This document shows positions 1 to 64,000 of a stretch of 64,000 nucleotides of DNA, one piece after another. Origin of the DNA: Methanoculleus sediminis (GTDB lineage Archaea > Halobacteriota > Methanomicrobia > Methanomicrobiales > Methanoculleaceae); NCBI RefSeq assembly GCF_001017125.1, contig NZ_JXOJ01000004.1:1-64000 (forward strand). The letters run 5' to 3'. Under the pieces are notes generated by a model. It made no database searches, was not told the origin of the DNA, and was given only the letters and a program-made list of their open reading frames with translations. Numbering within the stretch: position 1 is the stretch's first letter; each line of letters begins with the position of its first letter. The position numbers were made by a program, and so were the translations under genes.

Positions 1-218
1 AGGAATTAGCAGATTTGAAGGGCAGGAACACGAGCACCGGAGAACGATGTTCCGGTAGGAACGACTGTCTGAAGCGCGATGGTTTGTAAGGACCGGAGCA
101 CGAGCACCGGAGATGCCAGGTGCCTGGTCCTGCGGTTCCTCGTCCGCCTACCTGAAACCCCTCACCCACCCCACCGCCGATCACTACCCATAAAACCCCT
201 CGCGGCAAACGCCTCTGG
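1..218. other. Intergenic leader with repeat fragments
   Basis: No gene is visible. The segment holds two copies of a short GAGCACCGGAG-type motif (near 34-44 and 103-113), related to the repeat family that forms an array at 15.9-16.2 kb. The stretch before the first gene contains CATAAAA near 189, a weak TATA candidate for coaD. Confidence 0.4.
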
Positions 219-677
219 ATGAAAGTGATGGTCGGGGGGACGTTCGATCCCCTGCATGCCGGGCACCGGAAACTCCTCGCCCGTTCCTTCGAACTTGCCG
301 GGCCCGATGGAGAGGTGACCATCGGGTTGACGACCGAGGAGTTTGCCGGTGCAAAGGTGCACCCCGTCCACTCCTACGAAAAACGGCTTGAAAACATCAC
401 GTTGTTTATCCGCGAACACGGCTACACCGCAACGTGGAAGGTCGAACCGCTCGCCGACCGCTACGGCAGCGCCCTCGATGCGGACTTCGATATTCTCGTC
501 GTCTCCGAGGAGACCTTCCCGGTCGCCGTGGAGATCAACGAACTCCGGCGCGAGCGTGGGAAGAGAAAAGTGGATCTTCACGAGATCTCGTGCGTCCTCG
601 CCGAGGACGGCCGGCGGATCTCGAGCACCCGGATCTGCCGGGGTGAGATCGACCGGCACGGACGTCTGATCAGATGA
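219..677 (+). CDS. coaD: Phosphopantetheine adenylyltransferase, archaeal type
   Basis: A 152-residue nucleotidyltransferase of the archaeal CoaD family. It should transfer AMP from ATP to 4'-phosphopantetheine, giving dephospho-CoA, the penultimate step of CoA synthesis in the cytoplasm. The sequence opens with the GGTFDPLHAGH nucleotide-binding motif (residues about 6-16) and carries the second signature ISSTRI near residue 133, both expected for this fold. Length fits the archaeal enzyme. It converges on pyrI and overlaps its 3' end by 8 bases. The ATG at 219 directly precedes the first beta strand, so no other start is likely. Confidence 0.9.
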   Translation: MKVMVGGTFDPLHAGHRKLLARSFELAGPDGEVTIGLTTEEFAGAKVHPVHSYEKRLENITLFIREHGYTATWKVEPLADRYGSALDADFDILVVSEETFPVAVEINELRRERGKRKVDLHEISCVLAEDGRRISSTRICRGEIDRHGRLIR

Positions 678-1137
678 TGTGGTTCGCGATATCGTCCTTG
701 ATCAGCCAGTCGCAGTAGAGGCAGTGCAGCCCCTTGTCGAGCACTTCGAACGTGCTCGCGACAGGCTCGTTCGTATTCGTGATGCAGCCGGGGTTCGGGC
801 ACCTGACCACGCCCCTGATGACCTCCGGGATCTCCACGCCCTTCTTCTCCACGACCTTGTAGTCGCGGATGATGTTGATCTTCGCCTGCGGCGCAAGCAG
901 GGCGATCCGGTCGACCTCCTCCGTGCGGAGCTCGCGATTCTCTATCTTGACGATATCCTTCTTCCCCATCCGCTTGCTCTCGACGTTCGTCGCGATGCTC
1001 AGACATTCCCGGGTCGACCCGGTGATGCCGAGGATCCGCAGGACGTTCAGCGCCTCGCCGGCTGTAATATGGTCGATGACGGTGCCGTTCTTGATGGGGC
1101 TGACGAGCAGCCCGCCCGACGGGTCTTTTCTGGTCAC
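670..1137 (-). CDS. pyrI: Aspartate carbamoyltransferase regulatory subunit
   Basis: A 155-residue PyrI. It binds nucleotide effectors and joins PyrB trimers into the aspartate transcarbamoylase holoenzyme of pyrimidine synthesis. The N-terminal allosteric domain contains the GTVIDHI segment; the C-terminal domain has four zinc ligands visible as CPNPGC (about residues 113-118) and CLYC (about 138-141). Translation appears to start at a GTG (1135-1137) that overlaps the TGA of pyrB in a GTGA junction, which indicates translational coupling. The full domain order is present and nothing is truncated. Confidence 0.93.
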   Translation of the reverse strand: MTRKDPSGGLLVSPIKNGTVIDHITAGEALNVLRILGITGSTRECLSIATNVESKRMGKKDIVKIENRELRTEEVDRIALLAPQAKINIIRDYKVVEKKGVEIPEVIRGVVRCPNPGCITNTNEPVASTFEVLDKGLHCLYCDWLIKDDIANHII

Positions 1138-2030
1138 TTCATCACCTCGTGAAGGAGCGCCATCCGGATAGGCACGCCGTTCCTCGCCTGCTCGAAGTAG
1201 CGCGCATACGGCGTGCGGTCCACCGCCGGGTCGATCTCACCCGCGCGCGGGAGGGGGTGGAGGATCATCAGCCGCTCTTTCACGCCGTCGAGAAGATCGG
1301 TCGTGATCCGGTAACTGGACGCGACGTTGTAGTAGGATGCCGAGTCCGGGAACCGTTCGCGCTGGATTCTCGTCACGTAGAGGACGTCGAGTTCCCGGAT
1401 CGCCTCCTCGACGTTCTCGTGCTCGACGACCTCCATGCCGCGCTCCCGAAGTTCGAGGGCTATGTTTGCCGGCATCTCGAGTCCTCCCGGTGCAATCGTG
1501 TGCAGCGTGACGCCGTAGAGGGAGAGGGCGAGCGCCAGCGAGTGCGCTGTCCTGCCGTAGCGGAGATCCCCGAGCAACCCGACGTCGATCCCGTCGACCG
1601 GCATCGACTGCCTGATGGTGTAGAGGTCGAGCAGCGTCTGGCTCGGGTGCTGCCCCGCGCCGTCGCCGGCGTTGATGACCGGCACCGTGGCGAACTCGCT
1701 TGCGAGCCTGGCCGCCCCCTCCTTCGGGTGGCGGAGCACGATGGCGTCCACGTAACTGCTTATCACCCGGATGGTATCTGCGAGCGTCTCTCCCTTGACG
1801 ATGGAACTCGCCTCCACGGAGTCGACGCTGATCGACTTCCCGCCGAGCCGGGCCATGGCCGTCGCAAACGACATCCTTGTTCTGGTGCTGGGCTCGAAGA
1901 AGAGAAGCGCCACGAGTTTGTCGTCAAGCATTCCGGGCCGGTACGTGCCGGTATCGAACTCCTGCGCCCGATCAAGCAGGTAATCGAGTTCGCTCCTTTC
2001 AAAATCGCGGATCGAGATAATGTGGTACAT
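1134..2030 (-). CDS. pyrB: Aspartate carbamoyltransferase catalytic subunit
   Basis: A 298-residue catalytic subunit that makes N-carbamoyl-L-aspartate from carbamoyl phosphate and aspartate. The carbamoyl-phosphate loop FEPSTRTR is near residue 45, and HPLPR near residue 260 supplies the aspartate-binding part. The reading frame is open upstream to 2120, but the ATG at 2028-2030 (MYHIISIRDF) matches the usual start of archaeal PyrB, and the upstream extension looks like untranslated leader. It is the first gene of a pyrBI operon. Confidence 0.93.
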   Translation of the reverse strand: MYHIISIRDFERSELDYLLDRAQEFDTGTYRPGMLDDKLVALLFFEPSTRTRMSFATAMARLGGKSISVDSVEASSIVKGETLADTIRVISSYVDAIVLRHPKEGAARLASEFATVPVINAGDGAGQHPSQTLLDLYTIRQSMPVDGIDVGLLGDLRYGRTAHSLALALSLYGVTLHTIAPGGLEMPANIALELRERGMEVVEHENVEEAIRELDVLYVTRIQRERFPDSASYYNVASSYRITTDLLDGVKERLMILHPLPRAGEIDPAVDRTPYARYFEQARNGVPIRMALLHEVMK

Positions 2031-2213
2031 CGTGCGGCTACCTTCCGGGGCTTTCAATCCGGCGCGGGCGCCCGGATTGTTTCGTCCCTCTTCTCTCCTG
2101 AATAGTGGTTCGCCGCGCACCCACTAAATACCTTTTTTTCGGGTGCGTGCCCTACCTCCATGACAACCTTTGTCACCTTCGCCCGCCTCATACTATTTCT
2201 GGAGAATAAGCGC

Positions 2214-2402
2214 ATGTCAGAAGAGAATGCAGAGTACGCACCCGAAGTCTGCTGCCACTGCGGGGGGATCGGGTGCATGTACTGCAACAAAAAAGGCACC
2301 GTGATGGTGCCGCAGCCTGCGCAGAAGTGCAGGCACTGCGACGGGGACTGCTGTATCTACTGCGGCTACACCGGGTGGGAACGGCCGCTGAAGGAATACT
2401 AA
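2214..2402 (+). CDS. Cys-rich zinc-knuckle mini-protein
   Basis: A 62-residue protein dominated by two Cys clusters, CCHCGGIGCMYC (about residues 13-24) and CRHCDGDCCIYC (about 41-52). They resemble DnaJ-type CxxCxGxG zinc knuckles and should form one or two zinc sites. The ATG at 2214 follows a GGAGA element, so it is preferred over the upstream in-frame ATG at 2160, which would add a hydrophobic, unrelated leader. It sits alone between divergent pyrB and convergent trmI. The function is not recognised; an RNA- or protein-binding role would be a guess. Confidence 0.7.
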   Translation: MSEENAEYAPEVCCHCGGIGCMYCNKKGTVMVPQPAQKCRHCDGDCCIYCGYTGWERPLKEY

Positions 2403-2404
2403 CT

Positions 2405-3130
2405 CTATTTTCGCGCGACCGTAATGTAGCCGCTGTGGCCGACCCTGGTTGACGGGCGGGTTCCCCGGGCGGAGCGCGTCAGTTCCCGTTCCATGCACTC
2501 GTAGCAGTGGACGTCCCGAAAGAGCGGCGTTGCGGCATCGAGCGCGACGAAGGTGTGCTCGAGGAACGGCGTGTAGCAGGAGAGATAGCCGCCGGGGGTA
2601 AGGAGCGAGAAGGCGTGCTCCACGTGCGCCGGCGTTATCGTGAGATCGAGGTGCACGACGTCGAACTCGCCGGCCGCTTCGAGCATATCGGCAGCGACCA
2701 CCTCGACGTTCTCGAGGCGGGCGTTTCTGATGTTCTTCTCCGCGAGTCTCGCGAACTCCGGGCGCACCTCGTAGGTCTTCACGCTGCGGGCGATGCTCCC
2801 GAAGTAGATTGCGGCGACCCCGCTCCCGGTTCCGGCGTCGAGGACACGGTCGTCGCGGTTCATCCCCGTGTAGGCGATCACCATGCCGATGTCCTTGGGG
2901 AGCATGGGCGCCCCGCTCCGTTTTGCATGGACGAAGAAATCGGTCGGCCGGGGGCGGAGCACGGTGAACGGGATATCGAGGTGGGTCCGGACCTCGTCCC
3001 CGGAGTTCATGCCTGCGAGGGCCCCGAGATCGATCATCCCCCGGTCGGTGGAGAACTTTCCTTCGCCCGCCGTCACGAAGTACTCGCGGTCTTCACCGAC
3101 AAGCAGAAGACGTTCGCCTGTCCCGATCAT
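2405..3130 (-). CDS. trmI: tRNA (adenine-N1)-methyltransferase TrmI
   Basis: A 241-residue SAM-dependent methyltransferase of the archaeal TrmI family, which makes m1A at positions 57/58 of the tRNA T-loop. The N-terminal beta domain is followed by a Rossmann methyltransferase domain with the SAM motif DAGTGSGVAA near residue 99 and the acidic HLDLTI segment near 159. It overlaps the 3' end of the NAC gene by 4 bases and closes a minus-strand run of DHH nuclease, PUA protein, NAC and TrmI, all tied to RNA or translation. The family assignment is firm; the exact target position is taken from family knowledge. Confidence 0.85.
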   Translation of the reverse strand: MIGTGERLLLVGEDREYFVTAGEGKFSTDRGMIDLGALAGMNSGDEVRTHLDIPFTVLRPRPTDFFVHAKRSGAPMLPKDIGMVIAYTGMNRDDRVLDAGTGSGVAAIYFGSIARSVKTYEVRPEFARLAEKNIRNARLENVEVVAADMLEAAGEFDVVHLDLTITPAHVEHAFSLLTPGGYLSCYTPFLEHTFVALDAATPLFRDVHCYECMERELTRSARGTRPSTRVGHSGYITVARK

Positions 3131-3468
3131 TGCTGCGCAAGTTTCAGGATCGCTTCGGCGATATCGCCGCGGGTCTCGACGAGCGCCGCCCGTGCGGCCT
3201 CCTCGGTTGCCCCGGCCTGCGATGCGACGAGGGCGACGTCGTCGTCGGGGATCTCCGGGACGGCCTCCTCGAACCGGGCCTCCCCCGTGATCTGGTAGGA
3301 GGTGACCCCCTGCATGGTGGTCGCGACGACCTGGGCATCGTCAAAGACGTAGTTTCCCGCGGGCGTGTAGATGACGATCTTCTCTACGCCCTCGAGCTCT
3401 TCCATCTCCATGCCCATCTGCTTCATCATCTGCTTCATCTTTTTCGGGTTTATCTTTCCTGGAAACAT
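3127..3468 (-). CDS. nac: Nascent polypeptide-associated complex protein (aNAC)
   Basis: A 113-residue archaeal NAC, which forms a homodimer at the ribosome exit tunnel and shields nascent chains. The N-terminal stretch MFPGKINPKKMKQMMKQMG is typical, followed by the NAC beta-barrel (about residues 30-70) and a C-terminal UBA domain (about 75-113). It overlaps the PUA gene upstream by 19 bases and TrmI downstream by 4 bases, so it is probably co-transcribed and translationally coupled. It is full length. Confidence 0.92.
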   Translation of the reverse strand: MFPGKINPKKMKQMMKQMGMEMEELEGVEKIVIYTPAGNYVFDDAQVVATTMQGVTSYQITGEARFEEAVPEIPDDDVALVASQAGATEEAARAALVETRGDIAEAILKLAQQ

Positions 3469-3956
3469 TCGGATCCTCTCCCCTGCCGTACTTTTACCGC
3501 TACACCGTAATTAAATGCCAGCATCTCCCGCCCGGAGAGCAAAGCCGCCCCGGTGGCGAGGAGCACGTCGTCGCCGGTCACCACCAGCACCTCGTCGCCG
3601 GCGCGGATGCCCTCGTCGGCAACGACGACGTGCTTCGCCATCGCGTTCTTCCCGTCCGCGACGAACGGCGCCACGTCCTCCTGCACCGCCACCCGGTAGG
3701 CCGGGGGGGCGAGATGGGCGGCGAGCCGCGCCGCTGCGGCTATTCCGAGGGTCAGGCGGCCGTCCTGCGCGCGAACGGTCGCAAGCCTCGCCTTCCCGAG
3801 CCGGACCTGGCGGATGCGCCCGGTCGTGGAGAACTGGAAGGTGCACTCGTCGGGGAAGATCGCGGTTCCGGCCCCGGCGCCGAACTGGAAGTCAGCTATC
3901 GTCCGGATCCGCCGGAGCGAACTGTCGTTTGAGTATTCGGTTGACACTATCAACAA
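3450..3956 (-). CDS. PUA-domain RNA-binding protein
   Basis: A protein of up to 168 residues with a C-terminal PUA domain (about residues 85-160). The segment VADGKNAMAKHVV followed by AGDEVLVV is characteristic of PUA modules in tRNA-modifying enzymes. The N-terminal half contains IADFQFGAGAG, a motif shared with archaeal stand-alone PUA proteins related to TGT. The first possible start is a TTG at 3954-3956, with a GTG at 3945-3947 as an alternative. Either overlaps the end of the DHH nuclease gene by more than 50 bases, so the true start is uncertain. It probably binds tRNA or rRNA; the precise substrate is unknown. Confidence 0.75.
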   Translation of the reverse strand: MLIVSTEYSNDSSLRRIRTIADFQFGAGAGTAIFPDECTFQFSTTGRIRQVRLGKARLATVRAQDGRLTLGIAAAARLAAHLAPPAYRVAVQEDVAPFVADGKNAMAKHVVVADEGIRAGDEVLVVTGDDVLLATGAALLSGREMLAFNYGVAVKVRQGRGSECFQER

Positions 3957-5295
3957 ACTCCTCTTCTGTGTCGTGGGGGATGAATGCCCCGGCGGCGATC
4001 CGGTGCCCGCCGCCTGCGCCGCCCACTCCGGCGGCCGCCTCGATGAGCGCCTCGCAGAGATCGGCCCCGCGGCCGAGCGCCCACTCGTTCGTTCGCATCG
4101 AGACCTTCGTCACCTCCGGCTCGTCCACCATCGCGGCGAGCACCATCATGGGCTTCTTCCAGTTCAGCTTGGAGAGCGCCATCCCCGCCCCGATCCCGAC
4201 GATGGTGTCGGGGAACCGGTCGCCGGTGTGGACATACTGGAGGTGCGAGAGTTCGGTCACCCCGGCATCGAGGATGTACTGGAGCAGGTCGCGGATGACC
4301 GACCGGTGGTGGGCGAGCATGTGCTCCGCGTCGCGGTAGGCCTCCCCGCGCTCCCCGCGGCAGATGCTGCTTCCTATCCGGGGTTTCGCCCACCGGCCGC
4401 AGGCGTTCAGGAGGGTGGCGTACTCGGAGGCGTTCCGGAGCGGCGTCCGCTCCGGCTCGTCGGGGAAGATGTAGGTCTCGGCGAGCAGGCGGTCGGTCTC
4501 CCTCCCGTGGGCGATGAGCTGCTGGGCGAGGGCGCTGATGATCGTGCGCCGGTCCTCGAACGGGAGTTCTTCCCAGACGAGCCACCCGCCCCGCGGGTTC
4601 TTCAGTTCGACGCCGAGCCGCTCGAGGAACCGGAGCGCTGCGTTCGTGTTGTTCGAGATCCCGTCGATGTAGGGGTCGTCGCAGTAGCCGAGGCAGACGT
4701 GGACCGGGCGGGTGGAGGTCCCGTAACAGTTCAGGTCATGGTCCTGCACGACGATGTTGCCGTACTCCACGCCGTCCCGGACGATCTCGCGTGCCGGGCC
4801 GACCAGCCCGCAGTTCTCCCGGGCCATCATGTCCCCGACGTTCCCGACGACGGCGAGTTTCGCGAGGTCGATGCCTGTCTGGTCGATCGCCTTCGCGACC
4901 AGGTACGCGATCCCGGCGGCGCTCATCCGGCTGATACCGTGATCGAGGCAGTTCACCTGGGGGTAGGCCGTGCCGCAGGGCTGGCCGACGTGGTGATCCA
5001 GGATCAGGACTTCGTCGGCAGAAAGGCCGTGCTCCTCGAGGAGGTTCTGCTGCCCGGCCCCGAGGTCGGCGAAGAGTTTCAGGGAGCCGTCCTTTGGGAC
5101 GTGGCGCATCGCCATCGGCTCGAGCTGGCGGACGAAGACGGATTCGACCGGCATGCCCTCGCGGGTGAGCGCCTGCGCGAGGATCGCCTCCGTGCTGATG
5201 CCGTCGGCGTCGATGTGGGAGACGATCGTCACCGACTCCGCATCGCAGATCAGATCCGCCGCTCTCCGCACATCGTTCTCGAGGCTCATCTCCAT
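3892..5295 (-). CDS. DHH-family RecJ-like exonuclease (GAN-like)
   Basis: A 467-residue DHH/DHHA1 phosphoesterase of the archaeal RecJ-like group, whose members include the GINS-associated nuclease. The metal-binding motifs are present: SHIDADG (about residue 27) and the signature LDHHVGQP (about 102). The C-terminal DHHA1 domain ends in a glycine-rich GGAGGGHRIAAGAF segment. The start at 5293-5295 (MEMSLEND) is chosen because the 30-residue upstream extension is Cys/Pro-rich and not family-like. Expected activity is single-strand DNA or RNA exonuclease in replication or repair; the substrate cannot be told from sequence. Confidence 0.82.
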   Translation of the reverse strand: MEMSLENDVRRAADLICDAESVTIVSHIDADGISTEAILAQALTREGMPVESVFVRQLEPMAMRHVPKDGSLKLFADLGAGQQNLLEEHGLSADEVLILDHHVGQPCGTAYPQVNCLDHGISRMSAAGIAYLVAKAIDQTGIDLAKLAVVGNVGDMMARENCGLVGPAREIVRDGVEYGNIVVQDHDLNCYGTSTRPVHVCLGYCDDPYIDGISNNTNAALRFLERLGVELKNPRGGWLVWEELPFEDRRTIISALAQQLIAHGRETDRLLAETYIFPDEPERTPLRNASEYATLLNACGRWAKPRIGSSICRGERGEAYRDAEHMLAHHRSVIRDLLQYILDAGVTELSHLQYVHTGDRFPDTIVGIGAGMALSKLNWKKPMMVLAAMVDEPEVTKVSMRTNEWALGRGADLCEALIEAAAGVGGAGGGHRIAAGAFIPHDTEEEFVDSVNRILKRQFAPADPDDS

Positions 5296-5586
5296 AGTAG
5301 TGGGTGGTGAAAGGTCAATAATGCATGGGGGCCAGGCCATCTTTTTGCACATACCACATCGTCTCACGCCTTTGAAATGCCGCATTACCTCACGCGAAGC
5401 CGCGAAGTGAGTGCTTGTGTTGGCGGTCGCCTTCGCGTTCTTCGCGTCTTCGCGTGAGACTTCATTGCTGCCCCCGCACTATCTTCGCAACCTTTCGGTG
5501 CTCAAGCTCCGTTCCTGCAACTCAAAAACTATCTATGAAAGAAACGCCATAGCACCATTCAGGCAACACTCCTGGAGGGGCGGTAC
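5296..5586. other. Intergenic region with palindromic repeat
   Basis: No gene is visible in these 291 bases. The centre (5389-5458) is the first copy of the CGCGAAG/CTTCGCG palindromic repeat, annotated separately. The right end carries GGAGGGG at 5574-5580, the ribosome binding site of the next gene. Confidence 0.5.
5389..5458. repeat. Palindromic intergenic repeat, copy A
   Basis: Left arm CTCACGCGAAGCCGCGAAG (5389-5407) and right arm (5431-5458), ending CTTCGCGTGAG, are mostly complementary, so a transcript would fold into a long GC-rich hairpin. The same arms recur near 7596-7772 and 12807-12929, always between genes. Confidence 0.75.
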
Positions 5587-6990
5587 GTGACGTCAAACAA
5601 TATGCGGGAGTTTCTGGAGACCGGTGTGATCGACGCCGCCCGGATGCGGGCGGTCGAGGGAAACGCCGTCGCGCTCGGCCAGCCGTCGCTTTTGATGATG
5701 GAGTGCGCCGGCCGGGCGGTCGCGGATGCCGTCCTCGCCCGCGGTCCCTCCCGCGTCCTCGTTCTCTGCGGGAGGGGGAACAACGGCGGCGACGGGATGG
5801 TGGCGGCCCGTTACCTCCAGCACCTTGATTCGGTCGACGTCGTCTACCCCGACTGCGGTTCGACGACTGCCTCCGCCGCCGCAGAGCTCGCTCTCCTCCG
5901 GCACTGCTCCGTCGCCCTTCACCCCGTCCGGTGCGCCGCGGACGTCGAGGCGGTCTCCCGCCTGTTTGACGAAACAGACATCATCGTCGACGCCATGCTC
6001 GGCACCGGAGCGTCGGGCGCGGTTCGGGAGCCGCTCGCGTCCCTCGCTGCCCGGGCGAACGCGAGCGGCGTCCCGGTCGTCGCCGTCGACATCCCCACCC
6101 CCGGCATCCGTGCGAGCCGGATCCTCTCGTTCCATCGGCCGAAGGTGGAGGGCGCGGACGTCGCGGATATCGGCATCCCGCTCGAGGCGGAGATATTCAC
6201 CGGCCCCGGAGACCTCACGCTCGTCCCGGCCCGGGCATCCGGCGCCCACAAAGGCGCCGGCGGCGAGGTGCTCGTCGTCGGGGGCGGACCCTACCAGGGG
6301 GCGCCCTACATCGCGGCGATAGGGGCGCTCCGCGCCGGGGCCGATATCGTGCGGGTCGCCTCCCCCGCGTACGTCCCCATGCCCGACCTGATCTACGAGC
6401 GGCTGGAGGGGAAGGCGATCACCGCCGACCACCTGGAGACGATCCTCTCCCTCGTCGACCGGGCGGACGTCGTCGTCTGCGGCATGGGCCTCGGGAAGGA
6501 GAGCCACGACGTCGTGCTCGCCGTCGCGGAGGCGGCGGAGAAGGCGGTCTTCGATGCCGACGCGCTCGCCCTGCCCCTCCCGGCGGCGAGGAAGACGATC
6601 TACACCCCGCACGCGGGCGAATTCGCCCGGATGACCGGCGCGGAGCCCCCGGCGGACCTTGCGGCGCGCGGCCGGTGCGTGAAGGCCGCCGCGACGGCGG
6701 GGACCATCCTGCTCAAAGGCCCGGTCGACGTCGTATCCGACGGGTCGCGGGTCCGGTTCAACCGGACCGGAACTCCCGCCATGACCACCGGGGGGACGGG
6801 CGACCTCTTAGCCGGCATCGCGGGCGCGCTCTTCTGCCACCTCCCTGCGTTCGAGGCCGCCTGCCTCGCCGCGTACGTAAACGGCAGGGCCGGCATGCTC
6901 GCCGCGGAGGAGCGGGGGGAGGGCATGCTCGCGACCGATATGCCCGACCACATCCCGGAAATCCTCTTCCGGCGCTCCGCATCCGAATGA
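5587..6990 (+). CDS. nnr: Bifunctional NAD(P)HX epimerase/dehydratase
   Basis: A 467-residue fusion that repairs hydrated NAD(P)H. The N-terminal YjeF_N domain (about 1-210) is the NAD(P)HX epimerase, with the conserved CGRGNNGGDGMVAARYL loop near residue 60. The C-terminal YjeF_C domain (about 220-460) is the ADP/ATP-dependent dehydratase, with the ribokinase-like TGGTGDLLAGI motif near residue 400. The GTG start at 5587 is supported by GGAGGGG about 8 bases upstream; an ATG at 5602 is the alternative. It is followed by moaC with a short gap. Both domains appear intact. Confidence 0.92.
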   Translation: MTSNNMREFLETGVIDAARMRAVEGNAVALGQPSLLMMECAGRAVADAVLARGPSRVLVLCGRGNNGGDGMVAARYLQHLDSVDVVYPDCGSTTASAAAELALLRHCSVALHPVRCAADVEAVSRLFDETDIIVDAMLGTGASGAVREPLASLAARANASGVPVVAVDIPTPGIRASRILSFHRPKVEGADVADIGIPLEAEIFTGPGDLTLVPARASGAHKGAGGEVLVVGGGPYQGAPYIAAIGALRAGADIVRVASPAYVPMPDLIYERLEGKAITADHLETILSLVDRADVVVCGMGLGKESHDVVLAVAEAAEKAVFDADALALPLPAARKTIYTPHAGEFARMTGAEPPADLAARGRCVKAAATAGTILLKGPVDVVSDGSRVRFNRTGTPAMTTGGTGDLLAGIAGALFCHLPAFEAACLAAYVNGRAGMLAAEERGEGMLATDMPDHIPEILFRRSASE

Positions 6991-7048
6991 ACTGCCTTAA
7001 GCCGCCTTCTTTTATCCCTTAACAGAGAGAAGATCTCCTGCGATACAC

Positions 7049-7543
7049 ATGAGCGAGTCCGGCGAACACGGCAAGACCCCGGTCTTCACCCACATCGAGA
7101 ACGACCGCGCACAGATGGTGGACATCTCGGCAAAATCCGAGGTTGTCCGGGAAGCGGTTGCGAGCGGCAGGATCTACCTCCGGGACGAGACGCTCCGCGC
7201 CATCCGGGAAGGAACCGCGGTCAAGGGCAACGTTTTAGCGACCGCACGGGTGGCGGCAACCCTTGCGGTGAAAGATACGCCGCGCCTCATCCCCATGTGC
7301 CACCCCATACCGCTCGGGGGCATCACCGTCGACTTCGAGGAGGGCGACGGCTACATCGAGGCGACCGCCCGCGTCAGGTCCTACGGGAGGACGGGCGTCG
7401 AGATGGAAGCGCTCACCGGCGTCTCCGTCGCCCTTCTCACCGTCTGGGACATGGTCAAGTCGGCGGAGAAAGACGAGAACGGGCAGTACCCGGTCACCCG
7501 GATGGATGCCATCCGCGTCGTGGAGAAACGCAAGGGCGTGTAG
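7049..7543 (+). CDS. moaC: Cyclic pyranopterin monophosphate synthase
   Basis: A 164-residue MoaC, which converts 3',8-cyclo-7,8-dihydro-GTP to cyclic pyranopterin monophosphate in molybdopterin synthesis. Visible motifs are LIPMCHPIPL (about residue 85) and MEALTGVSVALLTVWDM (about 120), followed by the catalytic lysine segment KSAEKDENG. The organism needs pterin cofactor for the formate dehydrogenase encoded at 55 kb and for formylmethanofuran dehydrogenase. It is a single gene after nnr, followed by a 390-base repeat-bearing gap. Confidence 0.94.
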   Translation: MSESGEHGKTPVFTHIENDRAQMVDISAKSEVVREAVASGRIYLRDETLRAIREGTAVKGNVLATARVAATLAVKDTPRLIPMCHPIPLGGITVDFEEGDGYIEATARVRSYGRTGVEMEALTGVSVALLTVWDMVKSAEKDENGQYPVTRMDAIRVVEKRKGV

Positions 7544-7933
7544 GGCACTGCGGGATCGATCTTCCCACATGCCCCTTCGTGTGAAGGATCCGGCATCGCG
7601 CGAAGCCGCGAAGAACGCGAAGATCGGTTGGCTGTTGGCGGATTCCCTGAGAAGTCTGATGCTTCTCACCCTCCCTCCCCTACAGGGAGATCGCACTTCG
7701 AAACCCTTTGGGTTTCTCATGCCCCTGCCCTTCGGCCAGTCGCGCTTCGCGGCTTCGCGCTCTTCGCGTGAGGTGAAATACCAGAACAAGGAGGGTCAAT
7801 ATACCGGAGCCCCCGGTGGGCGCGGGACCCTGGGGGAATCCTTTATTTGTGCTCCCGTCAACCTGTTAGGAACCACGGGATACGTCCCGAAAAGGAATGT
7901 GGCGGAAACGCTGAACCTGAGGTGATTCTAAAC
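7544..7933. other. Intergenic region upstream of rpl15e
   Basis: No gene is visible in these 390 bases. The first part holds the second palindromic repeat copy. The last 90 bases form the leader of the ribosomal/proteasome superoperon: an AT-rich CCTTTATTTG element near 7841-7850 is a plausible promoter, and GAGGTGAT at 7919-7926 is the ribosome binding site for rpl15e. Confidence 0.45.
7596..7772. repeat. Palindromic intergenic repeat, copy B
   Basis: Left arm CGCGCGAAGCCGCGAAG with a further AACGCGAAG (7596-7622) and right arm (7743-7772), which contains CTTCGCGGCTTCGCG and ends TCTTCGCGTGAG, are complementary. The loop is about 120 bases, larger than in copy A. Sequence and intergenic placement match copies A and C. 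Confidence 0.7.
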
Positions 7934-8524
7934 ATGGCAAAATCGATGTATGCCTACGTACGCGAGGCATGGAAGCGGCCCGACCGGTCGGAAGTGAAAG
8001 CCCTCCTCTGGGAGCGGCTCCAGACCTGGCGGCGCGAGGGAAGTATCGTGCGCGTGGAGCACCCGACCCGGATCGACCGGGCCCGGTCGCTCGGCTACAA
8101 GGCCAAGCAGGGAATCGTCGTCGTGCGGGTCAAGATTCGCCGCGGCGGCCGGAGGAAGCCCCGGTACACCCGCGGGCGCAGATCCGCACGCATGGGCATG
8201 CGCCGGCTGACTCCCGCAAAGAGCCTGCAGCGCATGGCCGAGGAGCGCGCATCCCGCAAGTTCCCGAACATGGAAGCCCTGAACTCCTACTGGGTCGGTG
8301 AGGACGGCCGCTCCAAGTGGTTCGAGGTCATCATGGTCGACGGGCACCACCCGTCGATCAAGAGCGACCGCAACCTCGCGTGGCTGGCGAACCCGGTTCA
8401 CCGGGGCCGGGCGGAGCGCGGCAAGACTTCCGCCGGCATAAAGGGGCGCGGGATGCGGACGCGCGGGCGTGGAACCGAGAAGACCCGCCCGAGCATCCGT
8501 TCTCACGCGAACCGCGGCAAATAA
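7934..8524 (+). CDS. rpl15e: 50S ribosomal protein L15e
   Basis: A 196-residue, strongly basic archaeal/eukaryotic L15e of the large ribosomal subunit. Start [13 protein letters not shown] is typical of the family, and the body carries the Arg/Gly-rich [18 protein letters not shown] segment (about 74-91). The ATG at 7934 has GAGGTGAT at ideal spacing, so the longer open frame from 7847 is rejected. First gene of the superoperon that continues through RNase P subunits, proteasome alpha and SBDS. Confidence 0.96.
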
Positions 8525-8531
8525 ATACTCC

Positions 8532-8537
8532 TTTTTT
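8532..8537 (+). terminator. Oligo-T tract after rpl15e
   Basis: Six consecutive T on the coding strand, 7 bases after the rpl15e stop. Archaeal RNA polymerase can terminate at such tracts, so some transcripts may end here before rnp3, giving extra L15e relative to the downstream genes. Readthrough remains likely because the next gene starts at 8555. Confidence 0.4.
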
Positions 8538-8554
8538 CATACGGCCTACCCACG

Positions 8555-9199
8555 ATGAAGATCACAGATGCCGGTATACATCCCTATCCTGCCGGTGACT
8601 CGACGGTTGCGCGGATGGCGCTCGAGGCGGCAGGGCTCGGGTTCGATAGCGCCGTCGCTATCGGAGATGCCGTCTGTCGGTCTTCCGGCGTCGAGGTTCT
8701 CCGGGGTGCCGTGATCGGTGCTGCGTCCGTAAAGGAGGTCTTAAAGAGGGTGCGCGATCCCGCCGTCCGGCGGGCCGACGTCGTCTACGTCGACGCCGGG
8801 GAGATCGCCTTCAACCGGGCGGTCGTCTCCATCAAAGAGGTGAACGTCGTCAGGAGCATCCACGCCACCAGGAGAAACGCATTCGACCACGTCGCCGCAC
8901 GGACGGCGGCGGAACAGGGCGTGGCGGTGGACATCTCGATGGCCCCCATCGTTCACCTCCGCGGGACGAAGCGCCAGAGGGCGCTGCAGCGGTATGCGGA
9001 CGTCCTCTCGCTGCAGCGGCGATACGGCTTTCCACTGACGATATCGTCCGATGCCCGCTCGATACTCGGGCAGCGGTCGGTTCGCGAGATCCGCGGTCTC
9101 TGCTCACTCTTCGGCATGACCGGGGCGGAAGTGACCGAAGCGCTCTCGTCCGTCGGCCGGATCATCGAGCCGCACCGGCCCGTGAGGGTGGTCGAATGA
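8555..9199 (+). CDS. rnp3: Ribonuclease P protein component 3 (p30)
   Basis: A 214-residue TIM-barrel protein of the archaeal Rpp30/Rnp3 family, a protein subunit of RNase P that supports 5' maturation of pre-tRNA. Family-typical features are the early MKITDAGIHPYP strand, the central DHVAARTAAEQGVAVDISM segment (about 110-130) and TISSDARSILGQRS (about 165-178). It overlaps rnp2 by 4 bases (ATGA) and lies in the conserved order L15e-Rnp3-Rnp2-PsmA-SBDS. Confidence 0.9.
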   Translation: MKITDAGIHPYPAGDSTVARMALEAAGLGFDSAVAIGDAVCRSSGVEVLRGAVIGAASVKEVLKRVRDPAVRRADVVYVDAGEIAFNRAVVSIKEVNVVRSIHATRRNAFDHVAARTAAEQGVAVDISMAPIVHLRGTKRQRALQRYADVLSLQRRYGFPLTISSDARSILGQRSVREIRGLCSLFGMTGAEVTEALSSVGRIIEPHRPVRVVE

Positions 9200-9678
9200 G
9201 GCCGAGACCCCCGGCTATGCGGACGAAGCGGCGCTACATCCTGGCGCGGCTCCTTCCCTACAGGGCGCAGGTAGACCAGAGACAGTTGTACTTCTCGGTC
9301 ATCGAGGCCGCGACCTCGCTCCTCGGCGATGCGGCCGCCGGTCTTGCGCAGCCCGCGGTGGTCTTCTGTGAAGGGGGATACGTCGTCGTCCGGTGCCGGC
9401 GGGGAACGGAGAAGGATGTTGCCGTCGCGCTTGCAACGGTCACCTCGGTCGCCGACGAGCGGATCGCGCTCCGGACGGTCGCCACCTCGGGGACGATTCA
9501 CGCACTGCGGCGCCGGATGAAACCGATCCGGCATCTCGCCGGGGACGAGGAAGTGAAGGTCGGGGAAACTTATTTCGCGGTCTATCGCTATCCGCGTCAA
9601 AAGGTTGATTTGGTTGAAAAAGGTATTAAGCATCAGAAGTCATTGTTTTTCACCGAAGCCGATTTGGAGGAACGATAA
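9196..9678 (+). CDS. rnp2: Ribonuclease P protein component 2 (Pop5)
   Basis: A 160-residue Pop5/Rnp2 subunit of archaeal RNase P, partner of Rnp3 in the protein heterotetramer that binds the catalytic domain of the RNA. The opening [13 protein letters not shown] is characteristic. It starts in an ATGA overlap with rnp3 and ends in a TAATG overlap with psmA, so the three are translationally coupled. The C-terminal 40 residues are charged and less conserved. Confidence 0.88.
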
Positions 9679-10400
9679 TGCAACCACAATATCAGATGGG
9701 ATATGACCGGGCAATCACGGTGTTCAGCCCGGACGGAAGGCTTTACCAGGTCGAGTACGCCAGAGAAGCGGTGAAACGGGGCACGACGGCCGTTGGAATC
9801 AAGTGCAGCGAAGGCGTCGTGCTGATCGTCGATAAAAGGGTGACGTCCCGCCTCCTCGAACCGGTTTCTATCGAGAAGATCTTCAAGATCGACGCGCATA
9901 TCGGCGTTGCGTCCTCCGGCCTCGTCGGCGATGCGCGATCTCTCGTGGACCGGGCGCGGGTTGAGTCCCAGATCAACCGCGTCTCCTACAACGAGCCGAT
10001 AAACGTCGAGATCCTCGCGAAAAAACTCTGCGACCACATGCAGACCTACACCCAGTTCGGCGGTGCACGCCCCTACGGAACCGCTCTCCTGATCGCAGGA
10101 GTCAGCGACGGGGAGGCCCGGCTCTTCGAGACCGATCCGAGCGGCACGCTGCTCGAGTACAAGGCGACCGGAATCGGAACCGGACGTCCTGCGGTCATGA
10201 AGACCTTCGAGGACGAGTACCAGGAGGATGCTGACTTCTCCGGCGCCATCAGGCTCGGAATCAAGGCCCTGCACGCCGCGACGGAGGGCAAACTCGACGT
10301 GAGCGCCATCGAGATCGGCGTCGTCTCCATCGAGACCGGGGAGTTCCGGAAGCTGGAGAAGGATGAGGTAAAGGCCTACGTCGACCAGTTCGAAGAGTGA
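9678..10400 (+). CDS. psmA: Proteasome subunit alpha
   Basis: A 240-residue alpha subunit of the 20S proteasome, forming the outer seven-membered gating rings. The N-terminal gating segment is family-typical: [20 protein letters not shown] (about residues 8-27). The core keeps the RVTSRLLEP strand and the [10 protein letters not shown] segment. It begins at an ATG overlapping the TAA of rnp2 and ends overlapping the GTG of SBDS. No proteolytic Thr is expected in alpha subunits; the beta subunit is not in this window. Confidence 0.95.
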
Positions 10401-11113
10401 GCGTCATCCGTATGATTCCTCTCGACCAGGCAGTAGTAGCGCGGCTTGAAAGCTACGGAGAACGGTTCGAGGTCCTTGTCGACCCCAACCAGGCCATGCG
10501 TATCCGGCAGGGCGAATCGATCGACCTGGAGGATGTCGTCGCCGCCGATTCCATCTTTTCGAACGCCGCCCATGCGGAACGGGCCTCCGAGGAGGCTCTC
10601 CTGAAGGTCTTCAAGACGACCGAGTTCGAGCAGGCGGCACTCCGGATCATCCAGAAGGGCGAGATCCATCTTACGGCGGAGCAGCGCCGGCACCTCATCG
10701 CGGAGAAGCGGAACCGGGTCATCACGTTCATCGCGAGGAACGCCGTCAACCCGCAGTCCGGGTTCCCCCACCCGCCGCAGCGCATCGAGCTTGCGATGGA
10801 AGAGGCGCGGGTGAGCATCGACCCCTTCAAGTCCGTCGAGGAGCAGGTCAAAGAGGTGGTCAAGGCGCTCCGCCCGCTCCTCCCCATCCGGTTCGAGGAG
10901 ATCCGGATCGCCGTGAAGATCCCGGCGGATTATGCCGCGAGAGCCTACGAGATCACGACCGCAGGATCGCTCGAGCGGGAAGAGTGGCAGAAGGACGGAT
11001 CCTGGATCGCCGTCGTCAAAATTCCGGCGGGCATCCAGGAAGAGTTCTATGACCTGGTCAACAAGGTTTCCAAGGGGAATGCGGAGACCCGGATCGTCGA
11101 ACGGATGTCGTGA
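10397..11113 (+). CDS. sdo1: Ribosome maturation protein SBDS homologue
   Basis: A 238-residue SBDS/Sdo1 protein, which releases the anti-association factor from the 60S/50S subunit during ribosome maturation. It has three domains: the N-terminal FYSH domain (about 1-90, with [21 protein letters not shown] at its end), a helical middle domain containing [19 protein letters not shown], and a ferredoxin-like C-terminal domain (about 160-238). The probable start is the GTG at 10397 overlapping the psmA stop (GTGA); ATG at 10412 is an alternative. Only 55 bases separate it from rpl37ae, where many archaea carry rrp4, rrp41 and rrp42. Confidence 0.93.
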
Positions 11114-11168
11114 GTAACTATATTAATCGACAGCACAAAAATTAGAGGACATACAAGAGGTACGCGAA

Positions 11169-11459
11169 ATGGCAAGTCGCAAACAGAGTGCAAAGGGCAG
11201 GGTAGTCGGAAGTTCCGGGCGTTTCGGCCCGAGGTACGGCCGGTTTATCCGGAAGAGAGTCAACCAGATCGAGACGGTCTCCCGCGCGAGCCACGCGTGC
11301 CCCCGCTGCGACCAGAAAGCGGTCAAGCGTGAGGGAACAGGCATCTGGACGTGCCGCAAGTGCGGGTTCAAGTTTGCAGGCGGCAGCTATGTCCCGGAGA
11401 CGCCGGCGATGCGCGTCGCCGCGCGGAGCATCGAGCGGTCGCTGCAGAAGGAGGGTTAA
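11169..11459 (+). CDS. rpl37ae: 50S ribosomal protein L37Ae
   Basis: A 96-residue L37Ae/eL43 of the large subunit, with a single zinc ribbon formed by CPRC (about residues 43-46) and CRKC (about 61-64). The N-terminal SSGRFGPRYGRFIRKRV is typical. Its final codons overlap the GGAGGG used by rpoP. It is part of the superoperon and lies just after SBDS. Confidence 0.95.
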   Translation: MASRKQSAKGRVVGSSGRFGPRYGRFIRKRVNQIETVSRASHACPRCDQKAVKREGTGIWTCRKCGFKFAGGSYVPETPAMRVAARSIERSLQKEG

Positions 11460-11465
11460 TCGGTC

Positions 11466-11597
11466 GTGGCTGCCTATAAGTGCGCTCGCTGTAAACAAAA
11501 AGTGGAAATCGACGTCAATATACGCTGTCCCTACTGTGGGCACCGCATCCTCTTCAAGGAGCGCGGAGCCGGAATAAAAGATCTGAAGGCTCGATGA
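11466..11597 (+). CDS. rpoP: DNA-directed RNA polymerase subunit P
   Basis: A 43-residue zinc-ribbon subunit (Rpo12, homologue of eukaryotic Rpb12). Zinc ligands are KCARC (Cys at residues 6 and 9) and RCPYC (Cys at 21 and 24), followed by the conserved GHRILFKER tail that contacts the other assembly subunits. Translation starts at GTG 11466, preceded by GGAGGG at the end of rpl37ae, and stops at 11597 within an ATGA overlap with the Brix gene. Its position between L37Ae and Brix confirms the call. Confidence 0.93.
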
Positions 11598-11998
11598 CGG
11601 TCGTCACGACGTCACGCAAACCCGCTCCCGAGGTGCGCACCCTTGCGCGGGATCTGGCGTTCTCGATCGGCGCCGGATACGTCACCCGCGGCAAAGCGGG
11701 CATGGGCGACCTTTTTGCCCTTGACGGATCGGTTCTGGTCGTCTCGAAATCCGGCCCTTTTTTTCTGATTCAGGTGTATGACGACGGAGAGCCTGCGGCA
11801 GAGATCCGTGTCGGGTCGTTTGCCGTCGAAGAGCGGCCCGGAGCGATCGCCCGCGGGCTCTTCGTCTCGGATCGCCCCGTGTACGAGGCGCTCAAGGATC
11901 ACGTCGACGTCGTGTTTGCCGGGGAGTCCCTTACGGGACACCGTATCGTCTTTGACGGAACGCAGCGGAAACGCTACACCCTGAAGGTGGCCCCATGA
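11594..11998 (+). CDS. Brix-domain ribosome biogenesis protein
   Basis: A 134-residue archaeal Brix/Imp4-like protein, expected to bind pre-rRNA during ribosome assembly. Typical features are the opening [19 protein letters not shown] (about 5-23), [13 protein letters not shown] in the middle and a beta-rich C-terminal half. It is shorter than many family members but has both halves of the domain. It overlaps rpoP and pcc1 by 4 bases each, so expression is tightly coupled to the superoperon. Confidence 0.85.
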
Positions 11999-12249
11999 CG
12001 CATACCGCTCGTTTCCGGTTCGCGACCCCCGATGCCCGTGCCCTCTACCTCTCCGTCTGCCAGGAGATGGGCGACGTGGGCGAGCGGTCGTCCGTCCGGG
12101 TCGGGCTCGCGGACGACGATACGCTCGTCCTCGAGGTGACCGCCTCCGATATACCCGCGCTCCGGGCGGCCCTGAACACCTGGCTGCGGCTGATCACCAT
12201 AGCCGTCGAGATGCGGGAACTTGCCGTCCCGTCCGGTGCGGCCCCGTAG
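11995..12249 (+). CDS. pcc1: KEOPS complex subunit Pcc1
   Basis: An 84-residue Pcc1 homologue, the dimerising subunit of the KEOPS complex that makes t6A37 in ANN-decoding tRNAs. The KH-like fold is suggested by the alternating beta/alpha pattern, with a family-typical C-terminal helix ALRAALNTWLRLITIAVEM (about 56-74). It starts in an ATGA overlap with the Brix gene. The N-terminal half is variable, as usual in this family. Confidence 0.82.
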   Translation: MTHTARFRFATPDARALYLSVCQEMGDVGERSSVRVGLADDDTLVLEVTASDIPALRAALNTWLRLITIAVEMRELAVPSGAAP

Positions 12250-12284
12250 GGGAGCGAGACGGGAACCCCTCCTTTGAACCCTCA

Positions 12285-12298
12285 CATTTAAAGGCCTT
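12285..12298 (+). promoter_or_regulatory. Putative promoter of prefoldin beta
   Basis: A TTTAAAGG element within CACATTTAAAGGCC lies about 100 bases upstream of pfdB, in the only gap larger than 60 bases inside this gene cluster. It could give prefoldin its own transcript. No transcript data are available, so this is a sequence-only suggestion. Confidence 0.3.
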
Positions 12299-12395
12299 CA
12301 CGCCCCTATCATGTAGAGAAAGGGCAGGGTGCCGGGAAGGCCGCTGTCCGCCACCCGAAATATTGTTACCGATCTTCGTCGAGGAGTAGATGAAT

Positions 12396-12761
12396 ATGGA
12401 AAACATCCCGCCAAAAGTACAGAACCAGCTGGCGATGCTCCAGCAGATGCAGCAGCAGCTCCAGACCGTGGTATCGCAGAAAGCGCAGTATGAACTGACA
12501 ATCCGCGAAGCCCGGCGCGCGGTCGAGGACCTGGCCGACGTCCCCGAGGATGCGGCGGTCTTCATGAACGTCGGCAGCGTCATGATGCAGAAGAGCAAGG
12601 AGCAGGTGCTCGCGTCCTTAAACGAGCGTATCGAGACGCTCGATCTCCGCGTCAAGTCGCTCGAGAAGCAGGAGAAGGCGTTGCAGGGCAGGTTCGAGCA
12701 GTTATCCTCGCAGATCAGGGGAGCGCTGGAGGGCAAACAGCAGCCTCCCGGCCCCGCCTGA
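12396..12761 (+). CDS. pfdB: Prefoldin subunit beta
   Basis: A 121-residue (123 from the alternative ATG at 12390) prefoldin beta. Four copies join two alpha subunits to form the hexameric chaperone that holds nonnative proteins for the thermosome. The N-terminal IPPKVQNQLAMLQQMQQQLQ and a matching C-terminal helix form the antiparallel coiled-coil tentacle, flanking the beta hairpin containing FMNVGSVMMQKS (about 68-79). GAGGAG at 12381-12386 is better spaced for ATG 12396. It ends the superoperon, as in many archaea. Confidence 0.92.
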   Translation: MENIPPKVQNQLAMLQQMQQQLQTVVSQKAQYELTIREARRAVEDLADVPEDAAVFMNVGSVMMQKSKEQVLASLNERIETLDLRVKSLEKQEKALQGRFEQLSSQIRGALEGKQQPPGPA

Positions 12762-12770
12762 TCCGTCAAC

Positions 12771-12776
12771 TTTTTT
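12771..12776 (+). terminator. Oligo-T terminator after pfdB
   Basis: Six T followed by GAAAAAGG directly after the last gene of the superoperon. Such T tracts are the minimal archaeal terminator. Confidence 0.45.
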
Positions 12777-12806
12777 GAAAAAGGCCTTTCTTGAAATTCT
12801 CTCTGA

Positions 12807-12929
12807 CTCACGCGAAGCCGCGAAGAGCGATGGGCGGAACGCCCGGAGTTTGAGCACCACAGGTGCGAAGAACGCGAAGGAGGTTGTCAATGCCCATCCA
12901 GACTTCGCGCCTTCGCGTCTTCGCGCGAG
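12807..12929. repeat. Palindromic intergenic repeat, copy C
   Basis: Left arm CTCACGCGAAGCCGCGAAG (12807-12825) repeats the left arm of copy A exactly. The right arm (12903-12929) contains CTTCGCGTCTTCGCGCGAG and pairs with it. The loop contains a second motif, GAGCACCACAGGTGCGAAG, that matches the repeat array at 15.9 kb, so two repeat families meet here. Confidence 0.72.
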
Positions 12930-13016
12930 GCCACATCACCGATGATTCGACTTTGGTGATGTATGGATAATCCGGAGACCTCTATGGGTAACCGGGCTTA
13001 TCCAGAGGTTGACCCG

Positions 13017-13040
13017 AAAAAGGAGTGAGTCGCTCACTCC
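13017..13040 (-). terminator. Hairpin terminator overlapping leuA stop
   Basis: Read on the minus strand, GGAGTGAG-CGA-CTCACTCC is a perfect 8-bp stem with a 3-base loop, followed at once by five T. The stem includes the TGA stop codon of the leuA-like gene. This has the form of a bacterial-style intrinsic terminator; archaeal polymerase needs only the T tract. Confidence 0.6.
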
Positions 13041-14572
13041 TCGCGGTCGAGTTTCTGCGTCCGGCAGACGAGGTTGATCGCGGTGATCACCGCTTCGACC
13101 GACGCAAGGATGATGTCGTCGCTCGAGGCGCTGGCATCGAAGACCCGGCCCCGCTCGTCCTCTACGGCGATGGTGACGTGCCCGAGAGCATCGGTGCCCC
13201 CGGAGATCGCCTCGATGTTGAACTCCTTGAGTTGAACCGGGGCGGGGATGATCCCGAGGATCGCCCGCACGGCCGCGTCCACCGGGCCGTTGCCGATGCT
13301 CGAGAAGGTGTGCTCGACTCCGTCGACCGTCGCCCTGACGCTCGCCGTCGGGATGACGTGGTTGCCGGTCATGATGGCGACGTCCTGGAGCTCCAGGGTC
13401 TTCTCGTCGGGCGCGAGCTGCATGACGCTCTCCGCGATCTCGTAGAGGTCCGCGTCCGTCACCCGTTTGCCCTTGCCGGCAATCGCCTTCACCCGGAGGA
13501 CGATCTCGTCGATCTGTTCGTCGGCGGGCTCCATGTGCACCTCGGCAAGCATCTGCTTGACCGCATGCCTCCCGGCGTGTTTGCCGAGTTTCAGCCTGCG
13601 CCGGTGTCCGACCATCTCCGGCGTCATGATCCCCGGCTCGAACGTGTCCGACCGGGTGATGACGCCGTGGGAGTGGATCCCGCTCTCGTGGGCAAAGGCG
13701 TTCTCGCCGACGATCGGGTGCGTTGCCGGGATGCTCATCCCTGCGTAGCGGGCGACGAGCCGTGAGGTCTCGACGAGGCCGGTCGTCCGGATGCCGGTAT
13801 CGATACCGTAGATGGACGAGAGCGCCATCACCGTCTGCGCGAGATCGGCGTTGCCCGCCCGTTCGCCGAGGCCGTTCACCGTCACCTGCACCTGGGAGGC
13901 GCCTGCCTCGACCGCCGCGATGGTGTTCGCCACCGCAAGCCCGAAGTCATTGTGGCAGTGGACGTCGATCGGGCAGTTCACCTCGCGGTCGATCCGCTCG
14001 ATGAGGTGCTTCATGGCCGTCGGGGTGATCACCCCGACCGTGTCGGGCACGTTGATGATCGTCGCTCCGGCGTCCACCGCAACACGGTATACCTCCATCA
14101 GGTAATCCCAGTCGGTTCTCGTGGCGTCCATCGCGGAGAACATGCACCGGTCGACGTGGTCGCGCGCATACGCGATGATATCGCCGGTTGCCTCGAGGAC
14201 CTGCTCGCGGGTCTTTTTGATGGTGTACTCGCGCTGGACGTCGGAGGTCGGGATGAAGACGTGGACCATGTCGACGCCGCAGTCGATGCACGCATCCACA
14301 TCGGCCCGGAGCGATCGCGCAAGGCCGCAGACCTGTGCGGAGAGCCCGAGATTCGTGATGGCCCGGACTATCTCGCGTTCGGCATCCGAGGATGCGGGAA
14401 AGCCCGCTTCGATGGCGTGGACTCCTATTCCGGAGAGCTGTTCTGCAATACCGAGTTTCTCTTCGAGCGTGAATGAGATGCCCGGAGTTTGTTCACCGTC
14501 GCGCAGTGTGGTGTCGAAAACAGTGACGTTCTTTTTCGCACGGCTATCGGTGAAGAAGACAGTACGCTTCAG
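13034..14572 (-). CDS. leuA: 2-isopropylmalate / (R)-citramalate synthase
   Basis: A DRE-TIM-barrel acyltransferase that condenses acetyl-CoA with a 2-oxo acid: 2-oxoisovalerate for leucine (LeuA) or pyruvate for the citramalate route to isoleucine (CimA). The catalytic start VFDTTLRDGEQTPG, the metal-binding HCHNDFGLAVAN and the C-terminal LeuA dimer regulatory domain are all present. An in-frame stop lies at 14603-14605, and there is no ATG, GTG or TTG before the DTTLRDGE motif. The first plausible start is CTG at 14570-14572, giving 512 residues and KRTVFFTDSRAKKNVTVFD as N-terminus. A GTG at 14299 would remove the active site. Either a CTG start or a frameshift near the 5' end must be assumed. 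Confidence 0.85.
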   Translation of the reverse strand: MKRTVFFTDSRAKKNVTVFDTTLRDGEQTPGISFTLEEKLGIAEQLSGIGVHAIEAGFPASSDAEREIVRAITNLGLSAQVCGLARSLRADVDACIDCGVDMVHVFIPTSDVQREYTIKKTREQVLEATGDIIAYARDHVDRCMFSAMDATRTDWDYLMEVYRVAVDAGATIINVPDTVGVITPTAMKHLIERIDREVNCPIDVHCHNDFGLAVANTIAAVEAGASQVQVTVNGLGERAGNADLAQTVMALSSIYGIDTGIRTTGLVETSRLVARYAGMSIPATHPIVGENAFAHESGIHSHGVITRSDTFEPGIMTPEMVGHRRRLKLGKHAGRHAVKQMLAEVHMEPADEQIDEIVLRVKAIAGKGKRVTDADLYEIAESVMQLAPDEKTLELQDVAIMTGNHVIPTASVRATVDGVEHTFSSIGNGPVDAAVRAILGIIPAPVQLKEFNIEAISGGTDALGHVTIAVEDERGRVFDASASSDDIILASVEAVITAINLVCRTQKLDREE

Positions 14573-14676
14573 CGTTCCTGCGTGCTTCAGCGTTTGTAGG
14601 GTTCATACTTACTCGTTATCCGAGGTTGTATATAAAGAATAACGTCCGTGTTGCACCGTTCCTCGCAAATTCTGCG

Positions 14677-14689
14677 AAATATTTAATAA
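14677..14689 (+). promoter_or_regulatory. TATA-box promoter of tRNA-Tyr/tRNA-Asp
   Basis: AAATATTTAATAA about 35 bases upstream of the mature 5' end of tRNA-Tyr fits an archaeal TATA box serving the two tandem tRNA genes. Confidence 0.5.
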
Positions 14690-14719
14690 CAACTCTATCT
14701 AACATTATTAGAGCAGAGA

Positions 14720-14826
14720 CCCGCCTTAACTCAGACTGGTAGAGTGCGCGGCTGTAGTATGGTCTTCGCTCTCGGGCGAACTGCGCGGCTACCGCGATGT
14801 CCCCGGTTCGAATCCGGGAGGCGGGA
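14720..14826 (+). tRNA. tRNA-Tyr (GTA) with intron
   Basis: Acceptor stem CCCGCCT (14720-14726) pairs with AGGCGGG (14819-14825), discriminator A14826, CCA not encoded. The anticodon loop CTGTAG places anticodon GTA at 14754-14756. A 33-base intron (14758-14790) follows position 37, before A38 and the stem CCGCG. This is the canonical archaeal intron site cut by the splicing endonuclease at a bulge-helix-bulge; the exons would be joined by RtcB, encoded at 27.6 kb. Confidence 0.93.
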
Positions 14827-14844
14827 TCACCCCGAACATTGAGT

Positions 14845-14917
14845 GCCCAGGTAGTGTAGTGGCCTATCATGACGGCCTGTCACGCCGTCGACACGGATTC
14901 GAATTCCGTCCTGGGCG
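14845..14917 (+). tRNA. tRNA-Asp (GTC)
   Basis: A 73-base tRNA: acceptor GCCCAGG pairs with CCTGGGC, discriminator G14917, no encoded CCA. The anticodon arm GACGGCCTGTCACGCCGTC gives anticodon GTC. The T arm contains GATTCGAATTC. It lies 18 bases after tRNA-Tyr and is probably co-transcribed with it. Confidence 0.95.
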
Positions 14918-15105
14918 TCACTTTCTTTCACTTTTCAAGCCTTTAGCGCAGCCGTTCCTCCGGCCGTGGAACACCTAACTCACGTGCTGCCGGGAATAAC
15001 CCTGTCGCCCCCTGATTTTGTCGATAATCCGGCAATACAGAAATTCCGGACGTATCGGTGTTGGACAACCATTATATGTTAAATGTTATTTTTATCCTCC
15101 GAGTA

Positions 15106-15115
15106 AAATATATAT
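15106..15115 (+). promoter_or_regulatory. TATA box upstream of small membrane protein
   Basis: AAATATATAT lies 25-30 bases before the ATG at 15139. This spacing would place transcription start at or just before the start codon, giving a very short leader. Confidence 0.45.
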
Positions 15116-15138
15116 ACCTTGATGAGGTATCCGTTCTC

Positions 15139-15264
15139 ATGCACGCTCTGGGAAAATGGATCGCGAGCGATCCTGTGTTCGACATTCTGGGGACGCTCAT
15201 CTTCGGGACCGGTATCCTCGTTCTTATCTTTGCAGGCCTGGCCCTCTACGCATCGGGTCTCTGA
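15139..15264 (+). CDS. Single-pass small membrane protein
   Basis: A 41-residue protein: a short amphipathic start (MHALGKWIASDPVFD) followed by one membrane helix (about residues 17-38, rich in Ile/Leu/Gly/Phe). ATG 15139 is chosen because a TATA box lies about 27 bases upstream and GATGAGGT precedes it; the longer frame from 15058 runs through the promoter. No partner is adjacent except the HEAT gene downstream. Function unknown. Confidence 0.55.
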   Translation: MHALGKWIASDPVFDILGTLIFGTGILVLIFAGLALYASGL

Positions 15265-15385
15265 CGGCAGGGGCTGCCGCCGGGATTCGGTGCCTGCAGA
15301 GAGTTCCGGCGTTCCTGAGAACTTATTACGCAGCCGCTTCAACGTTTATCTACGTCCCGGCTTACACCGCGGATGTGACGGTACC

Positions 15386-16045
15386 ATGACTCAGAGTATA
15401 CCCCCCGAACCGGAAGATGATCGTTTGAACAGCCGGGACCTGCAGGTTCTCATCTCAAGGCTATCGGACACGGACAAAGGTGTGCGGGCGGAAGCGATGC
15501 ACGGGCTCGCGGCGATTGGAAAACCGGCCGTGCCCGCCTGCATTGCCCTGCTATCGGACGGCGACTGGAGGGTGCGCTATCGTGCGGCGGAGGCCCTCGG
15601 GCTGCTCGGCGATCCCCGGGCGTATGCGCCCCTTGTTGCCGCCCTCGACGATGAGAAGGATCACGTCCGCTACATGGCGGCGAAAGGACTCGGGCTGCTC
15701 GGCGATCCCCGGGCGGTCGAGCGGCTCGGGCGGATGCGAAACGACGAGAACGAGTTCGTGCGACGGAGCGCCGCCCGATCCCTCGGGGCGATCGGCGGCG
15801 AGGAGGCCGTTTTAGCGCTTCGCGAGGGTCTCAAAGGCGAGACGACGGACGCCGTCCGGGCGGCGATCCTTGAGGCGCTCCGCGATGCTGGTAACGACGG
15901 GCGGGAGCGTAGCGAGCGGCCGGAGTTGGAGCACCGCAGGTGCGAGTACGGAGTTGGAGCACCGCAGGTGCGAGTAACGACGGGCGGGAGCGTAGCGAGC
16001 GGCCGGAGTTGGAGCACCGCAGGTGCGAGTTGCGATGCCCCGTGA
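15386..16045 (+). CDS. HEAT-repeat protein with repeat-derived tail
   Basis: A 219-residue open frame. Residues about 20-165 form four to five HEAT/PBS-lyase-like helical repeats, seen as recurring ALGLLGDPRA(Y/V) units, usually protein-protein interaction surfaces. From about residue 168 the frame runs into a GC-rich DNA repeat array (from 15891), so the last 50 residues (ERSERPELEHRR... onward) are translated repeat with no HEAT character. The original stop codon was probably lost or displaced by repeat insertion. The ATG at 15386 starts the family-like region. It is convergent with the PP2C gene. Confidence 0.75.
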   Translation: MTQSIPPEPEDDRLNSRDLQVLISRLSDTDKGVRAEAMHGLAAIGKPAVPACIALLSDGDWRVRYRAAEALGLLGDPRAYAPLVAALDDEKDHVRYMAAKGLGLLGDPRAVERLGRMRNDENEFVRRSAARSLGAIGGEEAVLALREGLKGETTDAVRAAILEALRDAGNDGRERSERPELEHRRCEYGVGAPQVRVTTGGSVASGRSWSTAGASCDAP

Positions 16046-16170
16046 GGGGCGGAGCAGGAGCACCGCAGGTGCGACTACAACGGGCCGTAGGGTGCGACGG
16101 ACGGGACGTCCGGAGCATGAGAAGCCGTCAGGCTTTGAGTCCGGAGTTGGAGCATCGCAGGTGCGAGCGG
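15891..16170. repeat. GC-rich direct repeat array
   Basis: Two identical 57-base units (15891-15947 and 15974-16030) run from GTAACGACGGGCGGGAGCG to GCACCGCAGGTGCGAGT. They enclose a third partial unit (15950-15975) and are followed by degenerate copies of the GGAG..GCACCGCAGGTGCGA core at 16051-16075 and 16143-16167. The core GCACCGCAGGTGC is itself palindromic. Spacing is irregular and there are no spacers of CRISPR type. Confidence 0.85.
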
Positions 16171-16178
16171 GCCGGCGA

Positions 16179-16970
16179 TCACCCTTTAGCGACGATCACC
16201 GTGGTATTGTCGGTGCTCGCTGCGTCCCTGGCGGCATCGATCAATCTCCGGCATGCCGTAGCGGGATCGTTTTCGAGCACGATCTCACGGATGACGTTCT
16301 CCGGGACGTAATCGTGCAGCCCGTCCGAACTGATCAGGAGAACTCCCCCGGCGAGTTCCGCGACATCGAGGTCGATCCGTACCCGGGCCGAGAGGCCGAG
16401 CGCCTGGGTCAGAACGTTCTTTCGCGGGTGGAGCAGCGCCTCGGCCGGGGAGATGGTCCCCGATTCGACCAGGCTCTGGACGTAAGTCTGGTCGCGCGTA
16501 TGCCAGACGGAGGAGGGCGTGACGATATGCGTCCTGCTGTCGCCCACCGTGCCGATCCAGCATCTGCCCGGCCCGTCGACGACCGCCGCCGAGAGTGTTG
16601 TCCCCGCGTTCAGGGCGTTATCGCTATTATACGCAAAAATTACGGAGTTGATACGCTGAAACGCGCGTTCGAGCATTTCGGCGGGTTCGCTCTCCGTGAG
16701 TTCCCTGCCTGCAGCCTCCGCAAGCATCCCGATCGCCATCCTGCTCGCAACCTCTCCGCGGGCATGCCCCCCGAGACCGTCCGCGACGGCGAAGAGGTGA
16801 TACCCGTTCATCCGGCCGGCGAAATACGCGTCCTCGTTCTGCTCCCGCTTTCCGGTATCGGTCAGCGCCGCGTACCGGAGCCCTGCCTCTCTTCTCACCT
16901 GCACTCCAGAGTTTACTCTCCGTTCGAGCGGATAGTCTTTTGGTGGCGGGGTCTCCCGTCTGCCCCTCAC
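16179..16970 (-). CDS. PP2C-type Ser/Thr protein phosphatase
   Basis: A protein of up to 263 residues of the PPM/PP2C family, metal-dependent phosphoprotein phosphatases. The metal-binding motifs are visible: DTGKREQNEDAYF (about residues 38-50), FAVADGLGGHARGE (about 60-73), VGDSRTHIV (about 141) and SSDGLHDYV with STDNTTVIV at the C-terminus. The GTG start at 16968-16970 overlaps the stop of the radical SAM gene (GTGA), so they form an operon; the N-terminal 28 residues are non-conserved, and the true start may lie slightly inside. Targets are unknown. Confidence 0.85.
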   Translation of the reverse strand: MRGRRETPPPKDYPLERRVNSGVQVRREAGLRYAALTDTGKREQNEDAYFAGRMNGYHLFAVADGLGGHARGEVASRMAIGMLAEAAGRELTESEPAEMLERAFQRINSVIFAYNSDNALNAGTTLSAAVVDGPGRCWIGTVGDSRTHIVTPSSVWHTRDQTYVQSLVESGTISPAEALLHPRKNVLTQALGLSARVRIDLDVAELAGGVLLISSDGLHDYVPENVIREIVLENDPATACRRLIDAARDAASTDNTTVIVAKG

Positions 16971-17905
16971 GGGAACCCCCGGGTGAGGCCGTTCTCCTTT
17001 GCGCAGCTGACGGCGTAACGGTACTCCCGCGCCGTTATCGGGCGCTGCAGCGCCGCAAGCGCCGGACTCCTCCCTCCCTCAGCTGCCCTCCATGCCGGGT
17101 GATACTGGGCCATGACGTTCACGTAGGAGTCGCGCGAGATCTCCTCCGCGATGAACTTCATCACCATCTCGCTGTTTGCAAGGTTCCCCGGGAGCACCAG
17201 GTGCCTGATGATCATCCCCCGCACCGCAACACCGTCCCTGACCTCGAGGTCGCCGACCTGCCGGTGCATCTCCTTTAGTGCGGCCTGCATGCGGCCGGTG
17301 TAGCCGGGGGCGTGGGAGAGTTCCAGCGCCACGTCGTCCCGCCCGTACTTCGCGTCCGGCATGTAGATGTCGATGACGCCGTCGAGGAGCCGCAGGGTCT
17401 CCACGGAGTCGTAGCCGCCGCTGTTGTAGACCAGCGGGATGTCGAGGCCCCGGGGGGCGGCGATGGCGACCGCACGAAGGATCTGGGGGACGACGTGCGA
17501 GGGGGAGACAAAATTGATGTTGTGGCACCCGCGTTCCTGCAGGCGGAGCATGATCGCGGCGAGGTCCTCGCACGAGACAGCGTAGCCGACCCCGCACTGG
17601 CTGATCTCGTAGTTCTGGCAGAACTCGCACCGCATGTTGCAGCCCGCGAAGAATATCGTTCCCGAACCGTTTCTCCCGACAAGCGGAGGCTCTTCCCCGA
17701 AATGCGGGCTGTAACTCGAGACCCGTGGCGAAAGGCCGGTCCGGCAGAACCCCTCCTCGTCCTCGATACGGTTCACGCGGCACTCCTGGGGGCAGACGAC
17801 GCATTCGCGAAGCACCTCGTACGCTCGCCGTGCCCGCTCCTCCAGTTCGCCGCTCCGGGATAGGCGCACGTATCCGGGCAGTTGTGTTCGTTCCGCTTCG
17901 GCCAT
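16967..17905 (-). CDS. PflX-like radical SAM protein
   Basis: A 312-residue radical SAM enzyme of the PflX / pyruvate formate-lyase activating enzyme-like group (COG1313). The cluster-binding CxxxCxxC is GCNMRCEFCQNYEISQ (about residues 88-103), and an upstream Cys pair CVVCPQEC near residue 37 is typical of the group. The start at 17903-17905 (MAEAERTQLPGYVRL) is preferred over the open extension to 17971. Pyruvate formate-lyase is not expected in this organism, so the substrate is unknown. It is coupled to the PP2C gene by a 4-base overlap. Confidence 0.82.
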   Translation of the reverse strand: MAEAERTQLPGYVRLSRSGELEERARRAYEVLRECVVCPQECRVNRIEDEEGFCRTGLSPRVSSYSPHFGEEPPLVGRNGSGTIFFAGCNMRCEFCQNYEISQCGVGYAVSCEDLAAIMLRLQERGCHNINFVSPSHVVPQILRAVAIAAPRGLDIPLVYNSGGYDSVETLRLLDGVIDIYMPDAKYGRDDVALELSHAPGYTGRMQAALKEMHRQVGDLEVRDGVAVRGMIIRHLVLPGNLANSEMVMKFIAEEISRDSYVNVMAQYHPAWRAAEGGRSPALAALQRPITAREYRYAVSCAKENGLTRGFP

Positions 17906-18339
17906 GATCCTCCCTGGGTGCGGAGAAGAAGAAAGTTTGTCCCCGGAGCCTGCGGAGGAACACAGCCTCAAGACGGATCTTCGGGCCGTATCATCCGGGC
18001 GCCGGGGGTCCGGTGCCCCCTGCGGAGGCCTGCGGTTCCTGCAGCTCGCGATCTGCGCTCCCCGGACGCACCTCTGGTGCTTCGACTCCTGCCACCTGGC
18101 CGGTCGTTCCCCGCGAGGGACGGCGAGCGGTCCGTAGCGAGCCCTGTCGATGGGGCGATTCCGCCTTTCCTGATAATCCGGGGCCGCAAATCCCCGAGAT
18201 CCGATCTTCCCGGCGGCTCCTCTCGATCCGGCGTAAGCCCCGTACCGCCGGTTTCACGGATTACAATCTCCGTATCTCCCTCCTCGGCATCGAATAATTT
18301 TGAAAATATTTATATATTTGGTAATGAATTTATCATCGT
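17906..18339. other. Intergenic region with repeat fragments
   Basis: No convincing gene in these 434 bases. The interval 18050-18130 contains GGACGCACCTCTGGTGCTTC and CCCGCGAGGGACGG, inverted relatives of the 16-kb repeat family. The last 40 bases are AT-rich and carry the promoter of the next gene. Confidence 0.45.
18305..18320 (+). promoter_or_regulatory. TATA box of secreted transglutaminase-like gene
   Basis: AATATTTATATATTTG is centred about 27 bases upstream of the ATG at 18340, with no ribosome binding site between them. The geometry suggests a leaderless mRNA. Confidence 0.5.
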
Positions 18340-19251
18340 ATGTCAGGCGACCCTTACCATCCGCGCAAATTCCCTATCGGGGCTGTGATCGTTATTCTCG
18401 TCATCATCGGCATAGCCGCCATCTGGGGCGGGCAGATCGTTTCGTCGGTAGGAACGACGGTCACCGGGACGCTTGAAGCGTCGGGCCTCAGTTCACCGGA
18501 GATCTCCAACGAGACCCTGGAGAAAGGACCAAAGACCATCAACTGCCCGTATGTCCTCCGCGGCAAGCCGGGTTCGATCCGGTTCGATGCCTACCGGGGT
18601 GTAAACGACTATCTGTCCACGAAGTATCCTACCCCGTTCCGCATCGAACGCGATTACTGGATCCAGTTCATCAATGAAAGCGTCCAGGACCGCTACCTCA
18701 AGCCGCTGGCCGGCAACATCCGGGCTGCCGAGTCCGAACCCGACAACCAGGTGCGTACCGCGATCAGCATGGTGCAGCAGATCCCTTACGCCGATTACTC
18801 GTTCGATACGGCGGCCAAGTACCCGTACCACGTGCTCTACCACCAGGACGGGGACTGCGACGAGAAGTCGCTCCTGCTCGCGTACATTCTTCGTGACCTG
18901 GGGTACGGCGTCGCGCTCTTCGAATTCGAGCAGGAGAGCCATATGGCCGTGGGCATCAGGGCTCCCGACCAGTACTGCTACCGGGACACGGGGTACGCGT
19001 TCATCGAGACCACGGTGCCGGCCATTCCGACCGATGCCGGAGGTGAATACGGGGATGCCGGGAAGAAACTGACGTCGAACCCGAAAGTCTTCGTCATAGC
19101 CGAAGGAGATTCCTTCGAGAGCATCTGGCGCGAGCACGCCGATGCCGTCGAGTGGAACAGGATACGGGGCATGGGCCCCAAACTCGACTCATACAACTAC
19201 GGGCGTTACCGGAATTTAGCGCAGACATACGGGATGCCATACGGCGGATAG
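18340..19251 (+). CDS. Membrane-anchored transglutaminase-like protein
   Basis: A 303-residue protein with one N-terminal membrane helix (about residues 13-34, FPIGAVIVILVIIGIAAIW) and a large extracellular part. The core resembles the transglutaminase-like/bacterial cysteine protease fold: DGDCDEKSLLLAYILRDLG (candidate Cys near residue 170), then EFEQESHMAVGI (His near 205) and a later acidic residue in GYAFIETT. Such domains cleave or crosslink proteins outside the cell. Upstream TATA and lack of a ribosome binding site suggest leaderless expression. It is followed after about 60 bases by a pilin-like gene, so both may act at the cell surface. Confidence 0.7.
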   Translation: MSGDPYHPRKFPIGAVIVILVIIGIAAIWGGQIVSSVGTTVTGTLEASGLSSPEISNETLEKGPKTINCPYVLRGKPGSIRFDAYRGVNDYLSTKYPTPFRIERDYWIQFINESVQDRYLKPLAGNIRAAESEPDNQVRTAISMVQQIPYADYSFDTAAKYPYHVLYHQDGDCDEKSLLLAYILRDLGYGVALFEFEQESHMAVGIRAPDQYCYRDTGYAFIETTVPAIPTDAGGEYGDAGKKLTSNPKVFVIAEGDSFESIWREHADAVEWNRIRGMGPKLDSYNYGRYRNLAQTYGMPYGG

Positions 19252-19309
19252 AAGCCGATTGTCCGGTGCAGCACGGAGGACGCATCCCTCCGGCTCACCG
19301 GCAGCCCTG

Positions 19310-19825
19310 GTGAGGCGGACCTCCAAAGGCGAGACCGCTCTTTCGGACACGCACGGCGTGCTTCTGATGGTTGCGGTCACCGTCATTCTCGCCGCGATTC
19401 TTCTGCTGATACTGCTTTCGATGCTCCCCGCCGGTTCGTGGGTCGAACCGCAGCCGCCGATCATCATCACCGAGATCTCCCACGTCAGCACAGGTACCGG
19501 AACGCTGACCTATGCAAGCAGGGTCACCCTCAAGAACAACGGGAGCACGGTATACGAGAACGATTGCCTGAGGGCGGTCTTCTACGTGAATGGTTACAGG
19601 GCCTGCATCGTCCATACCTTAAACGGTCATCTTCTCATTCCGTCGCACCACTACGGGGTAAAGACCCTCAGCGGCGAGGGGTGCCGCACCCCTTTCTGGA
19701 ACCCGGGCGAGACGATGACGGCGGATCTCTCCGACGGAACCTTCTACCCGGGCGCAGAGGTCACTCTGCAGGTAGTTGATAAACGCAGCGGGAGGATAAT
19801 CTCGAAACACACGATGAGGGCATGA
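19310..19825 (+). CDS. Archaeal type IV pilin-like protein
   Basis: A 171-residue protein. The N-terminus RTSKGETALSDTHGVLLMVA, followed by a hydrophobic helix (to about residue 47), matches the class III signal and assembly helix of archaeal type IV pilins (compare the typical AVSPVIGVILMVA form), to be processed by a PibD/FlaK-type peptidase. The rest is a beta-rich exported domain with three Cys. The start is uncertain: GTG 19310 gives a natural short leader, whereas the longer frame begins with TTG 19259. It lies just downstream of the transglutaminase-like gene. Confidence 0.68.
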   Translation: MRRTSKGETALSDTHGVLLMVAVTVILAAILLLILLSMLPAGSWVEPQPPIIITEISHVSTGTGTLTYASRVTLKNNGSTVYENDCLRAVFYVNGYRACIVHTLNGHLLIPSHHYGVKTLSGEGCRTPFWNPGETMTADLSDGTFYPGAEVTLQVVDKRSGRIISKHTMRA

Positions 19826-19880
19826 GATACGTCGTTCCCGAAGACCATGTTTTTGTATCGGAACGCTTCTAAAGACTGTT

Positions 19881-20342
19881 ATGTTCAAATCAATTCTCGT
19901 GGCGGTCGACGGATCGGAGATCGGCCACCGGGCGCTCGAAGAGACCCTGGCCGTCGCCCGCGCCATGGAGGCCTCCGTGCATGCCGTACACGTCGTTCAG
20001 ACCGCCACGTATCCCTCGCTGACCCTCGACCAGCTAGAACCTCCCGATATCGCCCAGCAGGCGCTTCTCGATGCGCTCGACCGGGAGGCCGACGAGATCC
20101 TCGCCGATGCGGAGCAAAGGGCTGCCGCCGCCGGTGTCCCGCTCACCGCCCACAAGCGCTGGGGGCACCCGGGAGCGGAGATCATGGCGCTGGCACGGGA
20201 ACTCGGTGCCGACCTGACCGTGGTCGGGTCGCACGGCAAGGGCCGGCTCGGCCGCTTCTTTCTCGGGAGCACCAGTTCCTACGTCGTCGACCATGCGGCG
20301 TCAACGGTCATGGTCGTCAGGGGCGAACCCGACGCATCCTGA
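19881..20342 (+). CDS. Universal stress protein (UspA family)
   Basis: A 153-residue single-domain Usp. It begins MFKSILVAVDGSEIGHRAL and ends with the ATP-binding pattern GSHGKGRLGRFFLGSTS (G-x2-G-x9-G-S/T) followed by VMVVRG, so it belongs to the nucleotide-binding group. Role: cytoplasmic stress or regulatory protein, partners unknown. Its 3' end overlaps the convergent DUF99 gene by about 40 bases. Confidence 0.9.
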   Translation: MFKSILVAVDGSEIGHRALEETLAVARAMEASVHAVHVVQTATYPSLTLDQLEPPDIAQQALLDALDREADEILADAEQRAAAAGVPLTAHKRWGHPGAEIMALARELGADLTVVGSHGKGRLGRFFLGSTSSYVVDHAASTVMVVRGEPDAS

Positions 20343-20894
20343 AGATCGGACGATGCCGCGGGCGACGAGCCGCGCCACCCGGATGGGTTCGGGCACCCTC
20401 CCTTCGTACGTGAAGTCGTTGCAGAGTCTTGCGGCGTCCTCCGGGGAGATGCCGCATGAGCGGACAAAAAGCGTATACCCGGAACGCAGCCGGACGGGAA
20501 GCCGGTCGCCGAGCCTCCGGTATGCCGCGAGCCTCTCGACGTCACCCGGGAAGTGGCGGCGGATATCCTCGTCGAGCCCCTCCGACTCCTCGTAGGTGGC
20601 GACGATGACGGGAAGACCGGTCGCCTCGTGCACCGCCGCCGGGTCGATGATGTTGTACCAGGCGATGACGCTCCCGCCGATCATCAGGAGGTTGATGTCC
20701 CGTCGGGCGAGACGGGTGAAGAGCCGGACGACCGCATCGGTGGCATCCGATCCGCCGACGGTCACCCGGGCGAAGGCCGCTCCGTCGATCCGGAGGTCCT
20801 TTCGCATGACGACGCCGGCAAGGGTGGACTCCTCCCGCCCCGAATAACTCTCGGCGATACCGAGAGCACGGAGCCCCGATTTGGCTACGTGCAT
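20301..20894 (-). CDS. DUF99 / UPF0215 family protein
   Basis: A 197-residue member of the DUF99 (UPF0215) family, distantly related to endonuclease V. Family features are KSGLRALGIAESY at the N-terminus, LAGVVMRKDLRIDG (about 25-38), the GGSDATDAVVRLF helix and the GLPVIVATYEESEGL segment (about 92-106). The activity of archaeal members is not settled; a nuclease acting on deaminated nucleic acid has been proposed from homology. It is divergent from the AglJ-like gene, with a 39-base spacer. Confidence 0.78.
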   Translation of the reverse strand: MHVAKSGLRALGIAESYSGREESTLAGVVMRKDLRIDGAAFARVTVGGSDATDAVVRLFTRLARRDINLLMIGGSVIAWYNIIDPAAVHEATGLPVIVATYEESEGLDEDIRRHFPGDVERLAAYRRLGDRLPVRLRSGYTLFVRSCGISPEDAARLCNDFTYEGRVPEPIRVARLVARGIVRSSGCVGFAPDDHDR

Positions 20895-20933
20895 GCGAAG
20901 TCCTTATGTTGCTCAATCGGATATAGTACACCA

Positions 20934-21860
20934 ATGAGCGTCGAGCGAGATGAGGTCTGTATCTTCATCCCAACGTTAAACGAGGCCCCGACGATCGGCG
21001 AGCTGGTCGAAGGTTTCCGACAGCGCGGTTTTCCCCACGTCCTCGTCATGGACGGGAACAGCACCGATAACACACCCGATATCGCGCGGGCCGCGGGAGC
21101 GGTTGTCCGGAGCCAGACGGGGAAGGGAAAGGGCAACGCCATCATCGAGGCCGTGGATATCATCGACAAGCCCTACGTGCTCATGCTCGACGGCGACGGC
21201 ACCTACTCGCCGGACGACGCGGAGAAGATGCTCGAACCCCTCGGCCGGGGATTCGATCACGTCATCGGCGATCGCCTCGCCAATCCCGAAAATGGAGCGT
21301 TCACGCGGTTGAACCTCCTCGGCAACCAGCTCCTCAACGTGATGTTTCGGATAGCGCACGGGAAGGACCTCAGCGATATCCTCTCCGGCTACCGCGCCTT
21401 TACTCTCCAGTCGATCCGGCAGATGACTCTCAAGGAGGCGGGGTTCGAGATCGAGACGGAGATGGCGGTCGAGGCGGTGAGGAACGGGCAGCAGGTCACG
21501 GTCGTCCCGGTCCGGTACCTGGCAAGGCCCGGCACCGTCACGAAACTGAACCCGTTCCAGGACGGTCTCAGGATCTTCTCGACGATATACCGGCTCGCGA
21601 AGATGAACAACCCGATCTTTTACTTCGGGATCATCGGCCTCTTCATATCGCTCATCGGGGGCGTCATCGGCGTCTACGTCGTCCTCGAGTGGCTCAAGAA
21701 CATCGAGCACCTGCCGCTCACCATTCTCACGGTCCTTTTGATCACGATGGGTTTTCAGATCTTCATGTTCGGCGTGATCAGCGACATGCTGCTCGGGTTT
21801 CACCGCGAGACCACCCGCCAGATCGAGCAGTTACAGAACCCCCCGAAGCCTCCCCGATAA
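20934..21860 (+). CDS. aglJ: AglJ-like family 2 glycosyltransferase
   Basis: A 308-residue GT2 enzyme. The GT-A domain (about 1-220) has FIPTLNEAPTIGELVEGF, the MDGNSTDNT nucleotide-sugar site and a DGDG metal motif in LDGDGTYSPDDAE (about 84-96). Two or three C-terminal membrane helices (about 225-290) anchor it. This architecture matches AglJ of haloarchaea, which puts the first sugar on dolichol phosphate for S-layer N-glycosylation, so that role is inferred here. ATG 20934 is chosen; the open frame upstream is antisense to DUF99. It overlaps the convergent aldolase gene by 30 bases. Confidence 0.8.
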   Translation: MSVERDEVCIFIPTLNEAPTIGELVEGFRQRGFPHVLVMDGNSTDNTPDIARAAGAVVRSQTGKGKGNAIIEAVDIIDKPYVLMLDGDGTYSPDDAEKMLEPLGRGFDHVIGDRLANPENGAFTRLNLLGNQLLNVMFRIAHGKDLSDILSGYRAFTLQSIRQMTLKEAGFEIETEMAVEAVRNGQQVTVVPVRYLARPGTVTKLNPFQDGLRIFSTIYRLAKMNNPIFYFGIIGLFISLIGGVIGVYVVLEWLKNIEHLPLTILTVLLITMGFQIFMFGVISDMLLGFHRETTRQIEQLQNPPKPPR

Positions 21861-22373
21861 GAAGAGAATCCGGCAGGCGTACTCGGCGATCGAGGTGTAG
21901 ATATACGCCTCGTCGAGCGTTTTTCCGGCTGCAAACGTCCCGTGCCCCCTGACGATGACGATATGGCCGCTCCGGAGCGCCCCGGCGACATTCTCTGCTA
22001 TCTCGTCGGTCCCGGGGTTCCCGGTGACGACCGGGATCGTCGGGCAGAGCATCCCTCCTTCGCTGTCGGCCGGCCGGACGAGGTCGGTATCGAGCGAGGC
22101 GGCGACGGCGTGAACCGGGTGGGCGTGGACGATCGCAGAGTGCGGCGTCTCGCGGTAGACCGCCCGGTGGACGCGGTACTCGCTCGAGGCTTCGCGCGGG
22201 GCGTCCCCCGCGTCCGGCACAAAGGCGGGCATCTCCCTCGCGTCGAGGTATGCGCCGGTCCGGGTGATGTTAAAGCCGCCCTGTCCCCGAACGCTCATGT
22301 TCCCGAAATTCGCTCCGACGAGCCCTTCCAGAAAGAGCCGCTTTCCGATCCGTTCGAACTCCCGATCCAGCAT
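21831..22373 (-). CDS. Class II aldolase/adducin family protein
   Basis: A 180-residue zinc-dependent aldolase-like enzyme (FucA/AraD group). The metal site is visible as HAHPVHAVAAS (about residues 73-83) with a third His in RGHGTFAAG (about 143), and the GNMSVRG segment near residue 24 is the phosphate-binding part. Likely a phospho-sugar aldolase; fuculose phosphate aldolase is the usual automatic name but the true substrate is not evident. The start MLDREFERIGKRLF at 22373 fits the family; the upstream extension is rejected. Confidence 0.82.
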   Translation of the reverse strand: MLDREFERIGKRLFLEGLVGANFGNMSVRGQGGFNITRTGAYLDAREMPAFVPDAGDAPREASSEYRVHRAVYRETPHSAIVHAHPVHAVAASLDTDLVRPADSEGGMLCPTIPVVTGNPGTDEIAENVAGALRSGHIVIVRGHGTFAAGKTLDEAYIYTSIAEYACRILFLSGRLRGVL

Positions 22374-22810
22374 TCTCGGCACCCTGATCTTTGTACAGAA
22401 TGGTTTGGCGTACTCCGGGATATGTGCATGCCGCTTGGGGCACGGGGGCGGGGTGGCGGTATGGGTTTGGACGGTCAAGTATGAATTAAGAAAGGGTTGT
22501 AGAAATGTCAAATCTGGGAGGCATCGTTCTCGGTGCTCGAACTCTGGCCTCTGGCCTGTGGGTGCTCACACCCGTACACCGATACCCCCACGGTCCACTG
22601 TACCGGGTTTGCTGCGTAAACACTCGGAGCGGAGTTCGAGCGCTGCAGGCTGCGAGTTACGCGATCCACTGGAAAGCCGTATCCGGGGACAGGATTAACA
22701 GAACTTCCGAGATCTAAGCTGATCTTCGTAGGAGGAAGGTTTCAAAGATTTTCGGCTTCTGGGGCCAGGCACGGGTTCCGAGCCATAAACCCCTCCCGAA
22801 CAAAAGAAAA
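22374..22810. other. Intergenic region, no gene seen
   Basis: A 437-base gap between two minus-strand genes. It contains GGAGTTCGAGCGCTGCAGGCTGCGAGT near 22631-22657, a diverged copy of the 16-kb repeat core. Small open frames here have no family features. The part next to the aldolase should contain that gene's promoter. Confidence 0.4.
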
Positions 22811-23461
22811 TTATACAAACTTCACGCCGACGTCCCGCAGTTTGTTGAACCGGGCGATGTTGAGGAGGAGCGGCGTCACGCTCTCGACGATGGATGCGGC
22901 TGCAAGGGGCCCCGCGTCGTAGGCGCGGAGGCTCGGAACGTTGTCCACGATCTCCATGACCTTCTGCTTCGCACCGTCGTCGTCGCAACAGACGGCGACC
23001 GAGTAGTCCAGTTCTTCTTCGAGCATCTTCCACTTGTTCGCGGCGATGTTGTTGAACGCGGCGCAGACGGTCGCGCTTTCGGGGAGCATCCCCTTGATCA
23101 TCATCGCCGCCGAGCCCTCCGGCGGAGGAGCGTAGTAGAAGTGGGTCGTCCGCTCGATCGGGTTGACGGGGCTGACGACGATCTTGTCCTCAAACCCGGT
23201 CATGGTGTTCAGGGTGGGAGCCACGTGCTTGAAGGGTATCGCAAGGACGACAATATCCGCCTCATCGACCGCACGCTGGTTGGTCACGCCGACGAGGCTG
23301 CACTCCATTCCCTGCACCTCCAGGGTCTCCCGGCACGTCTCGCAGGTCGCGACCGCCTTTACTTCCTCACGCGATCCCACGATCACGTCGTACTTCGGCG
23401 AGAGCCGGAGCGCCATGCCTTCCCCGATGTCGCCGGTTCCCCCGACGATCCCGATCTTCAC
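22811..23461 (-). CDS. npdG: F420H2:NADP+ oxidoreductase
   Basis: A 216-residue Fno/NpdG that transfers hydride between reduced coenzyme F420 and NADP+, supplying NADPH for biosynthesis in methanogens. The N-terminal Rossmann motif GIVGGTGDIGEGMALRL is followed by SRE near residue 30 (NADP 2'-phosphate recognition). VSPVNPIER and AFNNIAANKW segments form the F420 side. It overlaps the thioredoxin gene by 4 bases (ATGA), so thioredoxin and Fno form a redox operon. Confidence 0.93.
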   Translation of the reverse strand: MKIGIVGGTGDIGEGMALRLSPKYDVIVGSREEVKAVATCETCRETLEVQGMECSLVGVTNQRAVDEADIVVLAIPFKHVAPTLNTMTGFEDKIVVSPVNPIERTTHFYYAPPPEGSAAMMIKGMLPESATVCAAFNNIAANKWKMLEEELDYSVAVCCDDDGAKQKVMEIVDNVPSLRAYDAGPLAAASIVESVTPLLLNIARFNKLRDVGVKFV

Positions 23462-23745
23462 TGCTCCACCAGCGGTTTTAAGATGTTTTCAAGCGTGCCG
23501 AGGTCCTGGACGCCCACCAGCTTCCGGACGAGTTGCCCGTCTTTCTCGATGACGAGCGTAGGTACGAACTGGATGTCGTATCTGGCGGCATACTGCCGTG
23601 TCTGCTCGGAGTCGACGCCGACGTCGATCTTCTGGATGTCGACCCGGTCGCCCATCTTTGCTTTGAGCTCATCGATGATCGGTGTCTGCTGGTGGCACGG
23701 ACCGCACCACTCGGCGAAAAAATCCATTAAAACCGGTTTTCCCAT
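23458..23745 (-). CDS. trxA: Thioredoxin
   Basis: A 95-residue thioredoxin with the active site WCGPCHQ (about residues 13-19) and the cis-proline VPTLVIEKDG (about 61-70). It is short at the N-terminus, lacking the first beta strand of bacterial thioredoxins, as common in archaea. It precedes the F420-dependent NADP oxidoreductase with a 4-base overlap, suggesting a shared redox function. Confidence 0.92.
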   Translation of the reverse strand: MGKPVLMDFFAEWCGPCHQQTPIIDELKAKMGDRVDIQKIDVGVDSEQTRQYAARYDIQFVPTLVIEKDGQLVRKLVGVQDLGTLENILKPLVEQ

Positions 23746-23806
23746 AAGGCTGTACCCCGTTCAAACATTGTGTGTGAACGGGGCAATAAAGGTTGTTGTA
23801 GGGTTG

Positions 23807-25264
23807 TTATTTTGAGAGGATCGCCATAATTATCTTTCCGTACGCGGGCCGCGTGACCAGGATGCCGATCAGGACACCGAGTATGGTGATGATGGCGAAG
23901 CCCCGGAGGGTGGAGAGATCCATCAGCGCCAGCGGGAGCATGGCGATGAAGACCGTCGCGGCAGCAATGGCGATGATGCCGAGCGCCCGCCCGTAGCGTT
24001 TCATATAGAGGTTCGGCGACGGGACACGCCCCTCGTGGAGAACCTCGTCCGTGATGATGACGAGCTGGTCGATGCCGGTACCCACCACCGCTATCAGACC
24101 GGCGATGGTGGCGAGATCGAGCTGGATGATGAACCGGGCGATCCCGAGCAGGATGATGATCTCTGCAAGGTTGATCGCGACCATCGGGATCACGATCGAG
24201 GGCTCGCGGTAACGGTAGTAGACAACGACCGCTACCGCGAGCAGCGCGAGCAGACCGGCGAGTGCGACCGTCGTCTTGAACTGCTCGCCGAGCGCCGCCG
24301 GGACGGAACCGGACCCGACGATATCCACCTTCACCGGCAGGGCGCCGGCCCGCAGGTGGATCTGGAGCGTCATCGCATCGGTAAGTCCGGCGTCGCCGGT
24401 GCCGGTGCTCGCGGAGAGCGACCTGACCGGGCCCGACCGGAGTTGTCCTGCAAGTTCCCCGGAGAGGGGAGCGCTGTAGACGGTCTCGTTGTCGAGGATC
24501 ATCACGAGGTTGTGGGCGTCCGGGTTGTCGACCGCTCCGGATTCGATGGCGGCCTCGCGGAAGGCCTCTGCGCCCGTCTCGGTGAACGAGAACCCGACGC
24601 CCCAGCGGCCATCGTAGTCCTTCTGCGGCACGCCGACGCTGGTGATCTGGTCGCCGTAGAGGACGTGCTCGGTCTCGTTCCCGGTCGTCTGGACCCGTAT
24701 CTCGAACAGACCCTGCTGGCCGACGATATCCTGCGCCGTCGCCATATCCACGCCGGCGAGTTCTATCCGCACATACTGCGGGAACTCGCTTCCGGTCGGC
24801 GTGAGCAGGTTGATCCTCGCGTCCTGCATCCCGAGGGCGTTTACCTTCTCATTGAGGATCCGCTTCACCTCGTCCGCGGTGAACGGCGATACGCCCTTCT
24901 GGTAGGTTACGATCGAGGCGCCCGATTGCGCAAAGATCGGTTCGAGGTCGGCACGGGTGACGCTTTTGCGGATCTCGAGGTGGTTCTCGTCGATACGGAT
25001 GACCTCGGTCTCGAGATCCGTCCGCAGATCGTCCATGAGGTCTCCGACCGATCCATCGGTCGAGAATGCCACGACCACGGACTGGAACTCCATCTGCAGC
25101 CACGAGCCGCCCTCGAGATCGAGGCCGAACTGGAGGTTTCCTTCGAGCCCTCTCTCCGGGCTCGGGGGGGCGAGGTAGATGCCGACGAGGGAGCCGACGA
25201 CCAGCAGGAGCACCAGGGCGACCCGCCAGTCTTTGACGAGATTCTTGATGGTTTCGCTGTTCAT
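23807..25264 (-). CDS. secD: Preprotein translocase subunit SecD
   Basis: A 485-residue SecD, part of the SecDF complex that helps drive protein export through SecYEG with the ion gradient. One N-terminal membrane helix (about 12-32), the motif LQFGLDLEGGSWLQM (about 44-58), a large extracellular domain, then five C-terminal helices containing GTGIDQLVII (the D4-like region). ATG 25262-25264 overlaps the secF stop by 4 bases; the open frame beyond it is the secF region read in another frame. It is full length. Confidence 0.93.
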   Translation of the reverse strand: MNSETIKNLVKDWRVALVLLLVVGSLVGIYLAPPSPERGLEGNLQFGLDLEGGSWLQMEFQSVVVAFSTDGSVGDLMDDLRTDLETEVIRIDENHLEIRKSVTRADLEPIFAQSGASIVTYQKGVSPFTADEVKRILNEKVNALGMQDARINLLTPTGSEFPQYVRIELAGVDMATAQDIVGQQGLFEIRVQTTGNETEHVLYGDQITSVGVPQKDYDGRWGVGFSFTETGAEAFREAAIESGAVDNPDAHNLVMILDNETVYSAPLSGELAGQLRSGPVRSLSASTGTGDAGLTDAMTLQIHLRAGALPVKVDIVGSGSVPAALGEQFKTTVALAGLLALLAVAVVVYYRYREPSIVIPMVAINLAEIIILLGIARFIIQLDLATIAGLIAVVGTGIDQLVIITDEVLHEGRVPSPNLYMKRYGRALGIIAIAAATVFIAMLPLALMDLSTLRGFAIITILGVLIGILVTRPAYGKIIMAILSK

Positions 25265-26115
25265 TTCTTGTTCCCCCGGAGGACGTATTCCTTCAGAATG
25301 CCGGCGTTCAGCATCCAGGTGTTCATCATGTCCACAAAGAGCCCGATGATGAGGACGCTCGCTATCTCGGCGATGATCTGAATCTGTCCCGCCGTAGCGA
25401 CGACCCACATCGCGGCGATGGCCGCAAGCGTCGTGGTCGTCATGATGATTCCGGTCCTGAACGCGCCGGAGAGTTTTTCTTCGAGTTTCCCCTTGCGCTT
25501 CAGGAGGCGCGTCGTCAGCAGGATGTCGCTGTCGACGGAGTAACCGATCAGCATCAGCAGGGCCGCCGTCGTCCCGAGGGAGAGCGGGATGCCGATGATC
25601 TGCATGATCCCGGCGGTGATGACGATGTCGGCGAAGGCGGAGAGGACGACCGCACCCGCCGGCACGAAGTTGCGGAACGCAATCATGACCACGACGGCCA
25701 TGCCGATGAACGAGAAGATCAGGGCGAGGAAGGCCTGGCTCTGGAGCGTCTTTCCGAACGTCTCGCCGATCTGGTCTATCTTCGCATCGGGATACTTCTC
25801 GTTGATGAGCGTTACAAGGCTCTGGTACTGAGCGTCGTCCATCGGGCCGAACTGGATGTACTTCCCGTCGCCGATCCCCTCACCCACCGACAACAGCGGA
25901 TACCCGGCAAAGGTCGCCTCTACAGCCTCCCTGCTGTCGGACGTGAAGACGGTGACCGCCGTTCCTCCCGCGAAGTCGATGCCCGGTGTCAGGGGCAGGC
26001 CGGTGGCGAGCGTGGTGTAGCCCAGCAGCATCCCGGCTAAGAGGAGGAGAACGAGGGGCAGCGCTACCATCTGCCGCGGAGAGTATTTGTTGACGTCGTA
26101 TCTGGCAATTTCCAT
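25261..26115 (-). CDS. secF: Preprotein translocase subunit SecF
   Basis: A 284-residue SecF with six predicted membrane helices and the family motif LTPGIDFAGGTAVTV (about residues 42-56), plus LMLIGYSVDSDILLTTRLL (about 187-205). It is first in a secF-secD operon, the usual archaeal order. The upstream region has a 459-base gap with no gene. Confidence 0.93.
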   Translation of the reverse strand: MEIARYDVNKYSPRQMVALPLVLLLLAGMLLGYTTLATGLPLTPGIDFAGGTAVTVFTSDSREAVEATFAGYPLLSVGEGIGDGKYIQFGPMDDAQYQSLVTLINEKYPDAKIDQIGETFGKTLQSQAFLALIFSFIGMAVVVMIAFRNFVPAGAVVLSAFADIVITAGIMQIIGIPLSLGTTAALLMLIGYSVDSDILLTTRLLKRKGKLEEKLSGAFRTGIIMTTTTLAAIAAMWVVATAGQIQIIAEIASVLIIGLFVDMMNTWMLNAGILKEYVLRGNKK

Positions 26116-26574
26116 GCTGTATTAGTGTACGATTGTGAAAGGTTAAAGGGTTGCTCATGGATATGTGGTGGAACCCTGAATCCGCCCGGATATTACTGAA
26201 ATCCCCCGGGAAATGCCCGGTAAAGGGGGGCTCCGTCCGGGGACTGCAGGGGGTTCCTTCCCCGGGGCATTCCCTCATGCGGTTCGCTCCGGTGCATGCA
26301 CATCCGCCGGTCACACGGACGGCGTTCACGCTCCGGACGTCTTGTCCATCCGTATGCGCGCCGTGGAGACGGGTGCGGGAATGGGGTGCCGCATAATCGC
26401 GATTGTATTCCGTTAAACACGTATCCGGGTTATAATATCCGGGTTTGTGGGAAACGGTGTCCCCATAGCCGGCACGGTTTCATTTCGTCAGACAATTGTC
26501 GTCCTCCTGGCAGAATACCCGATTTAATGATTGAAAAGAAAAGATATATATAAAATACCGAATCACAAGCACAT
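26116..26574. other. Intergenic region with inverted repeat
   Basis: No gene in these 459 bases. An imperfect inverted repeat, GGGAAATGCCCGG (26210-26222) and CCGGGGCATTCCC (26262-26274), could form a hairpin of about 13 bp. The last 35 bases carry the DUF2551 promoter. Confidence 0.4.
26543..26556 (+). promoter_or_regulatory. TATA box of DUF2551 gene
   Basis: GATATATATAAAAT centred 26-27 bases before the ATG at 26575, preceded by the purine-rich GAAAAGAAAA (a BRE-like element). No ribosome binding site lies between, so the transcript is probably leaderless. Confidence 0.55.
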
Positions 26575-26889
26575 ATGAGATCACCCGGTGAGCTCAAAAA
26601 AGAGATAGAAGCTCGACTCAAAGGTTATCTCTCACGTGACCGGGATGGAATCCGGCATGAGCTGCTCAACCTGTTCGTTAAAGTAAAATCTCTCACCATA
26701 CCCCAGATCTACGAGAGGCTGCAGAAGCGGTTCTCGATCAGTTACCACTCCATCGCGTCCATGGTCGGCATCATCGCGTCCCGTATCGGCATCCTGCACG
26801 TGAGGCGGAACGCGGAGGGGACGAACTCTATCTACGAGCTGAAAGACCAGTACGTCGACGTGGTGGCGAAGATCCTCGGGACGGCATAA
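26575..26889 (+). CDS. DUF2551 winged-helix-like protein
   Basis: A 104-residue protein resembling the methanogen-specific DUF2551 family. The pattern LKKEIEARLKGYLSRDRDG, then a helical region and SIASMVGIIASRIGILHVRRN with a C-terminal YELKDQYVDVVAKIL helix suggests a winged helix-turn-helix, so DNA binding is inferred. It has a strong TATA box and an oligo-T tract on its two sides and is probably a single-gene transcript. Its regulon is unknown. Confidence 0.68.
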   Translation: MRSPGELKKEIEARLKGYLSRDRDGIRHELLNLFVKVKSLTIPQIYERLQKRFSISYHSIASMVGIIASRIGILHVRRNAEGTNSIYELKDQYVDVVAKILGTA

Positions 26890-26909
26890 TTCCCCGGAAA
26901 CCATACCTC

Positions 26910-26916
26910 TTTTTTT
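26910..26916 (+). terminator. Oligo-T terminator after DUF2551
   Basis: Seven T about 20 bases after the DUF2551 stop, in a gap before the next gene. Fits a simple archaeal terminator. Confidence 0.45.
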
Positions 26917-26944
26917 AGCCTCAGCACCAATATGAGGGATTACC

Positions 26945-27214
26945 ATGCAGAGCGACGTTGGGGAGCCAGGTCGGTCACGGGGCATATATGTTACGGAGGA
27001 CGTCCGATCGTATGTCCTCCAGAGGAAACGCGACTTTCGAGTGAGCACATCCTGCAGCGGACCCATCCTCCTGCCGGTATCGGTCAAACCGCCGAAGGCG
27101 ACCGACCTGCAGGTGCCAATCGGTGACTTTACAGTCTATATCTCGAAGTACCAGGCCCGCTACATCGATTCCATCCACAGGGGAATGATTCCTATATTCT
27201 ACGAAGACTTCTAG
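26945..27214 (+). CDS. Hypothetical protein before archease
   Basis: An 89-residue protein with no recognised domain. The C-terminal half is beta-rich and ends QARYIDSIHRGMIPIFYEDF. It lies 3 bases before archease on the same strand, so it is probably in the archease-RtcB operon. GAGGGATTACC precedes the ATG at 26945 and serves as a ribosome binding site. Codon use is like its neighbours. A tie to RNA ligation is only inferred from position. Confidence 0.6.
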   Translation: MQSDVGEPGRSRGIYVTEDVRSYVLQRKRDFRVSTSCSGPILLPVSVKPPKATDLQVPIGDFTVYISKYQARYIDSIHRGMIPIFYEDF

Positions 27215-27217
27215 ATC

Positions 27218-27625
27218 ATGAGCTTCGAAGAACTGGAGCACACCGCCGACGTCCTCATGCGGGTGCGGGGCGCGACCTTGAACGAGCTCTTTGCCGAGGC
27301 GGGCCGGGCGATGTTTTCCGTGATGTACGGGCCCTGCGAGGACCGGGATGTCGAACGAAGGATCGAGATCGAGGCGGAGAACCTCGAATCGCTTCTCATC
27401 GACTACCTCTCGGAACTGCTCTTCGTCACCGAGGTCGAGAACACCGTCTTCTGCACCTTCGACGTCGAACTCCTGGGCACCCGGCTCTCCGCCGTCATCA
27501 GGGGCGAGCTGTTCGACCCCGCACGGCACTCGGCAGGAACGCTCGTCAAGGGCATATCCTATTTCGGGCTCGAAATCGTTAAAGAAGAAGAGGGTTACGT
27601 GGTGGAGATCATCTTCGATATCTGA
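27218..27625 (+). CDS. Archease
   Basis: A 135-residue archease, the protein cofactor that speeds guanylylation and turnover of the RtcB RNA ligase. It begins MSFEELEHTADVLMRVRG; the acidic metal-binding residues are the Asp in HTAD and the C-terminal Asp near EIIFDI, with GISYFGLEIVKEEEGY in between. It sits 9 bases upstream of rtcB, the classical pair, and serves splicing of the intron-containing tRNAs seen at 14.7 and 37.1 kb. Confidence 0.93.
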   Translation: MSFEELEHTADVLMRVRGATLNELFAEAGRAMFSVMYGPCEDRDVERRIEIEAENLESLLIDYLSELLFVTEVENTVFCTFDVELLGTRLSAVIRGELFDPARHSAGTLVKGISYFGLEIVKEEEGYVVEIIFDI

Positions 27626-27634
27626 GAGGTTGCC

Positions 27635-29071
27635 ATGCTTGCCGGAATCAATAAGATCGGAGACCTCGAATGGGAGGTTCCTATCGGCTACGTCCCCGAT
27701 ATGCGGGTGCCGGGGCGGTTTTTCCTCTCCCGGACACTGGCGGAGACGCTCGAAGAGGGAGCCGTCCGCCAGCTCGCGAACGTCGCGACGCTCCCCGGGA
27801 TCGTGAAGCACTCGCTTGCCATGCCCGACATCCACTGGGGATACGGGTTTCCCATCGGGGGCGTCGCCGCGTTCGAGATGACCGAAGGGGTCATCTCCCC
27901 CGGGGGGGTCGGGTTCGATATCAACTGCGGCGTCCGGCTGATCACGACGCCCCTGACCGAGGCCGATCTCGCCCGCCGGAAACGGGAACTGATCGAGCGG
28001 CTCTTTGCCGCTGTGCCGACCGGCGTGGGCGCGAAGAGCACCATGCGGGTCTCGAACAAGGATCTCTCCGCGGTCATGGTCGACGGCGCCCGGTGGGCGG
28101 TCGAACGCGGGCTCGGCACCGAAGCCGATCTCGTCCGGTGCGAGGGCGAAGGGGCGATGACGGGCGCCGACCCTGAAGCGGTCAGCGCCAAAGCGCGCCA
28201 GCGGGGCGTGCCGCAGCTCGGGACGCTCGGCGCGGGAAACCACTTCCTGGAGGTTCAGGTTGCAAAGGAGATCGTCGACCCCGAAGCGGCAAAGGCCTTC
28301 GGGATCACCGAAGGGCAGGTCTGCTTCATGGTCCACTGCGGCTCACGCGGCCTCGGCCACCAGGTCGCGACCGATCATTTGCGGACGCTTGAAGCCGCGC
28401 TCGCGAAGTACGGGATACGCCTCCCCGACCGGCAGCTCGCCTGCGCTCCGATCGACTCTCCGGAAGGCCGTGCCTACTACGGGGGCATGGTCTCGGCCGC
28501 CAACTACGCCTGGGCAAACCGGCAGGTCATCATGCACGAATCGAGGAAGGTCTTCGCGGACCTCTTCGGGATCGATTACGATGAGATGCGGCTTGTCTAC
28601 GACGTCGCCCACAACGTCGCGAAGTTCGAGCGCCACGACGTCGACGGGGTCTCGACGGAGGTCTGCGTCCACCGCAAAGGTGCGACGCGGGCGTTCGGCC
28701 CGGGAGCGGAGGGCGTTCCCCGCGAATATGCCGGGATCGGGCAGCCGGTGATCATCCCCGGGAGCATGGGGACGTCGTCCTACCTCCTCCACGGCACGAC
28801 GGCCGCGATGGAGAAGACGTGGGGGAGCACCTGCCACGGGGCGGGGAGGGTGCTCAGCCGGTCGAAGGCGAAGAAAGAGGTTCGCGGGAAGGAACTCCGG
28901 GAGCGCCTTGCGGGAGAGGGCATCCTGGTGCGTGCCCACAGCGACGCCGCTCTCGCGGAGGAGGCGCCCGGGGTCTACAAGCCGAGCCGGGAAGTGGTGC
29001 GTGTCGTGCACGAAGCGGGCCTCTCGGATATCGTCGCCCGGCTGGAGCCGCTCGGGGTGATCAAAGGGTGA
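27635..29071 (+). CDS. rtcB: tRNA-splicing ligase RtcB
   Basis: A 478-residue RtcB, the GTP- and Mn-dependent ligase that joins 2',3'-cyclic phosphate and 5'-OH RNA ends in tRNA splicing. Metal and GMP sites are visible: GVGFDINCGVRL (about residue 90, Cys and Asp ligands), GAGNHFLEVQ (about 200), MVHCGSRGLGHQ (about 233) and the guanylylated His in STCHGAGRVLSRS (about 397-409). There is no intein, unlike some archaeal copies. It is coupled to archease upstream and by a GTGA overlap to the next gene. Confidence 0.96.
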   Translation: MLAGINKIGDLEWEVPIGYVPDMRVPGRFFLSRTLAETLEEGAVRQLANVATLPGIVKHSLAMPDIHWGYGFPIGGVAAFEMTEGVISPGGVGFDINCGVRLITTPLTEADLARRKRELIERLFAAVPTGVGAKSTMRVSNKDLSAVMVDGARWAVERGLGTEADLVRCEGEGAMTGADPEAVSAKARQRGVPQLGTLGAGNHFLEVQVAKEIVDPEAAKAFGITEGQVCFMVHCGSRGLGHQVATDHLRTLEAALAKYGIRLPDRQLACAPIDSPEGRAYYGGMVSAANYAWANRQVIMHESRKVFADLFGIDYDEMRLVYDVAHNVAKFERHDVDGVSTEVCVHRKGATRAFGPGAEGVPREYAGIGQPVIIPGSMGTSSYLLHGTTAAMEKTWGSTCHGAGRVLSRSKAKKEVRGKELRERLAGEGILVRAHSDAALAEEAPGVYKPSREVVRVVHEAGLSDIVARLEPLGVIKG

Positions 29072-29646
29072 CCGGCAGGACGGGACTGCTCTGGGACACA
29101 CCCCTCATGTTCTCGCGGCTCATCGAGGACTGCGGCGCCGCTTGCGAATCGGTCAACCCGAACATGCTTGCCTCGCCCTTCTGGCGCGGTAAGTTTGCTG
29201 CACTCATCGTGCCGACGGGGTTTGCAAACCCGGCTTACTCGAACCTCCTCCCCGCTCTCCGGGCTGCAGAAGGCCGTATCCGCCGGTTCGTCGAGAACGG
29301 CGGCCGGCTGCTGGTCTTCGGCGCGGGATGCTCGCGCGAGGACGCCTACGACTGGCTCCCGTTCCCGGTGACTTACTCGTTTGGCTACGGGCCGCGTGCC
29401 GTCCGGTTTGCCGGGGAGAGCACCTTCAACTCCCTTTTTTCGGGGTACGACCTCGACGCCGTCGAGTGCGACGGCTCGTTCCCGGCACACGGCGGCGAGA
29501 CGCTTGCCGCCACGCCCGGAGGAGAGACGCTCCTCGTCGGGAAGCCGCTCGGCGACGGGATGATCCTGGCAACCAGCATCCATGAGTACCCGTCGCGTGA
29601 ATTCTTGAAGGAGTTCTCCTGCGGTGATAGGGAAACATTATTTTAG
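29068..29646 (+). CDS. GATase-fold conserved methanogen protein
   Basis: A 192-residue protein starting at GTG 29068, overlapping the rtcB stop (GTGA). The pattern GLLWDTPLMFSRLIEDCG, FAALIVPTGFANPAY and RRFVENGGRLLVFGAGCS resembles the class I glutamine amidotransferase / ThuA-like flavodoxin fold, as found in N-terminal domains of some biotin-ligase-like proteins. No clear catalytic triad is seen; the Cys in GAGCS is at the correct type of turn but the family is uncertain. Position between RtcB and DUF2111-BirA gives no firm function. Confidence 0.6.
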   Translation: MTGRTGLLWDTPLMFSRLIEDCGAACESVNPNMLASPFWRGKFAALIVPTGFANPAYSNLLPALRAAEGRIRRFVENGGRLLVFGAGCSREDAYDWLPFPVTYSFGYGPRAVRFAGESTFNSLFSGYDLDAVECDGSFPAHGGETLAATPGGETLLVGKPLGDGMILATSIHEYPSREFLKEFSCGDRETLF

Positions 29647-29656
29647 ATAAACCGTG

Positions 29657-30100
29657 ATGAACAGTATGGATACGGCCATGGATCAATACATCGTCTCTGC
29701 GTCTTCGAGCGCGCGCGATCTCGCCCCGATCGTGGTATGTATTCACGATCTGCTTGGTCGGCTGCCTGTTACGGCACGATCCCGCGACCATCCCGGGGTC
29801 AGGGTCGAGGACGGAAAGGTTGTCGACGAGGCTTATACCGGCCCGATCCTCGAGGAAGTCCTGGCGGAGAACGTAACGTTGAGGGTCAGGCCCCCGAGAG
29901 GCCCGTACAAGGGCATCCCGGTTGTGGTGGCGCCGGTAAGGGACGAGGAAGGAAGTGCAATCGGTGCAATCGGCATCGTCGATGTGACCGGCATCTTTGA
30001 TCTGGCGGGTTTCATGGAGCAGAATACGGTGATCCGGAGGCAGGTCTGCGGCGAGGACCCGTGTCCGCTCCCGACCGAGTCGCCTGCAGCGAAAAGGTAA
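29657..30100 (+). CDS. DUF2111 methanogen protein
   Basis: A 147-residue protein matching the methanogen-restricted DUF2111 family: HDLLGRLPVTARSRDHPGVRV (about 26-46), then GPILEEVLAENVTLRV and GAIGIVDVTGIFDLAGFMEQ (about 106-125), a PAS/GAF-like alternation. Function is not established. Several starts are possible (GTG 29654, ATG 29657, ATG 29666). The TAA overlaps the ATG of birA, implying coupled translation with the biotin ligase. Confidence 0.72.
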   Translation: MNSMDTAMDQYIVSASSSARDLAPIVVCIHDLLGRLPVTARSRDHPGVRVEDGKVVDEAYTGPILEEVLAENVTLRVRPPRGPYKGIPVVVAPVRDEEGSAIGAIGIVDVTGIFDLAGFMEQNTVIRRQVCGEDPCPLPTESPAAKR

Positions 30101-31086
30101 TGGACATGAAGGACACGGCAATCAACGTACTGAAGATACTCGAAGAATCGCCCGGCCCGGTATCGGGCGAACGGATTGCAGAGCAGCTGGGCATCACCCG
30201 GTCGGCCGTCTGGAAGCAGATACGCGAACTCCGGAGGCTGGGGTACCGGATATCGTCGTCCCGGGCGGAAGGCTACCGGCTCGAGGCGAAGACCGACCGG
30301 CTCCTCCCCTACGAGGTCAACAAGATGCTCCGTACCCGGACCATCGGACGGCAGATCCGTCACTTCGACAGCACCGCCTCCACGGGCTGGATCGCGAAGA
30401 AACTTGCCGCCGAGACCGATCCTGAAAACCTGCACGGCATGGTGATCATCGCCGAGGAGCAGACCGGGGGGGTGGGACGGCTCGGACGCGCCTGGGTCTC
30501 TCCTGCCGGCGGCATCTGGGCCACCATCCTTTTGAAACCGAAGATCCCGCTCGACCACCTTTTCATGATCACCATGGCCGGGTCGGTCGCGATTGCCCGT
30601 GCCATCCGCAAGGAGTACGACATCAGTACGCTCATCAAGTGGCCCAACGACATCTTTATCGGAGACAAGAAGGTCGCCGGTCTGCTCCTGGAACTCGCTG
30701 CCGAGGCGGATACCGTGCACTACGCCCTCCTGGGGCTCGGGATCGATGCGAACGTCTCTCTCGACGACCTCTCCTCGAACCTGCGGGAGACCGTGACCAC
30801 GCTCCAGGCCGAGGTCGGCCGCGAGGTCGACCGGGTGGCGCTCCTTGCCCGGGTTCTGCGGGAGTTCGAACTGCGCTACCAGCAGCTCGAGGACGGCGAG
30901 TACGACTCCATCATCCGCGAGTGGAAGAGCCTCTCCCGGACGCTCGATCACCGGGTGGCCATCAAGACCGTCAACAAGACCTTCTCGGGAGAGGCCATCG
31001 ATATCGACGAGCACGGTGCCCTGATCATCCGGAAAGACAACGGAAAGATAGAGCGGGTCATCGCCGGCGACTGTTTCCAGCTCTGA
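30100..31086 (+). CDS. birA: Bifunctional biotin ligase/repressor BirA
   Basis: A 328-residue protein with an N-terminal winged HTH (about 3-65; ITRSAVWKQIRELRRLGY is the recognition region), a catalytic biotin-protein ligase domain (GVGRLGRAWVSPAGG about 126-140, KWPNDIFIGDKKVAG about 182-196) and a C-terminal SH3-like domain. It makes biotinyl-AMP and attaches biotin to PycB (Lys in EAMKM at 35.4 kb). The HTH indicates that it also represses transcription; a matching palindromic operator lies 113 bases downstream, before bioY. ATG 30100 overlaps the DUF2111 stop. Confidence 0.93.
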   Translation: MDMKDTAINVLKILEESPGPVSGERIAEQLGITRSAVWKQIRELRRLGYRISSSRAEGYRLEAKTDRLLPYEVNKMLRTRTIGRQIRHFDSTASTGWIAKKLAAETDPENLHGMVIIAEEQTGGVGRLGRAWVSPAGGIWATILLKPKIPLDHLFMITMAGSVAIARAIRKEYDISTLIKWPNDIFIGDKKVAGLLLELAAEADTVHYALLGLGIDANVSLDDLSSNLRETVTTLQAEVGREVDRVALLARVLREFELRYQQLEDGEYDSIIREWKSLSRTLDHRVAIKTVNKTFSGEAIDIDEHGALIIRKDNGKIERVIAGDCFQL

Positions 31087-31198
31087 CCTGCCGGTCAACA
31101 CCCGTACACTTTTTGGATCGGCGAGAAGGTCTCCCCATCGGAACGGAAATCTCCCGGGGTTATGTGATGCAGTTCGTCAGGCATCAACAGGATTTTTC

Positions 31199-31230
31199 TT
31201 GTCAACCATCCAAAATAAAATGGTTGACAT
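31199..31230. promoter_or_regulatory. BirA-type operator before bioY
   Basis: TTGTCAACC-N14-GGTTGACAT is a near-perfect inverted repeat of the form described for BirA operators (TTGTAAACC-N14-16-GGTTTACAA type). The arms extend by AT/AT on the inside. It overlaps the candidate start codons of bioY, so repressor binding would block the promoter or the start site. Assignment rests on the arm sequence, spacing and the HTH-bearing BirA encoded next door. Confidence 0.8.
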
Positions 31231-31729
31231 GATGCACCGAGCCCGGATCCTCGCCTACAGTGGTACGTTCATCGCGCTGATCGCCGCCGGGAGCTGGATC
31301 TCCATCCCGCTTCCCCCGGTACCGCTCACGCTCCAGACGCTTTTCGTCCTGTTATCCGGGATCGTCATGAAGCGCTACGGGGCGATCCCCGTCGCCCTTT
31401 ACGTCCTCCTCGGGGCGGCGGGCCTCCCGGTCTACCACAACGGCACGGCGGGCCTCGGGGTGCTTCTCGGCCCCACGGGCGGGTTCCTGATCGGCTTCAT
31501 CCCCGCCGCCCTCGTCGCCGGGCTCGCCTACGAACAGAAGTCGCCGACGGCGCGGATCACAGGGCTGATCGCGGCGACCGTTCTCACCTACGCCTTCGGC
31601 GTCGCATGGCTCGCCTGGTCGGCGTCGCTCTCGATCTACCAGGCGATCCTGGTCGGCGTCGCCCCGTTCGTCGTCGGTGCCGCCGTAAAGGTCGCGGCGG
31701 CATATGCCATAGGAAAGCGGGTGGCATGA
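31220..31729 (+). CDS. bioY: Biotin ECF transporter S component BioY
   Basis: A 169-residue membrane protein (166 if started at ATG 31229) with about six helices. Family-typical segments are SWISIPLPPVPLTLQTLFVLLSG (about 24-46) and LPVYHNGTAGLGVLLGPTGGFLIGF (about 69-93), which bind biotin. There is no ribosome binding site, and the start codon lies in the BirA operator, so the mRNA may be leaderless or nearly so. Coupled to the ATPase gene by an ATGA overlap. It imports biotin for pyruvate carboxylase. Confidence 0.92.
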   Translation: MVDMMHRARILAYSGTFIALIAAGSWISIPLPPVPLTLQTLFVLLSGIVMKRYGAIPVALYVLLGAAGLPVYHNGTAGLGVLLGPTGGFLIGFIPAALVAGLAYEQKSPTARITGLIAATVLTYAFGVAWLAWSASLSIYQAILVGVAPFVVGAAVKVAAAYAIGKRVA

Positions 31730-32397
31730 TCCGTATCGCCGATCTCCGTCACCGGCTGCTCGATATCCCCGGCCTTGCGGTGGATGCGCGCCATATTGCC
31801 GTTATCGGGCCGAACGGGAGCGGCAAGACGACGCTGCTCTCCGTCTGTTCCGGGATCGAGGAGCCCGATGCGGGAACGGTCCGGCTCCTCGACCGTCCGC
31901 CGTCGGCCGTGAAGGTCGGGTGGGTGGGGGAGTTCCCCGACCGGACGCTCCTCTTCTCCCTGGTCTACGACGAGATCGCGTCGACCCCCCGGTTCCGCCA
32001 CCGCCCCTGCCCCGAGACGGACGCGACGGCCCGGGCGGCCGCGGAGGAGGTCGGCATCCGCCACCTCCTCGGCAAGGAGACCTCGTCCCTCTCCGGGGGC
32101 GAGAAGGCGCTCGTCGCGCTGGCCGCCGCCTGCGCCGGCGATCCCGAGGTGCTCGTCCTGGACGAGGCCGATTCGCACCTGGACGCCGTGACGGCGGAGC
32201 GGGTCTCCCGCGTGGTGCGGGAGAGCACCGCAGCCCACGTCCTCTGGTGCACGCAGTCGATGGACGCCGCGGCTGCCGCGGACTACGTCCTCTTCATGGA
32301 GAAAGGCCGCGTCCGGCACCACGGCACGCCGGCAGAGGTCTTCTCCGCGCTCGAGGAGACGTGCTTTTATCCCACGATGTGGAGGGTCTGCCGGTGA
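31726..32397 (+). CDS. bioM: ECF transporter ATPase (BioM-like)
   Basis: A 223-residue ABC ATPase of the energy-coupling module. Walker A GPNGSGKTTL (about residue 28), signature LSGGEKALVALA (about 121) and Walker B VLVLDEADSHLDA (about 140) are intact. It overlaps bioY upstream and the second ATPase downstream (GTGA). It is one of two different ATPases (EcfA and EcfA') in this locus, as in group I/II ECF systems. Confidence 0.88.
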   Translation: MIRIADLRHRLLDIPGLAVDARHIAVIGPNGSGKTTLLSVCSGIEEPDAGTVRLLDRPPSAVKVGWVGEFPDRTLLFSLVYDEIASTPRFRHRPCPETDATARAAAEEVGIRHLLGKETSSLSGGEKALVALAAACAGDPEVLVLDEADSHLDAVTAERVSRVVRESTAAHVLWCTQSMDAAAAADYVLFMEKGRVRHHGTPAEVFSALEETCFYPTMWRVCR

Positions 32398-33092
32398 GGG
32401 TCGAACTTATGGACCTCGTCTTCTCGCGGGACTCGTTCACTCTCCGGGGCAGCGGCATCTTCGGCGAGGGCGTGCACCTGGTCAGCGGGCCGGTGGGGAG
32501 CGGGAAGTCGACGCTCGCCCTTCTGCTTGCGGGGCTCCTCCGGCCCGAAAGCGGGACAGTCCGGAGGCACGGCGTTCTTTCGGCAGATCTCCTGCTGCAG
32601 TTCCCCGAGCACCACATCACCTGCCCGACGGTCGCCGGGGAGGCCGCTTCCTGGGGGCTCGTGCCGGAGGACGCGCTCGCGCTGGCGGAGTTGTCGGGGC
32701 GTGCGGACGACGACCCGTTCCACCTCTCCCGCGGCGAACTCAAGAGGCTGACCCTGGCCTGCACGCTCCTCAAAAATCCCGACCTGCTGCTGCTGGACGA
32801 ACCGTTCAGTTCTCTCGACTGCACCACGAAGAGGAAGGCCTGCGGAATGCTCGAGGAGCGCGATGCGGGGATCACGATCGTCTTCTCGCACGAGCGCGCG
32901 GTTCTTCCCCGGGTGGACGCGATCTGGGAGATGGAGGGAGGGGTTCTCGCGGCCCGCGGCAGCGTGCCCGACGCGATCCCCTCCTGGCGGCACGCCCCGC
33001 CGTATCTCCGGTATGCCCTGGAACAGGGGGCCCGTCCTGTGAACATCCGGCTCTCCGATGCCCGGGAGGCGCTATGCAGGATCCGCGGCTGA
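32394..33092 (+). CDS. ecfA2: ECF transporter ATPase, second copy
   Basis: A 232-residue ABC ATPase starting at GTG 32394. Walker A GPVGSGKSTL (about residue 31), a signature reading LSRGELKRLTLA (about 121, with Arg in place of the usual Gly at position 3) and Walker B LLLLDEPFSSLD are visible. The QFPEHH Q-loop is the characteristic EcfA form. It ends overlapping ecfT by 19 bases. It should pair with the first ATPase. Confidence 0.87.
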   Translation: MRVELMDLVFSRDSFTLRGSGIFGEGVHLVSGPVGSGKSTLALLLAGLLRPESGTVRRHGVLSADLLLQFPEHHITCPTVAGEAASWGLVPEDALALAELSGRADDDPFHLSRGELKRLTLACTLLKNPDLLLLDEPFSSLDCTTKRKACGMLEERDAGITIVFSHERAVLPRVDAIWEMEGGVLAARGSVPDAIPSWRHAPPYLRYALEQGARPVNIRLSDAREALCRIRG

Positions 33093-33727
33093 GGCTTCTC
33101 TCCGTCGCCCTCCTCTCGCTCGCGGCGTTCGCGAGCACCGCGGGAGCCGCCGCCGCACTCGTCTGGTGGCTGCTGTTTACGCCGCGCATGAAATCACTCC
33201 CCCGGCCGGGGGTTCTGCTGCCGCTCGTCGCGATGATCGCCGCAACGGCGCTCGTCTCCTCGTGGGGCGGCGGCGCGGGGCTCTCCTACCTCTTTCGGAT
33301 GACCGTGATCCTTCTCCTCGCGGCGTGGGCGTATGCCGAGACGGAGGATGGAGAAATGCTTGCCGTGGCGGTATGGGCGCTCGGGAACCGGGTGGGGTTC
33401 GAGGCCGGGCTCGTCGCCGAGATGGGAATTTCCGGCTTATCCGTGCTCCGCCAGGAGATCGAGCAGGTGCGGACGGCGATAGCGCTGAAGGGTATCCGGC
33501 CAGGTGTCCGCTCGGTCGTGCCGCTCGCCGTCACCCTCATCGTCACCCAGATCCGGCGGGCCGACGAGATTGCACGGCTGCTCGTGGTACGGGGATACAC
33601 GATCGGTGGCCGAATCTGTCCCCGGTTCAGGGCTGATCCTCTGGACGTCCCTGCCGCAATAATGGCCGTAATACCCGCCCTTTTATCGACTCTCCCCCTT
33701 CGCGACGTTTTTATATTAGTAGGATGA
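33074..33727 (+). CDS. bioN: ECF transporter transmembrane subunit EcfT/BioN
   Basis: A 217-residue membrane protein with about five helices. The two coupling motifs with an Ala-Arg-Gly core typical of EcfT appear as ALKGIRPG (about 137-144) and LVVRGYTIGG (about 175-184). It is the last gene of the biotin transporter block. Its 3' end contains an AT-rich element that probably serves as the promoter of pycB. Confidence 0.85.
   Translation: MQDPRLRLLSVALLSLAAFASTAGAAAALVWWLLFTPRMKSLPRPGVLLPLVAMIAATALVSSWGGGAGLSYLFRMTVILLLAAWAYAETEDGEMLAVAVWALGNRVGFEAGLVAEMGISGLSVLRQEIEQVRTAIALKGIRPGVRSVVPLAVTLIVTQIRRADEIARLLVVRGYTIGGRICPRFRADPLDVPAAIMAVIPALLSTLPLRDVFILVG
33707..33718 (+). promoter_or_regulatory. 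Putative promoter of pycBA
   Basis: GTTTTTATATTA within the last codons of ecfT, about 65 bases before pycB. It could give the carboxylase its own transcript independent of the BirA-controlled transporter. Confidence 0.4.
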
Positions 33728-33780
33728 ATTTTTGAGAGGCTTTATCGATATCTTCTCAGCCCTTCGAGGTGTACAATTCG

Positions 33781-35529
33781 ATGTGTGCTGCCAAATTAGA
33801 TTCACTCAATATAACCGATACCACGCTTAGGGACGCGCACCAGTCGCTCATCGCCACCCGCCTCCGGACTGAGGACATGCTCCCTCTTGCCCGGGCCATC
33901 GACGAAGTGGGTTTCTTCTCCGTCGAGGCCTGGGGCGGGGCGACCTTTGACAGCTGCATCAGGTTCCTCAACGACGATCCCTGGGAACGTCTCCGGGTGC
34001 TGAAGGCCGAGCTCCGGCGCACGCCTATCCAGATGCTCCTGCGGGGCCAGAACCTCGTGGGCTACCGGCACTATCCCGACGACGTGGTGGAGAAGTTCGT
34101 AGAGGCGTCGGCGCATAACGGGGTCGACATCTTCCGGGTCTTCGATGCGTTGAACGATATCCGGAACATGAAGAAAGCGATGGAGGAGGTCAAGAACGTC
34201 GGGGCGCACCTGCAGGGCGCGATATCCTACACGACGAGCCCTGTTCATTCCGTCGCGACGTTCGTCGAGATGGCGGAAGAACTCTATGCGCTTGGCTGCG
34301 ACTCGATCTGCATCAAGGATATGGCCGGCCTGATCATGCCGCACGATGCCCGCGACCTCATCACGGGGATCAAGGAGACGGCGGACGTCAGGGTCTGCCT
34401 CCACTCCCACTGCACGAGCGGCGTCGCGCCCCTGAGTTACCAGGCGGCGATCGATGCGGGCGTGGATATCCTGGATACGGCGATGTCGCCGTTCGCCCTC
34501 GGCACCTCCCAGCCTCCGACGGAGAGCGTCGTTGCAAGCGTTGCCGGGACGGCGCGCGACACGGGCATCGATCTTCTCCCGCTCCGGAAGGTCAGGAACA
34601 TCTGCCGCGAGATGCGGGAGAAGTACGAGCCCCTCTTCAACTCCATCGCCGACCGGGTCGACTCGGACGTGCTGATCTACCAGCTCCCGGGCGGGATGAT
34701 CTCGAATCTCGTCTCGCAGCTCAAGGAGCAGGACGCGCTCGACCGTCTGGAAGAGGTGTTCCGCGAGATCCCGCGCGTAAGGGAGGATCTCGGCTACCCG
34801 CCGCTCGTTACGCCGACGAGCCAGATCGTGGGCACCCAGGCGGTCTTCAACGTCCTGATGGGCGGCGACCGCTACCGGAACGTGACGAAAGAGGTGAAGG
34901 ACTATGTCCGGGGCCTCTACGGCCGTTCTCCCGCCCCGATCGGCCCGGAGATCCGCAGAACGATCATCGGCGACGAGGAACCGGTCACGGTTCGCCCGGC
35001 GGACCAACTCGCGCCCATCTACGAGCAGATGAGGAAGGAGGCGGAGGAGCAGGGTCTCGTCACCCGGGATGAGGACGTCCTGACCTACATCCTCTACCCG
35101 AGCGTCGCGCCGTCGTTCCTCCGGGGCGAGCGCCAGCCCGAGGCGATCCCCGAGAAGGTGCACGCCGCACCGGCGGGGGTTGCGGAGATCCCCCGTTCCA
35201 TGGAGGTCGAGGTGGACGGCGAGATCTTCTCCGTCCGGATCATCACCGTCGAGGGAGGCTCGGTCGCGGCCCCGTCGGCCGCCGCCGAGTCGGCCAGGGC
35301 TCCCCGCGGGGACGTCGCCGGCGGCGTCAAGAGCAACATGCAGGGCATGGTCCTGAAGGTGATGGCCCGGCGCGGGAGCACCGTCAAGAAGGGCGACACG
35401 CTCATCGTCCTCGAGGCGATGAAGATGGAGAACCCAATCCCCAGCCCCCGCGACGGCACGGTCTCGGAGATCTTCGTGGACGCCGGGGACGTCGTGCAGA
35501 ACGGCGACGTGCTGATGGTCATTGAATGA
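33781..35529 (+). CDS. pycB: Pyruvate carboxylase subunit B
   Basis: A 582-residue subunit with a carboxyltransferase TIM barrel (about 1-290: [37 protein letters not shown]), a conserved helical carboxylase domain and a C-terminal biotinyl domain (about 510-582) with the biotin-accepting Lys in [10 protein letters not shown]. With PycA it makes oxaloacetate from pyruvate, the entry to the incomplete TCA cycle in methanogens. ATG 33781 follows GAGGTG at good spacing; GTG 33769 is less likely. An oxaloacetate decarboxylase alpha subunit is excluded by the partner biotin carboxylase and absence of membrane subunits. Confidence 0.95.
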
Positions 35530-35545
35530 GAGGCTGGCTGGCGCG

Positions 35546-37021
35546 ATGAAATACTTTGACAAGATCCTGATCGCCAACCGCGGCGAGATTGCCATCCGGG
35601 TCATGCGTGCATGCCGGGAGCTGGGCATCGATACGGTCGCGATCTACTCCGAGCCGGACAACAACGCGCTCCACGTCAAGTACGCCGACGAGGCGTTCTG
35701 TGTCGGCGAAGCGCACCCGTCGAAGAGTTACCTCAACAAGGAGCGGATCTGCGACGTGGCGAGAAAGACCGGGGCCGAGGCAATCCATCCGGGCTACGGG
35801 TTCCTTGCGGAGAACGCCGGGTTCGCGAAACTGGTCGAGGAAGAGGGCCTGACGTTCATCGGCCCGTCGTGGAAGACGATCGAGGCGCTGGGCTCGAAGA
35901 TCGGGTCGAAGCGGATGATGCGCGAGGCCGGCGTCCCGGTTCTCCCGGGCACGCCCGAGGGTGTCACGAGCGTCGATGCAGCGAAGAAGGTCGCCGCCGA
36001 GATCGGCTACCCGGTGATCGTGAAGGCGAGCGCGGGCGGCGGCGGTATCGGGATGCACATCGCCGAGAACGAGGGCGAGCTCGAGGAGGCGATCGACAAG
36101 GGGATGCGGATCGCCCAGTCGGCCTTCGGCGATCCGACGATCTTCGTGGAGAAGTATCTCACGAAGCCGCGCCATATCGAGATCCAGGTTCTTGCCGACG
36201 CGAAGGGGCACACCGTCCACCTCTACGACCGCGAGTGCTCGATCCAGCGCCGGCACCAGAAACTGCTGGAGGAGGCGCCCTGCCCGATCATGACGCCCGC
36301 TCTCCGGGAGCAGATGACGGCGTCGGCCATCGCCGCGGCAAAGGCGGCGAACTACAAGAACGCCGGCACGGTGGAGTTCCTCTACTCGAACGGGAACTAC
36401 TACTTCATGGAGGTGAACACCCGGCTGCAGGTGGAGCACACGGTCACGGAGTTCATCACCGGGATCGATATGGTGAAGCAGCAGATCGCGATCGCGGCGG
36501 GCGAAGACCTCGCGATGGGCCAGGAGGATATCGGCATCCGGGGGCACGCGATCGAGTGCCGGATCAACGCGGAGGACCCGCTGAACAACTTCGCCGCCGA
36601 TCCGGGCAAGATCGTCCGCTACCGCTCACCGGGAGGCCCGGGGATACGGGTCGACTCCGGCATCCACATGGGCTACACCATCCCGGCGCACTACGACTCG
36701 ATGATCTCGAAGCTCTGCGCTCTCGGCTCCGACCGCGAGGAGGCGATCCAGCGGATGCGCCGGGCGATCTACGAGTACGTCATCCTGGGCGTGAAGACGA
36801 CGCTCCCGCTCCACTACGCGATCATGCACAACGCCCACTTCATCGCCGGCGACACCCACACGCACTTCCTGCAGGAGGAGCACATCGCGACGAGCCTGCG
36901 CCGCTACCTCCATGAGGAGGAGGCCCGTATGCAGACGCTGGCCGCCTCGCTCCGCCAGGGGAAGCACGTGGCGGCGATCACGGCGGCGGTCGACGTCTAT
37001 ATCCGGAAAAACACGAAGTAA
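35546..37021 (+). CDS. pycA: Pyruvate carboxylase subunit A (biotin carboxylase)
   Basis: A 491-residue ATP-grasp biotin carboxylase. It carboxylates the biotin on PycB using ATP and bicarbonate. Motifs: [20 protein letters not shown] at the N-terminus, the glycine-rich ATP loop [12 protein letters not shown] (about 163-174), [11 protein letters not shown] (about 236) and [14 protein letters not shown] (about 288-301). Length is as usual. ATG 35546 ([13 protein letters not shown]) is the family start. It lies 16 bases after pycB; in most archaea the order or distance differs, so here the two form one operon. Confidence 0.95.
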
Positions 37022-37094
37022 CCCTTTATCCAATTTTTCCGGGGAGCCATAAGGTTTATTTGCCAATACAGCATTGTTATACTGCACTTTGTGT

Positions 37095-37204
37095 GCTGCG
37101 GTGGCCTAGTCGGTTAGGGCGCCAGACTCATAGGGTTTTCGAGAAAACGGTGCGTCCAAGCCTGGGACATCTGGAAATCGTGGGTTCGGATCCCACCCGC
37201 AGCA
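37095..37204 (+). tRNA. Elongator tRNA-Met (CAT) with intron
   Basis: Acceptor GCTGCGG (37095-37101) pairs with CCGCAGC (37197-37203), discriminator A37204; no encoded CCA. Anticodon CAT is at 37129-37131 in loop CTCATA. A 36-base intron (37133-37168) interrupts the loop after position 37, before A38 and TCTGG. Its internal TTTTC-GAGAAAA forms a small stem. The presence of an intron and stem GCTGCGG fit the elongator rather than initiator. The 3' end faces AT-rich island 1. Confidence 0.9.
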
Positions 37205-37397
37205 TTTGTTTTAGAAGGTTTGTAATCCAATTTGGAAAAGTGCTTTTCCTTTGAATCCGGCAGAGTTCAGGTACTTCGTCCGGTCGTTCTGGCGGTCACG
37301 TAAACGTGCACGATCTTTTTTGATGTGTTCAAGTTCGGCAAAGATCCGGAATAGGGGCTGCCCGACAGGCTCCTGGACAGAGACACTGGAAATGAGG

Positions 37398-38474
37398 TTA
37401 GGTTGGTACGCCAGAAATGACTTTAACAATAAAGGTCACGATCGGGATAACAACGGATCCTATAAATTGAATGAGTAACCCGGCGTCCACTGTCCGGCTA
37501 CCGGAATAAAGGTGCACTAACCTTTCTCGTTCTGCGTAGAGGGTATCCATAGAAAGCTTGACAGCCATAACCTCGTAACCATCTCTCACGAGATCGCCTT
37601 TAGAGATCACATCTAGAAGTTTCCCACTGAGTTCATGGTACTTGTTGTTGATATTGTCAACCTGCTGCTCCATACAATTTCTTACAATCTTTCGTAATGC
37701 GCCTATACTTCGCATAATGAAGAATAGGCTGATGAAGAGGAGCAGTGCAAGCACAAAGATTTCATAGGTCACTCCAAAGGGAGAGATATAGGACAGGATC
37801 AGTAATGTAATTGTAATTGTATATATGGCATGTAATTTCAAGATGCTAGATTTTAACCGTTTCAACCCACCAACCCGGTCGACACACAAGATGTCCACAA
37901 TGACGTTTTCCCTGTACTCTGGTTTGCTTACTTCATCAAGGACAAATGCAACATTAACCATGAACCAGACCATTGTCGCAAATAGAAAAAGAATAAGGGT
38001 TCCAATTGTTTGATTGAAAATGTCAAATAGTGCGCTCCAGAGCGTAGGTTCCATACTGAAGGCAAATAACGGCCTTCCGCCGATATACTCGAAAAAAGAT
38101 CCCCCTATGAATACAATGAAAAGAATCAAAACCACCAGGAAATATCCTCGTGATAGACCGATCTGCCTTTGAAACCTGGACAATAACATTTCGGCATTCT
38201 TGTCGTGCTGTGAGCAGAAAAGTAAGTTCTTGAACAATGCCGGAATTTGAGTATACATGTAACATAAGCCCGAAAGTTGAAATCCGACGAGTATACTCAC
38301 CGATAGCGACGTTACCATACTATAACGATCGGGCGGGAAAAAATTTACTTTTATCATAAAAAGGAGGAAGACAACAAATATCATACTTGATAGGAGAATT
38401 GGTGCTATAGGACAGGGGGTGCAAAGGCGACAGAAAATCGCACTAAGGTTGATTCGATCATTACTTGATGGCAT
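37398..38474 (-). CDS. Multi-pass membrane protein of island 1
   Basis: A 358-residue protein, AT-rich compared with the chromosome core. Four to seven hydrophobic segments are visible (about 24-41, 53-75, 113-132, 150-172, 215-250, 330-352), with a soluble, charged stretch between about 255 and 325 that looks helical (QQVDNINNKYHELSGKLL). No family is recognised. It lies 60 bases downstream of the secreted PEGA protein gene on the same strand, suggesting an operon. The base composition and position beside tRNA-Met suggest acquisition by transfer. Confidence 0.6.
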   Translation of the reverse strand: MPSSNDRINLSAIFCRLCTPCPIAPILLSSMIFVVFLLFMIKVNFFPPDRYSMVTSLSVSILVGFQLSGLCYMYTQIPALFKNLLFCSQHDKNAEMLLSRFQRQIGLSRGYFLVVLILFIVFIGGSFFEYIGGRPLFAFSMEPTLWSALFDIFNQTIGTLILFLFATMVWFMVNVAFVLDEVSKPEYRENVIVDILCVDRVGGLKRLKSSILKLHAIYTITITLLILSYISPFGVTYEIFVLALLLFISLFFIMRSIGALRKIVRNCMEQQVDNINNKYHELSGKLLDVISKGDLVRDGYEVMAVKLSMDTLYAERERLVHLYSGSRTVDAGLLIQFIGSVVIPIVTFIVKVISGVPT

Positions 38475-38534
38475 TCTCCATACCCCGGGTTTGGGGTGGG
38501 AGCCATGGTGGCATAAAAAGGTTTTGTTTAAATG

Positions 38535-39398
38535 TTATCCAAATATGCTGAGAGGCCAACCCGGGGTTGTGGAAGTTATGGTGGAGATCCAACTGTCAGA
38601 TTCAGAGTTATACGTTAGTTCAATCGTTGTAGATTTGTCGATGTCGAGCGTCTCATAATGTTGAGGGTAACCCTCCAGAATCAAACTGAGATTATATTGT
38701 CCAGGGCGAGCCAGAGGGATTTCCATCGGAGTTAATCCTTTTTCTTCACCATCAAGGATAATCGCGGCACCTTCGGGATCGGACTGAACCGCAAGCATGA
38801 CATGGGGAACAGGACCTGGAGCAGCAGCTGGGTGGACTGTTTCAATACCTGTTGTATAAGTAGTTTCATTCTCTCGGAGTCTCTCACTAATCGCTGTATA
38901 GTTGGTTTCATTCTCTTGGATTTTTTGTAAAAGAGTCTGCATACGGATATCATAAAAAGTCTGCATACGGATATCATACCTTCCTGTACGGTAATCGATC
39001 CAGATAACCCGGTAACCATCGGTGTCAGGAGAAACTTGTTTCGCTGAATCGTTAGTCAATTGGATCATGGATTTGCTGCTGATGTCATAACAATAGATAT
39101 CATAGTTTGCCTCCCACACGATCCAGTTTCCAGATAGGGCAATTGTATGGACGGAGACATTTTCGATGAGCGTGCTGTTCGTTCCGGAGGTGATGTTGCG
39201 TGAGATTACGTTGCCTATACTCTTGTTATGAGTGTTTTCCCACCAGACGACGGTATCTCCCGAAATTGCGGGATTGCTATAATGAACATCTGTAACGTTT
39301 GTACCGCTTACGTCAGCAGAAGATGCCGGCACACAAAATATCATAAGGAGAACTGAGATGAGAACTAATTCTATTATCTGCTTAAAGAGAGAGTTCAT
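38535..39398 (-). CDS. Secreted beta-propeller/PEGA-domain protein
   Basis: A 287-residue exported protein. A signal peptide (about 1-28, LVLISVLLMIFCVPASSA) precedes TolB-like repeats with the WWEN, WIVWEANYDIYCYDI and VIWIDYRTGRYDIRMQT patterns, then a repeated QENETNYTAI/RENETTYTTG spacer and a PEGA domain (about 202-270: VQSDPEGAAIILDGEEKGLTP). Such proteins act at the archaeal cell surface. An exact 21-base tandem duplication within a 24-base period doubles YDIRMQT. A GAGGGGTGG ribosome binding site lies before ATG 39398. It belongs to AT-rich island 1. Confidence 0.7.
   Translation of the reverse strand: MNSLFKQIIELVLISVLLMIFCVPASSADVSGTNVTDVHYSNPAISGDTVVWWENTHNKSIGNVISRNITSGTNSTLIENVSVHTIALSGNWIVWEANYDIYCYDISSKSMIQLTNDSAKQVSPDTDGYRVIWIDYRTGRYDIRMQTFYDIRMQTLLQKIQENETNYTAISERLRENETTYTTGIETVHPAAAPGPVPHVMLAVQSDPEGAAIILDGEEKGLTPMEIPLARPGQYNLSLILEGYPQHYETLDIDKSTTIELTYNSESDSWISTITSTTPGWPLSIFG
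38934..38978. repeat. 24-base tandem duplication within CDS
   Basis: AGTCTGCATACGGATATCATA occurs at 38934-38954 and again at 38958-38978, spaced by 24 bases (8 codons), so the reading frame is kept and the protein carries YDIRMQT twice. The copies are identical, which points to a recent duplication. Confidence 0.9.
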
Positions 39399-39518
39399 TT
39401 AACCACCCCTCATTACAGAGCTGGTTCACCACAGGCAATTGGATTATTTAAGCATTATTGCATTCGGAGAACTGACTGAAAACAACCCCGGCTGCATATC
39501 ACCACCGGGGGCAATTTT

Positions 39519-39584
39519 TGGGCAGGGACAGGAGCGAACCTTGAGCATATTGAATGATTGGTCAGTGTATTAGACGATCCCCGC
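39519..39584 (-). pseudogene. tRNA-like remnant at island 1 border
   Basis: On the minus strand GCGGGGA (39584-39578) can pair with TCCCTGC (39528-39522) in a 7-bp acceptor stem (one G-T pair), followed by CCA. A GTC/GAC D-stem and GGTTCG near the 3' end are visible. The anticodon arm does not form and the T arm has mispairs, and at about 63 bases it is too short, so it is probably a decayed tRNA. Its 3' end faces the island. Confidence 0.4.
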
Positions 39585-39589
39585 GGGGT

Positions 39590-39730
39590 GACTCAGTGGG
39601 TGGTGGTCTTGCCGGTACCGGGTGGGCCGCGGGGGAACGCGCGCTTCGGGCTGCCGCCCGGGCAAGAAGAGCGAGTTCGTGGATTCAGGCAGGGTGGTGG
39701 CGGTGCTGGTACGGGCGATTGGTCGTCTCC
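39590..39730 (-). pseudogene. Walker-A-like P-loop fragment
   Basis: Read on the minus strand, a short frame ends RGPPGTGKTTTH and then stops (TGA at about 39591-39593). GPPGTGKTTT is a perfect AAA+/RecA-type Walker A motif, but only about 46 codons are open and the upstream residues are proline-rich, not ATPase-like. It may be the stub of a truncated ATPase gene cut by the island border, or chance. No complete gene exists here. Confidence 0.25.
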
Positions 39731-40417
39731 TCACTTCGGGCATACCCTGACACAGAGGCCGCACCGGAGCCCCCCGAGCGCCTGAAACATATACTCGGCG
39801 CACCGCTCCCGGTGAATCTCTCCGTCGGCGGTGAACGCCGCGGCCGGGCACGCCTCGACGCACTTCATACAACTCTTGCAGTCTTCATTCAGGAGAGGGC
39901 GCAGGGGGCCTTCCGGTCCCTTGAGAGGGGCATCCGTGACGATGGCGGTCATGCGGACCCGGGGCCCGAACTCGTCCGTGATCAGGAGGTGGTTGATCCC
40001 GTAGGTCCCGAGGCCCGCACAGTACGCCGCGTACTTGATGGACATATCTGCCATGAGCGTCTCGCGGTCTGCGTACCAGTACCCGAACTCGCTGCCCTCC
40101 GTGGGGACGATCGTGGCTTTGTAGCCCTCCTTCTCGATCAGGCGCGCCAGCCGGAACGCAATGACCCGCAGCGTCGCCGTACCCGCCATCAGGGTATTGG
40201 TATACTCGGCCCTGCCCTTCGGCAGGCTCTCGATCGAGCCTCGCGGGACCGCCACGCCGAGGACGAGCACCGAGCGTGCATCCTCCATGATCTCCAGAGG
40301 GCTGTTGCCCGCGTACTCCGGATTCTCGAAGTTCCGCACGTCGGCAACCCCGAAGAGATCCGCACCCATCTCGACGGCGATCTGGTGTAACTGATTGATG
40401 TATGGGTCATCGCTCAT
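39731..40417 (-). CDS. 4Fe-4S protein, QueG/reductive dehalogenase-like
   Basis: A 228-residue protein. The N-terminal part (about 1-150) resembles the cobalamin- or flavin-binding region shared by epoxyqueuosine reductase-like proteins (GADLFGVADV, ARSVLVLGVAVPRG, GLGTYGINHLLIT). The C-terminal part has two 4Fe-4S cluster motifs, CKSCMKCVEACP (about 178-189) and CGLCVRVCP (about 219-227), where the protein ends. The start MSDDPYINQ at 40417 is preceded by AGGTGA. Substrate is unknown; QueG itself is longer and archaea use archaeosine instead of queuosine. Confidence 0.75.
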   Translation of the reverse strand: MSDDPYINQLHQIAVEMGADLFGVADVRNFENPEYAGNSPLEIMEDARSVLVLGVAVPRGSIESLPKGRAEYTNTLMAGTATLRVIAFRLARLIEKEGYKATIVPTEGSEFGYWYADRETLMADMSIKYAAYCAGLGTYGINHLLITDEFGPRVRMTAIVTDAPLKGPEGPLRPLLNEDCKSCMKCVEACPAAAFTADGEIHRERCAEYMFQALGGLRCGLCVRVCPK

Positions 40418-40600
40418 TCTGGTATTCACCTGCGGTTTCAGGTTTGGCGGCGGTTTTGCATATAGGTACGGGAAGTGCACTGGTAGACCGGAGCATCCTC
40501 TACGACGCGAACCCGGTGATCGAACCGAAGGTACAACCCCTCCCGGCACCCCGGCCGGGAAGGACGATGCTCCCGGGTAATGTCCCACAAATCCGCATCA

Positions 40601-40966
40601 TCACGCATTGCCGACGATGAACTGCACATCCTCCTCCAGCCCGGGATCGTACCTCGTCGCATTCTCAAAACACGCTGCCGCTTCGTCGGTCTTATTCATG
40701 TTCGTTAGAATGACTCCTTTCAGGTACCAGGCCAGCCCGTATTCCGGGTCCAGTTCAAGCGCCTTATTGCAGCTCTCCATCGCTTCTGCGTACTGGCCGT
40801 AGTTGTCGTTGTAGTACATCCCCCGGATGCACCACGCCTCGGCATTGTCCGGCTCCGCTGCAACCCGGTTATCGTAGTATTCCTGGTTTTTGGTTATACA
40901 GCCGCTGGTAAACAGAATAAGTATCAACGCACAGCAGAGGCATGCGGTCGGCGACGGAGCCTTCAT
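40601..40966 (-). CDS. TPR-repeat lipoprotein
   Basis: A 121-residue exported protein. The signal ends in LFTSGC (lipobox-like, Cys near residue 23), so the protein is probably lipid-anchored outside the membrane. Three TPR units follow: AEPDNAEAWCIRGMYY, YAEAMESCNKALELDPEYGLAWYLKGVIL and DEAAACFENATRYDPG. TPRs usually bind partner proteins; none is adjacent. The start at 40966 (MKAPSPTACL) is preferred over 40996. Confidence 0.75.
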   Translation of the reverse strand: MKAPSPTACLCCALILILFTSGCITKNQEYYDNRVAAEPDNAEAWCIRGMYYNDNYGQYAEAMESCNKALELDPEYGLAWYLKGVILTNMNKTDEAAACFENATRYDPGLEEDVQFIVGNA

Positions 40967-41330
40967 AGAGCCGTATTGAACCCGGCGGCTAATCAAACCT
41001 CTGCCGCTGCCGGCACGACATCCACGCGGGAGCCCGGTCTCCCCGTTCCGGAAACGCCGCGGACGGAAAAAACTGCTCGCCCGAACCCATGCCCCGCGAA
41101 ACCCTCCCCCGGGTCAGACTCCGGTGTATTATCCCCCCGCACGGCGATTTGGATCAGGCATTCCGTTAACCCGTCCCGAAAGACGAAAGACAGAGTAGAA
41201 CGCAATCACTATGCCGCTAGAGAGCGAATCAATCTGCTTCTTCCCGGCGGCGAGCGAACGTGCTCAGATCGAGCATGAACTCTCTTCTCCCGAGACCCCC
41301 GGAGAAAGAACCCGTACCTGAAGGATACCT
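40967..41330. other. Intergenic region, no gene seen
   Basis: A 364-base gap between divergent genes. Small open frames lack family or codon-bias support. GAAGGA at 41320-41325 is the MATE ribosome binding site. Confidence 0.4.
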
Positions 41331-42758
41331 ATGAGTGAAATCACCGCCATCACCCCCGAACCGGCAGAACGCCGGGACACAATCACCGAAGGGGTCGCCG
41401 TTCTCACCGGCGATCCCAGACGTGCCATCTTCAAGATTGCCGGCCCGATCATGGTCGCCATGCTCTTCCAGGCCGTCTATAACCTCGCCGACGCCGTCTG
41501 GGTCGCGGGCCTCGGCTCGGACGCCCTTGCCGCCGTCGGGTTCATCACCCCCATCTTCCTGATCCTGGTCGGCCTCGGGAACGGCCTTGGAGCCGGCGTC
41601 ATCTCGGCCGCCTCCCGCCGCATCGGGGCCGGGGACAGGGCCGGAGCGGACAACGTCGCCATGCACGGCATCGCCGTCGTGCTCGCTCTCGCAGCCGTCG
41701 CAACCCCCGCGCTCCTCCTCTTCATCGAGCCGCTCGTCCTGGCCCTGGGGGCCGGGGAGACCGCGGGATACGCCGTCGAATACGGCAGCATCGTCTTTGC
41801 CGGAACCGTCTTCATCCTCCTCTCCGACATCCTCTACGCCGTCTTCACGGGCGAAGGGAGCACCCGGAGGACGATGTACGCCGTCGCCGCCTCCGCCGTC
41901 CTCAACATCGTCCTCGACCCCATCCTCATCTACGGCGCGGGCATGGGCGTCGCCGGTGCCGCATGGGCGACGCTCATCTCGATGGCCGCCGTCTGCGCCC
42001 TCCTCCTCTACTGGTTCCTGGTCAGGAAGGACACCTACATCACCCTCGACTGGAAGCGCTTCTCGCCCGACGGGCGCACGGCAATGGACATCTTCGGCGT
42101 CGGCGTCCCCGCAAGCCTCGAGTTCGTGCTGATGTCGGTCACCGCGATGGTCGTCAACGGGCTCCTCGTCCACGTCTCCGGGCCCGATGCCGTCGCCGTC
42201 TACACCGGCGGGTGGCGGATCGTCTTCTTCGCCCTGATACCCTTCATCGCCATGTCGATCGCCGTCGTCTCGGTCTCGGGGGCGGCCTACGGCGGCAGGA
42301 AGCACGACAAACTCATGGTCGCCCACTCCTTTGCGGTTCGCTCGGGCATCATCATCGGCATCGGCCTCTCCGTCGCCACCTGGCTCCTCGCGCCCGCCAT
42401 CTCCGGGATCTTCGCCTACTCGGCGGGCAGCGTGCACCTTGCGGGCGGGATCACCGCCTTCCTGATGACGATGTGTTTCTTCTATCCCTTCGTCTCGCCG
42501 GGCATGATGTCCGCCGGAGTCTTCGAGGGAACGGGAAAGGGTCTCTTCGCCCTTGCCCTCGAGTTCTTCAGGAACCTCGGCGCCATCGTGGTCTTTGCCT
42601 ACGTCTTCGCGATCGTCATGGACTTCGGCGAGACCGGGGTCTGGTGGGGGATCGTCGTCGGCAACATCCTCGGCGCGTTTTTCGGATACGGCTGGGCCCG
42701 GATCTACATCGCCCGTCTCATTGTCGTGAGCAGAAAACAGGGTGCGGCGGCCGCCTGA
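41331..42758 (+). CDS. MATE family efflux transporter
   Basis: A 475-residue membrane protein with 12 predicted helices in two halves, as in MATE (multidrug and toxic compound extrusion) exporters driven by Na+ or H+. Segments typical of the family include IAGPIMVAMLFQAVYNLADAVWV (about 31-53) and the second-half FGVGVPASLEFVLMSVTAMVVNG (about 253-275). Nothing is truncated. Drug or metabolite specificity cannot be read from sequence. The very long open frame on the opposite strand is an artefact of GC bias. Confidence 0.9.
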   Translation: MSEITAITPEPAERRDTITEGVAVLTGDPRRAIFKIAGPIMVAMLFQAVYNLADAVWVAGLGSDALAAVGFITPIFLILVGLGNGLGAGVISAASRRIGAGDRAGADNVAMHGIAVVLALAAVATPALLLFIEPLVLALGAGETAGYAVEYGSIVFAGTVFILLSDILYAVFTGEGSTRRTMYAVAASAVLNIVLDPILIYGAGMGVAGAAWATLISMAAVCALLLYWFLVRKDTYITLDWKRFSPDGRTAMDIFGVGVPASLEFVLMSVTAMVVNGLLVHVSGPDAVAVYTGGWRIVFFALIPFIAMSIAVVSVSGAAYGGRKHDKLMVAHSFAVRSGIIIGIGLSVATWLLAPAISGIFAYSAGSVHLAGGITAFLMTMCFFYPFVSPGMMSAGVFEGTGKGLFALALEFFRNLGAIVVFAYVFAIVMDFGETGVWWGIVVGNILGAFFGYGWARIYIARLIVVSRKQGAAAA

Positions 42759-42933
42759 ACGGCCGGACGCCCTGCGCCGGTATGACCGCATGGCCTCTGT
42801 CGCCGGTGTCTTCAGGGGTACGGCCGGGCCCCCCATCGCAGCCCCGCACAAAGGTATTTTATGTATGACAACAGATTAAGTGAGGTAAACGGGGCGCGAA
42901 AGCGCAACCGATGCATCTTCCGTCTCCGTTCGG

Positions 42934-43018
42934 GCGAGGGTTGCCAAGCCAGGTCAAAGGCGCTAGGTTGAGGGCCTAGTCTCGTAGGAGTTCGTGAGTT
43001 CGAATCTCACCCCTCGCA
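42934..43018 (+). tRNA. tRNA-Leu (GAG)
   Basis: An 85-base class II tRNA. Acceptor GCGAGGG pairs with CCCTCGC, discriminator A43018. The anticodon arm CTAGG-TTGAGGG-CCTAG gives anticodon GAG. The long variable arm is the segment TCTCGTAGGAGTTC, followed by GTGAGTTCGAATCTCAC. No intron, CCA not encoded. Confidence 0.95.
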
Positions 43019-43377
43019 TTCGTTTCTACAGAGTCAATGTATTCGCGTCCCCTATTGTCGCGAAGGCGTCCGCGCAACGCCGCCGGCCTCGATAGTTCCT
43101 CATACGTTGCACCGGGAAGGACCGTGCGGCCGGCTCTCCGCCTGCATGCCGTGCTCCCGCAGGTTTTCGGCGATGAGCTCCGCGATGTCTCGCATAGACC
43201 CGTATCTGTTGAGCGCAGAGGACAACGTTCATGTGCGCCCACTCCTCGAAGACACCCGGATCCCGTCGGCTTCGAAACATAGCCGCTCGTTCAGGCGATA
43301 GATGCGACAGCGCTCCTGCGGCCGTTGCCTCCGGGAGATTGGAGGAGAAAAGAGAATCTATACCCTGTCCAGGGGGT
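43019..43377. other. Intergenic region after tRNA-Leu
   Basis: No supported gene in 359 bases. On the minus strand a short frame reads MRDIAELIAENLREHG and then 15 more residues before a stop at about 43095; its helical, acidic pattern is protein-like, but it is only 31-41 residues with no clear ribosome binding site, so it is not called. Confidence 0.35.
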
Positions 43378-43569
43378 TTATGCCAGCACTTCGTGACGCT
43401 GCTGGCAGCGTTCCTGCAGTTCGTCCCACTCGTCCGGGTGTTCTTCCGCCCACTCCAGGATCGCGTGGACGATTCTGCCCCGCGACTCGGAGTCCCCCCG
43501 GTAGTTTACCAGGATGCAATCAACCACCACTTCGATCTGTTCTTCCGGATGCTGGCCGACGTCTACCAT
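43378..43569 (-). CDS. Small conserved-looking hypothetical protein
   Basis: A 63-residue acidic, helical protein (MVDVGQHPEEQIEVVVDCIL... ending CQQRHEVLA). A strong GGAGGT ribosome binding site lies just upstream of ATG 43567-43569, which decides the start against the longer open frame to 43866. Trp-rich ILEWAEEHPDEWDELQERC in the centre may form a helical hairpin. No family is recognised. It is divergent from dph6. Confidence 0.6.
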   Translation of the reverse strand: MVDVGQHPEEQIEVVVDCILVNYRGDSESRGRIVHAILEWAEEHPDEWDELQERCQQRHEVLA

Positions 43570-43774
43570 GTTAAGACCTCCCGATACACCCCAGGTGCTC
43601 ACATCCGGTGGAGATTCGACAGCATATAATCCTGATCCTTCCCCGGTGGCGGCGGCCGATAATCGTGCGATTTTCCCGGACGGCGTGCCGGATCCCGCCT
43701 TTTGCCGCCCAACCGTTTCCGGCGCCGCCGCCGCAGGGGTTATCGTGCTCCGGAGAGAAGAGTATGGGAGCGAT

Positions 43775-44455
43775 ATGAAACTCGGCGTACTCTTCTCCGG
43801 CGGGAAAGATTCCATGTTCGCCTGCTGGCAGGCGATCCGGAAGGAGGAGGTGGCCTGTCTGATCACGGTCGTCTCCCGAAACCCGGAGAGTTATATGTTC
43901 CACACCCCGAACATCCGCCTCGCCGCGCTGCAGGCCGAAGCGGCGGGGCTCCCGCTCGTGGAGGTGGAGACGGCGGGGGAGAAGGAGGAAGAACTTCTCG
44001 ACCTGAAGCGCGCGCTCCTCGCCGCCAGGGAGCAGTACGGGATCGAAGGGGTCGTCACCGGAGCGGTCCTCTCGGTCTACCAGGCGGCGAGGGTGCAGCG
44101 GGTCTGCCGGGAACTGGGCCTCTGGTCGTTCAACCCGCTCTGGCTCGCGGACCAGGAGGCCTACATGGAAGAACTCATCGATGCCGGCTTTACGGTCGTC
44201 ATCGTGGGCGTCTTCTCCTCCCCGTTCGACGAATCCTGGCTCGGGAGGGAGATCGACCGCCGCACCCTCGACGAACTCCGGACGATCGCCAAAAAATACC
44301 AGGTCACCCTCACCGGCGAAGGAGGGGAGTTCGAGACGTTCGTCGTCGACGCCCCCTTCTTCGCTCGAAGGATCGCGATCGAGGAGACATCGAAGGTCTA
44401 CCGGAACTACAACGGCGTTCTGCGGATCGAGCGTGCGGGGCTGGTGGCGAAATGA
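43775..44455 (+). CDS. dph6: Diphthine--ammonia ligase Dph6-like
   Basis: A 226-residue ATP-pyrophosphatase-fold protein (DUF71). The PP-loop SGGKDSMFACW (about residues 8-18) and the conserved TGEGGEFETFVVDAPFF (about 186-202) match Dph6, which amidates diphthine on translation factor aEF2 in the last step of diphthamide synthesis. Length fits. ATG 43775 follows GGGAG. It overlaps by 4 bases (ATGA) an amidotransferase-like gene, an attractive link because Dph6 uses ammonia. Confidence 0.88.
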   Translation: MKLGVLFSGGKDSMFACWQAIRKEEVACLITVVSRNPESYMFHTPNIRLAALQAEAAGLPLVEVETAGEKEEELLDLKRALLAAREQYGIEGVVTGAVLSVYQAARVQRVCRELGLWSFNPLWLADQEAYMEELIDAGFTVVIVGVFSSPFDESWLGREIDRRTLDELRTIAKKYQVTLTGEGGEFETFVVDAPFFARRIAIEETSKVYRNYNGVLRIERAGLVAK

Positions 44456-45021
44456 TCCTGCTAATCGACCTCTGCTACCGGGACGGCTCGCTCTCCCGTG
44501 ACGAGTTCGTCGCGCCGGTCGAACGGCTCCTCCGCCGGATCGGGGTGGCGTTTACGATCCGCCACTACACCACCGTCGGCGCACAGGACTTAGAGAGCGC
44601 GGATGCGGCGATCCTCTGCGGCACGGCGCTGATGGATACGGGATATACGGAACACCCGGAACTGTTCCGGTGGCTTCTTACGTTCGAGCGGCCGGTGCTC
44701 GGGATATCCTCCGGCATGCTGGCGCTCGCGGCGGCGTTCGGCGGCGGCACCGAGCCGTGCCGCGAGATCGGCATGGCCGATGTCCGGGTGCTCGCGCCCG
44801 ACCCCCTCTTCGCCGGGCAGGAGGTCTTTCCCGCCTACACGGTGCACGAGTACGCCGTGCAGGTTCCCGGGGAGTTCGTAGCGCTCGCCGCCTCTGATGC
44901 ATGCGTCCAGGCGATCCGGCACCGTTCCCTCCCCCTCTACGGCCTCCTCTTCCACCCCGAGGTCAGGAACGAGTGGGTTGTCGAGCGGTTCCTCGGGCTG
45001 GTGGATCGTCAGAGCCCGTAG
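44452..45021 (+). CDS. GATase1-like protein lacking the catalytic Cys
   Basis: A 189-residue class I glutamine amidotransferase-fold protein (GMP synthase GuaA-N-like). The nucleophile elbow, usually GICxGHQ, reads GISSGMLALA (about residues 83-92), so the Cys is Ser; the C-terminal HPEV (about 165-168) keeps the His-Glu pair. It should therefore not hydrolyse glutamine in the normal way. Coupled to dph6 by an ATGA overlap, it may be a structural or regulatory partner. Its end overlaps mmp10 by 13 bases. Confidence 0.75.
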   Translation: MILLIDLCYRDGSLSRDEFVAPVERLLRRIGVAFTIRHYTTVGAQDLESADAAILCGTALMDTGYTEHPELFRWLLTFERPVLGISSGMLALAAAFGGGTEPCREIGMADVRVLAPDPLFAGQEVFPAYTVHEYAVQVPGEFVALAASDACVQAIRHRSLPLYGLLFHPEVRNEWVVERFLGLVDRQSP

Positions 45022-46235
45022 CGGTTGATCGTGTTGATCAGGGCCGCGAACCCTTCCATCTCTTTGTCGAGCACTTCCGTCCGGGTCATGCCCATGCTCG
45101 TCTCCGCGTCGGCTGTCAGCGACTCGGGGCCGCGCACCACCTCGCGGTCGACGCCGTCGGCGGAGAGGATCGTTCTCGCCTCGGCGTCGTGGACGAACGC
45201 CCGGCCGGGGAGGATCACGACGTCCTCGAGTCTCTTTAGGTTCACCCCGGCGAGGTCGTCGGCGGTGATGAGACAGGCGATCTCCTTTTTGACCGCAACG
45301 ACCCTCGAGGCCGAGCCGCGGATCGAGAGGACCCGCTGGAGGAACGGGGCCGCGATGCTCCCGGTGATCACCGTCGCACGCTTCCTGACACGGGGGAGTT
45401 TCTTCAGGAGGTCGGGCTCGTGGAGGATCGCGAACGGCGAACCGATCGAGGGGTCGCCGAGCGGGGTTCCGCTGATCTTCATCGAGAACCGGTCGTTCAA
45501 GTCCGTCACCATCTCGTGGAACTCGTCGACGGCGTGAACCCGCTGCCCCTCGATGATCGGGGCGTTACCGAGGATCAGCCCCTGGTCGGTCCGGTTCGCG
45601 AACCGCATCAGGATCAGCCCTTTTGCGCCGCGCTCCTCCAGCCAGGCGCAGGTATCTTCGAGGGATTTGCCGTCGTTGACGCCGGGGATGACGACCGCCG
45701 CGGCGTAGACGTCGATTGCGCCGCAGAGCCGGTCGAGGACCGCGAGCGAGGCTTCCGGCGTCGGGTCGTGCATCCACTGCCGCCGGAGTTCGGGGTCGGC
45801 GGCGAAGACCGTGTAGGAGACCTCGGACAGGCCGTTCTCGATGAGGTGGTCGGCGATGGCAGGGTCGTCGAACCCCTTGCCGCTGGTGTAGCCGATGTGG
45901 AGCGGCACCTCCATGCTGCCGAGCAGTTCGACGAGGTCGGCGAACTCCGGGTAGCAGCTCGGGTCGCCGCCGCCGCTGATGGTGATCCGGTCGACGTCGT
46001 CGCTCATCACCTGGAGGTTCGCGAGCGTCTCGTCGGCGACCGTCCGGAGGCTCTTGAACCCCTCGTAGCCTTCCCGCACCCCCCGGGTGCAGTAGTCGCA
46101 GCCCTTCTGGAAGGGGAGGCAGTACCTGCAGCCGAACGCCGTCGTTCCTTTGACGTGTTTGAAGTAGCAGTACGAACAGAATCCCCGGCAGTCGAGGCCG
46201 GGCCGGCCTCCGAGATCGACGGTGAGATGCGACAT
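45009..46235 (-). CDS. mmp10: Methanogenesis marker 10 radical SAM methyltransferase
   Basis: A 408-residue radical SAM enzyme matching Mmp10, which C-methylates an arginine in the active-site region of methyl-coenzyme M reductase (McrA). The cluster motif CRGFCSYCYF is at about residues 16-25, followed by extra Cys in FGCRYCLPFQKGCDYCTRG (about 34-52) and the SAM-binding TISGGGDPSCYPEF (about 84-97). The C-terminal domain is the Mmp10-specific part that binds a cobamide. It marks the organism as a methanogen. The Mcr operon is not in this window. Confidence 0.93.
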   Translation of the reverse strand: MSHLTVDLGGRPGLDCRGFCSYCYFKHVKGTTAFGCRYCLPFQKGCDYCTRGVREGYEGFKSLRTVADETLANLQVMSDDVDRITISGGGDPSCYPEFADLVELLGSMEVPLHIGYTSGKGFDDPAIADHLIENGLSEVSYTVFAADPELRRQWMHDPTPEASLAVLDRLCGAIDVYAAAVVIPGVNDGKSLEDTCAWLEERGAKGLILMRFANRTDQGLILGNAPIIEGQRVHAVDEFHEMVTDLNDRFSMKISGTPLGDPSIGSPFAILHEPDLLKKLPRVRKRATVITGSIAAPFLQRVLSIRGSASRVVAVKKEIACLITADDLAGVNLKRLEDVVILPGRAFVHDAEARTILSADGVDREVVRGPESLTADAETSMGMTRTEVLDKEMEGFAALINTINRYGL

Positions 46236-46368
46236 TCTGCTGGTACTTCTGTGCTCCTCTGTTATGAACGTTGCAGACCTCTCCCGGCGCAGGTTCGCGG
46301 GGAGAACGGGCGCTGCTCCGGGCGGACGGCGGCACCTTTATGCCACGCCGGGGCGACGGAGTCGCGGT

Positions 46369-46641
46369 ATGCGGACGAGCCACCGGCTGCTGCTCCGGTT
46401 CTATCACGACCCCGGCTACGACTTCTCCCGGATCGAGGTCGAGTACGTCGACCGGGGGGCGCCCGGCGACCGCTCGACGGTCCGGGGCGACCGGGTCGTC
46501 GCGCTCGATGCGCAGTACCTGGAGGTGGACGCCGGGACGCACGTGGCGTGTATTCCGTATCATAGGGTCCGGCGGATACTGTATGACGGTGAAACCAGGT
46601 GGCAGTATGGCGATCAACCGGGGGATGCCGGGGAAGCGTGA
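46369..46641 (+). CDS. DUF504 / UPF0248 family protein
   Basis: A 90-residue archaeal UPF0248 (DUF504) protein: DPGYDFSRIEVEYVDRGAPGD (about 14-34), then VRGDRVVALDAQYLEV and CIPYHRVRRILYDGE (about 61-75). The fold is predicted to be a small RNA-binding domain linked to RNA repair or modification genes in other archaea; the role is unproven. ATG 46369 is the family start, and CACCTTTATGCC upstream may be its TATA region. Confidence 0.8.
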   Translation: MRTSHRLLLRFYHDPGYDFSRIEVEYVDRGAPGDRSTVRGDRVVALDAQYLEVDAGTHVACIPYHRVRRILYDGETRWQYGDQPGDAGEA

Positions 46642-46692
46642 GGAGAACCGGCGCCACCTTTTTTACCGCAGACCGCCCACGATATAAGGTAT

Positions 46693-46765
46693 GCCCCAGT
46701 GGCTTAGCTGGCAGAGCGGCTGACTTGTAATCAGCAGGTCCCGAGTTCAAATCTCGGCTGGGGCT
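46693..46765 (+). tRNA. tRNA-Thr (TGT)
   Basis: A 73-base tRNA: acceptor GCCCCAG pairs with CTGGGGC, discriminator T46765 (U73, normal for archaeal tRNA-Thr). Anticodon arm GCTGA-CTTGTAA-TCAGC gives TGT. No intron, no encoded CCA. Its 3' end borders AT-rich island 2. Confidence 0.95.
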
Positions 46766-46815
46766 TTCTCATTTTAGTTCATATGCCCTTATGATGTGAT
46801 TGATCCTTATTCAGG

Positions 46816-46935
46816 AATGGATAGGGTTTGAGTCCCGGTCGGCGCATCAGAACTTGAAGTTCGAATCCCTTCTTCTGACATCCCTATTCAGTAGAGCGTG
46901 CCATACAAAGACGAGGTCGTGGGCACAAGTCGCTT
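46816..46935 (+). pseudogene. Cluster of decayed tRNA fragments
   Basis: Several tRNA-like pieces lie here. GGATAGGGTTTGAGTCCCGG (from 46819) resembles a T arm. CAGAA...GTTCGAATCC...TTCTG (about 46848-46876) forms a hairpin with a T-loop core. CAGTAGAGCG...GAGGTCGTGGG (about 46889-46923) resembles D arm to T arm without a proper anticodon. None folds as a full tRNA. Confidence 0.45.
46864..46933 (+). repeat. Left direct repeat of island 2
   Basis: AATCCCTTCTTCTGAC (46864-46879), then 11 bases, then GTAGAGCGTG and AGGTCGTGGG match the segment at 48667-48732 with the same spacing up to GTAGAGCG and a 2-base shift afterwards. The shared 13-base AATCCCTTCTTCT is outside normal tRNA consensus, so the match is more than tRNA homology. 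It may be a decayed attachment site. Confidence 0.5.
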
Positions 46936-47055
46936 TTCTTCACTTTGAATTCAATCTCAATCGTATTCTACGAGAGCAACTTGACGATCATCGTTGCACC
47001 GTCATTTGAAACCATAAAACTACATTGTATTTAAACAAACGTAAAATCATTTATT

Positions 47056-47856
47056 ATGGATCTGCTATCGGAACTGGTTGTACTCATTATATATTTGGTG
47101 GATATTCAAATAGTCATCCTTGGAGCAAATTTATCATACAATATTTTTCGCTTATTAGTAATTGTAGGAGATTTTATCCTATTTCTCAATTTTGTTATGT
47201 TATGCCTGTATTTGCATAGTGTATGTACCAAATATGATTGGAAAACACCTCCTGCACCAAAACCATCAAAGTTTCAAAATTTTTGGGATAATGTACCCTC
47301 TTTAATAAAAAAAGGGCGTAGAATACTACAATTTTATCTTGAGTATATTATCTACCTGTCTATCATCGATCTCTACTTTATGCATCGCGGCTATAAGAGG
47401 GCATGTTATCAGCTGAAAAAGCAGGATTCAGAAAAATACGATGCCATCATCATCGTTTCAGATAAGTGTTATAAAAGATCAAGGATGTACGGATCTATTG
47501 ATCTCTTGATAGATTTTTTTAGCAAAAATCAGATTAGTTATCAGATCTTCCACGTCGACCTCAAAGAGGAAGTCAGAGCAATAATCTCAGATCCTCTCGC
47601 TCAAAGTTTATGGATTTTTGGACATGGAGACAGGGGAGGCGTAAGTTGTAGAGATGGTTTTTTTGAATATTCTATGGTAAATATTGCCCATAAAAAGAAA
47701 TATGTCTATCAATTTCACTGTAATGGCGGAACCGACGAACCTCTGTTTAGTATCATATCGGAAGGTAGGGGTTATTCAAGTAATCGAGTGACTGATACCT
47801 TCAAGAATCGAAGGGATGTTAAACAAATTCTCCAAGACGAGCAGTGGAGAATCTAA
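47056..47856 (+). CDS. Membrane-anchored caspase/CHAT-like protein
   Basis: A 266-residue, AT-rich gene product. Two N-terminal membrane helices (about 6-24 and 32-54), a basic linker and a further hydrophobic stretch (about 92-108) precede a cytoplasmic domain. There, YDAIIIVSDKCY, then SLWIFGHGDRGG (His190) and, 32 residues later, YQFHCNGG (Cys222), show the HG...C pattern of clan CD (caspase/CHAT) peptidases. This is pattern-based; overall similarity to known families is not recognised. It sits alone in island 2 with a convergent small membrane protein. A regulated cell-suicide or defence protease is a hypothesis only. Confidence 0.55.
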   Translation: MDLLSELVVLIIYLVDIQIVILGANLSYNIFRLLVIVGDFILFLNFVMLCLYLHSVCTKYDWKTPPAPKPSKFQNFWDNVPSLIKKGRRILQFYLEYIIYLSIIDLYFMHRGYKRACYQLKKQDSEKYDAIIIVSDKCYKRSRMYGSIDLLIDFFSKNQISYQIFHVDLKEEVRAIISDPLAQSLWIFGHGDRGGVSCRDGFFEYSMVNIAHKKKYVYQFHCNGGTDEPLFSIISEGRGYSSNRVTDTFKNRRDVKQILQDEQWRI

Positions 47857-48113
47857 ATTCAGCGATATTACTCGCCGATAAGGACTTTACCACTCCCATT
47901 ATTCCAACCACACCCATATAGTGGTATATTCACGGCGGATCAGTAGACCAGCCAGACCACCAATGCGCCGACGAAGAACCGAACTCCCACTCGCCAAGAT
48001 AGAGAAGTTCTCGCCAGTTATGTGATCATCTATACGAGGCATTTCGCCGCCCGGATGTAAAAATAGTATGTTTTGAGTCTACTCCCTCAAAATCAGCGCT
48101 CTTATCCGTGCGC
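47857..48113. other. Spacer between island 2 genes
   Basis: Convergent spacer of 257 bases. Minus-strand frames here include a 47-codon frame (47899-48042) and, in another frame, a hydrophobic tail reading RVGVRFFVGALVVWLVY before a stop, possibly the remnant of a membrane protein gene. Not called as a gene. Confidence 0.3.
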
Positions 48114-48506
48114 TTAAAGCGATTTATTGTCTAAATCTGGTTTTTTGAAACCCGATATCGGCTCATCACTGACCACTTTGATGTACACACAAGCTAATGC
48201 CATCAGAGCGATGACTCCTATCCCTATAACTATGTTCCCGGACACAATAGCAAGTGAAACTGCAGAAATTCCCATTGAGGTTGTAGCAATTATCGATGCA
48301 GTTGCCGCAAGTTTCATTGAGGCTTGTGCTACTATGGAAGATTTTGCCTGTTCTTCGAACAGCCCGATTAAAATTGGTACTGTGACGGAGTCAGGGCAGT
48401 TCTTCAAGGCCTCAACCATTTCTGGATCATCGTTCAGTCTTTCAATGAATTCTAGCGTCAACGTCCTAAATTCTTCGTATTCTTCTTGTTTCATAGATAT
48501 TCCCAA
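48114..48506 (-). CDS. Small two-helix membrane protein of island 2
   Basis: A 130-residue protein (126 if started at the internal Met at residue 5). An acidic helical N-terminal part (KQEEYEEFRTLTLEFIERLNDDPEM) is followed by two hydrophobic segments (about 67-88 and 90-110) separated by a short turn, and a short polar tail. No family recognised. It converges on the CHAT-like gene. AT-rich composition and placement between tRNA remnants indicate it belongs to the same acquired element. Confidence 0.6.
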   Translation of the reverse strand: MGISMKQEEYEEFRTLTLEFIERLNDDPEMVEALKNCPDSVTVPILIGLFEEQAKSSIVAQASMKLAATASIIATTSMGISAVSLAIVSGNIVIGIGVIALMALACVYIKVVSDEPISGFKKPDLDNKSL

Positions 48507-48826
48507 TGTGTGAACTCTCTCCTCACCCTATACAGGCGCCACCGCGTTCGGTGCTAGGCCATTAGAAACAACTATTGAAGCACGTGTTATATAATCACGT
48601 ATGCTTAAGACAGTCCTCTAAAAACCCCTCTTCGTTATTTGCATTACGTTACTGTTGATCTTTAGCAATCCCTTCTTCTTACGCAACCATTTGGTAGAGC
48701 GCGTCCTTGGTAAGGATAAGGTCGCGGGTTCGAATCTCTCCTGAGATACTCCATTTCCCCGACCATACACTCCCCCACCCCCACCCCATCGTAGTCCTTT
48801 TCACCCAACCCAACCCATATTTATAC
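48507..48826. other. Gap with promoter-like site and tRNA remnant
   Basis: No gene in these 320 bases. GTTATATAATC (48589-48599) is a good TATA box; no intact gene follows at the usual distance. The right half contains the decayed tRNA-Thr copy. The ribosome binding site and promoter of purL are not clear. Confidence 0.4.
48667..48750 (+). pseudogene. Decayed tRNA-Thr (GGT)-like sequence
   Basis: GGTAGAGCGCGTCCTTGGTAAGG carries a D-arm half and an anticodon loop TTGGTAA (anticodon GGT, Thr); GGTCGCGGGTTCGAATCTCTC resembles the T arm. The anticodon stem has mispairs, the T stem is broken and there is no acceptor 5' strand. The first 70 bases form the right copy of the direct repeat that brackets island 2. 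Confidence 0.55.
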
Positions 48827-51772
48827 ATGGCCTCGTACGTCCACCGGATAGAGGTACAATATTCCCGCGATCCACGGCTGCCGACGCGTACCGAGAGGTT
48901 CCGCTCGCTGGGCTTCCCCCTGCGCGAGCTGCATCTCGTCGATGTCTATACCATAGCGACCGCCCGGAGGGACTTCTCCCCCGAGGAACTCTCGCAGATC
49001 GGCGCGCAGCTCAGCAATCCCGTCGTCCAGCGGTACTCCGTAGACCGGCCGACCGAGGCCGGGTTCGACTGCGCGATCGAGGTCGGGTTCCTGCCCGGGG
49101 TCACCGACAACGCCGGGACGACGGCAAAGCAGACCATCGAGGACTACTTCGGGTTCCGGTTCGGTGAAGGGGAGGCGGTCTTCTCGTCGCAGCTCTACCT
49201 CGTCTGCGGCGACCTCACGCCCGAATCCCTGGAGCGGCTCACCGCCGCCCTCGCAAACCCGCTCGTCAACCGGGTGCACGTCAGGAGCCGCGAGGAGTAC
49301 GCCGGGAAGGGGATGGATGCGGTAACGCCCTTCGTCCACCTCCACGACCTCCAGGCCGCCGGGACCGTCGACCTCGACCTCCCCGACGCGGAACTCGCCC
49401 GCATCGGAAAAGAGGGCATCCTGGACCCCGGGACGGGGGAGCGGCGCGGGCCGCTCGCCCTCGACCTCGCCCAGCTCCACGCGATCCGCGACTACTTCCG
49501 GAAGCTCGGGCGAAAGCCGACGGACGTCGAGCTCGAGTCGCTCGCCCAGACCTGGAGCGAGCACTGCAAGCACACCATCTTTGCCTCGGCGATGGACGAC
49601 GACGTCCCGCGGGGGCTTTATAAGACCTGCATCCAGGCGGCCACCAACACCGTCCGCAAGGAGAAGGGCGACGACGACATCTGCGTCTCGGTCTTCACCG
49701 ACAACTCCGGCGCCATCGTCTTCGACGACGAGCACCTGGTGACCTGCAAGGTCGAGACGCACAACTCCCCCTCCGCCCTCGACCCCTTCGGCGGCGCCCT
49801 CACCGGGATCGTCGGGGTGAACCGCGACACCATCGGCTTCGGCCTCGGCGCCAAACCCTGCATCAACATCTACGGCTACTGCGTCGGCGACCCCGACACC
49901 GAGCCGGCCCTCTTCCGCGGCAAGAACCGGGAAAACCCCATCCTCCCTCCCCGGAGGATCTTCGAGGGCGTCGTCCGCGGCGTCGACGTCGGCGGCAACT
50001 GCTCGGGCATCCCGACACCGCAGGGGTGGTGCTGCTTCCACGACCGGTATGTGGGAAAACCACTCGTCTTCGCGGGCACGGTCGGCGTGATGCCCCGCAC
50101 CCGTAACGGGAAACCGCTCCACGAGAAGCAGGCTCTGCCCGGCGACCTCATCGTCATGGTCGGCGGCAGGGTCGGCAAGGACGGCATCCACGGGGCCACC
50201 TTCTCTTCAGAAGCCCTCGACCCCGCGAGCCCCGTGACCGCGGTCCAGATCGGCGACCCGATCACCCAGAAGAAGTTCTCCGACGTCATCGTCAAGGAGG
50301 CCCGCGACCTCGACCTCTACCGGAGCATCACCGACAACGGGGCGGGAGGGCTCTCCTGCTCCGTCGCGGAGATGGCGAAGGAGTCGGGCGGGTGCCATGT
50401 CCTCCTCGACCGCGTCCCGCTGAAGTACCCCGGCATGGCGCCGTGGGAGATCTGGATTTCTGAATCGCAGGAGCGGATGACCCTCGCCGTCCCGGAAGAG
50501 AAGATCGAGGCGTTCATGAACCTGATGAAGAGGAGGGAGGTCGAGGCCACCGTCATCGGGGAGTTCACCGATACGGGGAGATGCGTCGTGGAATACGGTG
50601 GAGAGACCGTCATGGACGTCGGCCTCGACTTCCTCCACGACGGCCTCCCGAAGAAGCACCTCCGGACGAAGCCCGTGGAGGCGACCTATCCCGAGCCCGA
50701 CGTGCCGTGCCCCGACCGGCTCGACGACCTCCTCCTCGCGATGCTCAAAAGAAAGAACATCTGCTCCAAAGAGTTCATCTCGACCCGCTACGACCACACC
50801 GTCCAGGGCGGCCACGTCCTCGGGCCGGTGCAGGGAGCCGGGCGGGTCCAGGCCCCGGCCACCCTCACCAAGGTCGTCCCCGGCTCGATGAAGGGCGTCG
50901 GGCTCTCGCAGGGCCTCTTCCCGTCCTACTCGGAGCTCGACCCCTACCGGATGGCGCTCGCCGCCATCGATGCGGCGATCCGGGGTCTGGTCGCGATAGG
51001 CGTCCCGCTGGATACCATCGCGCTCCTCGACAACTTCTGCTGGTGCTCCTCCGACGAGCCGGCAAGGCTCTGGCAGCTCAAGCGCGCCGCGTTCGGGTGC
51101 TATGACGGTGCGGTCGAGTTCGCGACACCGTACATCTCCGGGAAAGACAGCATGTTCAACGACTTCTCCGGGTTCGACGCCGACTCGAACCCCGTGAAGG
51201 TCTCCGTGCCGCCGACGCTCCTGATCACCTCGATCGGCGTCCACCCCGACGTCACGACCGCGGTATCGATGGACGCGAAGTTCGACGGCGACCTCGTCTA
51301 TGTCGTGGGGGAGACCGGGGAAGAACTCGGCGGGTCGGAGTACCTTGCGCACCTCGGTATCGAGGGGGGCGCGGTCCCGTCCCTCGACATCGAGACCGCA
51401 AAGGTGCGCTACGAGAAGATGACCGACGCTATCACAAAAGGGATTGTCGCCTCCGCCTTCCCGGCGACGCACGGGGGGCTCCTCGCCGCCCTCGCAAAAG
51501 TCGCGATTGCCGGGAGAGCCGGCATGGATCTGACAATCCCCGGCGGGATGCGCCCGGACACCTACCTCTTCTCGGAGTCGCTCGGGCGGTTCGTCGTCAC
51601 GGTCGCCCCCGGCGACCGCAAAGCCTTCGAGGAGATCTTCGGCGGCGACGCGCACCTCCTCGGCAGCGTCGGCGGCGAAACGTTCCGGGTATCGGCGGGA
51701 GAAAGAACCCTCATCGAGCAGCCCATCAAGGCAATGGAAACTGCGTACAAAGCACCTTTCGGGGGGTACTGA
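48827..51772 (+). CDS. purL: FGAM synthase PurL with fused PurS-like domains
   Basis: A 981-residue formylglycinamidine ribonucleotide synthetase subunit of purine synthesis. The N-terminus holds two PurS-like ferredoxin folds (about 1-82 and 83-170; VTDNAGTTAKQTIEDYFG is typical PurS). Then come the linker, with LESLAQTWSEHCKHTIF, and two AIRS-type halves with VKVETHNSPSALDPFGGA (about 306-323) and DNGAGGLSCSVAEM. It lacks the C-terminal amidotransferase, which is PurQ next door. It resembles large PurL without its glutaminase rather than the small PurL plus free PurS of many archaea. ATG 48827 is the only good start. Confidence 0.92.
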   Translation: MASYVHRIEVQYSRDPRLPTRTERFRSLGFPLRELHLVDVYTIATARRDFSPEELSQIGAQLSNPVVQRYSVDRPTEAGFDCAIEVGFLPGVTDNAGTTAKQTIEDYFGFRFGEGEAVFSSQLYLVCGDLTPESLERLTAALANPLVNRVHVRSREEYAGKGMDAVTPFVHLHDLQAAGTVDLDLPDAELARIGKEGILDPGTGERRGPLALDLAQLHAIRDYFRKLGRKPTDVELESLAQTWSEHCKHTIFASAMDDDVPRGLYKTCIQAATNTVRKEKGDDDICVSVFTDNSGAIVFDDEHLVTCKVETHNSPSALDPFGGALTGIVGVNRDTIGFGLGAKPCINIYGYCVGDPDTEPALFRGKNRENPILPPRRIFEGVVRGVDVGGNCSGIPTPQGWCCFHDRYVGKPLVFAGTVGVMPRTRNGKPLHEKQALPGDLIVMVGGRVGKDGIHGATFSSEALDPASPVTAVQIGDPITQKKFSDVIVKEARDLDLYRSITDNGAGGLSCSVAEMAKESGGCHVLLDRVPLKYPGMAPWEIWISESQERMTLAVPEEKIEAFMNLMKRREVEATVIGEFTDTGRCVVEYGGETVMDVGLDFLHDGLPKKHLRTKPVEATYPEPDVPCPDRLDDLLLAMLKRKNICSKEFISTRYDHTVQGGHVLGPVQGAGRVQAPATLTKVVPGSMKGVGLSQGLFPSYSELDPYRMALAAIDAAIRGLVAIGVPLDTIALLDNFCWCSSDEPARLWQLKRAAFGCYDGAVEFATPYISGKDSMFNDFSGFDADSNPVKVSVPPTLLITSIGVHPDVTTAVSMDAKFDGDLVYVVGETGEELGGSEYLAHLGIEGGAVPSLDIETAKVRYEKMTDAITKGIVASAFPATHGGLLAALAKVAIAGRAGMDLTIPGGMRPDTYLFSESLGRFVVTVAPGDRKAFEEIFGGDAHLLGSVGGETFRVSAGERTLIEQPIKAMETAYKAPFGGY

Positions 51773-51774
51773 GC

Positions 51775-52587
51775 ATGGCTCGCGCATACAACGCCAGAGC
51801 CCTCATCATGAGCGGCTACGGGATCAACTCCGAGATGGAGACGGCGGAAGCCCTGATGCGGGCGGGCATGGCGTCCGATATCGTCCACATCAACGACCTC
51901 ATCGCGGGGGAGAAGACCCTCTCCGACTACCGGCTGATGGTCTTCCCCGGCGGGTTCTCCTACGGCGACGACACGGGGGCCGGCAACGCCTATGCAAACC
52001 GCGTCCGAAACAACCTCTGGAGCGACGTAAAAGAGTTCCTCGCGGGCGACAACCTGGTTCTCGGGATCTGCAACGGGTTCCAGATCCTCGCGAACCTCGG
52101 CCTGGTTCCGGCGTTCGACCGGGACTACCCCCGCGAGATCGCCCTGATGCCGAACAGGAAGGGCGTGCTGGAGTGCCGGTTCGTCACCCTGAAGCCTGCC
52201 GCGGATAACCTCTGGACGAAGGGCATCTCGCACCTCTACTGTCCCGTCTCACACGGCGAAGGGAACTTCTCCTGTTCGGAGGAGACCCTGAAGCGCATCG
52301 AGAGAGAGAACATGGTCGCGTTCCGCTACTGCCGCGACGACCTCTCCCCCGCGGGAGGGGAGTACCCCTACAACCCGAACGGGGCGCTCGCGGACATCGC
52401 CGGAGTAACGTCGGCGGACGGCAAGGTTCTCGGGCTGATGCCGCACCCCGAGAGGGCCATGGAGTTCGTGAACCTCTACGACTGGCCGATCCAAAAAGAG
52501 CGGCTGAAGCGCGAGGGAAAACCCCTCCCCACCGAATCGATGAACATGCGGTTCTTCCGTAACGTCGTCGATTACTTCGGGAGATAA
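51775..52587 (+). CDS. purQ: FGAM synthase glutaminase subunit PurQ
   Basis: A 270-residue class I glutamine amidotransferase that delivers ammonia to PurL. The nucleophile elbow is LGICNGFQILANLG (about residues 88-101, Cys91) with the oxyanion FPGGFSYGDD (about 57-66) and catalytic His-Glu in LMPHPERAMEF (about 219-229). It is longer than bacterial PurQ (about 225), like the amidotransferase domain of large PurL. It starts 3 bases after purL, so subunit synthesis is coupled. Confidence 0.94.
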   Translation: MARAYNARALIMSGYGINSEMETAEALMRAGMASDIVHINDLIAGEKTLSDYRLMVFPGGFSYGDDTGAGNAYANRVRNNLWSDVKEFLAGDNLVLGICNGFQILANLGLVPAFDRDYPREIALMPNRKGVLECRFVTLKPAADNLWTKGISHLYCPVSHGEGNFSCSEETLKRIERENMVAFRYCRDDLSPAGGEYPYNPNGALADIAGVTSADGKVLGLMPHPERAMEFVNLYDWPIQKERLKREGKPLPTESMNMRFFRNVVDYFGR

Positions 52588-52597
52588 GCATTCCCGA

Positions 52598-52604
52598 TTT
52601 TTTT
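52598..52604 (+). terminator. Oligo-T terminator after purQ
   Basis: Seven T starting 11 bases after the purQ stop, followed by a purine-rich stretch. Simple archaeal terminator for purLQ. Confidence 0.5.
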
Positions 52605-52656
52605 AGGGGAGGGCGGAACTCCACCCGCGACGGATACCTCCCGTGCCCCGGCGTAA

Positions 52657-52668
52657 AAACTATATTAT
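52657..52668 (+). promoter_or_regulatory. Putative TATA box before small gene
   Basis: AACTATATTATC lies about 30 bases before GGAGGG and 48 bases before the inferred ACG start of the next gene. Spacing fits transcription start near 52690. Confidence 0.4.
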
Positions 52669-52709
52669 CTTCCCGGGAGAATATCCGGCCGGAACCGGAG
52701 GGAATCGCC

Positions 52710-53048
52710 ACGAAGATCAGGATCGCCCGCTGTTTTGCGGAGGAGAGCGCCGATACGCCTGCGGTCCTGGAGATCGAGGTGGAGCAGGCGGACGTTCCTG
52801 CCGCAGACGAGATCCTCTCGTTCGCCTCCGTCCACGGGAACTTCGTCTGCATCTCCGACCGCATCTTCCGCCGGTTCGAGATCGTCCTCCCTCCCGATAG
52901 CCGCCTCGAGATCCTCAAGGACGCGCTCCTCGAGGTCATACGCCTCGAGCCCGAAGGCTCGGGGGGGCTCAACCCCTACGAGGTCGAGGACTTCGTCGAC
53001 GCGCTCGAGCGGACGCGGCAGAAGGCTCTCGCCGACGACAGCGCCTGA
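52710..53048 (+). CDS. Hypothetical protein with apparent ACG start
   Basis: A 112-residue protein beginning (M)KIRIARCFAEESADTPAVLE with no recognised family; the C-terminal part is acidic and helical (NPYEVEDFVDALERTRQKAL). In frame upstream there is no ATG, GTG or TTG. The codon at 52710 is ACG, with a perfect GGAGGG (52697-52702) 7 bases before it, so ACG seems to stand where ATG is expected. GTG 52779 would cut the conserved-looking first strand and has no ribosome binding site. A point mutation, a sequencing error or true ACG initiation are possible. Confidence 0.6.
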   Translation, partial: TKIRIARCFAEESADTPAVLEIEVEQADVPAADEILSFASVHGNFVCISDRIFRRFEIVLPPDSRLEILKDALLEVIRLEPEGSGGLNPYEVEDFVDALERTRQKALADDSA

Positions 53049-53123
53049 CATCATGTTTCGTTCACCTTTTTGCCCGGGACCGCGAACCGATACGTGATCG
53101 GAGTGACGGAAAAGGAGAGAGGG

Positions 53124-53957
53124 GTGGGCGGGCTTGCCGTCAACACCATCCATACCATGGACTGCATCGAGGGCATGCGGCGCCTCCCGGCGGGCTCCGT
53201 CGACGTCATCGTCACGTCGCCGCCCTACAACATCGGGAAGGACTACAACTCCTACGACGACAGAAAGCCCCGCGAGGACTACCTCGGCTGGCTCGCGGAG
53301 TTCGCCGCCGGAGCGGCGCGGGTCCTCGCCGACGACGGCTCGTTCTTCCTCAACATCGGCGGCAAACCCCGGGACCCCTGGATCCCCTTCGACGCCGTCC
53401 AGCGGTTCCGCCCCCACTTCGAACTGCAGAACGTCATTCACTGGGTCAAGTCGATCGCCATAGAGAAGGAGGACGTCGGCGGCTACGAGAAGATCACCGG
53501 CGATATCGCCGTCGGCCACTACCAGCCGGTGAACAGCGCCCGCTACCTGAGCCAGTGCCACGAGCACATCTTCCACTTCACGAAGAAAGGGGACGTGGCG
53601 ATCGACAGACTGGCGGTCGGCGTCCCCTACCAGGACAAGAGCAACATCGGCCGCTGGAAGGCGGCGGAGCGCGATCTCCGGGACCGGGGGAACACCTGGT
53701 TCATCCCCTACCGGACGATCCGCTCCTCCCGGCCGCACCCGACCAGTTTCCCGGAGAAACTTCCCGAGATGTGCATCCGGCTCCACGGCTGCCGGCCCGG
53801 AATGCTTGTTCTCGACCCCTTCATGGGCATCGGGAGCACGGCGCTTGCGGCGATCGCCCTCGGTGCGGACTACATCGGCTTTGAGATCGACCCGGAATAC
53901 CGGGAGATTGCGGAGAGCCGGATCGTCGAAGCGCGCAGCGAGAAAGAACGAAACTAA
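53124..53957 (+). CDS. Orphan DNA methyltransferase, N4C/N6A beta class
   Basis: A 277-residue site-specific DNA methyltransferase. The order is catalytic motif [10 protein letters not shown] (about residues 31-38) before the SAM motif [28 protein letters not shown] (about 232-258), as in the beta class (N4-cytosine or N6-adenine). GTG 53124 has GGAGA 5 bases upstream and gives the usual start [12 protein letters not shown]; longer GTG/TTG starts are possible. No restriction endonuclease gene is adjacent, so it looks like a solitary, possibly regulatory enzyme. Confidence 0.88.
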
Positions 53958-53999
53958 AACTGGCGGATCTTATATCCCCTAAACCCCAACGAGAGACCG

Positions 54000-55235
54000 A
54001 TGGAGACCCTCATCGCATTCGCCGTCATCCTCATAGCGATCACCGTCGCCTCGCTCAGGTACCGCCTCCCCCCGTTCCTCACCCTGGTGGGGGCATCCGT
54101 CCTCTTCGGCTTCATTGCCGGCATGCCTGAGGAGACGGTAATTGCGGCAGTCACCGGCGGTGCCGGCAGGATCTTCTCCATCCTCGCCGTGGTCATCTTC
54201 TGCGGGGTCGGCATCGCCCAGGTTCTCCGCGAGAGCGGCCGGATTGCTGATATCGTCGCCGACATCCGGGGACTGGTGCGCCGCCCCCTCGCCACGGCGG
54301 GAGCGGCCGGCTACCTCCTCTCCGTCCCGCTGATGTGCGGCATCACCTCGTTCGTCATCCTCGCCCCCATCCTCACGCACCTCTCTCCCGATCGGCAGGC
54401 CTCGAAGACCCTCCTCTACTGCGCCGGCGCCGCCGGGATGATCTCCTACGTGCTCCTCTACCCCGCTCCCGTCGTCTACTCGACCATTACGACCCTCGGC
54501 CTCTTCTCCGGCCGGCCCTGGAATATCGACCTCGCCGCCCTCCCCCTCTCCCTCCTTCTCCTCGCCGGGCTCCTCCTCGCCACGCGGAGACGCACGCCCC
54601 CGGCCGAACCGCCGGAGGAACCGGCGGCCGGGCGGGATCTCCGTGCCTGGCTGCCGTTCATCGTCATCGTCGGGATGCTCGCGGTCGGGTCGTTGGTGCC
54701 CCCGCTCCACGCCCTCGCGAACATCAACCTGGCGCTCCTTGCCGGGCTCTTCGCCGCCCTCGCCACCGTTCCGGGCGACGTCCGGGAGCGGGCGCTCCAT
54801 AAGGGGACGAAGAACGCCGGGATCATCATCTTCGACCTCGCCGGTGCCGGGGCGCTCGGCGGCGTCATCGCCGCAAGCACCTTCCCCGCGGACGTGACCG
54901 CGCTGGTCACGGGCAATCTTCCCCTGATCATCCTCCCGTTCGTCATCGCCGCCCTGGTGCAGGCGGCACAGGGATCGAGGGTCGTGACCGCGGCCGTCAC
55001 CGGCAGCATTCTCGCCACGACCCCGGCCGTCACAGCGATTAACCCCCTCGCCCTGGTGCTCATGGTCTCCGCGGGGGCGTTCATGTTCTCCTACGTCAGC
55101 GACCCCTTCTTCTGGCTGCTCAAACGGACGACCGGCGACGACTTCTCCGCGATCGTGCGGAACTACACCCTGCCGCTCTCGGCGGCGGGGCTCGTCACGC
55201 TCGCGGCGGCGCTGGTCGCCCAGGCCGTTCAATGA
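54000..55235 (+). CDS. GntP/DUF401-like organic anion permease
   Basis: A 411-residue membrane protein with 10-12 predicted helices in a two-fold arrangement. Segments such as GAGALGGVIAAS (about 281-292) and QAAQGSRVVTAAVTGSI (about 321-337) resemble the GntP gluconate permease group and related DUF401 proteins, in which Q/G-S-T/R motifs line the substrate path. The substrate is unknown. It lies directly upstream of the fdhA promoter but is separated from it by about 100 bases, so co-regulation is not evident. Confidence 0.72.
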   Translation: METLIAFAVILIAITVASLRYRLPPFLTLVGASVLFGFIAGMPEETVIAAVTGGAGRIFSILAVVIFCGVGIAQVLRESGRIADIVADIRGLVRRPLATAGAAGYLLSVPLMCGITSFVILAPILTHLSPDRQASKTLLYCAGAAGMISYVLLYPAPVVYSTITTLGLFSGRPWNIDLAALPLSLLLLAGLLLATRRRTPPAEPPEEPAAGRDLRAWLPFIVIVGMLAVGSLVPPLHALANINLALLAGLFAALATVPGDVRERALHKGTKNAGIIIFDLAGAGALGGVIAASTFPADVTALVTGNLPLIILPFVIAALVQAAQGSRVVTAAVTGSILATTPAVTAINPLALVLMVSAGAFMFSYVSDPFFWLLKRTTGDDFSAIVRNYTLPLSAAGLVTLAAALVAQAVQ

Positions 55236-55277
55236 CTGCATCTCTTACCCTGTGCCACCGATATTCACCAAAAAATT

Positions 55278-55293
55278 GGTCACGACCATGACC
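55278..55293. promoter_or_regulatory. Dyad next to fdhA TATA box
   Basis: GGTCA-CGACCA-TGACC is an inverted repeat (5-base arms, 6-base spacer) immediately before the TATA box of fdhA. Its location fits a regulator-binding site, for example for formate- or molybdate-dependent control. No known consensus is matched. Confidence 0.45.
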
Positions 55294-55303
55294 ATTATAT
55301 AAT
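55294..55303 (+). promoter_or_regulatory. TATA box of fdhAB
   Basis: ATTATATAAT centred about 40 bases before ATG 55339. Transcription would start near 55325, leaving a short leader with the GGGAGA ribosome binding site. Confidence 0.6.
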
Positions 55304-55338
55304 CCGGGCGGTATGTTGTCCCTGCCAGAGGGAGAATG

Positions 55339-57402
55339 ATGGAAATCAAGTACGTATCGACGACATGCCCGTACTGTGGCACCGGGTGCGGGTTCAACCT
55401 TGTCGTCCGGGACGGCAAGGTCTTTGACGTTGCGCACTGGCAGCGCGCACCCGTCAACGGGGGCAAACTCTGCCCCAAAGGACGCTATGCCCATGAATTC
55501 ATCAACAGCCCGGACCGCCTCACGAAACCGCTGATCAAGAAGGACGGCGGGTTTGTCGAGGCGACCTGGGACGAAGCCTACGACCTGATCGCGGAGAAGT
55601 TCGGGTCCTACAACCCCGACGAGATAGCCTGTCTCTCATCCGCCCGGACATCGAACGAGGAGAACTACCTGATGCAGAAGTTCGCCCGGGTAGTCCTCAA
55701 GACCCCGCACGTCGACCACTGCGCCCGGCTCTGCCATGCCTCCACCGTCGCGGGCCTCGCAGCGGTCTTCGGGTCGGGGGCGATGACCAACTCGATCAAG
55801 GACATAGCCGAGTCGAAATGCGTCTTCGTCCTTGGGAGTAACACCTTCGAGCAGCACCCGCTGATCGGGCGAAGCATCATCCGTGCGAAAGAGGCCGGTG
55901 GCAAGGTGATCGTGGCCGACCCGCGCTACACCCCCACCGCGAAGCAGGCCGATCTCTACATGCCGTTCATATCGGGCACCGACGTCGCGATCTTAAACGG
56001 CCTGATGCAGGAGATCATCAAAAACGGTCGGGAGGATAAGGAGTTCATCGAGAAGCGCACCAAAGACTTCGAGAAACTCAAGGAAGTCGTCATGAAGGAT
56101 GACTACAGCCTCGAGAACGTCTCGAAAGTCTCCGGTACCCCTGTCGAGGGCCTCCGGACCGCGGCCGAGTGGATCGCGACCGCCGACGTCGCCACGCTCA
56201 TCTACTCGATGGGCATCACCCAGCACACCGTCGGCGTCGACAACGTCAAATCGACCGCCAACCTGATGATGCTCACCGGCAACCTGGGCAAGCCCGGCAG
56301 CGGCGTCAATCCGCTCCGCGGCCAGAACAACGTCCAGGGCGCCTGCGATATGGGAGCCCTGCCGAACGTCTACTCGGGCTACCAGAAGGTCACCGACGAG
56401 GCGGCGCAGAAGAAGATGAAGGAGATGTGGGGCGTCGAGGAGATTGCCGAGGGCAAGGTCGGCTACACCGTCACCGAGATGGTCAACGTCCTCGCCGAGA
56501 GTCCCGGCAAACTCAAAGCGATGTACATCATGGGCGAGAACCCGATGCTCTCCGACCCCGACCTCGGCCATGTCGAGGAGGGGCTCAGGAACCTCGAGTT
56601 CCTGGTCGTGCAGGACATCTTCCTGACCGAGACCGCCGAACTCGCGGACGTGGTGCTCCCCGCTGCATGCTACGCCGAGAAGGACGGCACCCAGACGAAC
56701 ACCGAGCGGCGGGTCCAGCGCTGGAAGAAGGCCCAGGATCCGCCGGGCGAGGCGAAGGAAGACTGGAAGATCCTCTGCGAACTCGGAAGCAGGATGGGCT
56801 ATCCGGAGCAGTTTGCGTTCGAGAGCCCCGAAGCGGTCTTCGACGAGGTCGCCGCCGTCACGCCGTCCTACCACGGCATGTCCTATGGGCGCCTCGACCC
56901 CGACGGCCTGCACTGGCCCTGTCCGACCGAGGAGCACCCGGGAACGCCGATCCTTCATCGGGAGACGTTCGCCATGCCCGATGGGCTCGGCGTCTTCTCA
57001 CCGATCGAGTGGAAGCCGCCGGCGGAAGTCCCCGACGCCGAGTATCCGTTCGTCCTCACGACCGGCCGCACGATCTGGCAGTGGCACACCGGCACCATGA
57101 CCCGCCGGTCGTGGAGCCTCGAGAAAGAGGCGCCCATCGGCTGGATCGAGATCAACCCCGAGGACGCAAAGGCACTCGGGATCAAAGACGAAGAGGTCGT
57201 CCGGGCAAGCACCCGGCGGGGCTCGGTCGAGATCCCCGCACGGGTCACCCCAGAGATCATCAAGGGTGTCATGTTCATACCGTTCCACTACAAGGAGCAC
57301 CCGGCGAACAGGCTGACCCACAATGCGCTTGACCCCGTAGCGAAGATCCCCGAGTTCAAGGCGTGTGCCGTGAGAGTCGAAAAGATCACCGAGGAGGCCT
57401 GA
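55339..57402 (+). CDS. fdhA: Formate dehydrogenase alpha subunit
   Basis: A 687-residue molybdopterin oxidoreductase, the catalytic subunit of the F420-reducing formate dehydrogenase. The 4Fe-4S site is CPYCGTGCGFNL (about residues 10-21) with a fourth Cys in LCPKGRYAHE. The metal ligand position is Cys in HCARLCHASTVAGL (about 126-139), so this is a Cys and not a selenocysteine enzyme. The pterin-binding C-terminal domain has LTTGRTIWQWHTGTMTRR. ATG 55339 is better spaced from GGGAGA than 55336. With FdhB it feeds electrons from formate into methanogenesis. Confidence 0.95.
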   Translation: MEIKYVSTTCPYCGTGCGFNLVVRDGKVFDVAHWQRAPVNGGKLCPKGRYAHEFINSPDRLTKPLIKKDGGFVEATWDEAYDLIAEKFGSYNPDEIACLSSARTSNEENYLMQKFARVVLKTPHVDHCARLCHASTVAGLAAVFGSGAMTNSIKDIAESKCVFVLGSNTFEQHPLIGRSIIRAKEAGGKVIVADPRYTPTAKQADLYMPFISGTDVAILNGLMQEIIKNGREDKEFIEKRTKDFEKLKEVVMKDDYSLENVSKVSGTPVEGLRTAAEWIATADVATLIYSMGITQHTVGVDNVKSTANLMMLTGNLGKPGSGVNPLRGQNNVQGACDMGALPNVYSGYQKVTDEAAQKKMKEMWGVEEIAEGKVGYTVTEMVNVLAESPGKLKAMYIMGENPMLSDPDLGHVEEGLRNLEFLVVQDIFLTETAELADVVLPAACYAEKDGTQTNTERRVQRWKKAQDPPGEAKEDWKILCELGSRMGYPEQFAFESPEAVFDEVAAVTPSYHGMSYGRLDPDGLHWPCPTEEHPGTPILHRETFAMPDGLGVFSPIEWKPPAEVPDAEYPFVLTTGRTIWQWHTGTMTRRSWSLEKEAPIGWIEINPEDAKALGIKDEEVVRASTRRGSVEIPARVTPEIIKGVMFIPFHYKEHPANRLTHNALDPVAKIPEFKACAVRVEKITEEA

Positions 57403-57404
57403 AA

Positions 57405-58670
57405 ATGGCTGGCAAAGGCGATTTACTCTATGCATGGACGACGGACGACGAACTCCGCGCGAAGGCCGAGACCGGCGGGGCGGTCACCGCGCTGCTGCGC
57501 CACGCCCTCGAGAGCGGCATGGTCGACGCGGTCTTCGCGGTCAGGAAGGGCGCGGACGTCTACGACGCGCTGCCGGCCATGATCACCGATCCCGCCGAGA
57601 TCGGGGGGATTGCGGGATCGCTTCACTGCGGCACCCTGCTGCTCCCCAAGCAGATGCGGCGATGTCTTCTTGCCACCGAGCCGAACATGAGGATCGCGAC
57701 CGTACTTAAAGGCTGCGACGTCAAGGCAATCTACGAGATGGCGAAGCGCAACCAGGTCAACCTGGACAACATCATCATCATCGGCCTCAACTGCGGCGGC
57801 ACCATCCGGCCGGAGACGGCCCGGATCATCGTCCGGGAGAAGCTCGGCCTTGACCCCGATTCGGTCGTCAAGGAGGAGATCGACAAAGGAAAGTTCATCG
57901 TCGTGACAAAGGACGGCGAGCACGCCTCCGTCTCAATCGACGAACTCGAGGAGGGGTCGGAGGATCTCCTCGGGGACCCGGGCCTCGGCCGCCGCAGCAA
58001 CTGCCGCCGGTGCAAGATCAAGATCCCGCGCCAGGCAGACCTTGCCTGCGGCAACTGGGGCGTTATTGGTGAAAAAGCCGGCAACGCCACCTTCGTCGAA
58101 GTCTGCTCCGAGAAGGGTGCAAACCTCCTCAACGCCGCCGCAAAAGCCGGAGCGGTCTCCACCGAGCCCGCAAACCCCAAGGGCATCGAGATCCGCGGCA
58201 AAGTCGAGAACGCGATGCTGAAACTCGGCGATAAGTGGCGGGAACGCTACTTCGGGGCGCTCGGCGAGGGAACGGAGCGCCTGAACAGGATCCGGGAGCA
58301 GACGAGCCGGTGCATCAAGTGCTACTCCTGCATCGAGAACTGCCCGATCTGCTACTGCGTCGACTGCAGCACGAAGAAGGACTACCTGGTCGAGCCCGGC
58401 GTGATCCCGCCGCCGTTCATGTTCCACCTGATCCGGTTCGCGCACATCTCCGACTCATGCGTCAACTGCGGCCAGTGCGAGGAGCTCTGCCCCGTGGAGA
58501 TCTCGAACTCGGTCTTCCTTCACGCCATCCAGACCGACCTCGAGAAACTCTTCGGGTTCCACCCGGGCGAGGACATGACCCCGCCGGTGCTCGCGCTCGT
58601 CGAGGAGACGGCGGAGAGAAAACGCCTCGAGGCGACGGGGAGCGATCAGATCTTCGACATCTTCAGATGA
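57405..58670 (+). CDS. fdhB: Formate dehydrogenase beta subunit (F420-reducing)
   Basis: A 421-residue FdhB/FrhB-type flavoprotein that passes electrons from FdhA to coenzyme F420. N-terminal FrhB-like domain with ETGGAVTALLRHALE (about 22-36) and GLNCGGTIRPET; C-terminal ferredoxin domain with CIKCYSCIENCPICYC (about 304-319) and CVNCGQCEELCP (about 352-363), two 4Fe-4S clusters. GAGGAGG at 57391-57397 overlaps the fdhA end, so the genes are coupled. Confidence 0.95.
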   Translation: MAGKGDLLYAWTTDDELRAKAETGGAVTALLRHALESGMVDAVFAVRKGADVYDALPAMITDPAEIGGIAGSLHCGTLLLPKQMRRCLLATEPNMRIATVLKGCDVKAIYEMAKRNQVNLDNIIIIGLNCGGTIRPETARIIVREKLGLDPDSVVKEEIDKGKFIVVTKDGEHASVSIDELEEGSEDLLGDPGLGRRSNCRRCKIKIPRQADLACGNWGVIGEKAGNATFVEVCSEKGANLLNAAAKAGAVSTEPANPKGIEIRGKVENAMLKLGDKWRERYFGALGEGTERLNRIREQTSRCIKCYSCIENCPICYCVDCSTKKDYLVEPGVIPPPFMFHLIRFAHISDSCVNCGQCEELCPVEISNSVFLHAIQTDLEKLFGFHPGEDMTPPVLALVEETAERKRLEATGSDQIFDIFR

Positions 58671-58684
58671 CCCGGGCTGAAATC

Positions 58685-60571
58685 TCAACCCTCCGCCCTT
58701 TTTTTGCCGCCGGAACTCTTTTCTGCTGCCGTATCCGATTCGATCAGGGTAACGGAACCGGTACGGTGGCGCCTCCCTGCCGACCGCGATGCCTTCTGGG
58801 TATAGGCCTTCATAATATCCGTCCGGGTGATGAACCCGGAGAGTTCTCTTGGGTCGTCTGCCGGGACGACGGGCAGGTGATGAATGTCGCGCTCGGTCAT
58901 CAGATCCAGGGCCTCGCGGAGCGTACAGGCGTGATGCACGGTGAATACACGTGAACTCATGGCATCCTCCACCAGTTCGTCATGTTCGCCGTTTATCCGG
59001 TTGTCTCTGACATCGTCGAGAGCGATCATGCCGACGAGGCTCCCTTTCTTATCGAGCACCGGAAATCCGGTGTGCAGCGTCCTGTCAATCAGGTGAAGCA
59101 CCCGTCCGGCGGTATCATCGGGCGAAACGGCCACAATCCGGTCACGGGGCACCATAACATCGCCCACGTGAATATCCTGAAGGATCTCAATCATATACTC
59201 GTCGCGGTGAGCGGGCGACTGTGAACGGTTCAACACCTGTTCGCGGAAGATGGTGGACTGGCCGATGAGAATGACCGCCACAGATACGGCGCCCATCGCC
59301 GGCACGAGCAGGGAGAAGTCGCCGGTCATCTCCACGACCATGATCATGACCGCGATGGGTGCATGGGAGATCGCACCGAAGAGAGCGATCATCCCGACGA
59401 TGAAGAAGACCGGCACTGATTCGGCGGGTATGATCCCGGGAAGGGCGAGGTGCAGCAGGGAACCGAAGGCGCCTCCCGTCGCCCCCCCGATCACCAGCCC
59501 CGGTGCGAAGACGCCGCCGCTCCCCCCGGAACCGATGGTGAGCGACGTAGTCAGGATCTTTGCAAACGGGAGGAAGAGCAGCACCCCGACAGGGAGCATG
59601 TTATAGAGCGCGAGTTGCGCAAAGCCGTATCCGGTACCGAGGCTCCCGAGCCCGACGATTGCCGCTTCGGGAGAGAGGGCGGCAAGAGCGAGGACGAACG
59701 TGCCGGTGAGGAATGCCCCGGCGAGGGGTTTGAAATGATTCGGGATCTTCAGGCGGCTGAATACCTTTTTGAAAATCCTGTTTGTCCCATAGAATGTGTT
59801 TATGTAGATCAGACCGACTGCAGTCGAGACCACGCCGAGGAGGATGAAGAACGGGATCTGGGAAACGTTCCAGGAAGTCACCCCGGGGCCGAAGACCGGT
59901 TCAAAGCCTTCAACCAGGCCGAAGATGGCGTAACCGATGACAGAAGCCAGAAACGCAGGAACGATCGCTTCGGTCTCGAAATCCTGCCTGTAGAGGATCT
60001 CCGCAGCGAGGATCGCCCCCCCGAGAGGCGCCATAAAGATCGTGCCGATTCCGGCGCCGACACCGGTGGCGATAGCAAGCCTCCGCTCACGTGCGGAGAG
60101 GCCCAGAAGATCGGCGGCGATCGAGCCGAAGCCGGCCGACATCTGTGCGGTCGGCCCTTCACGCCCCGCGCTTCCTCCCGTCGAGATGGTCAGGACGGCG
60201 GTGACTGCTTTGACGAGGGGAACGCGCCAGCGCACTTTTTTCCCTCCGTGAAACGCCTTTATCGCCGCATCCGTCCCGTGCCCCTCCGCCTCCGGGGCGA
60301 AGGTGTAGACCAGGAGACCGGAGAGAAGCCCTCCGAAACAGATGACGGGGAGGATCATCCAGAGGTTATCGGGAGGAGCCCACTGAGCAATATCCTGGAG
60401 GTTCTGCCCTTCCTTAGGGATTTGAAACCCTACGATCCCTTCCATGAAGAATGCAGTTCCCAGTTTCAACCCTTCGAAAAAGAACAGAGCGCCGAGGCCG
60501 GCAATGAGCCCGACGATGACGGCGATAAGTATAACTCTCCTGTAGGGAGTGACGGTTTCCTCGACCTGCAT
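58685..60571 (-). CDS. ClC-family chloride channel with CBS domains
   Basis: A 628-residue ClC transporter/channel. The anion-selectivity regions are visible: GGSAGREGPTAQ (about residues 130-141, GxEGP motif with the gating Glu) and GSGGSGGVFAPGL (about 355-367). There are about 10 or more helices up to residue 430, then two CBS domains (about 455-510 and 520-585) that may sense adenine nucleotides. The start at 60571 (MQVEETVTPYRR) precedes the first helix; the open frame further upstream is not protein-like. It is convergent with fdhB. Confidence 0.9.
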   Translation of the reverse strand: MQVEETVTPYRRVILIAVIVGLIAGLGALFFFEGLKLGTAFFMEGIVGFQIPKEGQNLQDIAQWAPPDNLWMILPVICFGGLLSGLLVYTFAPEAEGHGTDAAIKAFHGGKKVRWRVPLVKAVTAVLTISTGGSAGREGPTAQMSAGFGSIAADLLGLSARERRLAIATGVGAGIGTIFMAPLGGAILAAEILYRQDFETEAIVPAFLASVIGYAIFGLVEGFEPVFGPGVTSWNVSQIPFFILLGVVSTAVGLIYINTFYGTNRIFKKVFSRLKIPNHFKPLAGAFLTGTFVLALAALSPEAAIVGLGSLGTGYGFAQLALYNMLPVGVLLFLPFAKILTTSLTIGSGGSGGVFAPGLVIGGATGGAFGSLLHLALPGIIPAESVPVFFIVGMIALFGAISHAPIAVMIMVVEMTGDFSLLVPAMGAVSVAVILIGQSTIFREQVLNRSQSPAHRDEYMIEILQDIHVGDVMVPRDRIVAVSPDDTAGRVLHLIDRTLHTGFPVLDKKGSLVGMIALDDVRDNRINGEHDELVEDAMSSRVFTVHHACTLREALDLMTERDIHHLPVVPADDPRELSGFITRTDIMKAYTQKASRSAGRRHRTGSVTLIESDTAAEKSSGGKKRAEG

Positions 60572-61506
60572 GGAATACAGTGAATACGTTAGCCCAACAT
60601 TTATGTGATTTGATTGACTTCGTGCGATAGTATATGGGAAAAAGTTATGTGCGTCCGCCGGATTTCCCGGTGCGCCTGCTTCATCGGCATCGCTCCCGGA
60701 CAGCCCGATGGCCTCCCGCGAGGGTGCCCGGGTACCGGTTGCCACCAGAAGCCCGACAGTGACCCTATAAGACGCGATGTCCGGGGCGAGGGGTTCCCAG
60801 ACTGCACCCACAATCGGCGGAGGCCCGGTATATCCGTATCGCCGGGAGGAGCGTGACATCGGATGGATTATCGGAGGTACCCATCTCCGGGAGAGGCAGA
60901 TGTTCGTCCCGTTCTTGAGGGCTGTCAGTACAAGATCCCGCGTCCGTCATCCCCGGTGGCGGCTATCGGGACAGACCCCGGAGAGACGGAGCGCACACAC
61001 GGGTGGGGATGGGTGCCGCGGCATCTTCAGAGCTGTTCAAAAGGAGGCGCGATCCGGAGAGGGGTGGCCTGTTAAACCGGATAAATAAACTATTTTCTCA
61101 AAAAAACGCTTTAAAATCCCTTTCCACACCCATTCTTGAAGCATATCCCGACGCGCATACATCTATGACGATTTTACCGCACGCCCGGTACCCCGGCCCA
61201 GGCACGCGTGGAAAGGGCAGGATCTGCGCGCCCGCCTCCGTACACCTGTCCGCAAACTCGCTTCAAACCCCATATATTCTGCGTGGCTGCGTATGTAATA
61301 GCAAAAGCATCGTTTATTGATATTTGGTGTTTAACGACAGGAATTAACTTAAAGCGGGGATAAACGCCTGAATTTTGGTTATCTTCGCCGCGCACAGCGA
61401 TCATTTCGAAACCTATTAATAGCACTCTTAAATTACTGATTAACTAGACCTATCCATTCGAATTACTTGATGGTATAGGTAGGACGTTTAGAGAGGTGTA
61501 TGAAAA
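60572..61506. other. Long intergenic region before fdhC
   Basis: No gene is supported in these 935 bases. The left two thirds are GC-rich with scattered short frames that lack codon bias. The right third (from about 61080) is AT-rich, with several TATA-like elements such as CCTATTAATAG (61411-61421). It probably holds the fdhC promoter and a long leader; GAGAGGTG at 61490-61497 is the ribosome binding site. No known RNA gene was recognised. Confidence 0.45.
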
Positions 61507-62379
61507 ATGGTATTCCATCCTCCAGTTGCTATCGTAGCAAAAGCAGGTGATGCCGGGAAGTACAAGGTCGGACTGCCGGCCTGGAACATGGTCCTGCGTG
61601 GTGTCCTGTCCGGAGCATTCATCGCGATGGGTGCTGCCCTGGCGACGGTCTGTTCGACCGGTATCCAGGCAACCGACGTTGCGATGCGGTTCGGTGCCGC
61701 GAGTCCCGGTGTCTCCCAGCTCATTCTGGGTGCTGTCTTCCCTGTGGGGCTTATCATCACAATCATGACCGGTGCCGAACTCTTCACCGGCGACGCGATG
61801 CTCGCCCCTATGGCGGCGTTCATCCACAAGGTCAGCTGGGCTAGTGTGCTCAACCTCTGGGTCTGGGTATATATCGGCAACCTCATCGGGTCGCTTATCT
61901 TCGCGTATATCATGGCATACGGCCCGTTCGCCAGCTTCGATGCCGCCGGAGCCGCGACGCTCACCGCGTTCGGCACGAGAGCGGTTGCCATAGCAACCGC
62001 AAAGACGAGTTACGTCGGTGCCATGGGCCTCTGGTCGCTCTTCCTCAAGGCAATCGGCTGTAACTGGCTCGTCAACCTTGCTGTCTTGCTCGGTATCTGC
62101 GCCGACGACGCGATCGGTAAGATCGTCGGTATCTGGTTCCCGATCTTCGCTTTCGTCGCCAGCGGGTTCGAGCAGTGTGTTGCGAACATGTACTTCATCC
62201 CCGCAGGCATCTTCTGCACGGGCATCGACCCCACGAAGGCAGTCGAGACGCTGAACTGGGTGACCATGTGGACCAACAACATCATTGTGGCCACGCTCGG
62301 CAACATCGTCGGCGGTCTCTTCTTCGTCGGTGTTCTCTACTGGGTCGCGTTCAGAAAGGAAATTGCAGCCCTTAAGTAA
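61507..62379 (+). CDS. fdhC: Formate transporter FdhC (FNT family)
   Basis: A 290-residue pentameric formate/nitrite channel of the FNT family, with six membrane helices. Signature parts: GVLSGAFIAMGAALATV (about 32-48), AELFTGDAMLAPMAAF (about 90-105, TGxxM turn at the pore), and NWLVNLAVLLGICADDAIGKIVGIWFP with the FNT C-terminal FVASGFEQCVANMYFIPAG (about 217-235, with the pore His replaced by Gln, EQCVAN). It supplies formate to FdhAB 4 kb upstream. Followed within 12 bases by the OB-fold membrane protein gene. Confidence 0.93.
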   Translation: MVFHPPVAIVAKAGDAGKYKVGLPAWNMVLRGVLSGAFIAMGAALATVCSTGIQATDVAMRFGAASPGVSQLILGAVFPVGLIITIMTGAELFTGDAMLAPMAAFIHKVSWASVLNLWVWVYIGNLIGSLIFAYIMAYGPFASFDAAGAATLTAFGTRAVAIATAKTSYVGAMGLWSLFLKAIGCNWLVNLAVLLGICADDAIGKIVGIWFPIFAFVASGFEQCVANMYFIPAGIFCTGIDPTKAVETLNWVTMWTNNIIVATLGNIVGGLFFVGVLYWVAFRKEIAALK

Positions 62380-62391
62380 CCCTGATTGACG

Positions 62392-62901
62392 ATGCAAATC
62401 GGAGATGTCAAAGTGAGGGTGACGGCCGTTACCGTGGCCGTCTTCCTCTTTTTTATCATCCTGATCGCCGCGTATGTCTTCACAACCGGGGATGTACGCA
62501 CGCTGTATTGGGCGGTACCCTCGGCGGTCATGCTGCTTCTCATACCCATGGCACTCAACTACATGAGCCAGAAGCAGTACGCGTCGCTGGTGCCGATATA
62601 TGAAGCGGAAGCAAAGAACGCCCGGATACGGGAGATCAACTTGAACAAGCTCGGCGAACCGGTGCGCATAAAGGGTGTCGTCGAGCGGGTTCACTTCCAG
62701 TTCCTCAACCGGCCGCAGTACCTCGTCGCCGACCGGACAGGTGAGATATCGGTCAAGATGTTCACCTCACCGGCAGAAGACGTGCAGAAAGGGGACCTGG
62801 TCGAGGTGCTCGGAGTCGTCGTCAAACGCTACATCATGACCGGGGATGCGGTCATCAACTGCGTCTCCATACGGAAAGTCGAGAGCGTTCAGCAATCCTG
62901 A
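62392..62901 (+). CDS. Membrane-anchored OB-fold protein
   Basis: A 169-residue protein: two N-terminal membrane helices (about 12-34 and 39-58) followed by a nucleic-acid-binding-type OB fold (about 85-160; EPVRIKGVVERVHFQ, QYLVADRTGEISVKMFTSP, KGDLVEVLGVVVKR). Such NfeD- or SoxD-like membrane OB domains may bind proteins rather than DNA. ATG 62392 is chosen over TTG 62386. Co-directional and close to fdhC, so probably co-transcribed. Confidence 0.7.
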   Translation: MQIGDVKVRVTAVTVAVFLFFIILIAAYVFTTGDVRTLYWAVPSAVMLLLIPMALNYMSQKQYASLVPIYEAEAKNARIREINLNKLGEPVRIKGVVERVHFQFLNRPQYLVADRTGEISVKMFTSPAEDVQKGDLVEVLGVVVKRYIMTGDAVINCVSIRKVESVQQS

Positions 62902-62981
62902 CGCCCGCAGGGCGTCAAGCAATTCAGTGAAGGGACGGCGGAAACGGTACGGTTTCCTGCCAGAATCACCTTCGTGCGTTG

Positions 62982-64000
62982 TTAAAACGTCTTTTCAAGC
63001 CCGTCGTCTATCGGCTTTGCCGCCGGCTTTCTGTTGAGATCCAGGATATAGTCCTCGAAGAGATGGATCCGGGTGCTCACCGGGAAGGGTATCCCGATGG
63101 TGCTGATGACCGCCTCTCCGCGTTCGAGCGTCTGGATCTCGGAGTCCAGAGCCGAGAGATCCTGTTTTGCGCTGCTTGCGATGGTGTCGCGGTCGCCGCG
63201 ATCGGAGAGCCCCATCACCACGAAGGTGTTCAGCTGCGCAAGAACCCGGGCGTCGATGTTCTTGGGCTGCTGGGTGACCACGCAGAGCCCCACGCCGAAC
63301 TTCCGCCCCTCCATCGCCGCCTCGCGGAACGTCCTGGTGTTCCCGAGCCCCGAGCCGAGCACCCGCTGCGCCTCCTCGATGGTGATCAGCACCTGCTTGG
63401 GCTCCCCCTCGCCCCCGGCCTCCTCGCCCTGGTGGCTGCGCATGATCTTGCGGGTTATGATCGAGAGGACGAAGAGCTCGCTCTGCTCGCTCATCCCGGG
63501 GATGTCGATCAGGACGACCTTGTTCTCGTGGAGCGCCTTCAGGATATCCGGGATCGAGGAGCCCTGCCTCCGGAAGAAGCCCCGATTCCGGTTCATCATC
63601 CCCGCGATGCGCCGCTGCATCACCGAGAGGGTGCTCGGCGAGAAGTTCTTCAGGTCGTTCGCTATCCGGGGGTGCCGGCCGGTGTAGGTCCCGGCGTCGA
63701 AGGTCGCGAAATCGGTGCTCTGGAAGAAGTCGATCACGTCGGAGCCGGGCGTGCTCTCGAGCATCTCCACGACCTCGCGCTGGGGCGGCGAGTGCTCGTA
63801 GAGGAGGAGGAGGTCGGGCGCCCTGAAGTCGTCGTGGTCCAGGTAGAGCTGGTTCAGGTGATACTTCCGCCTGTAATCCTCCGGCCGGGTGGAGAAGACC
63901 TCGAGCCCGTCCCGGCCGGCCTGGTAATGCAGGAGCCCCATGGTGGCCTCTCCGCTCGACGACCGGCCTCCCGCCACGTACTCGCCGTGCGGGTCGACGA
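62982..64000 (-). CDS. herA: HerA-like ATPase (DUF87), 5' end beyond window
   Basis: The C-terminal 339 residues of a HerA/DUF87-type P-loop ATPase; the N-terminal Walker A part lies beyond the window edge. The visible part begins at VDPHGEYVAGG (Walker B-like DPHGEY), contains VVLIDIPGMSEQSE, a second acidic segment QVLITIEEAQRVL (about 210), and FGVGLCVVTQQPKNIDARVLAQLNT with the arginine-finger-like SDRGDRD (about 240-275). HerA acts with NurA in DNA end resection; no NurA gene is seen here. Stop at 62982. Confidence 0.82.
   Translation of the reverse strand, partial: VDPHGEYVAGGRSSSGEATMGLLHYQAGRDGLEVFSTRPEDYRRKYHLNQLYLDHDDFRAPDLLLLYEHSPPQREVVEMLESTPGSDVIDFFQSTDFATFDAGTYTGRHPRIANDLKNFSPSTLSVMQRRIAGMMNRNRGFFRRQGSSIPDILKALHENKVVLIDIPGMSEQSELFVLSIITRKIMRSHQGEEAGGEGEPKQVLITIEEAQRVLGSGLGNTRTFREAAMEGRKFGVGLCVVTQQPKNIDARVLAQLNTFVVMGLSDRGDRDTIASSAKQDLSALDSEIQTLERGEAVISTIGIPFPVSTRIHLFEDYILDLNRKPAAKPIDDGLEKTF

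Follow-up and report, generated by a model that had tools for sequence, protein, structure and literature searches.

BirA is reportedly among the few regulators whose binding signal has been proposed to be common to bacteria and archaea; Rodionov, Mironov and Gelfand (2002, Genome Res 12:1507) are said to have predicted archaeal BirA sites and to have linked the DNA-binding domain of BirA to them. For bacteria, the excerpted text of PMC545781 gives the BirA consensus as TTGTAAACC-[N14/15]-GGTTTACAA and lists delta-proteobacterial sites such as TTGTcAACC-[N14]-GGTTgACgA, and operator sequence and spacing differ among bacteria too, as described for E. coli and B. subtilis in an excerpt of PMC4016012. 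BirA sequences whose N-terminal domain is missing positions that matter for regulation have already been noted (PMC3199775, excerpt). In archaea, LrpA of Pyrococcus furiosus borders the TATA box on its downstream side and excludes RNA polymerase while TBP and TFB stay bound, and MDR1 of Archaeoglobus fulgidus is said in the same excerpt to act like LrpA (PMC2995911).

The locus compared here lies in a 64,000-nucleotide stretch of Methanoculleus sediminis DNA (contig NZ_JXOJ01000004.1, positions 1 to 64,000), hereafter the window, whose closest named contigs are Methanoculleus. It contains the following genes:

30106–31086, + strand: birA, with HTH_11, biotin ligase and BPL_C domains, i.e. a group II BirA (domain search)
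31229–31729, + strand: bioY (PF02632), the biotin-specific S component of an ECF transporter, with 31220 as a possible alternative start
31726–32397, + strand: ABC ATPase, bioM-like (best NCBIfam matches are ECF ATPases, below cut-offs)
32394–33092, + strand: second ABC ATPase of the cluster (domain search)
33074–33727, + strand: possible transmembrane T component, bioN-like, named from its position only (no Pfam or NCBIfam match)
33769–35529, + strand: pycB, pyruvate carboxylase subunit B (domain search)
35546–37021, + strand: biotin carboxylase subunit, assigned to pycA because it adjoins pycB

Among solved structures, the best sequence matches to the BirA of the window were full-length bifunctional chains (e.g. 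6apw and 3rir), and its N-terminal helix-turn-helix (HTH) domain carries an intact recognition helix, TRSAVWK. PycB contains the sole biotin/lipoyl domain found in the genome, and matches to biotin synthase (bioB), the one biotin-synthesis gene examined, fell below the curated cut-off; the organism therefore seems to import its biotin and to have a single biotin enzyme. A bpl/birA gene has reportedly been studied together with the pyc genes in Methanosarcina barkeri (Mukhopadhyay 2001); in the window, an ABC/ECF biotin transporter lies between birA and pycBA. A DUF2111 gene (29654–30100) directly precedes birA in the window, and in many relatives without an operator the tract just upstream of birA resembles, by eye, the end of a DUF2111 gene.

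The original prediction had placed a BirA operator, TTGTCAACC-N14-GGTTGACAT, over the start codon of bioY, and this sequence was found exactly at 31199–31230. Its arms are present but longer than had been claimed, with ten bases on each side forming a perfect inverted repeat (31200–31209 and 31220–31229). The operator and the elements around it are:

31200–31229, no strand: predicted BirA operator op2, TGTCAACCAT-N10-ATGGTTGACA, or TGTCAACC-N14-GGTTGACA in BirA notation
31192–31200, + strand: TATA-like element ATTTTTCTT, directly against the left arm of the operator (top site of the tRNA-promoter model; T-rich columns in 105 loci)
31213–31223, + strand: initiator-like element AAATAAAATGG (tRNA-promoter model; transcription start predicted at about 31218–31223)
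31220–31222, + strand: candidate leaderless start ATG, inside the right arm (a register seen in many loci of families f8 and f9)
31229–31231, + strand: candidate start ATG, its A being the final base of the operator (37 of the 105 operator loci of the order have this register)

With up to three mismatches allowed, TTGTCAACC-N14-GGTTGACAT occurred at a single place in the 64-kb window (0.02 expected by shuffling), and TGTCAACCAT-N10-ATGGTTGACA, with up to three mismatches in its 20 arm positions, occurred once in the 2.49-Mb genome, at bioY, in a scan that used only this long pattern and had shorter or weaker forms outside its scope. The site lies upstream of a biotin-uptake gene and is rare elsewhere in the genome, as is expected of a BirA operator, and it matches the palindrome TTGTNAACC-N14/15-GGTTNACAA, the outermost base of its right arm differing (T for A). 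A chance palindrome was ruled out by these window and genome scans together with the comparison with control windows in the order.

BioY was present in 143 of 150 genomes of the order, and 142 loci (the window and L020–L160) were compared; G130, whose bioY is broken by stops, was left out. A BirA-like palindrome scoring at least 12/16 was found near bioY in 109 of them, and no site near bioY reached this score in 33. In the roughly 100 nt before the bioY start, a score of at least 13/16 was reached by 101 of 140 loci, as against 3 of 2697 control windows drawn from these loci (L080 and L158, without 100 nt of upstream sequence, were excluded). The operator stands at the bioY start (within 62 nt) in 105 of the 142 loci, the window included, and in 103 of these it lies no more than five bases from a start codon; only an upstream copy was found in L045, L074, L082 and L115. 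When the search for an in-frame ATG began three bases before the operator end and the first one met was taken as the start, a rule that ignores starts like ATG 31220, the ATG followed the operator directly in 42 of the 105 loci and shared its A with the last operator base in 37 (i.e. abutting it or overlapping it by one base in 79), and came three bases later in a further 14. An inverted-repeat scan before birA in 24 operator-less loci with enough upstream DNA reached at best 7/8 pairs, none seen to be of BirA type, and a search for a displaced operator in eight operator-less genomes (two mismatches) gave 28 forward matches against 21 in the reversed control, none of them at bioY.

Outside the order, 61 bioY loci from 60 genomes of the phylum were scored (G184, G205 and G229 were left out). 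A site of at least 12/16 was found in 52 of the 61 loci against 18 of 223 control windows, and one of at least 13/16 in 46 against 7; with 109 of 142 loci in the order, predicted archaeal BirA sites are not rare; it was the documented ones that the original prediction had called few. The register between operator and start varied by family code. In f9 and f8, which we take to be Archaeoglobus-like and Methanosarcina-like respectively, an ATG lies ten bases before the operator end (12/13 and 9/16 operator loci), such that ATG-GTT stands in the right arm, and this is the register of ATG 31220 in the window. In f14 the ATG lies 0–5 bases past the operator (4/4), and in f13, f17, f20, f22 and f23, of which f13, f20 and f22 are presumably haloarchaea, the operator ends 13–17 bases before the ATG in all 19 operator loci; by arithmetic only, the operator spacer in these five families would sit where the TATA box of a leaderless gene would lie. 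Three f8 sites (L162, L163 and L168) are more than 100 nt upstream, and that of L168 (score 12) may be there by chance. Four f14 genomes (G165, G157, G172 and G178) have a second, ligase-only BirA match in open frames of 724–813 codons, which suggests a biotin ligase fused to a larger protein, and a similar frame of 707 codons is the sole BirA match of G218. A BirA-like repeat, TTGTAAACC-N18-GGTTTACAA, also ends 1 nt before the ATG of a Treponema bioY (L019, 3425–3462), so proximity to the start codon alone is not restricted to archaea.

The arms were analysed as 104 distinct pairs from 155 operators, leaving out L163 and L168 with their far upstream sites. Position 1 was symmetric in 80 of the 104 pairs against 50.6 expected under independent arms, and position 4 in 73 against 37.8, in sequences that are related and whose counts are not independent. 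Among the 94 non-complementary arm cells, 26 were of G–T type and 68 were other. Symmetric arms with mostly non-G–T mismatches point to a DNA site recognised by a dimer more than to an RNA stem. A role of the palindrome as an RNA hairpin that hides the start codon, i.e. translational control instead of a DNA operator, would be in line with the folding of the transcribed palindrome (stem −15.1 kcal/mol, z −3.25), but we consider it very improbable, since only a minority of the mismatched cells are wobble pairs, the sequence is that of a BirA operator and goes with the BirA helix, and a transcription start in the right arm, as predicted, would leave the left arm out of the RNA.

The presence of the operator was compared with the state of the BirA recognition helix in 116 loci of the order with a readable N-terminal region (25 of the 142 loci have no complete birA, and L139, with stops in its birA frame, was dropped), using a helix motif that was written after the alignment had been seen. 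All 92 operator loci with a readable BirA keep the motif, and 21 of 24 operator-less loci lack the motif or the whole domain, counting L030, which keeps VWK and fails at one residue. The motif is kept without an operator at bioY in L022, L031 and L052; in L052, a site of 14/16 stands 333 nt upstream. Five changes of the operator and four of the motif were counted on a BirA ligase tree; an independent-pairs sign test was not significant (median p 0.25), the co-occurrence reflecting few independent events. Outside the order, the BirA match reaches into the HTH in 51 of 51 operator genomes, and among nine operator-less genomes five have the ligase part only, one has no match at E 1e-8 and in three (G197, G201 and G217) the match extends into the HTH. 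Loss of the site where the DNA-binding domain is lost was thus found in 21/24 loci (with 92/92 retaining both) in the order and in 6/9 genomes (with 51/51) outside it, again with few independent events. In three f3 loci (L056, L130 and L131), the BirA match is without the HTH and bioY follows within about 20 nt.

A transcription factor other than BirA might use the palindrome, which would suit the two loci of the order (L022 and L031) and the three genomes outside it that retain the BirA helix or an HTH-containing BirA but have no operator at bioY. We regard this as highly unlikely given the BirA consensus and spacing, the neighbouring birA and the co-occurrence in 92 of 92 loci. The identity as a BirA operator put forward in the original prediction was upheld by the consensus match, the adjacent group II birA, conservation, symmetric changes in the arms and co-loss with the recognition helix, and on these sequence grounds the assignment of 31200–31229 as the operator of the adjacent group II BirA is well supported.

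Four in-frame starts are available to bioY, namely TTG 31199, ATG 31220, ATG 31229 and ATG 31232. The operator had been thought to cover all plausible ones, which is true of TTG 31199 and ATG 31220, both inside 31199–31230, whereas ATG 31229 shares only its A with the perfect repeat, as the terminal base of that repeat, and ATG 31232 falls just beyond the stretch. A ribosome binding site had been claimed to be missing, and the best Shine–Dalgarno match before ATG 31229 or 31232 is indeed only 3 nt long (GGT, part of the right arm), and that before ATG 31220, ATCC, does not fall within the GGAGG core; elsewhere in the cluster, five genes have matches of 4–5 nt. Such a weak match is, however, not special to operator loci: the best match was no longer than 3 nt in 58 of the 105, and among operator-less loci this held for 20 of 32. 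The same 58 of 105 led us to reject a Shine–Dalgarno sequence as a general rule at operator loci. Matches of 6–7 nt occurred in eight loci, and the 7-nt match of five loci would suit a longer leader there. In L058, L099, L108, L109 and L112, the operator spacer and right arm read AGGAGGT before the ATG, and the right arm may there double as a Shine–Dalgarno sequence.

Promoters were predicted using a two-part model (TATA and initiator-like words), for which 17 of the 30 tRNA loci taken from the window's genome were read by eye, a choice that could flatter the model. In the 105 operator loci the search covered a span running from 60 nt upstream of the operator's left end to 40 nt past it. In an unsupervised motif search on 29 tRNA upstream regions the TATA and initiator words had come out mixed, and it was dropped in favour of the 17 loci, in which an initiator-like word near ACATTRTARGG recurs 12–15 nt past the TATA box (tRNA promoters among L225–L254). 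The 3′ end of the predicted TATA box lay no more than 3 nt from the left arm in 89 of the 105 operator loci (7 of about 100 scanned positions qualify), and the model score exceeded the 95th percentile of a birA-coding control in 83, the control being richer in G+C and hence lenient and flattering. T-rich bases stand directly before the left arm, with T at −3 in 100 of the 105 loci.

In the window, the operator would border the predicted TATA box (31192–31200) on its downstream side, the placement known for LrpA. Archaeal promoters usually have about 26 nt between the centre of the TATA box and the transcription start, so that transcription from the predicted box would start near 31220, and a transcription start of bioY inside the right arm of the operator is supported by the model. 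The suggestion that the repressor sits on the transcription start agrees with this tRNA-trained prediction. A leaderless bioY mRNA, previously called probable, is plausible from ATG 31220, but a predicted leader of about 8–9 nt to ATG 31229 fits as well. BirA might also use this operator as a roadblock to elongating polymerase, with bioY mainly read through from birA or from a promoter further upstream, and the two genes are indeed co-directional and 142 bp apart in the window, bioY lying within about 15–65 nt of birA in many loci with and without an operator. We nevertheless find this unlikely, because a predicted TATA-like box abuts the operator in those 89 loci and because operators of 14–16/16 persist where birA is 445–853 nt from bioY (L079 and L090 in the genus; L058 in another genus of the family).

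Tandem operators were analysed in 28 loci of the window's genus (the window included) at a threshold of 13/16. Both operators were present in seven loci, only the upstream one in six, only the one at the start in 14, the window being one of these, and neither in one. The copies of the seven tandem loci start 39–41 bp apart, with a T-rich word between them. In the 14 downstream-only loci the downstream copy scores 16 (12 loci) or 15 (two loci), as compared with the 13 loci with an upstream copy, where the downstream copy scores 16 in only two and 8–15 in the rest; 26 of the 28 loci hold a copy of 15 or 16 out of 16. This reads as reciprocal decay, in which a single near-perfect copy would suffice, whichever side of the TATA box it is on, although a strict rule is contradicted by L029, whose two copies are both imperfect (14 and 13), and by L052, which has no copy close to the start. 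Just 3′ of birA, the window reads GGTCAAC ... GGATCGGC (31093–31122), which by eye resembles a decayed upstream operator (op1); the tract between this candidate remnant and the TATA box is longer than in tandem relatives with an intact op1. L060, L089 and L090 share a tract about 45–120 nt before bioY, directly upstream of their single operator, as if an insertion had replaced the upstream operator, and the window is without this tract.

The sequence itself shows the palindrome, its conservation, its position with a TATA-like box on one side and the bioY start on the other, and its co-occurrence with an intact recognition helix. From these we infer binding by BirA–biotinyl-AMP, repression and a steric block of the polymerase, and we think it probable that BirA–biotinyl-AMP represses biotin uptake by blocking polymerase at the bioY start site. 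BirA would retain biotinyl-AMP, dimerise and bind both operator arms when no further biotin can be attached to PycB, the sole biotin acceptor found. Bound in this way, next to the TATA box on its downstream side, BirA would cover the transcription start and the start codon; RNA polymerase would be unable to load, and the transporter operon (bioY and the two ATPases, perhaps pycBA too) would be switched off. At low biotin the operator would be freed, and the mRNA would begin inside the right arm, being either leaderless (ATG 31220) or preceded by the short leader to ATG 31229.

We give an even chance to the broader proposition that the BirA operator has been built into the core promoter in this archaeal phylum, its edge meeting the TATA box, its spacer and right arm giving the initiator and, in some families, the right arm giving the leaderless start and the first codons (ATG-GTT-RAC), with tandem copies about 40 bp apart flanking the TATA box in the fullest form seen in the genus and lineages passing control between the copies, one of which nearly always stays close to perfect. 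If this is true, repressor site, transcription start and start codon would be the same nucleotides. The pattern shows a bacterial-type operator fitted into archaeal promoters, in a register that is mostly constant within groups and shifted between them; where the helix that reads the DNA has degenerated, the operator is missing. Tandem and single arrangements side by side in a single genus form a natural series for testing where a repressor has to sit to block the archaeal polymerase, and the locus bears on the control of uptake in methanogens that seem to import biotin.

The operator type is already known, and the archaeal promoter architecture is the more novel reading; in the literature searched, which covered few subscription papers, we found no published account of it and no description of an archaeal BirA operator at the start codon or of the tandem layout. 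Relative to the work of Rodionov et al. 2002, the sites are of the same kind, and what is analysed here is their register to the TATA box and start codon, the tandem sites and the decay of the helix. The site shares with bacterial BirA operators (E. coli bioO; S. aureus bioY and bio; B. subtilis bio, yuiG and yhfU; Geobacter and Desulfuromonas) the same palindrome, a group II BirA and targets in biotin synthesis or uptake (as excerpted from PMC545781, PMC6391492 and PMC4016012), and differs from them in that the archaeal site is set between a TATA-like box and the start codon. Our operator-less loci look like the degenerate N-terminal BirA cases of PMC3199775, and we go beyond the excerpted account in tying the decay of the helix, locus by locus, to the absence of an operator at bioY. 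By analogy, LrpA would be the closest archaeal mechanistic model for the proposed block by BirA, although LrpA (Lrp family) and MDR1 (metal-dependent) are regulators of kinds different from BirA.

Follow-up and report, generated by a model that had tools for sequence, protein, structure and literature searches.

Caspase-like effectors are already known from prokaryotic conflict systems, and such proteases form a link between immunity in prokaryotes and apoptosis in animals. Most of the forms known from prokaryotes are larger proteins that carry sensor or scaffold domains or work with partner proteins. In Csx29, the TPR-CHAT protease of Craspase, a CHAT dyad (H615/C658) is switched allosterically and carries out limited cleavage of the target Csx30 (PMC10028731). 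A survey of peptidase C14 found membrane helices in 15% of the prokaryotic C14 sequences and a few C14 proteins in archaea (PMC3501461). For CARF-TM and SAVED-TM proteins, the effector function is attributed to the membrane part and sensing to the soluble part (PMC9704534).

Here we analyze a gene in a 64,000-nucleotide stretch of Methanoculleus sediminis DNA (the window) that encodes a 266-residue protein with a predicted membrane hairpin and a predicted caspase-like domain (Table 1). Like SAVED-CHAT (8tl0) and Csx29, both from CRISPR-linked conflict systems of prokaryotes, the protein and its relatives have a putative His-then-Cys dyad on consecutive core strands. Unlike them, it has a membrane hairpin and is without a SAVED, TPR, or pseudo-caspase domain or a CRISPR partner. 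The two residues are 32 positions apart in the window protein and 43 apart in Csx29, a value overlapped by the range of the family (32–52, median 34). Compared with CHAT proteases the 145-amino acid domain is minimal, and Pfam CHAT does not recognize it. Caspases, metacaspases, and orthocaspases (C14, PF00656) share the order of strands and dyad and are the second-best fold match, but the window protein gives no C14 profile match, its p10-like half is much reduced, and its motifs are H128xAIII, K214, and QxHCN, where C14 has SGHG and DxCxSG. The transmembrane effectors of CBASS and type III CRISPR systems resemble the family in that membrane segments are fused to a soluble domain; CARF-TM and SAVED-TM are abortive-defense effectors, and the window protein differs from them in having a putative enzyme as its soluble part.

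Table 1. Coordinates of the gene, its predicted parts, and the surrounding island in the window
Feature	Coordinates	Strand	Evidence
Intact tRNA-Thr(TGT), left hotspot border	46693..46765	+	
Hotspot, tRNA-Thr(TGT) to purL	46766..48826		purL identified by reading
tRNA-Gly(GCC) 3'-end remnant	46824..46855	+	31/32 identical to genomic gene
35-nt tRNA-like direct repeat, left copy	46864..46898	+	imperfect (77%)
TTTAAA, archaeal TATA-box-like	47030..47035	+	read from sequence; ~26 nt upstream of ATG
Gene for membrane-anchored caspase-like protein, 266 aa	47056..47856 (ATG to stop, included)	+	sequence
N-terminal membrane hairpin, helices ~aa 3–21 and 33–51 (predicted)	47062..47208	+	hydropathy scan
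Caspase-like domain, aa 121–266 (predicted)	47416..47853	+	AlphaFold2 models, Foldseek
Codon of putative catalytic His190 (FGHG)	47623..47625	+	sequence; conserved 40/40
Codon of putative catalytic Cys222 (FHCN)	47719..47721	+	sequence; conserved 39/40
Convergent small protein, 130 aa	48114..48506	-	
35-nt tRNA-like direct repeat, right copy	48667..48701	+	1803 nt from left copy
tRNA-Thr(GGT) remnant, 53 nt, right-hand debris	48693..48745	+	49/53 identical to genomic gene

Predicted fold and putative active site

The kilobase that contains the start and body of the gene (47001–48000) has a GC content of 36.7%, compared with ∼60–69% in its surroundings, so the 266-residue ORF in an AT-rich island, as given in a preliminary description of the locus, stands. 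The position of the TTTAAA element would fit a leaderless archaeal transcript. We assigned membrane segments and topology by a hydropathy scan and positive-inside inference rather than with a dedicated topology predictor. The scan predicts two N-terminal segments, in line with the membrane anchoring proposed earlier. At least one membrane segment is found in ∼30 of 41 family members (range 1–4); two is the commonest number, and four members have four. Most members have short, weakly charged loops and a net positive stretch after the last segment, and by the positive-inside rule the C-terminal domain therefore probably faces the cytosol.

AlphaFold2 was run with an input alignment of 18 natural sequences. 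The C-terminal domain is confident in the full-length model, with most blocks from residue 150 at 88–97, and the isolated 145-residue domain reaches a pLDDT of 88.5 and a pTM of 0.85. The domain models predict the order β1-α1-β2-α2-β3-His190-hairpin-β4-Cys222-β5-α, which we take to be that of the caspase p20 core, followed by a second half that is strongly reduced. This predicted α/β core places the His after β3 and the Cys after β4, as expected for a clan CD or caspase-like fold. A Foldseek search of the PDB with the isolated domain returned the SAVED-CHAT filament 8tl0 as the top match (E 1.9e-3, probability 1.00, TMq 0.54), with caspase-3 and caspase-11 next (probability 1.00, TMq up to 0.59), and caspase or CHAT chains account for 48 of the first 50 rows. 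The TM-scores are moderate (0.41–0.59), and the best E value is ∼2e-3. The full-length model again retrieved the caspase and CHAT families, mixed with receiver domains and at weaker scores. Membership of the domain in the caspase-like fold is supported by these predictions.

We could not connect the domain to either family at the level of sequence. When aligned with hhalign to seven CHAT domains from relatives (E 0.86), it scored no better in the forward direction than a reversed control, and the score against peptidase C14 domains from relatives (E 0.21) equaled that of the reversed control; a sequence-level link to CHAT or C14 was accordingly rejected, and the relationship is carried by structure. 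By profile the protein belongs neither to CHAT (PF12770) nor to peptidase C14/metacaspase (PF00656), and a PF00656 search of the 2.49-Mb genome that contains the window gave no match. A match in fold that is not accompanied by a CHAT or C14 profile link defines a new, minimal, and divergent caspase-like family. The caspase/CHAT-like fold put forward in the preliminary description is borne out by the model and its Foldseek matches, and its GHG/HC pair as a clan CD-like dyad by conservation (see below). We specifically looked for the two outcomes named there as fatal, a predicted structure that lacks the caspase-like α/β fold and homologues that lack the His and Cys, and encountered neither. From the models and the conservation of the dyad, we judge it very probable that the domain has a caspase-like fold and a His/Cys active site, and likely that the protein is an active protease.

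The best viral fold match of the domain is an uncharacterized 320-residue myovirus protein (BFVD A0A8S5MXG5; E 1.3e-3, TMq 0.59), perhaps a caspase-like protein carried by a phage.

Distribution and conservation of the family

We located about 40 homologues of the window protein in total. An initial search found one in 15 of 100 relatives, and a profile of the C-terminal domain matches in 27 of the 232 genomes of the window's class (12 of 40 genera) and in five more genomes from other groups of the same phylum. A second genome of the same genus (G015) carries a homologue. Among named genome contigs, homologues occur in Methanoculleus chikugoensis, Methanoregula, Methanolinea, Methanocorpusculum, and two DPANN archaea, one Woesearchaeota and one Nanoarchaeota genome. 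Two contigs would extend the range to bacteria. The first, a 3.5-kb public-assembly contig labeled Acholeplasmataceae (L024), holds a copy 98% identical to that of G064, which groups with Methanocorpusculum-like sequences on the tree; it is probably mis-binned and was set aside. The second is a Bacteroidetes contig of only 3.8 kb (L034), an unconfirmed occurrence.

The window protein matches nothing in Pfam or PADLOC-DB 2023 at E values up to 10, and nothing in NCBIfam or PHROGs; a sequence search of solved structures gave chance matches only. In the literature searched, which includes few subscription papers, we recognized no description of the family. Annotated phages, plasmids, and IMG/VR contigs contain no match to the protein, and a phage or plasmid origin of the gene was rejected for this reason.

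Family proteins mostly share 20–45% overall identity. We counted conservation over 40 distinct homologous domains: Gly-189, His-190, and Gly-191 of the GHG motif are each present in all 40, as are Tyr-205, Gln-219, and Leu-230, whereas Cys-222 and His-221 are found in 39 and Asn-223 and Lys-214 in 38. Because the putative dyad is near-invariant across the 40 domains despite such low overall identity, its conservation is more than chance. Three close pairs yield dN/dS ratios of ∼0.21, 0.25, and 0.36, and the protein is thus under purifying selection.

In one natural member (L030:7737–8450) a glycine replaces the catalytic Cys (QFHGN) and all else is kept. It is possibly a pseudo-protease, and some family copies may therefore be inactive or act otherwise. 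The copy in G003 (L003, L017) is split into two frames, as expected of a costly or dispensable mobile gene.

A mobile gene without a fixed partner

The interval between tRNA-Thr(TGT) and purL is a cargo hotspot in Methanoculleus. In relatives with both flanks placed (L112–L120 and L123), it holds differing and mostly AT-richer cargo. On the purL side of the hotspot, G017 carries a phage integrase, a DrmMI-like methylase with a DrmD-like helicase, a TIR-STAND protein (ThsB-like TIR), and a GNAT; a GNAT gene is also present in the hotspot of G005, G010, and G016, making four Methanoculleus species. Other relatives have proteins of unknown function there. The window's island had been described as bordered by tRNAs. 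This holds on the left, where the tRNA-Thr(TGT) is intact, but the right side has no intact tRNA and only the tRNA-Thr(GGT) remnant.

The GC fraction of the homologous gene lies 0.04–0.30 below that of its flanks at 14 of 14 loci measured. Host families are intermixed on the tree (for the window's family, 6 rows with 5 changes, shuffled mean 5.6). Together with the tRNA-linked sites and repeats, low GC and mixed hosts mark the gene as mobile, and patchy, horizontal spread of the family is strongly supported. In L029 (5408–9225) two copies of tRNA-Ala(GGC), with 95% identity across 100 nt, enclose a 3.7-kb segment that contains the homologue. The segment looks like a small integrated element; it also encodes a 115-residue ORF resembling GIY-YIG and a 163-residue ORF resembling PIN (both by eye). 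The G005 hotspot (L116) contains two tRNA-Thr copies (100 and 92% identical to the window's) on either side of a 215-residue PEGA-like ORF, as if insertion had duplicated the tRNA.

Over 17 homologous loci and the window we found no recurrent neighbor, except in two close, syntenic DPANN loci and a few pairs. That the gene stands alone, with no fixed partner, is strongly supported, and the earlier observation that no known defense partner adjoins it is supported. The same description had suggested a pair with the convergent 130-residue membrane protein. Relatives of this protein are weak or fragmentary and occur in 6 of 232 genomes; the best is a fragment of 31 residues in the same hotspot of G015, where the protease gene is absent. 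We found no true counterpart beside any homologue, and since co-occurrence is not conserved, the two-gene pair was rejected.

Neither a SAVED or CARF (cOA-sensing) domain in the protein nor a Cas gene recurring beside its homologues was found, and the family thus does not show the association of type III CRISPR CHAT effectors; a Cas4-like gene lies near one homologue only (L026). Other defense-like genes beside homologues are PD-Lambda-1 (L019), a DruE-like gene (L020), a DpdF-like helicase (L022), and a pAgo-like gene (L028). The PD-Lambda-1, DruE-like, pAgo-like, and Cas4-like genes are at most 6.5 kb from their homologues. As a control, 50 ordinary window genes also match defense models, mainly those of methyltransferases, so such matches alone prove little. 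The PADLOC count fails to separate neighbors of homologues from ordinary window genes; we discarded enrichment as evidence and regard it as suggestive only. In G017 the homologue is followed, after 13 nt and on the same strand, by a 236-residue ORF (L019:8448–9155) that adjoins the PD-Lambda-1 gene. This ORF, which is not conserved at other loci, may be a local partner in an operon.

Proposed role and competing readings

The location and mobility of the gene make a toxin or defense role plausible, and we consider a function in a conflict system, of either kind, reasonably probable. A little less firmly, we favor a cysteine protease with the caspase/CHAT fold that is tethered to the membrane, acts alone, and would serve as a self-contained effector of cell death or growth arrest, most likely antiviral. 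The scheme we infer, from proteolysis and cytosolic orientation through trigger and substrates to cell death and a defense purpose, would run as follows. The two-helix hairpin would keep the 145-residue catalytic domain on the cytosolic side of the membrane. The protease would stay inactive until a trigger arrives, either a perturbation of the membrane that the hairpin senses or the delivery of a ligand or substrate to the protease; we found no sensor domain in the protein. The trigger would cause clustering or a rearrangement of the active site, upon which His-190 would activate Cys-222 to cleave host or viral proteins in a limited manner. Cleavage would lead to arrest or death of the cell, most plausibly in response to invading elements, and small tRNA-linked islands would carry the gene between genomes.

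A selfish toxin or addiction gene, in which a membrane-tethered protease toxin stabilizes a mobile segment and has no antiviral role, would equally be expected to be stand-alone, AT-rich, mobile, and tRNA-linked, and the GNAT fold that shares the hotspot in four relatives is used by known toxins. No antitoxin recurs next to the gene, however, and conservation of the gene does not extend to the convergent small protein, which makes this reading unlikely. Somewhat less probable again is a regulatory membrane protease that acts in stress signaling, not in death or defense, through limited proteolysis of a target such as a membrane or transcription factor, in the manner of orthocaspases or Csx29. 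Csx29 cleaves a single regulator, Csx30, so limited cleavage by CHAT proteases is possible (PMC10028731), and two to four membrane helices could act as a sensor. But the patchy occurrence (27 of 232 genomes of the class) and horizontal spread would be unusual for a core stress regulator, and no conserved substrate gene adjoins. A non-proteolytic use of the fold, as pseudo-enzyme, binding module, or for other Cys/His chemistry, could account for a sequence outside the CHAT and C14 profiles, for the one natural Cys-to-Gly member, and for a Gln (Gln-219) that precedes the Cys by three residues, where the caspase QAC motif has a distance of two, yet is improbable with a His and Cys that are near-invariant in very divergent members and occupy the same topological positions as the dyad of caspases.

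Returning to the self-contained effector, we would tentatively go one step further: the gene may represent an undescribed, self-sufficient, membrane-anchored caspase-like immune protease that unites tether, activation, and execution and needs no CRISPR, CBASS, or STAND partner, an archaeal programmed-death effector passed horizontally, within tRNA-linked islands, among methanogens and DPANN archaea. What is new is the family itself, its minimal domain, the membrane hairpin, and its mobility as a lone gene, which match none of the libraries searched. A minimal, membrane-tethered, single-gene form would extend the caspase-like effectors, and defense catalogues would miss such archaeal genes. The family would also offer a simple system for studying how a caspase-like protease is switched at a membrane, and the tRNA-Thr-purL hotspot of Methanoculleus is a place to seek more archaeal defense genes.

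The window contains a second AT-rich island (37401–39398, minus strand) with two ORFs. One encodes 358 residues with membrane segments by eye, and the other, of 287 residues, looks like a secreted PEGA/β-propeller protein.
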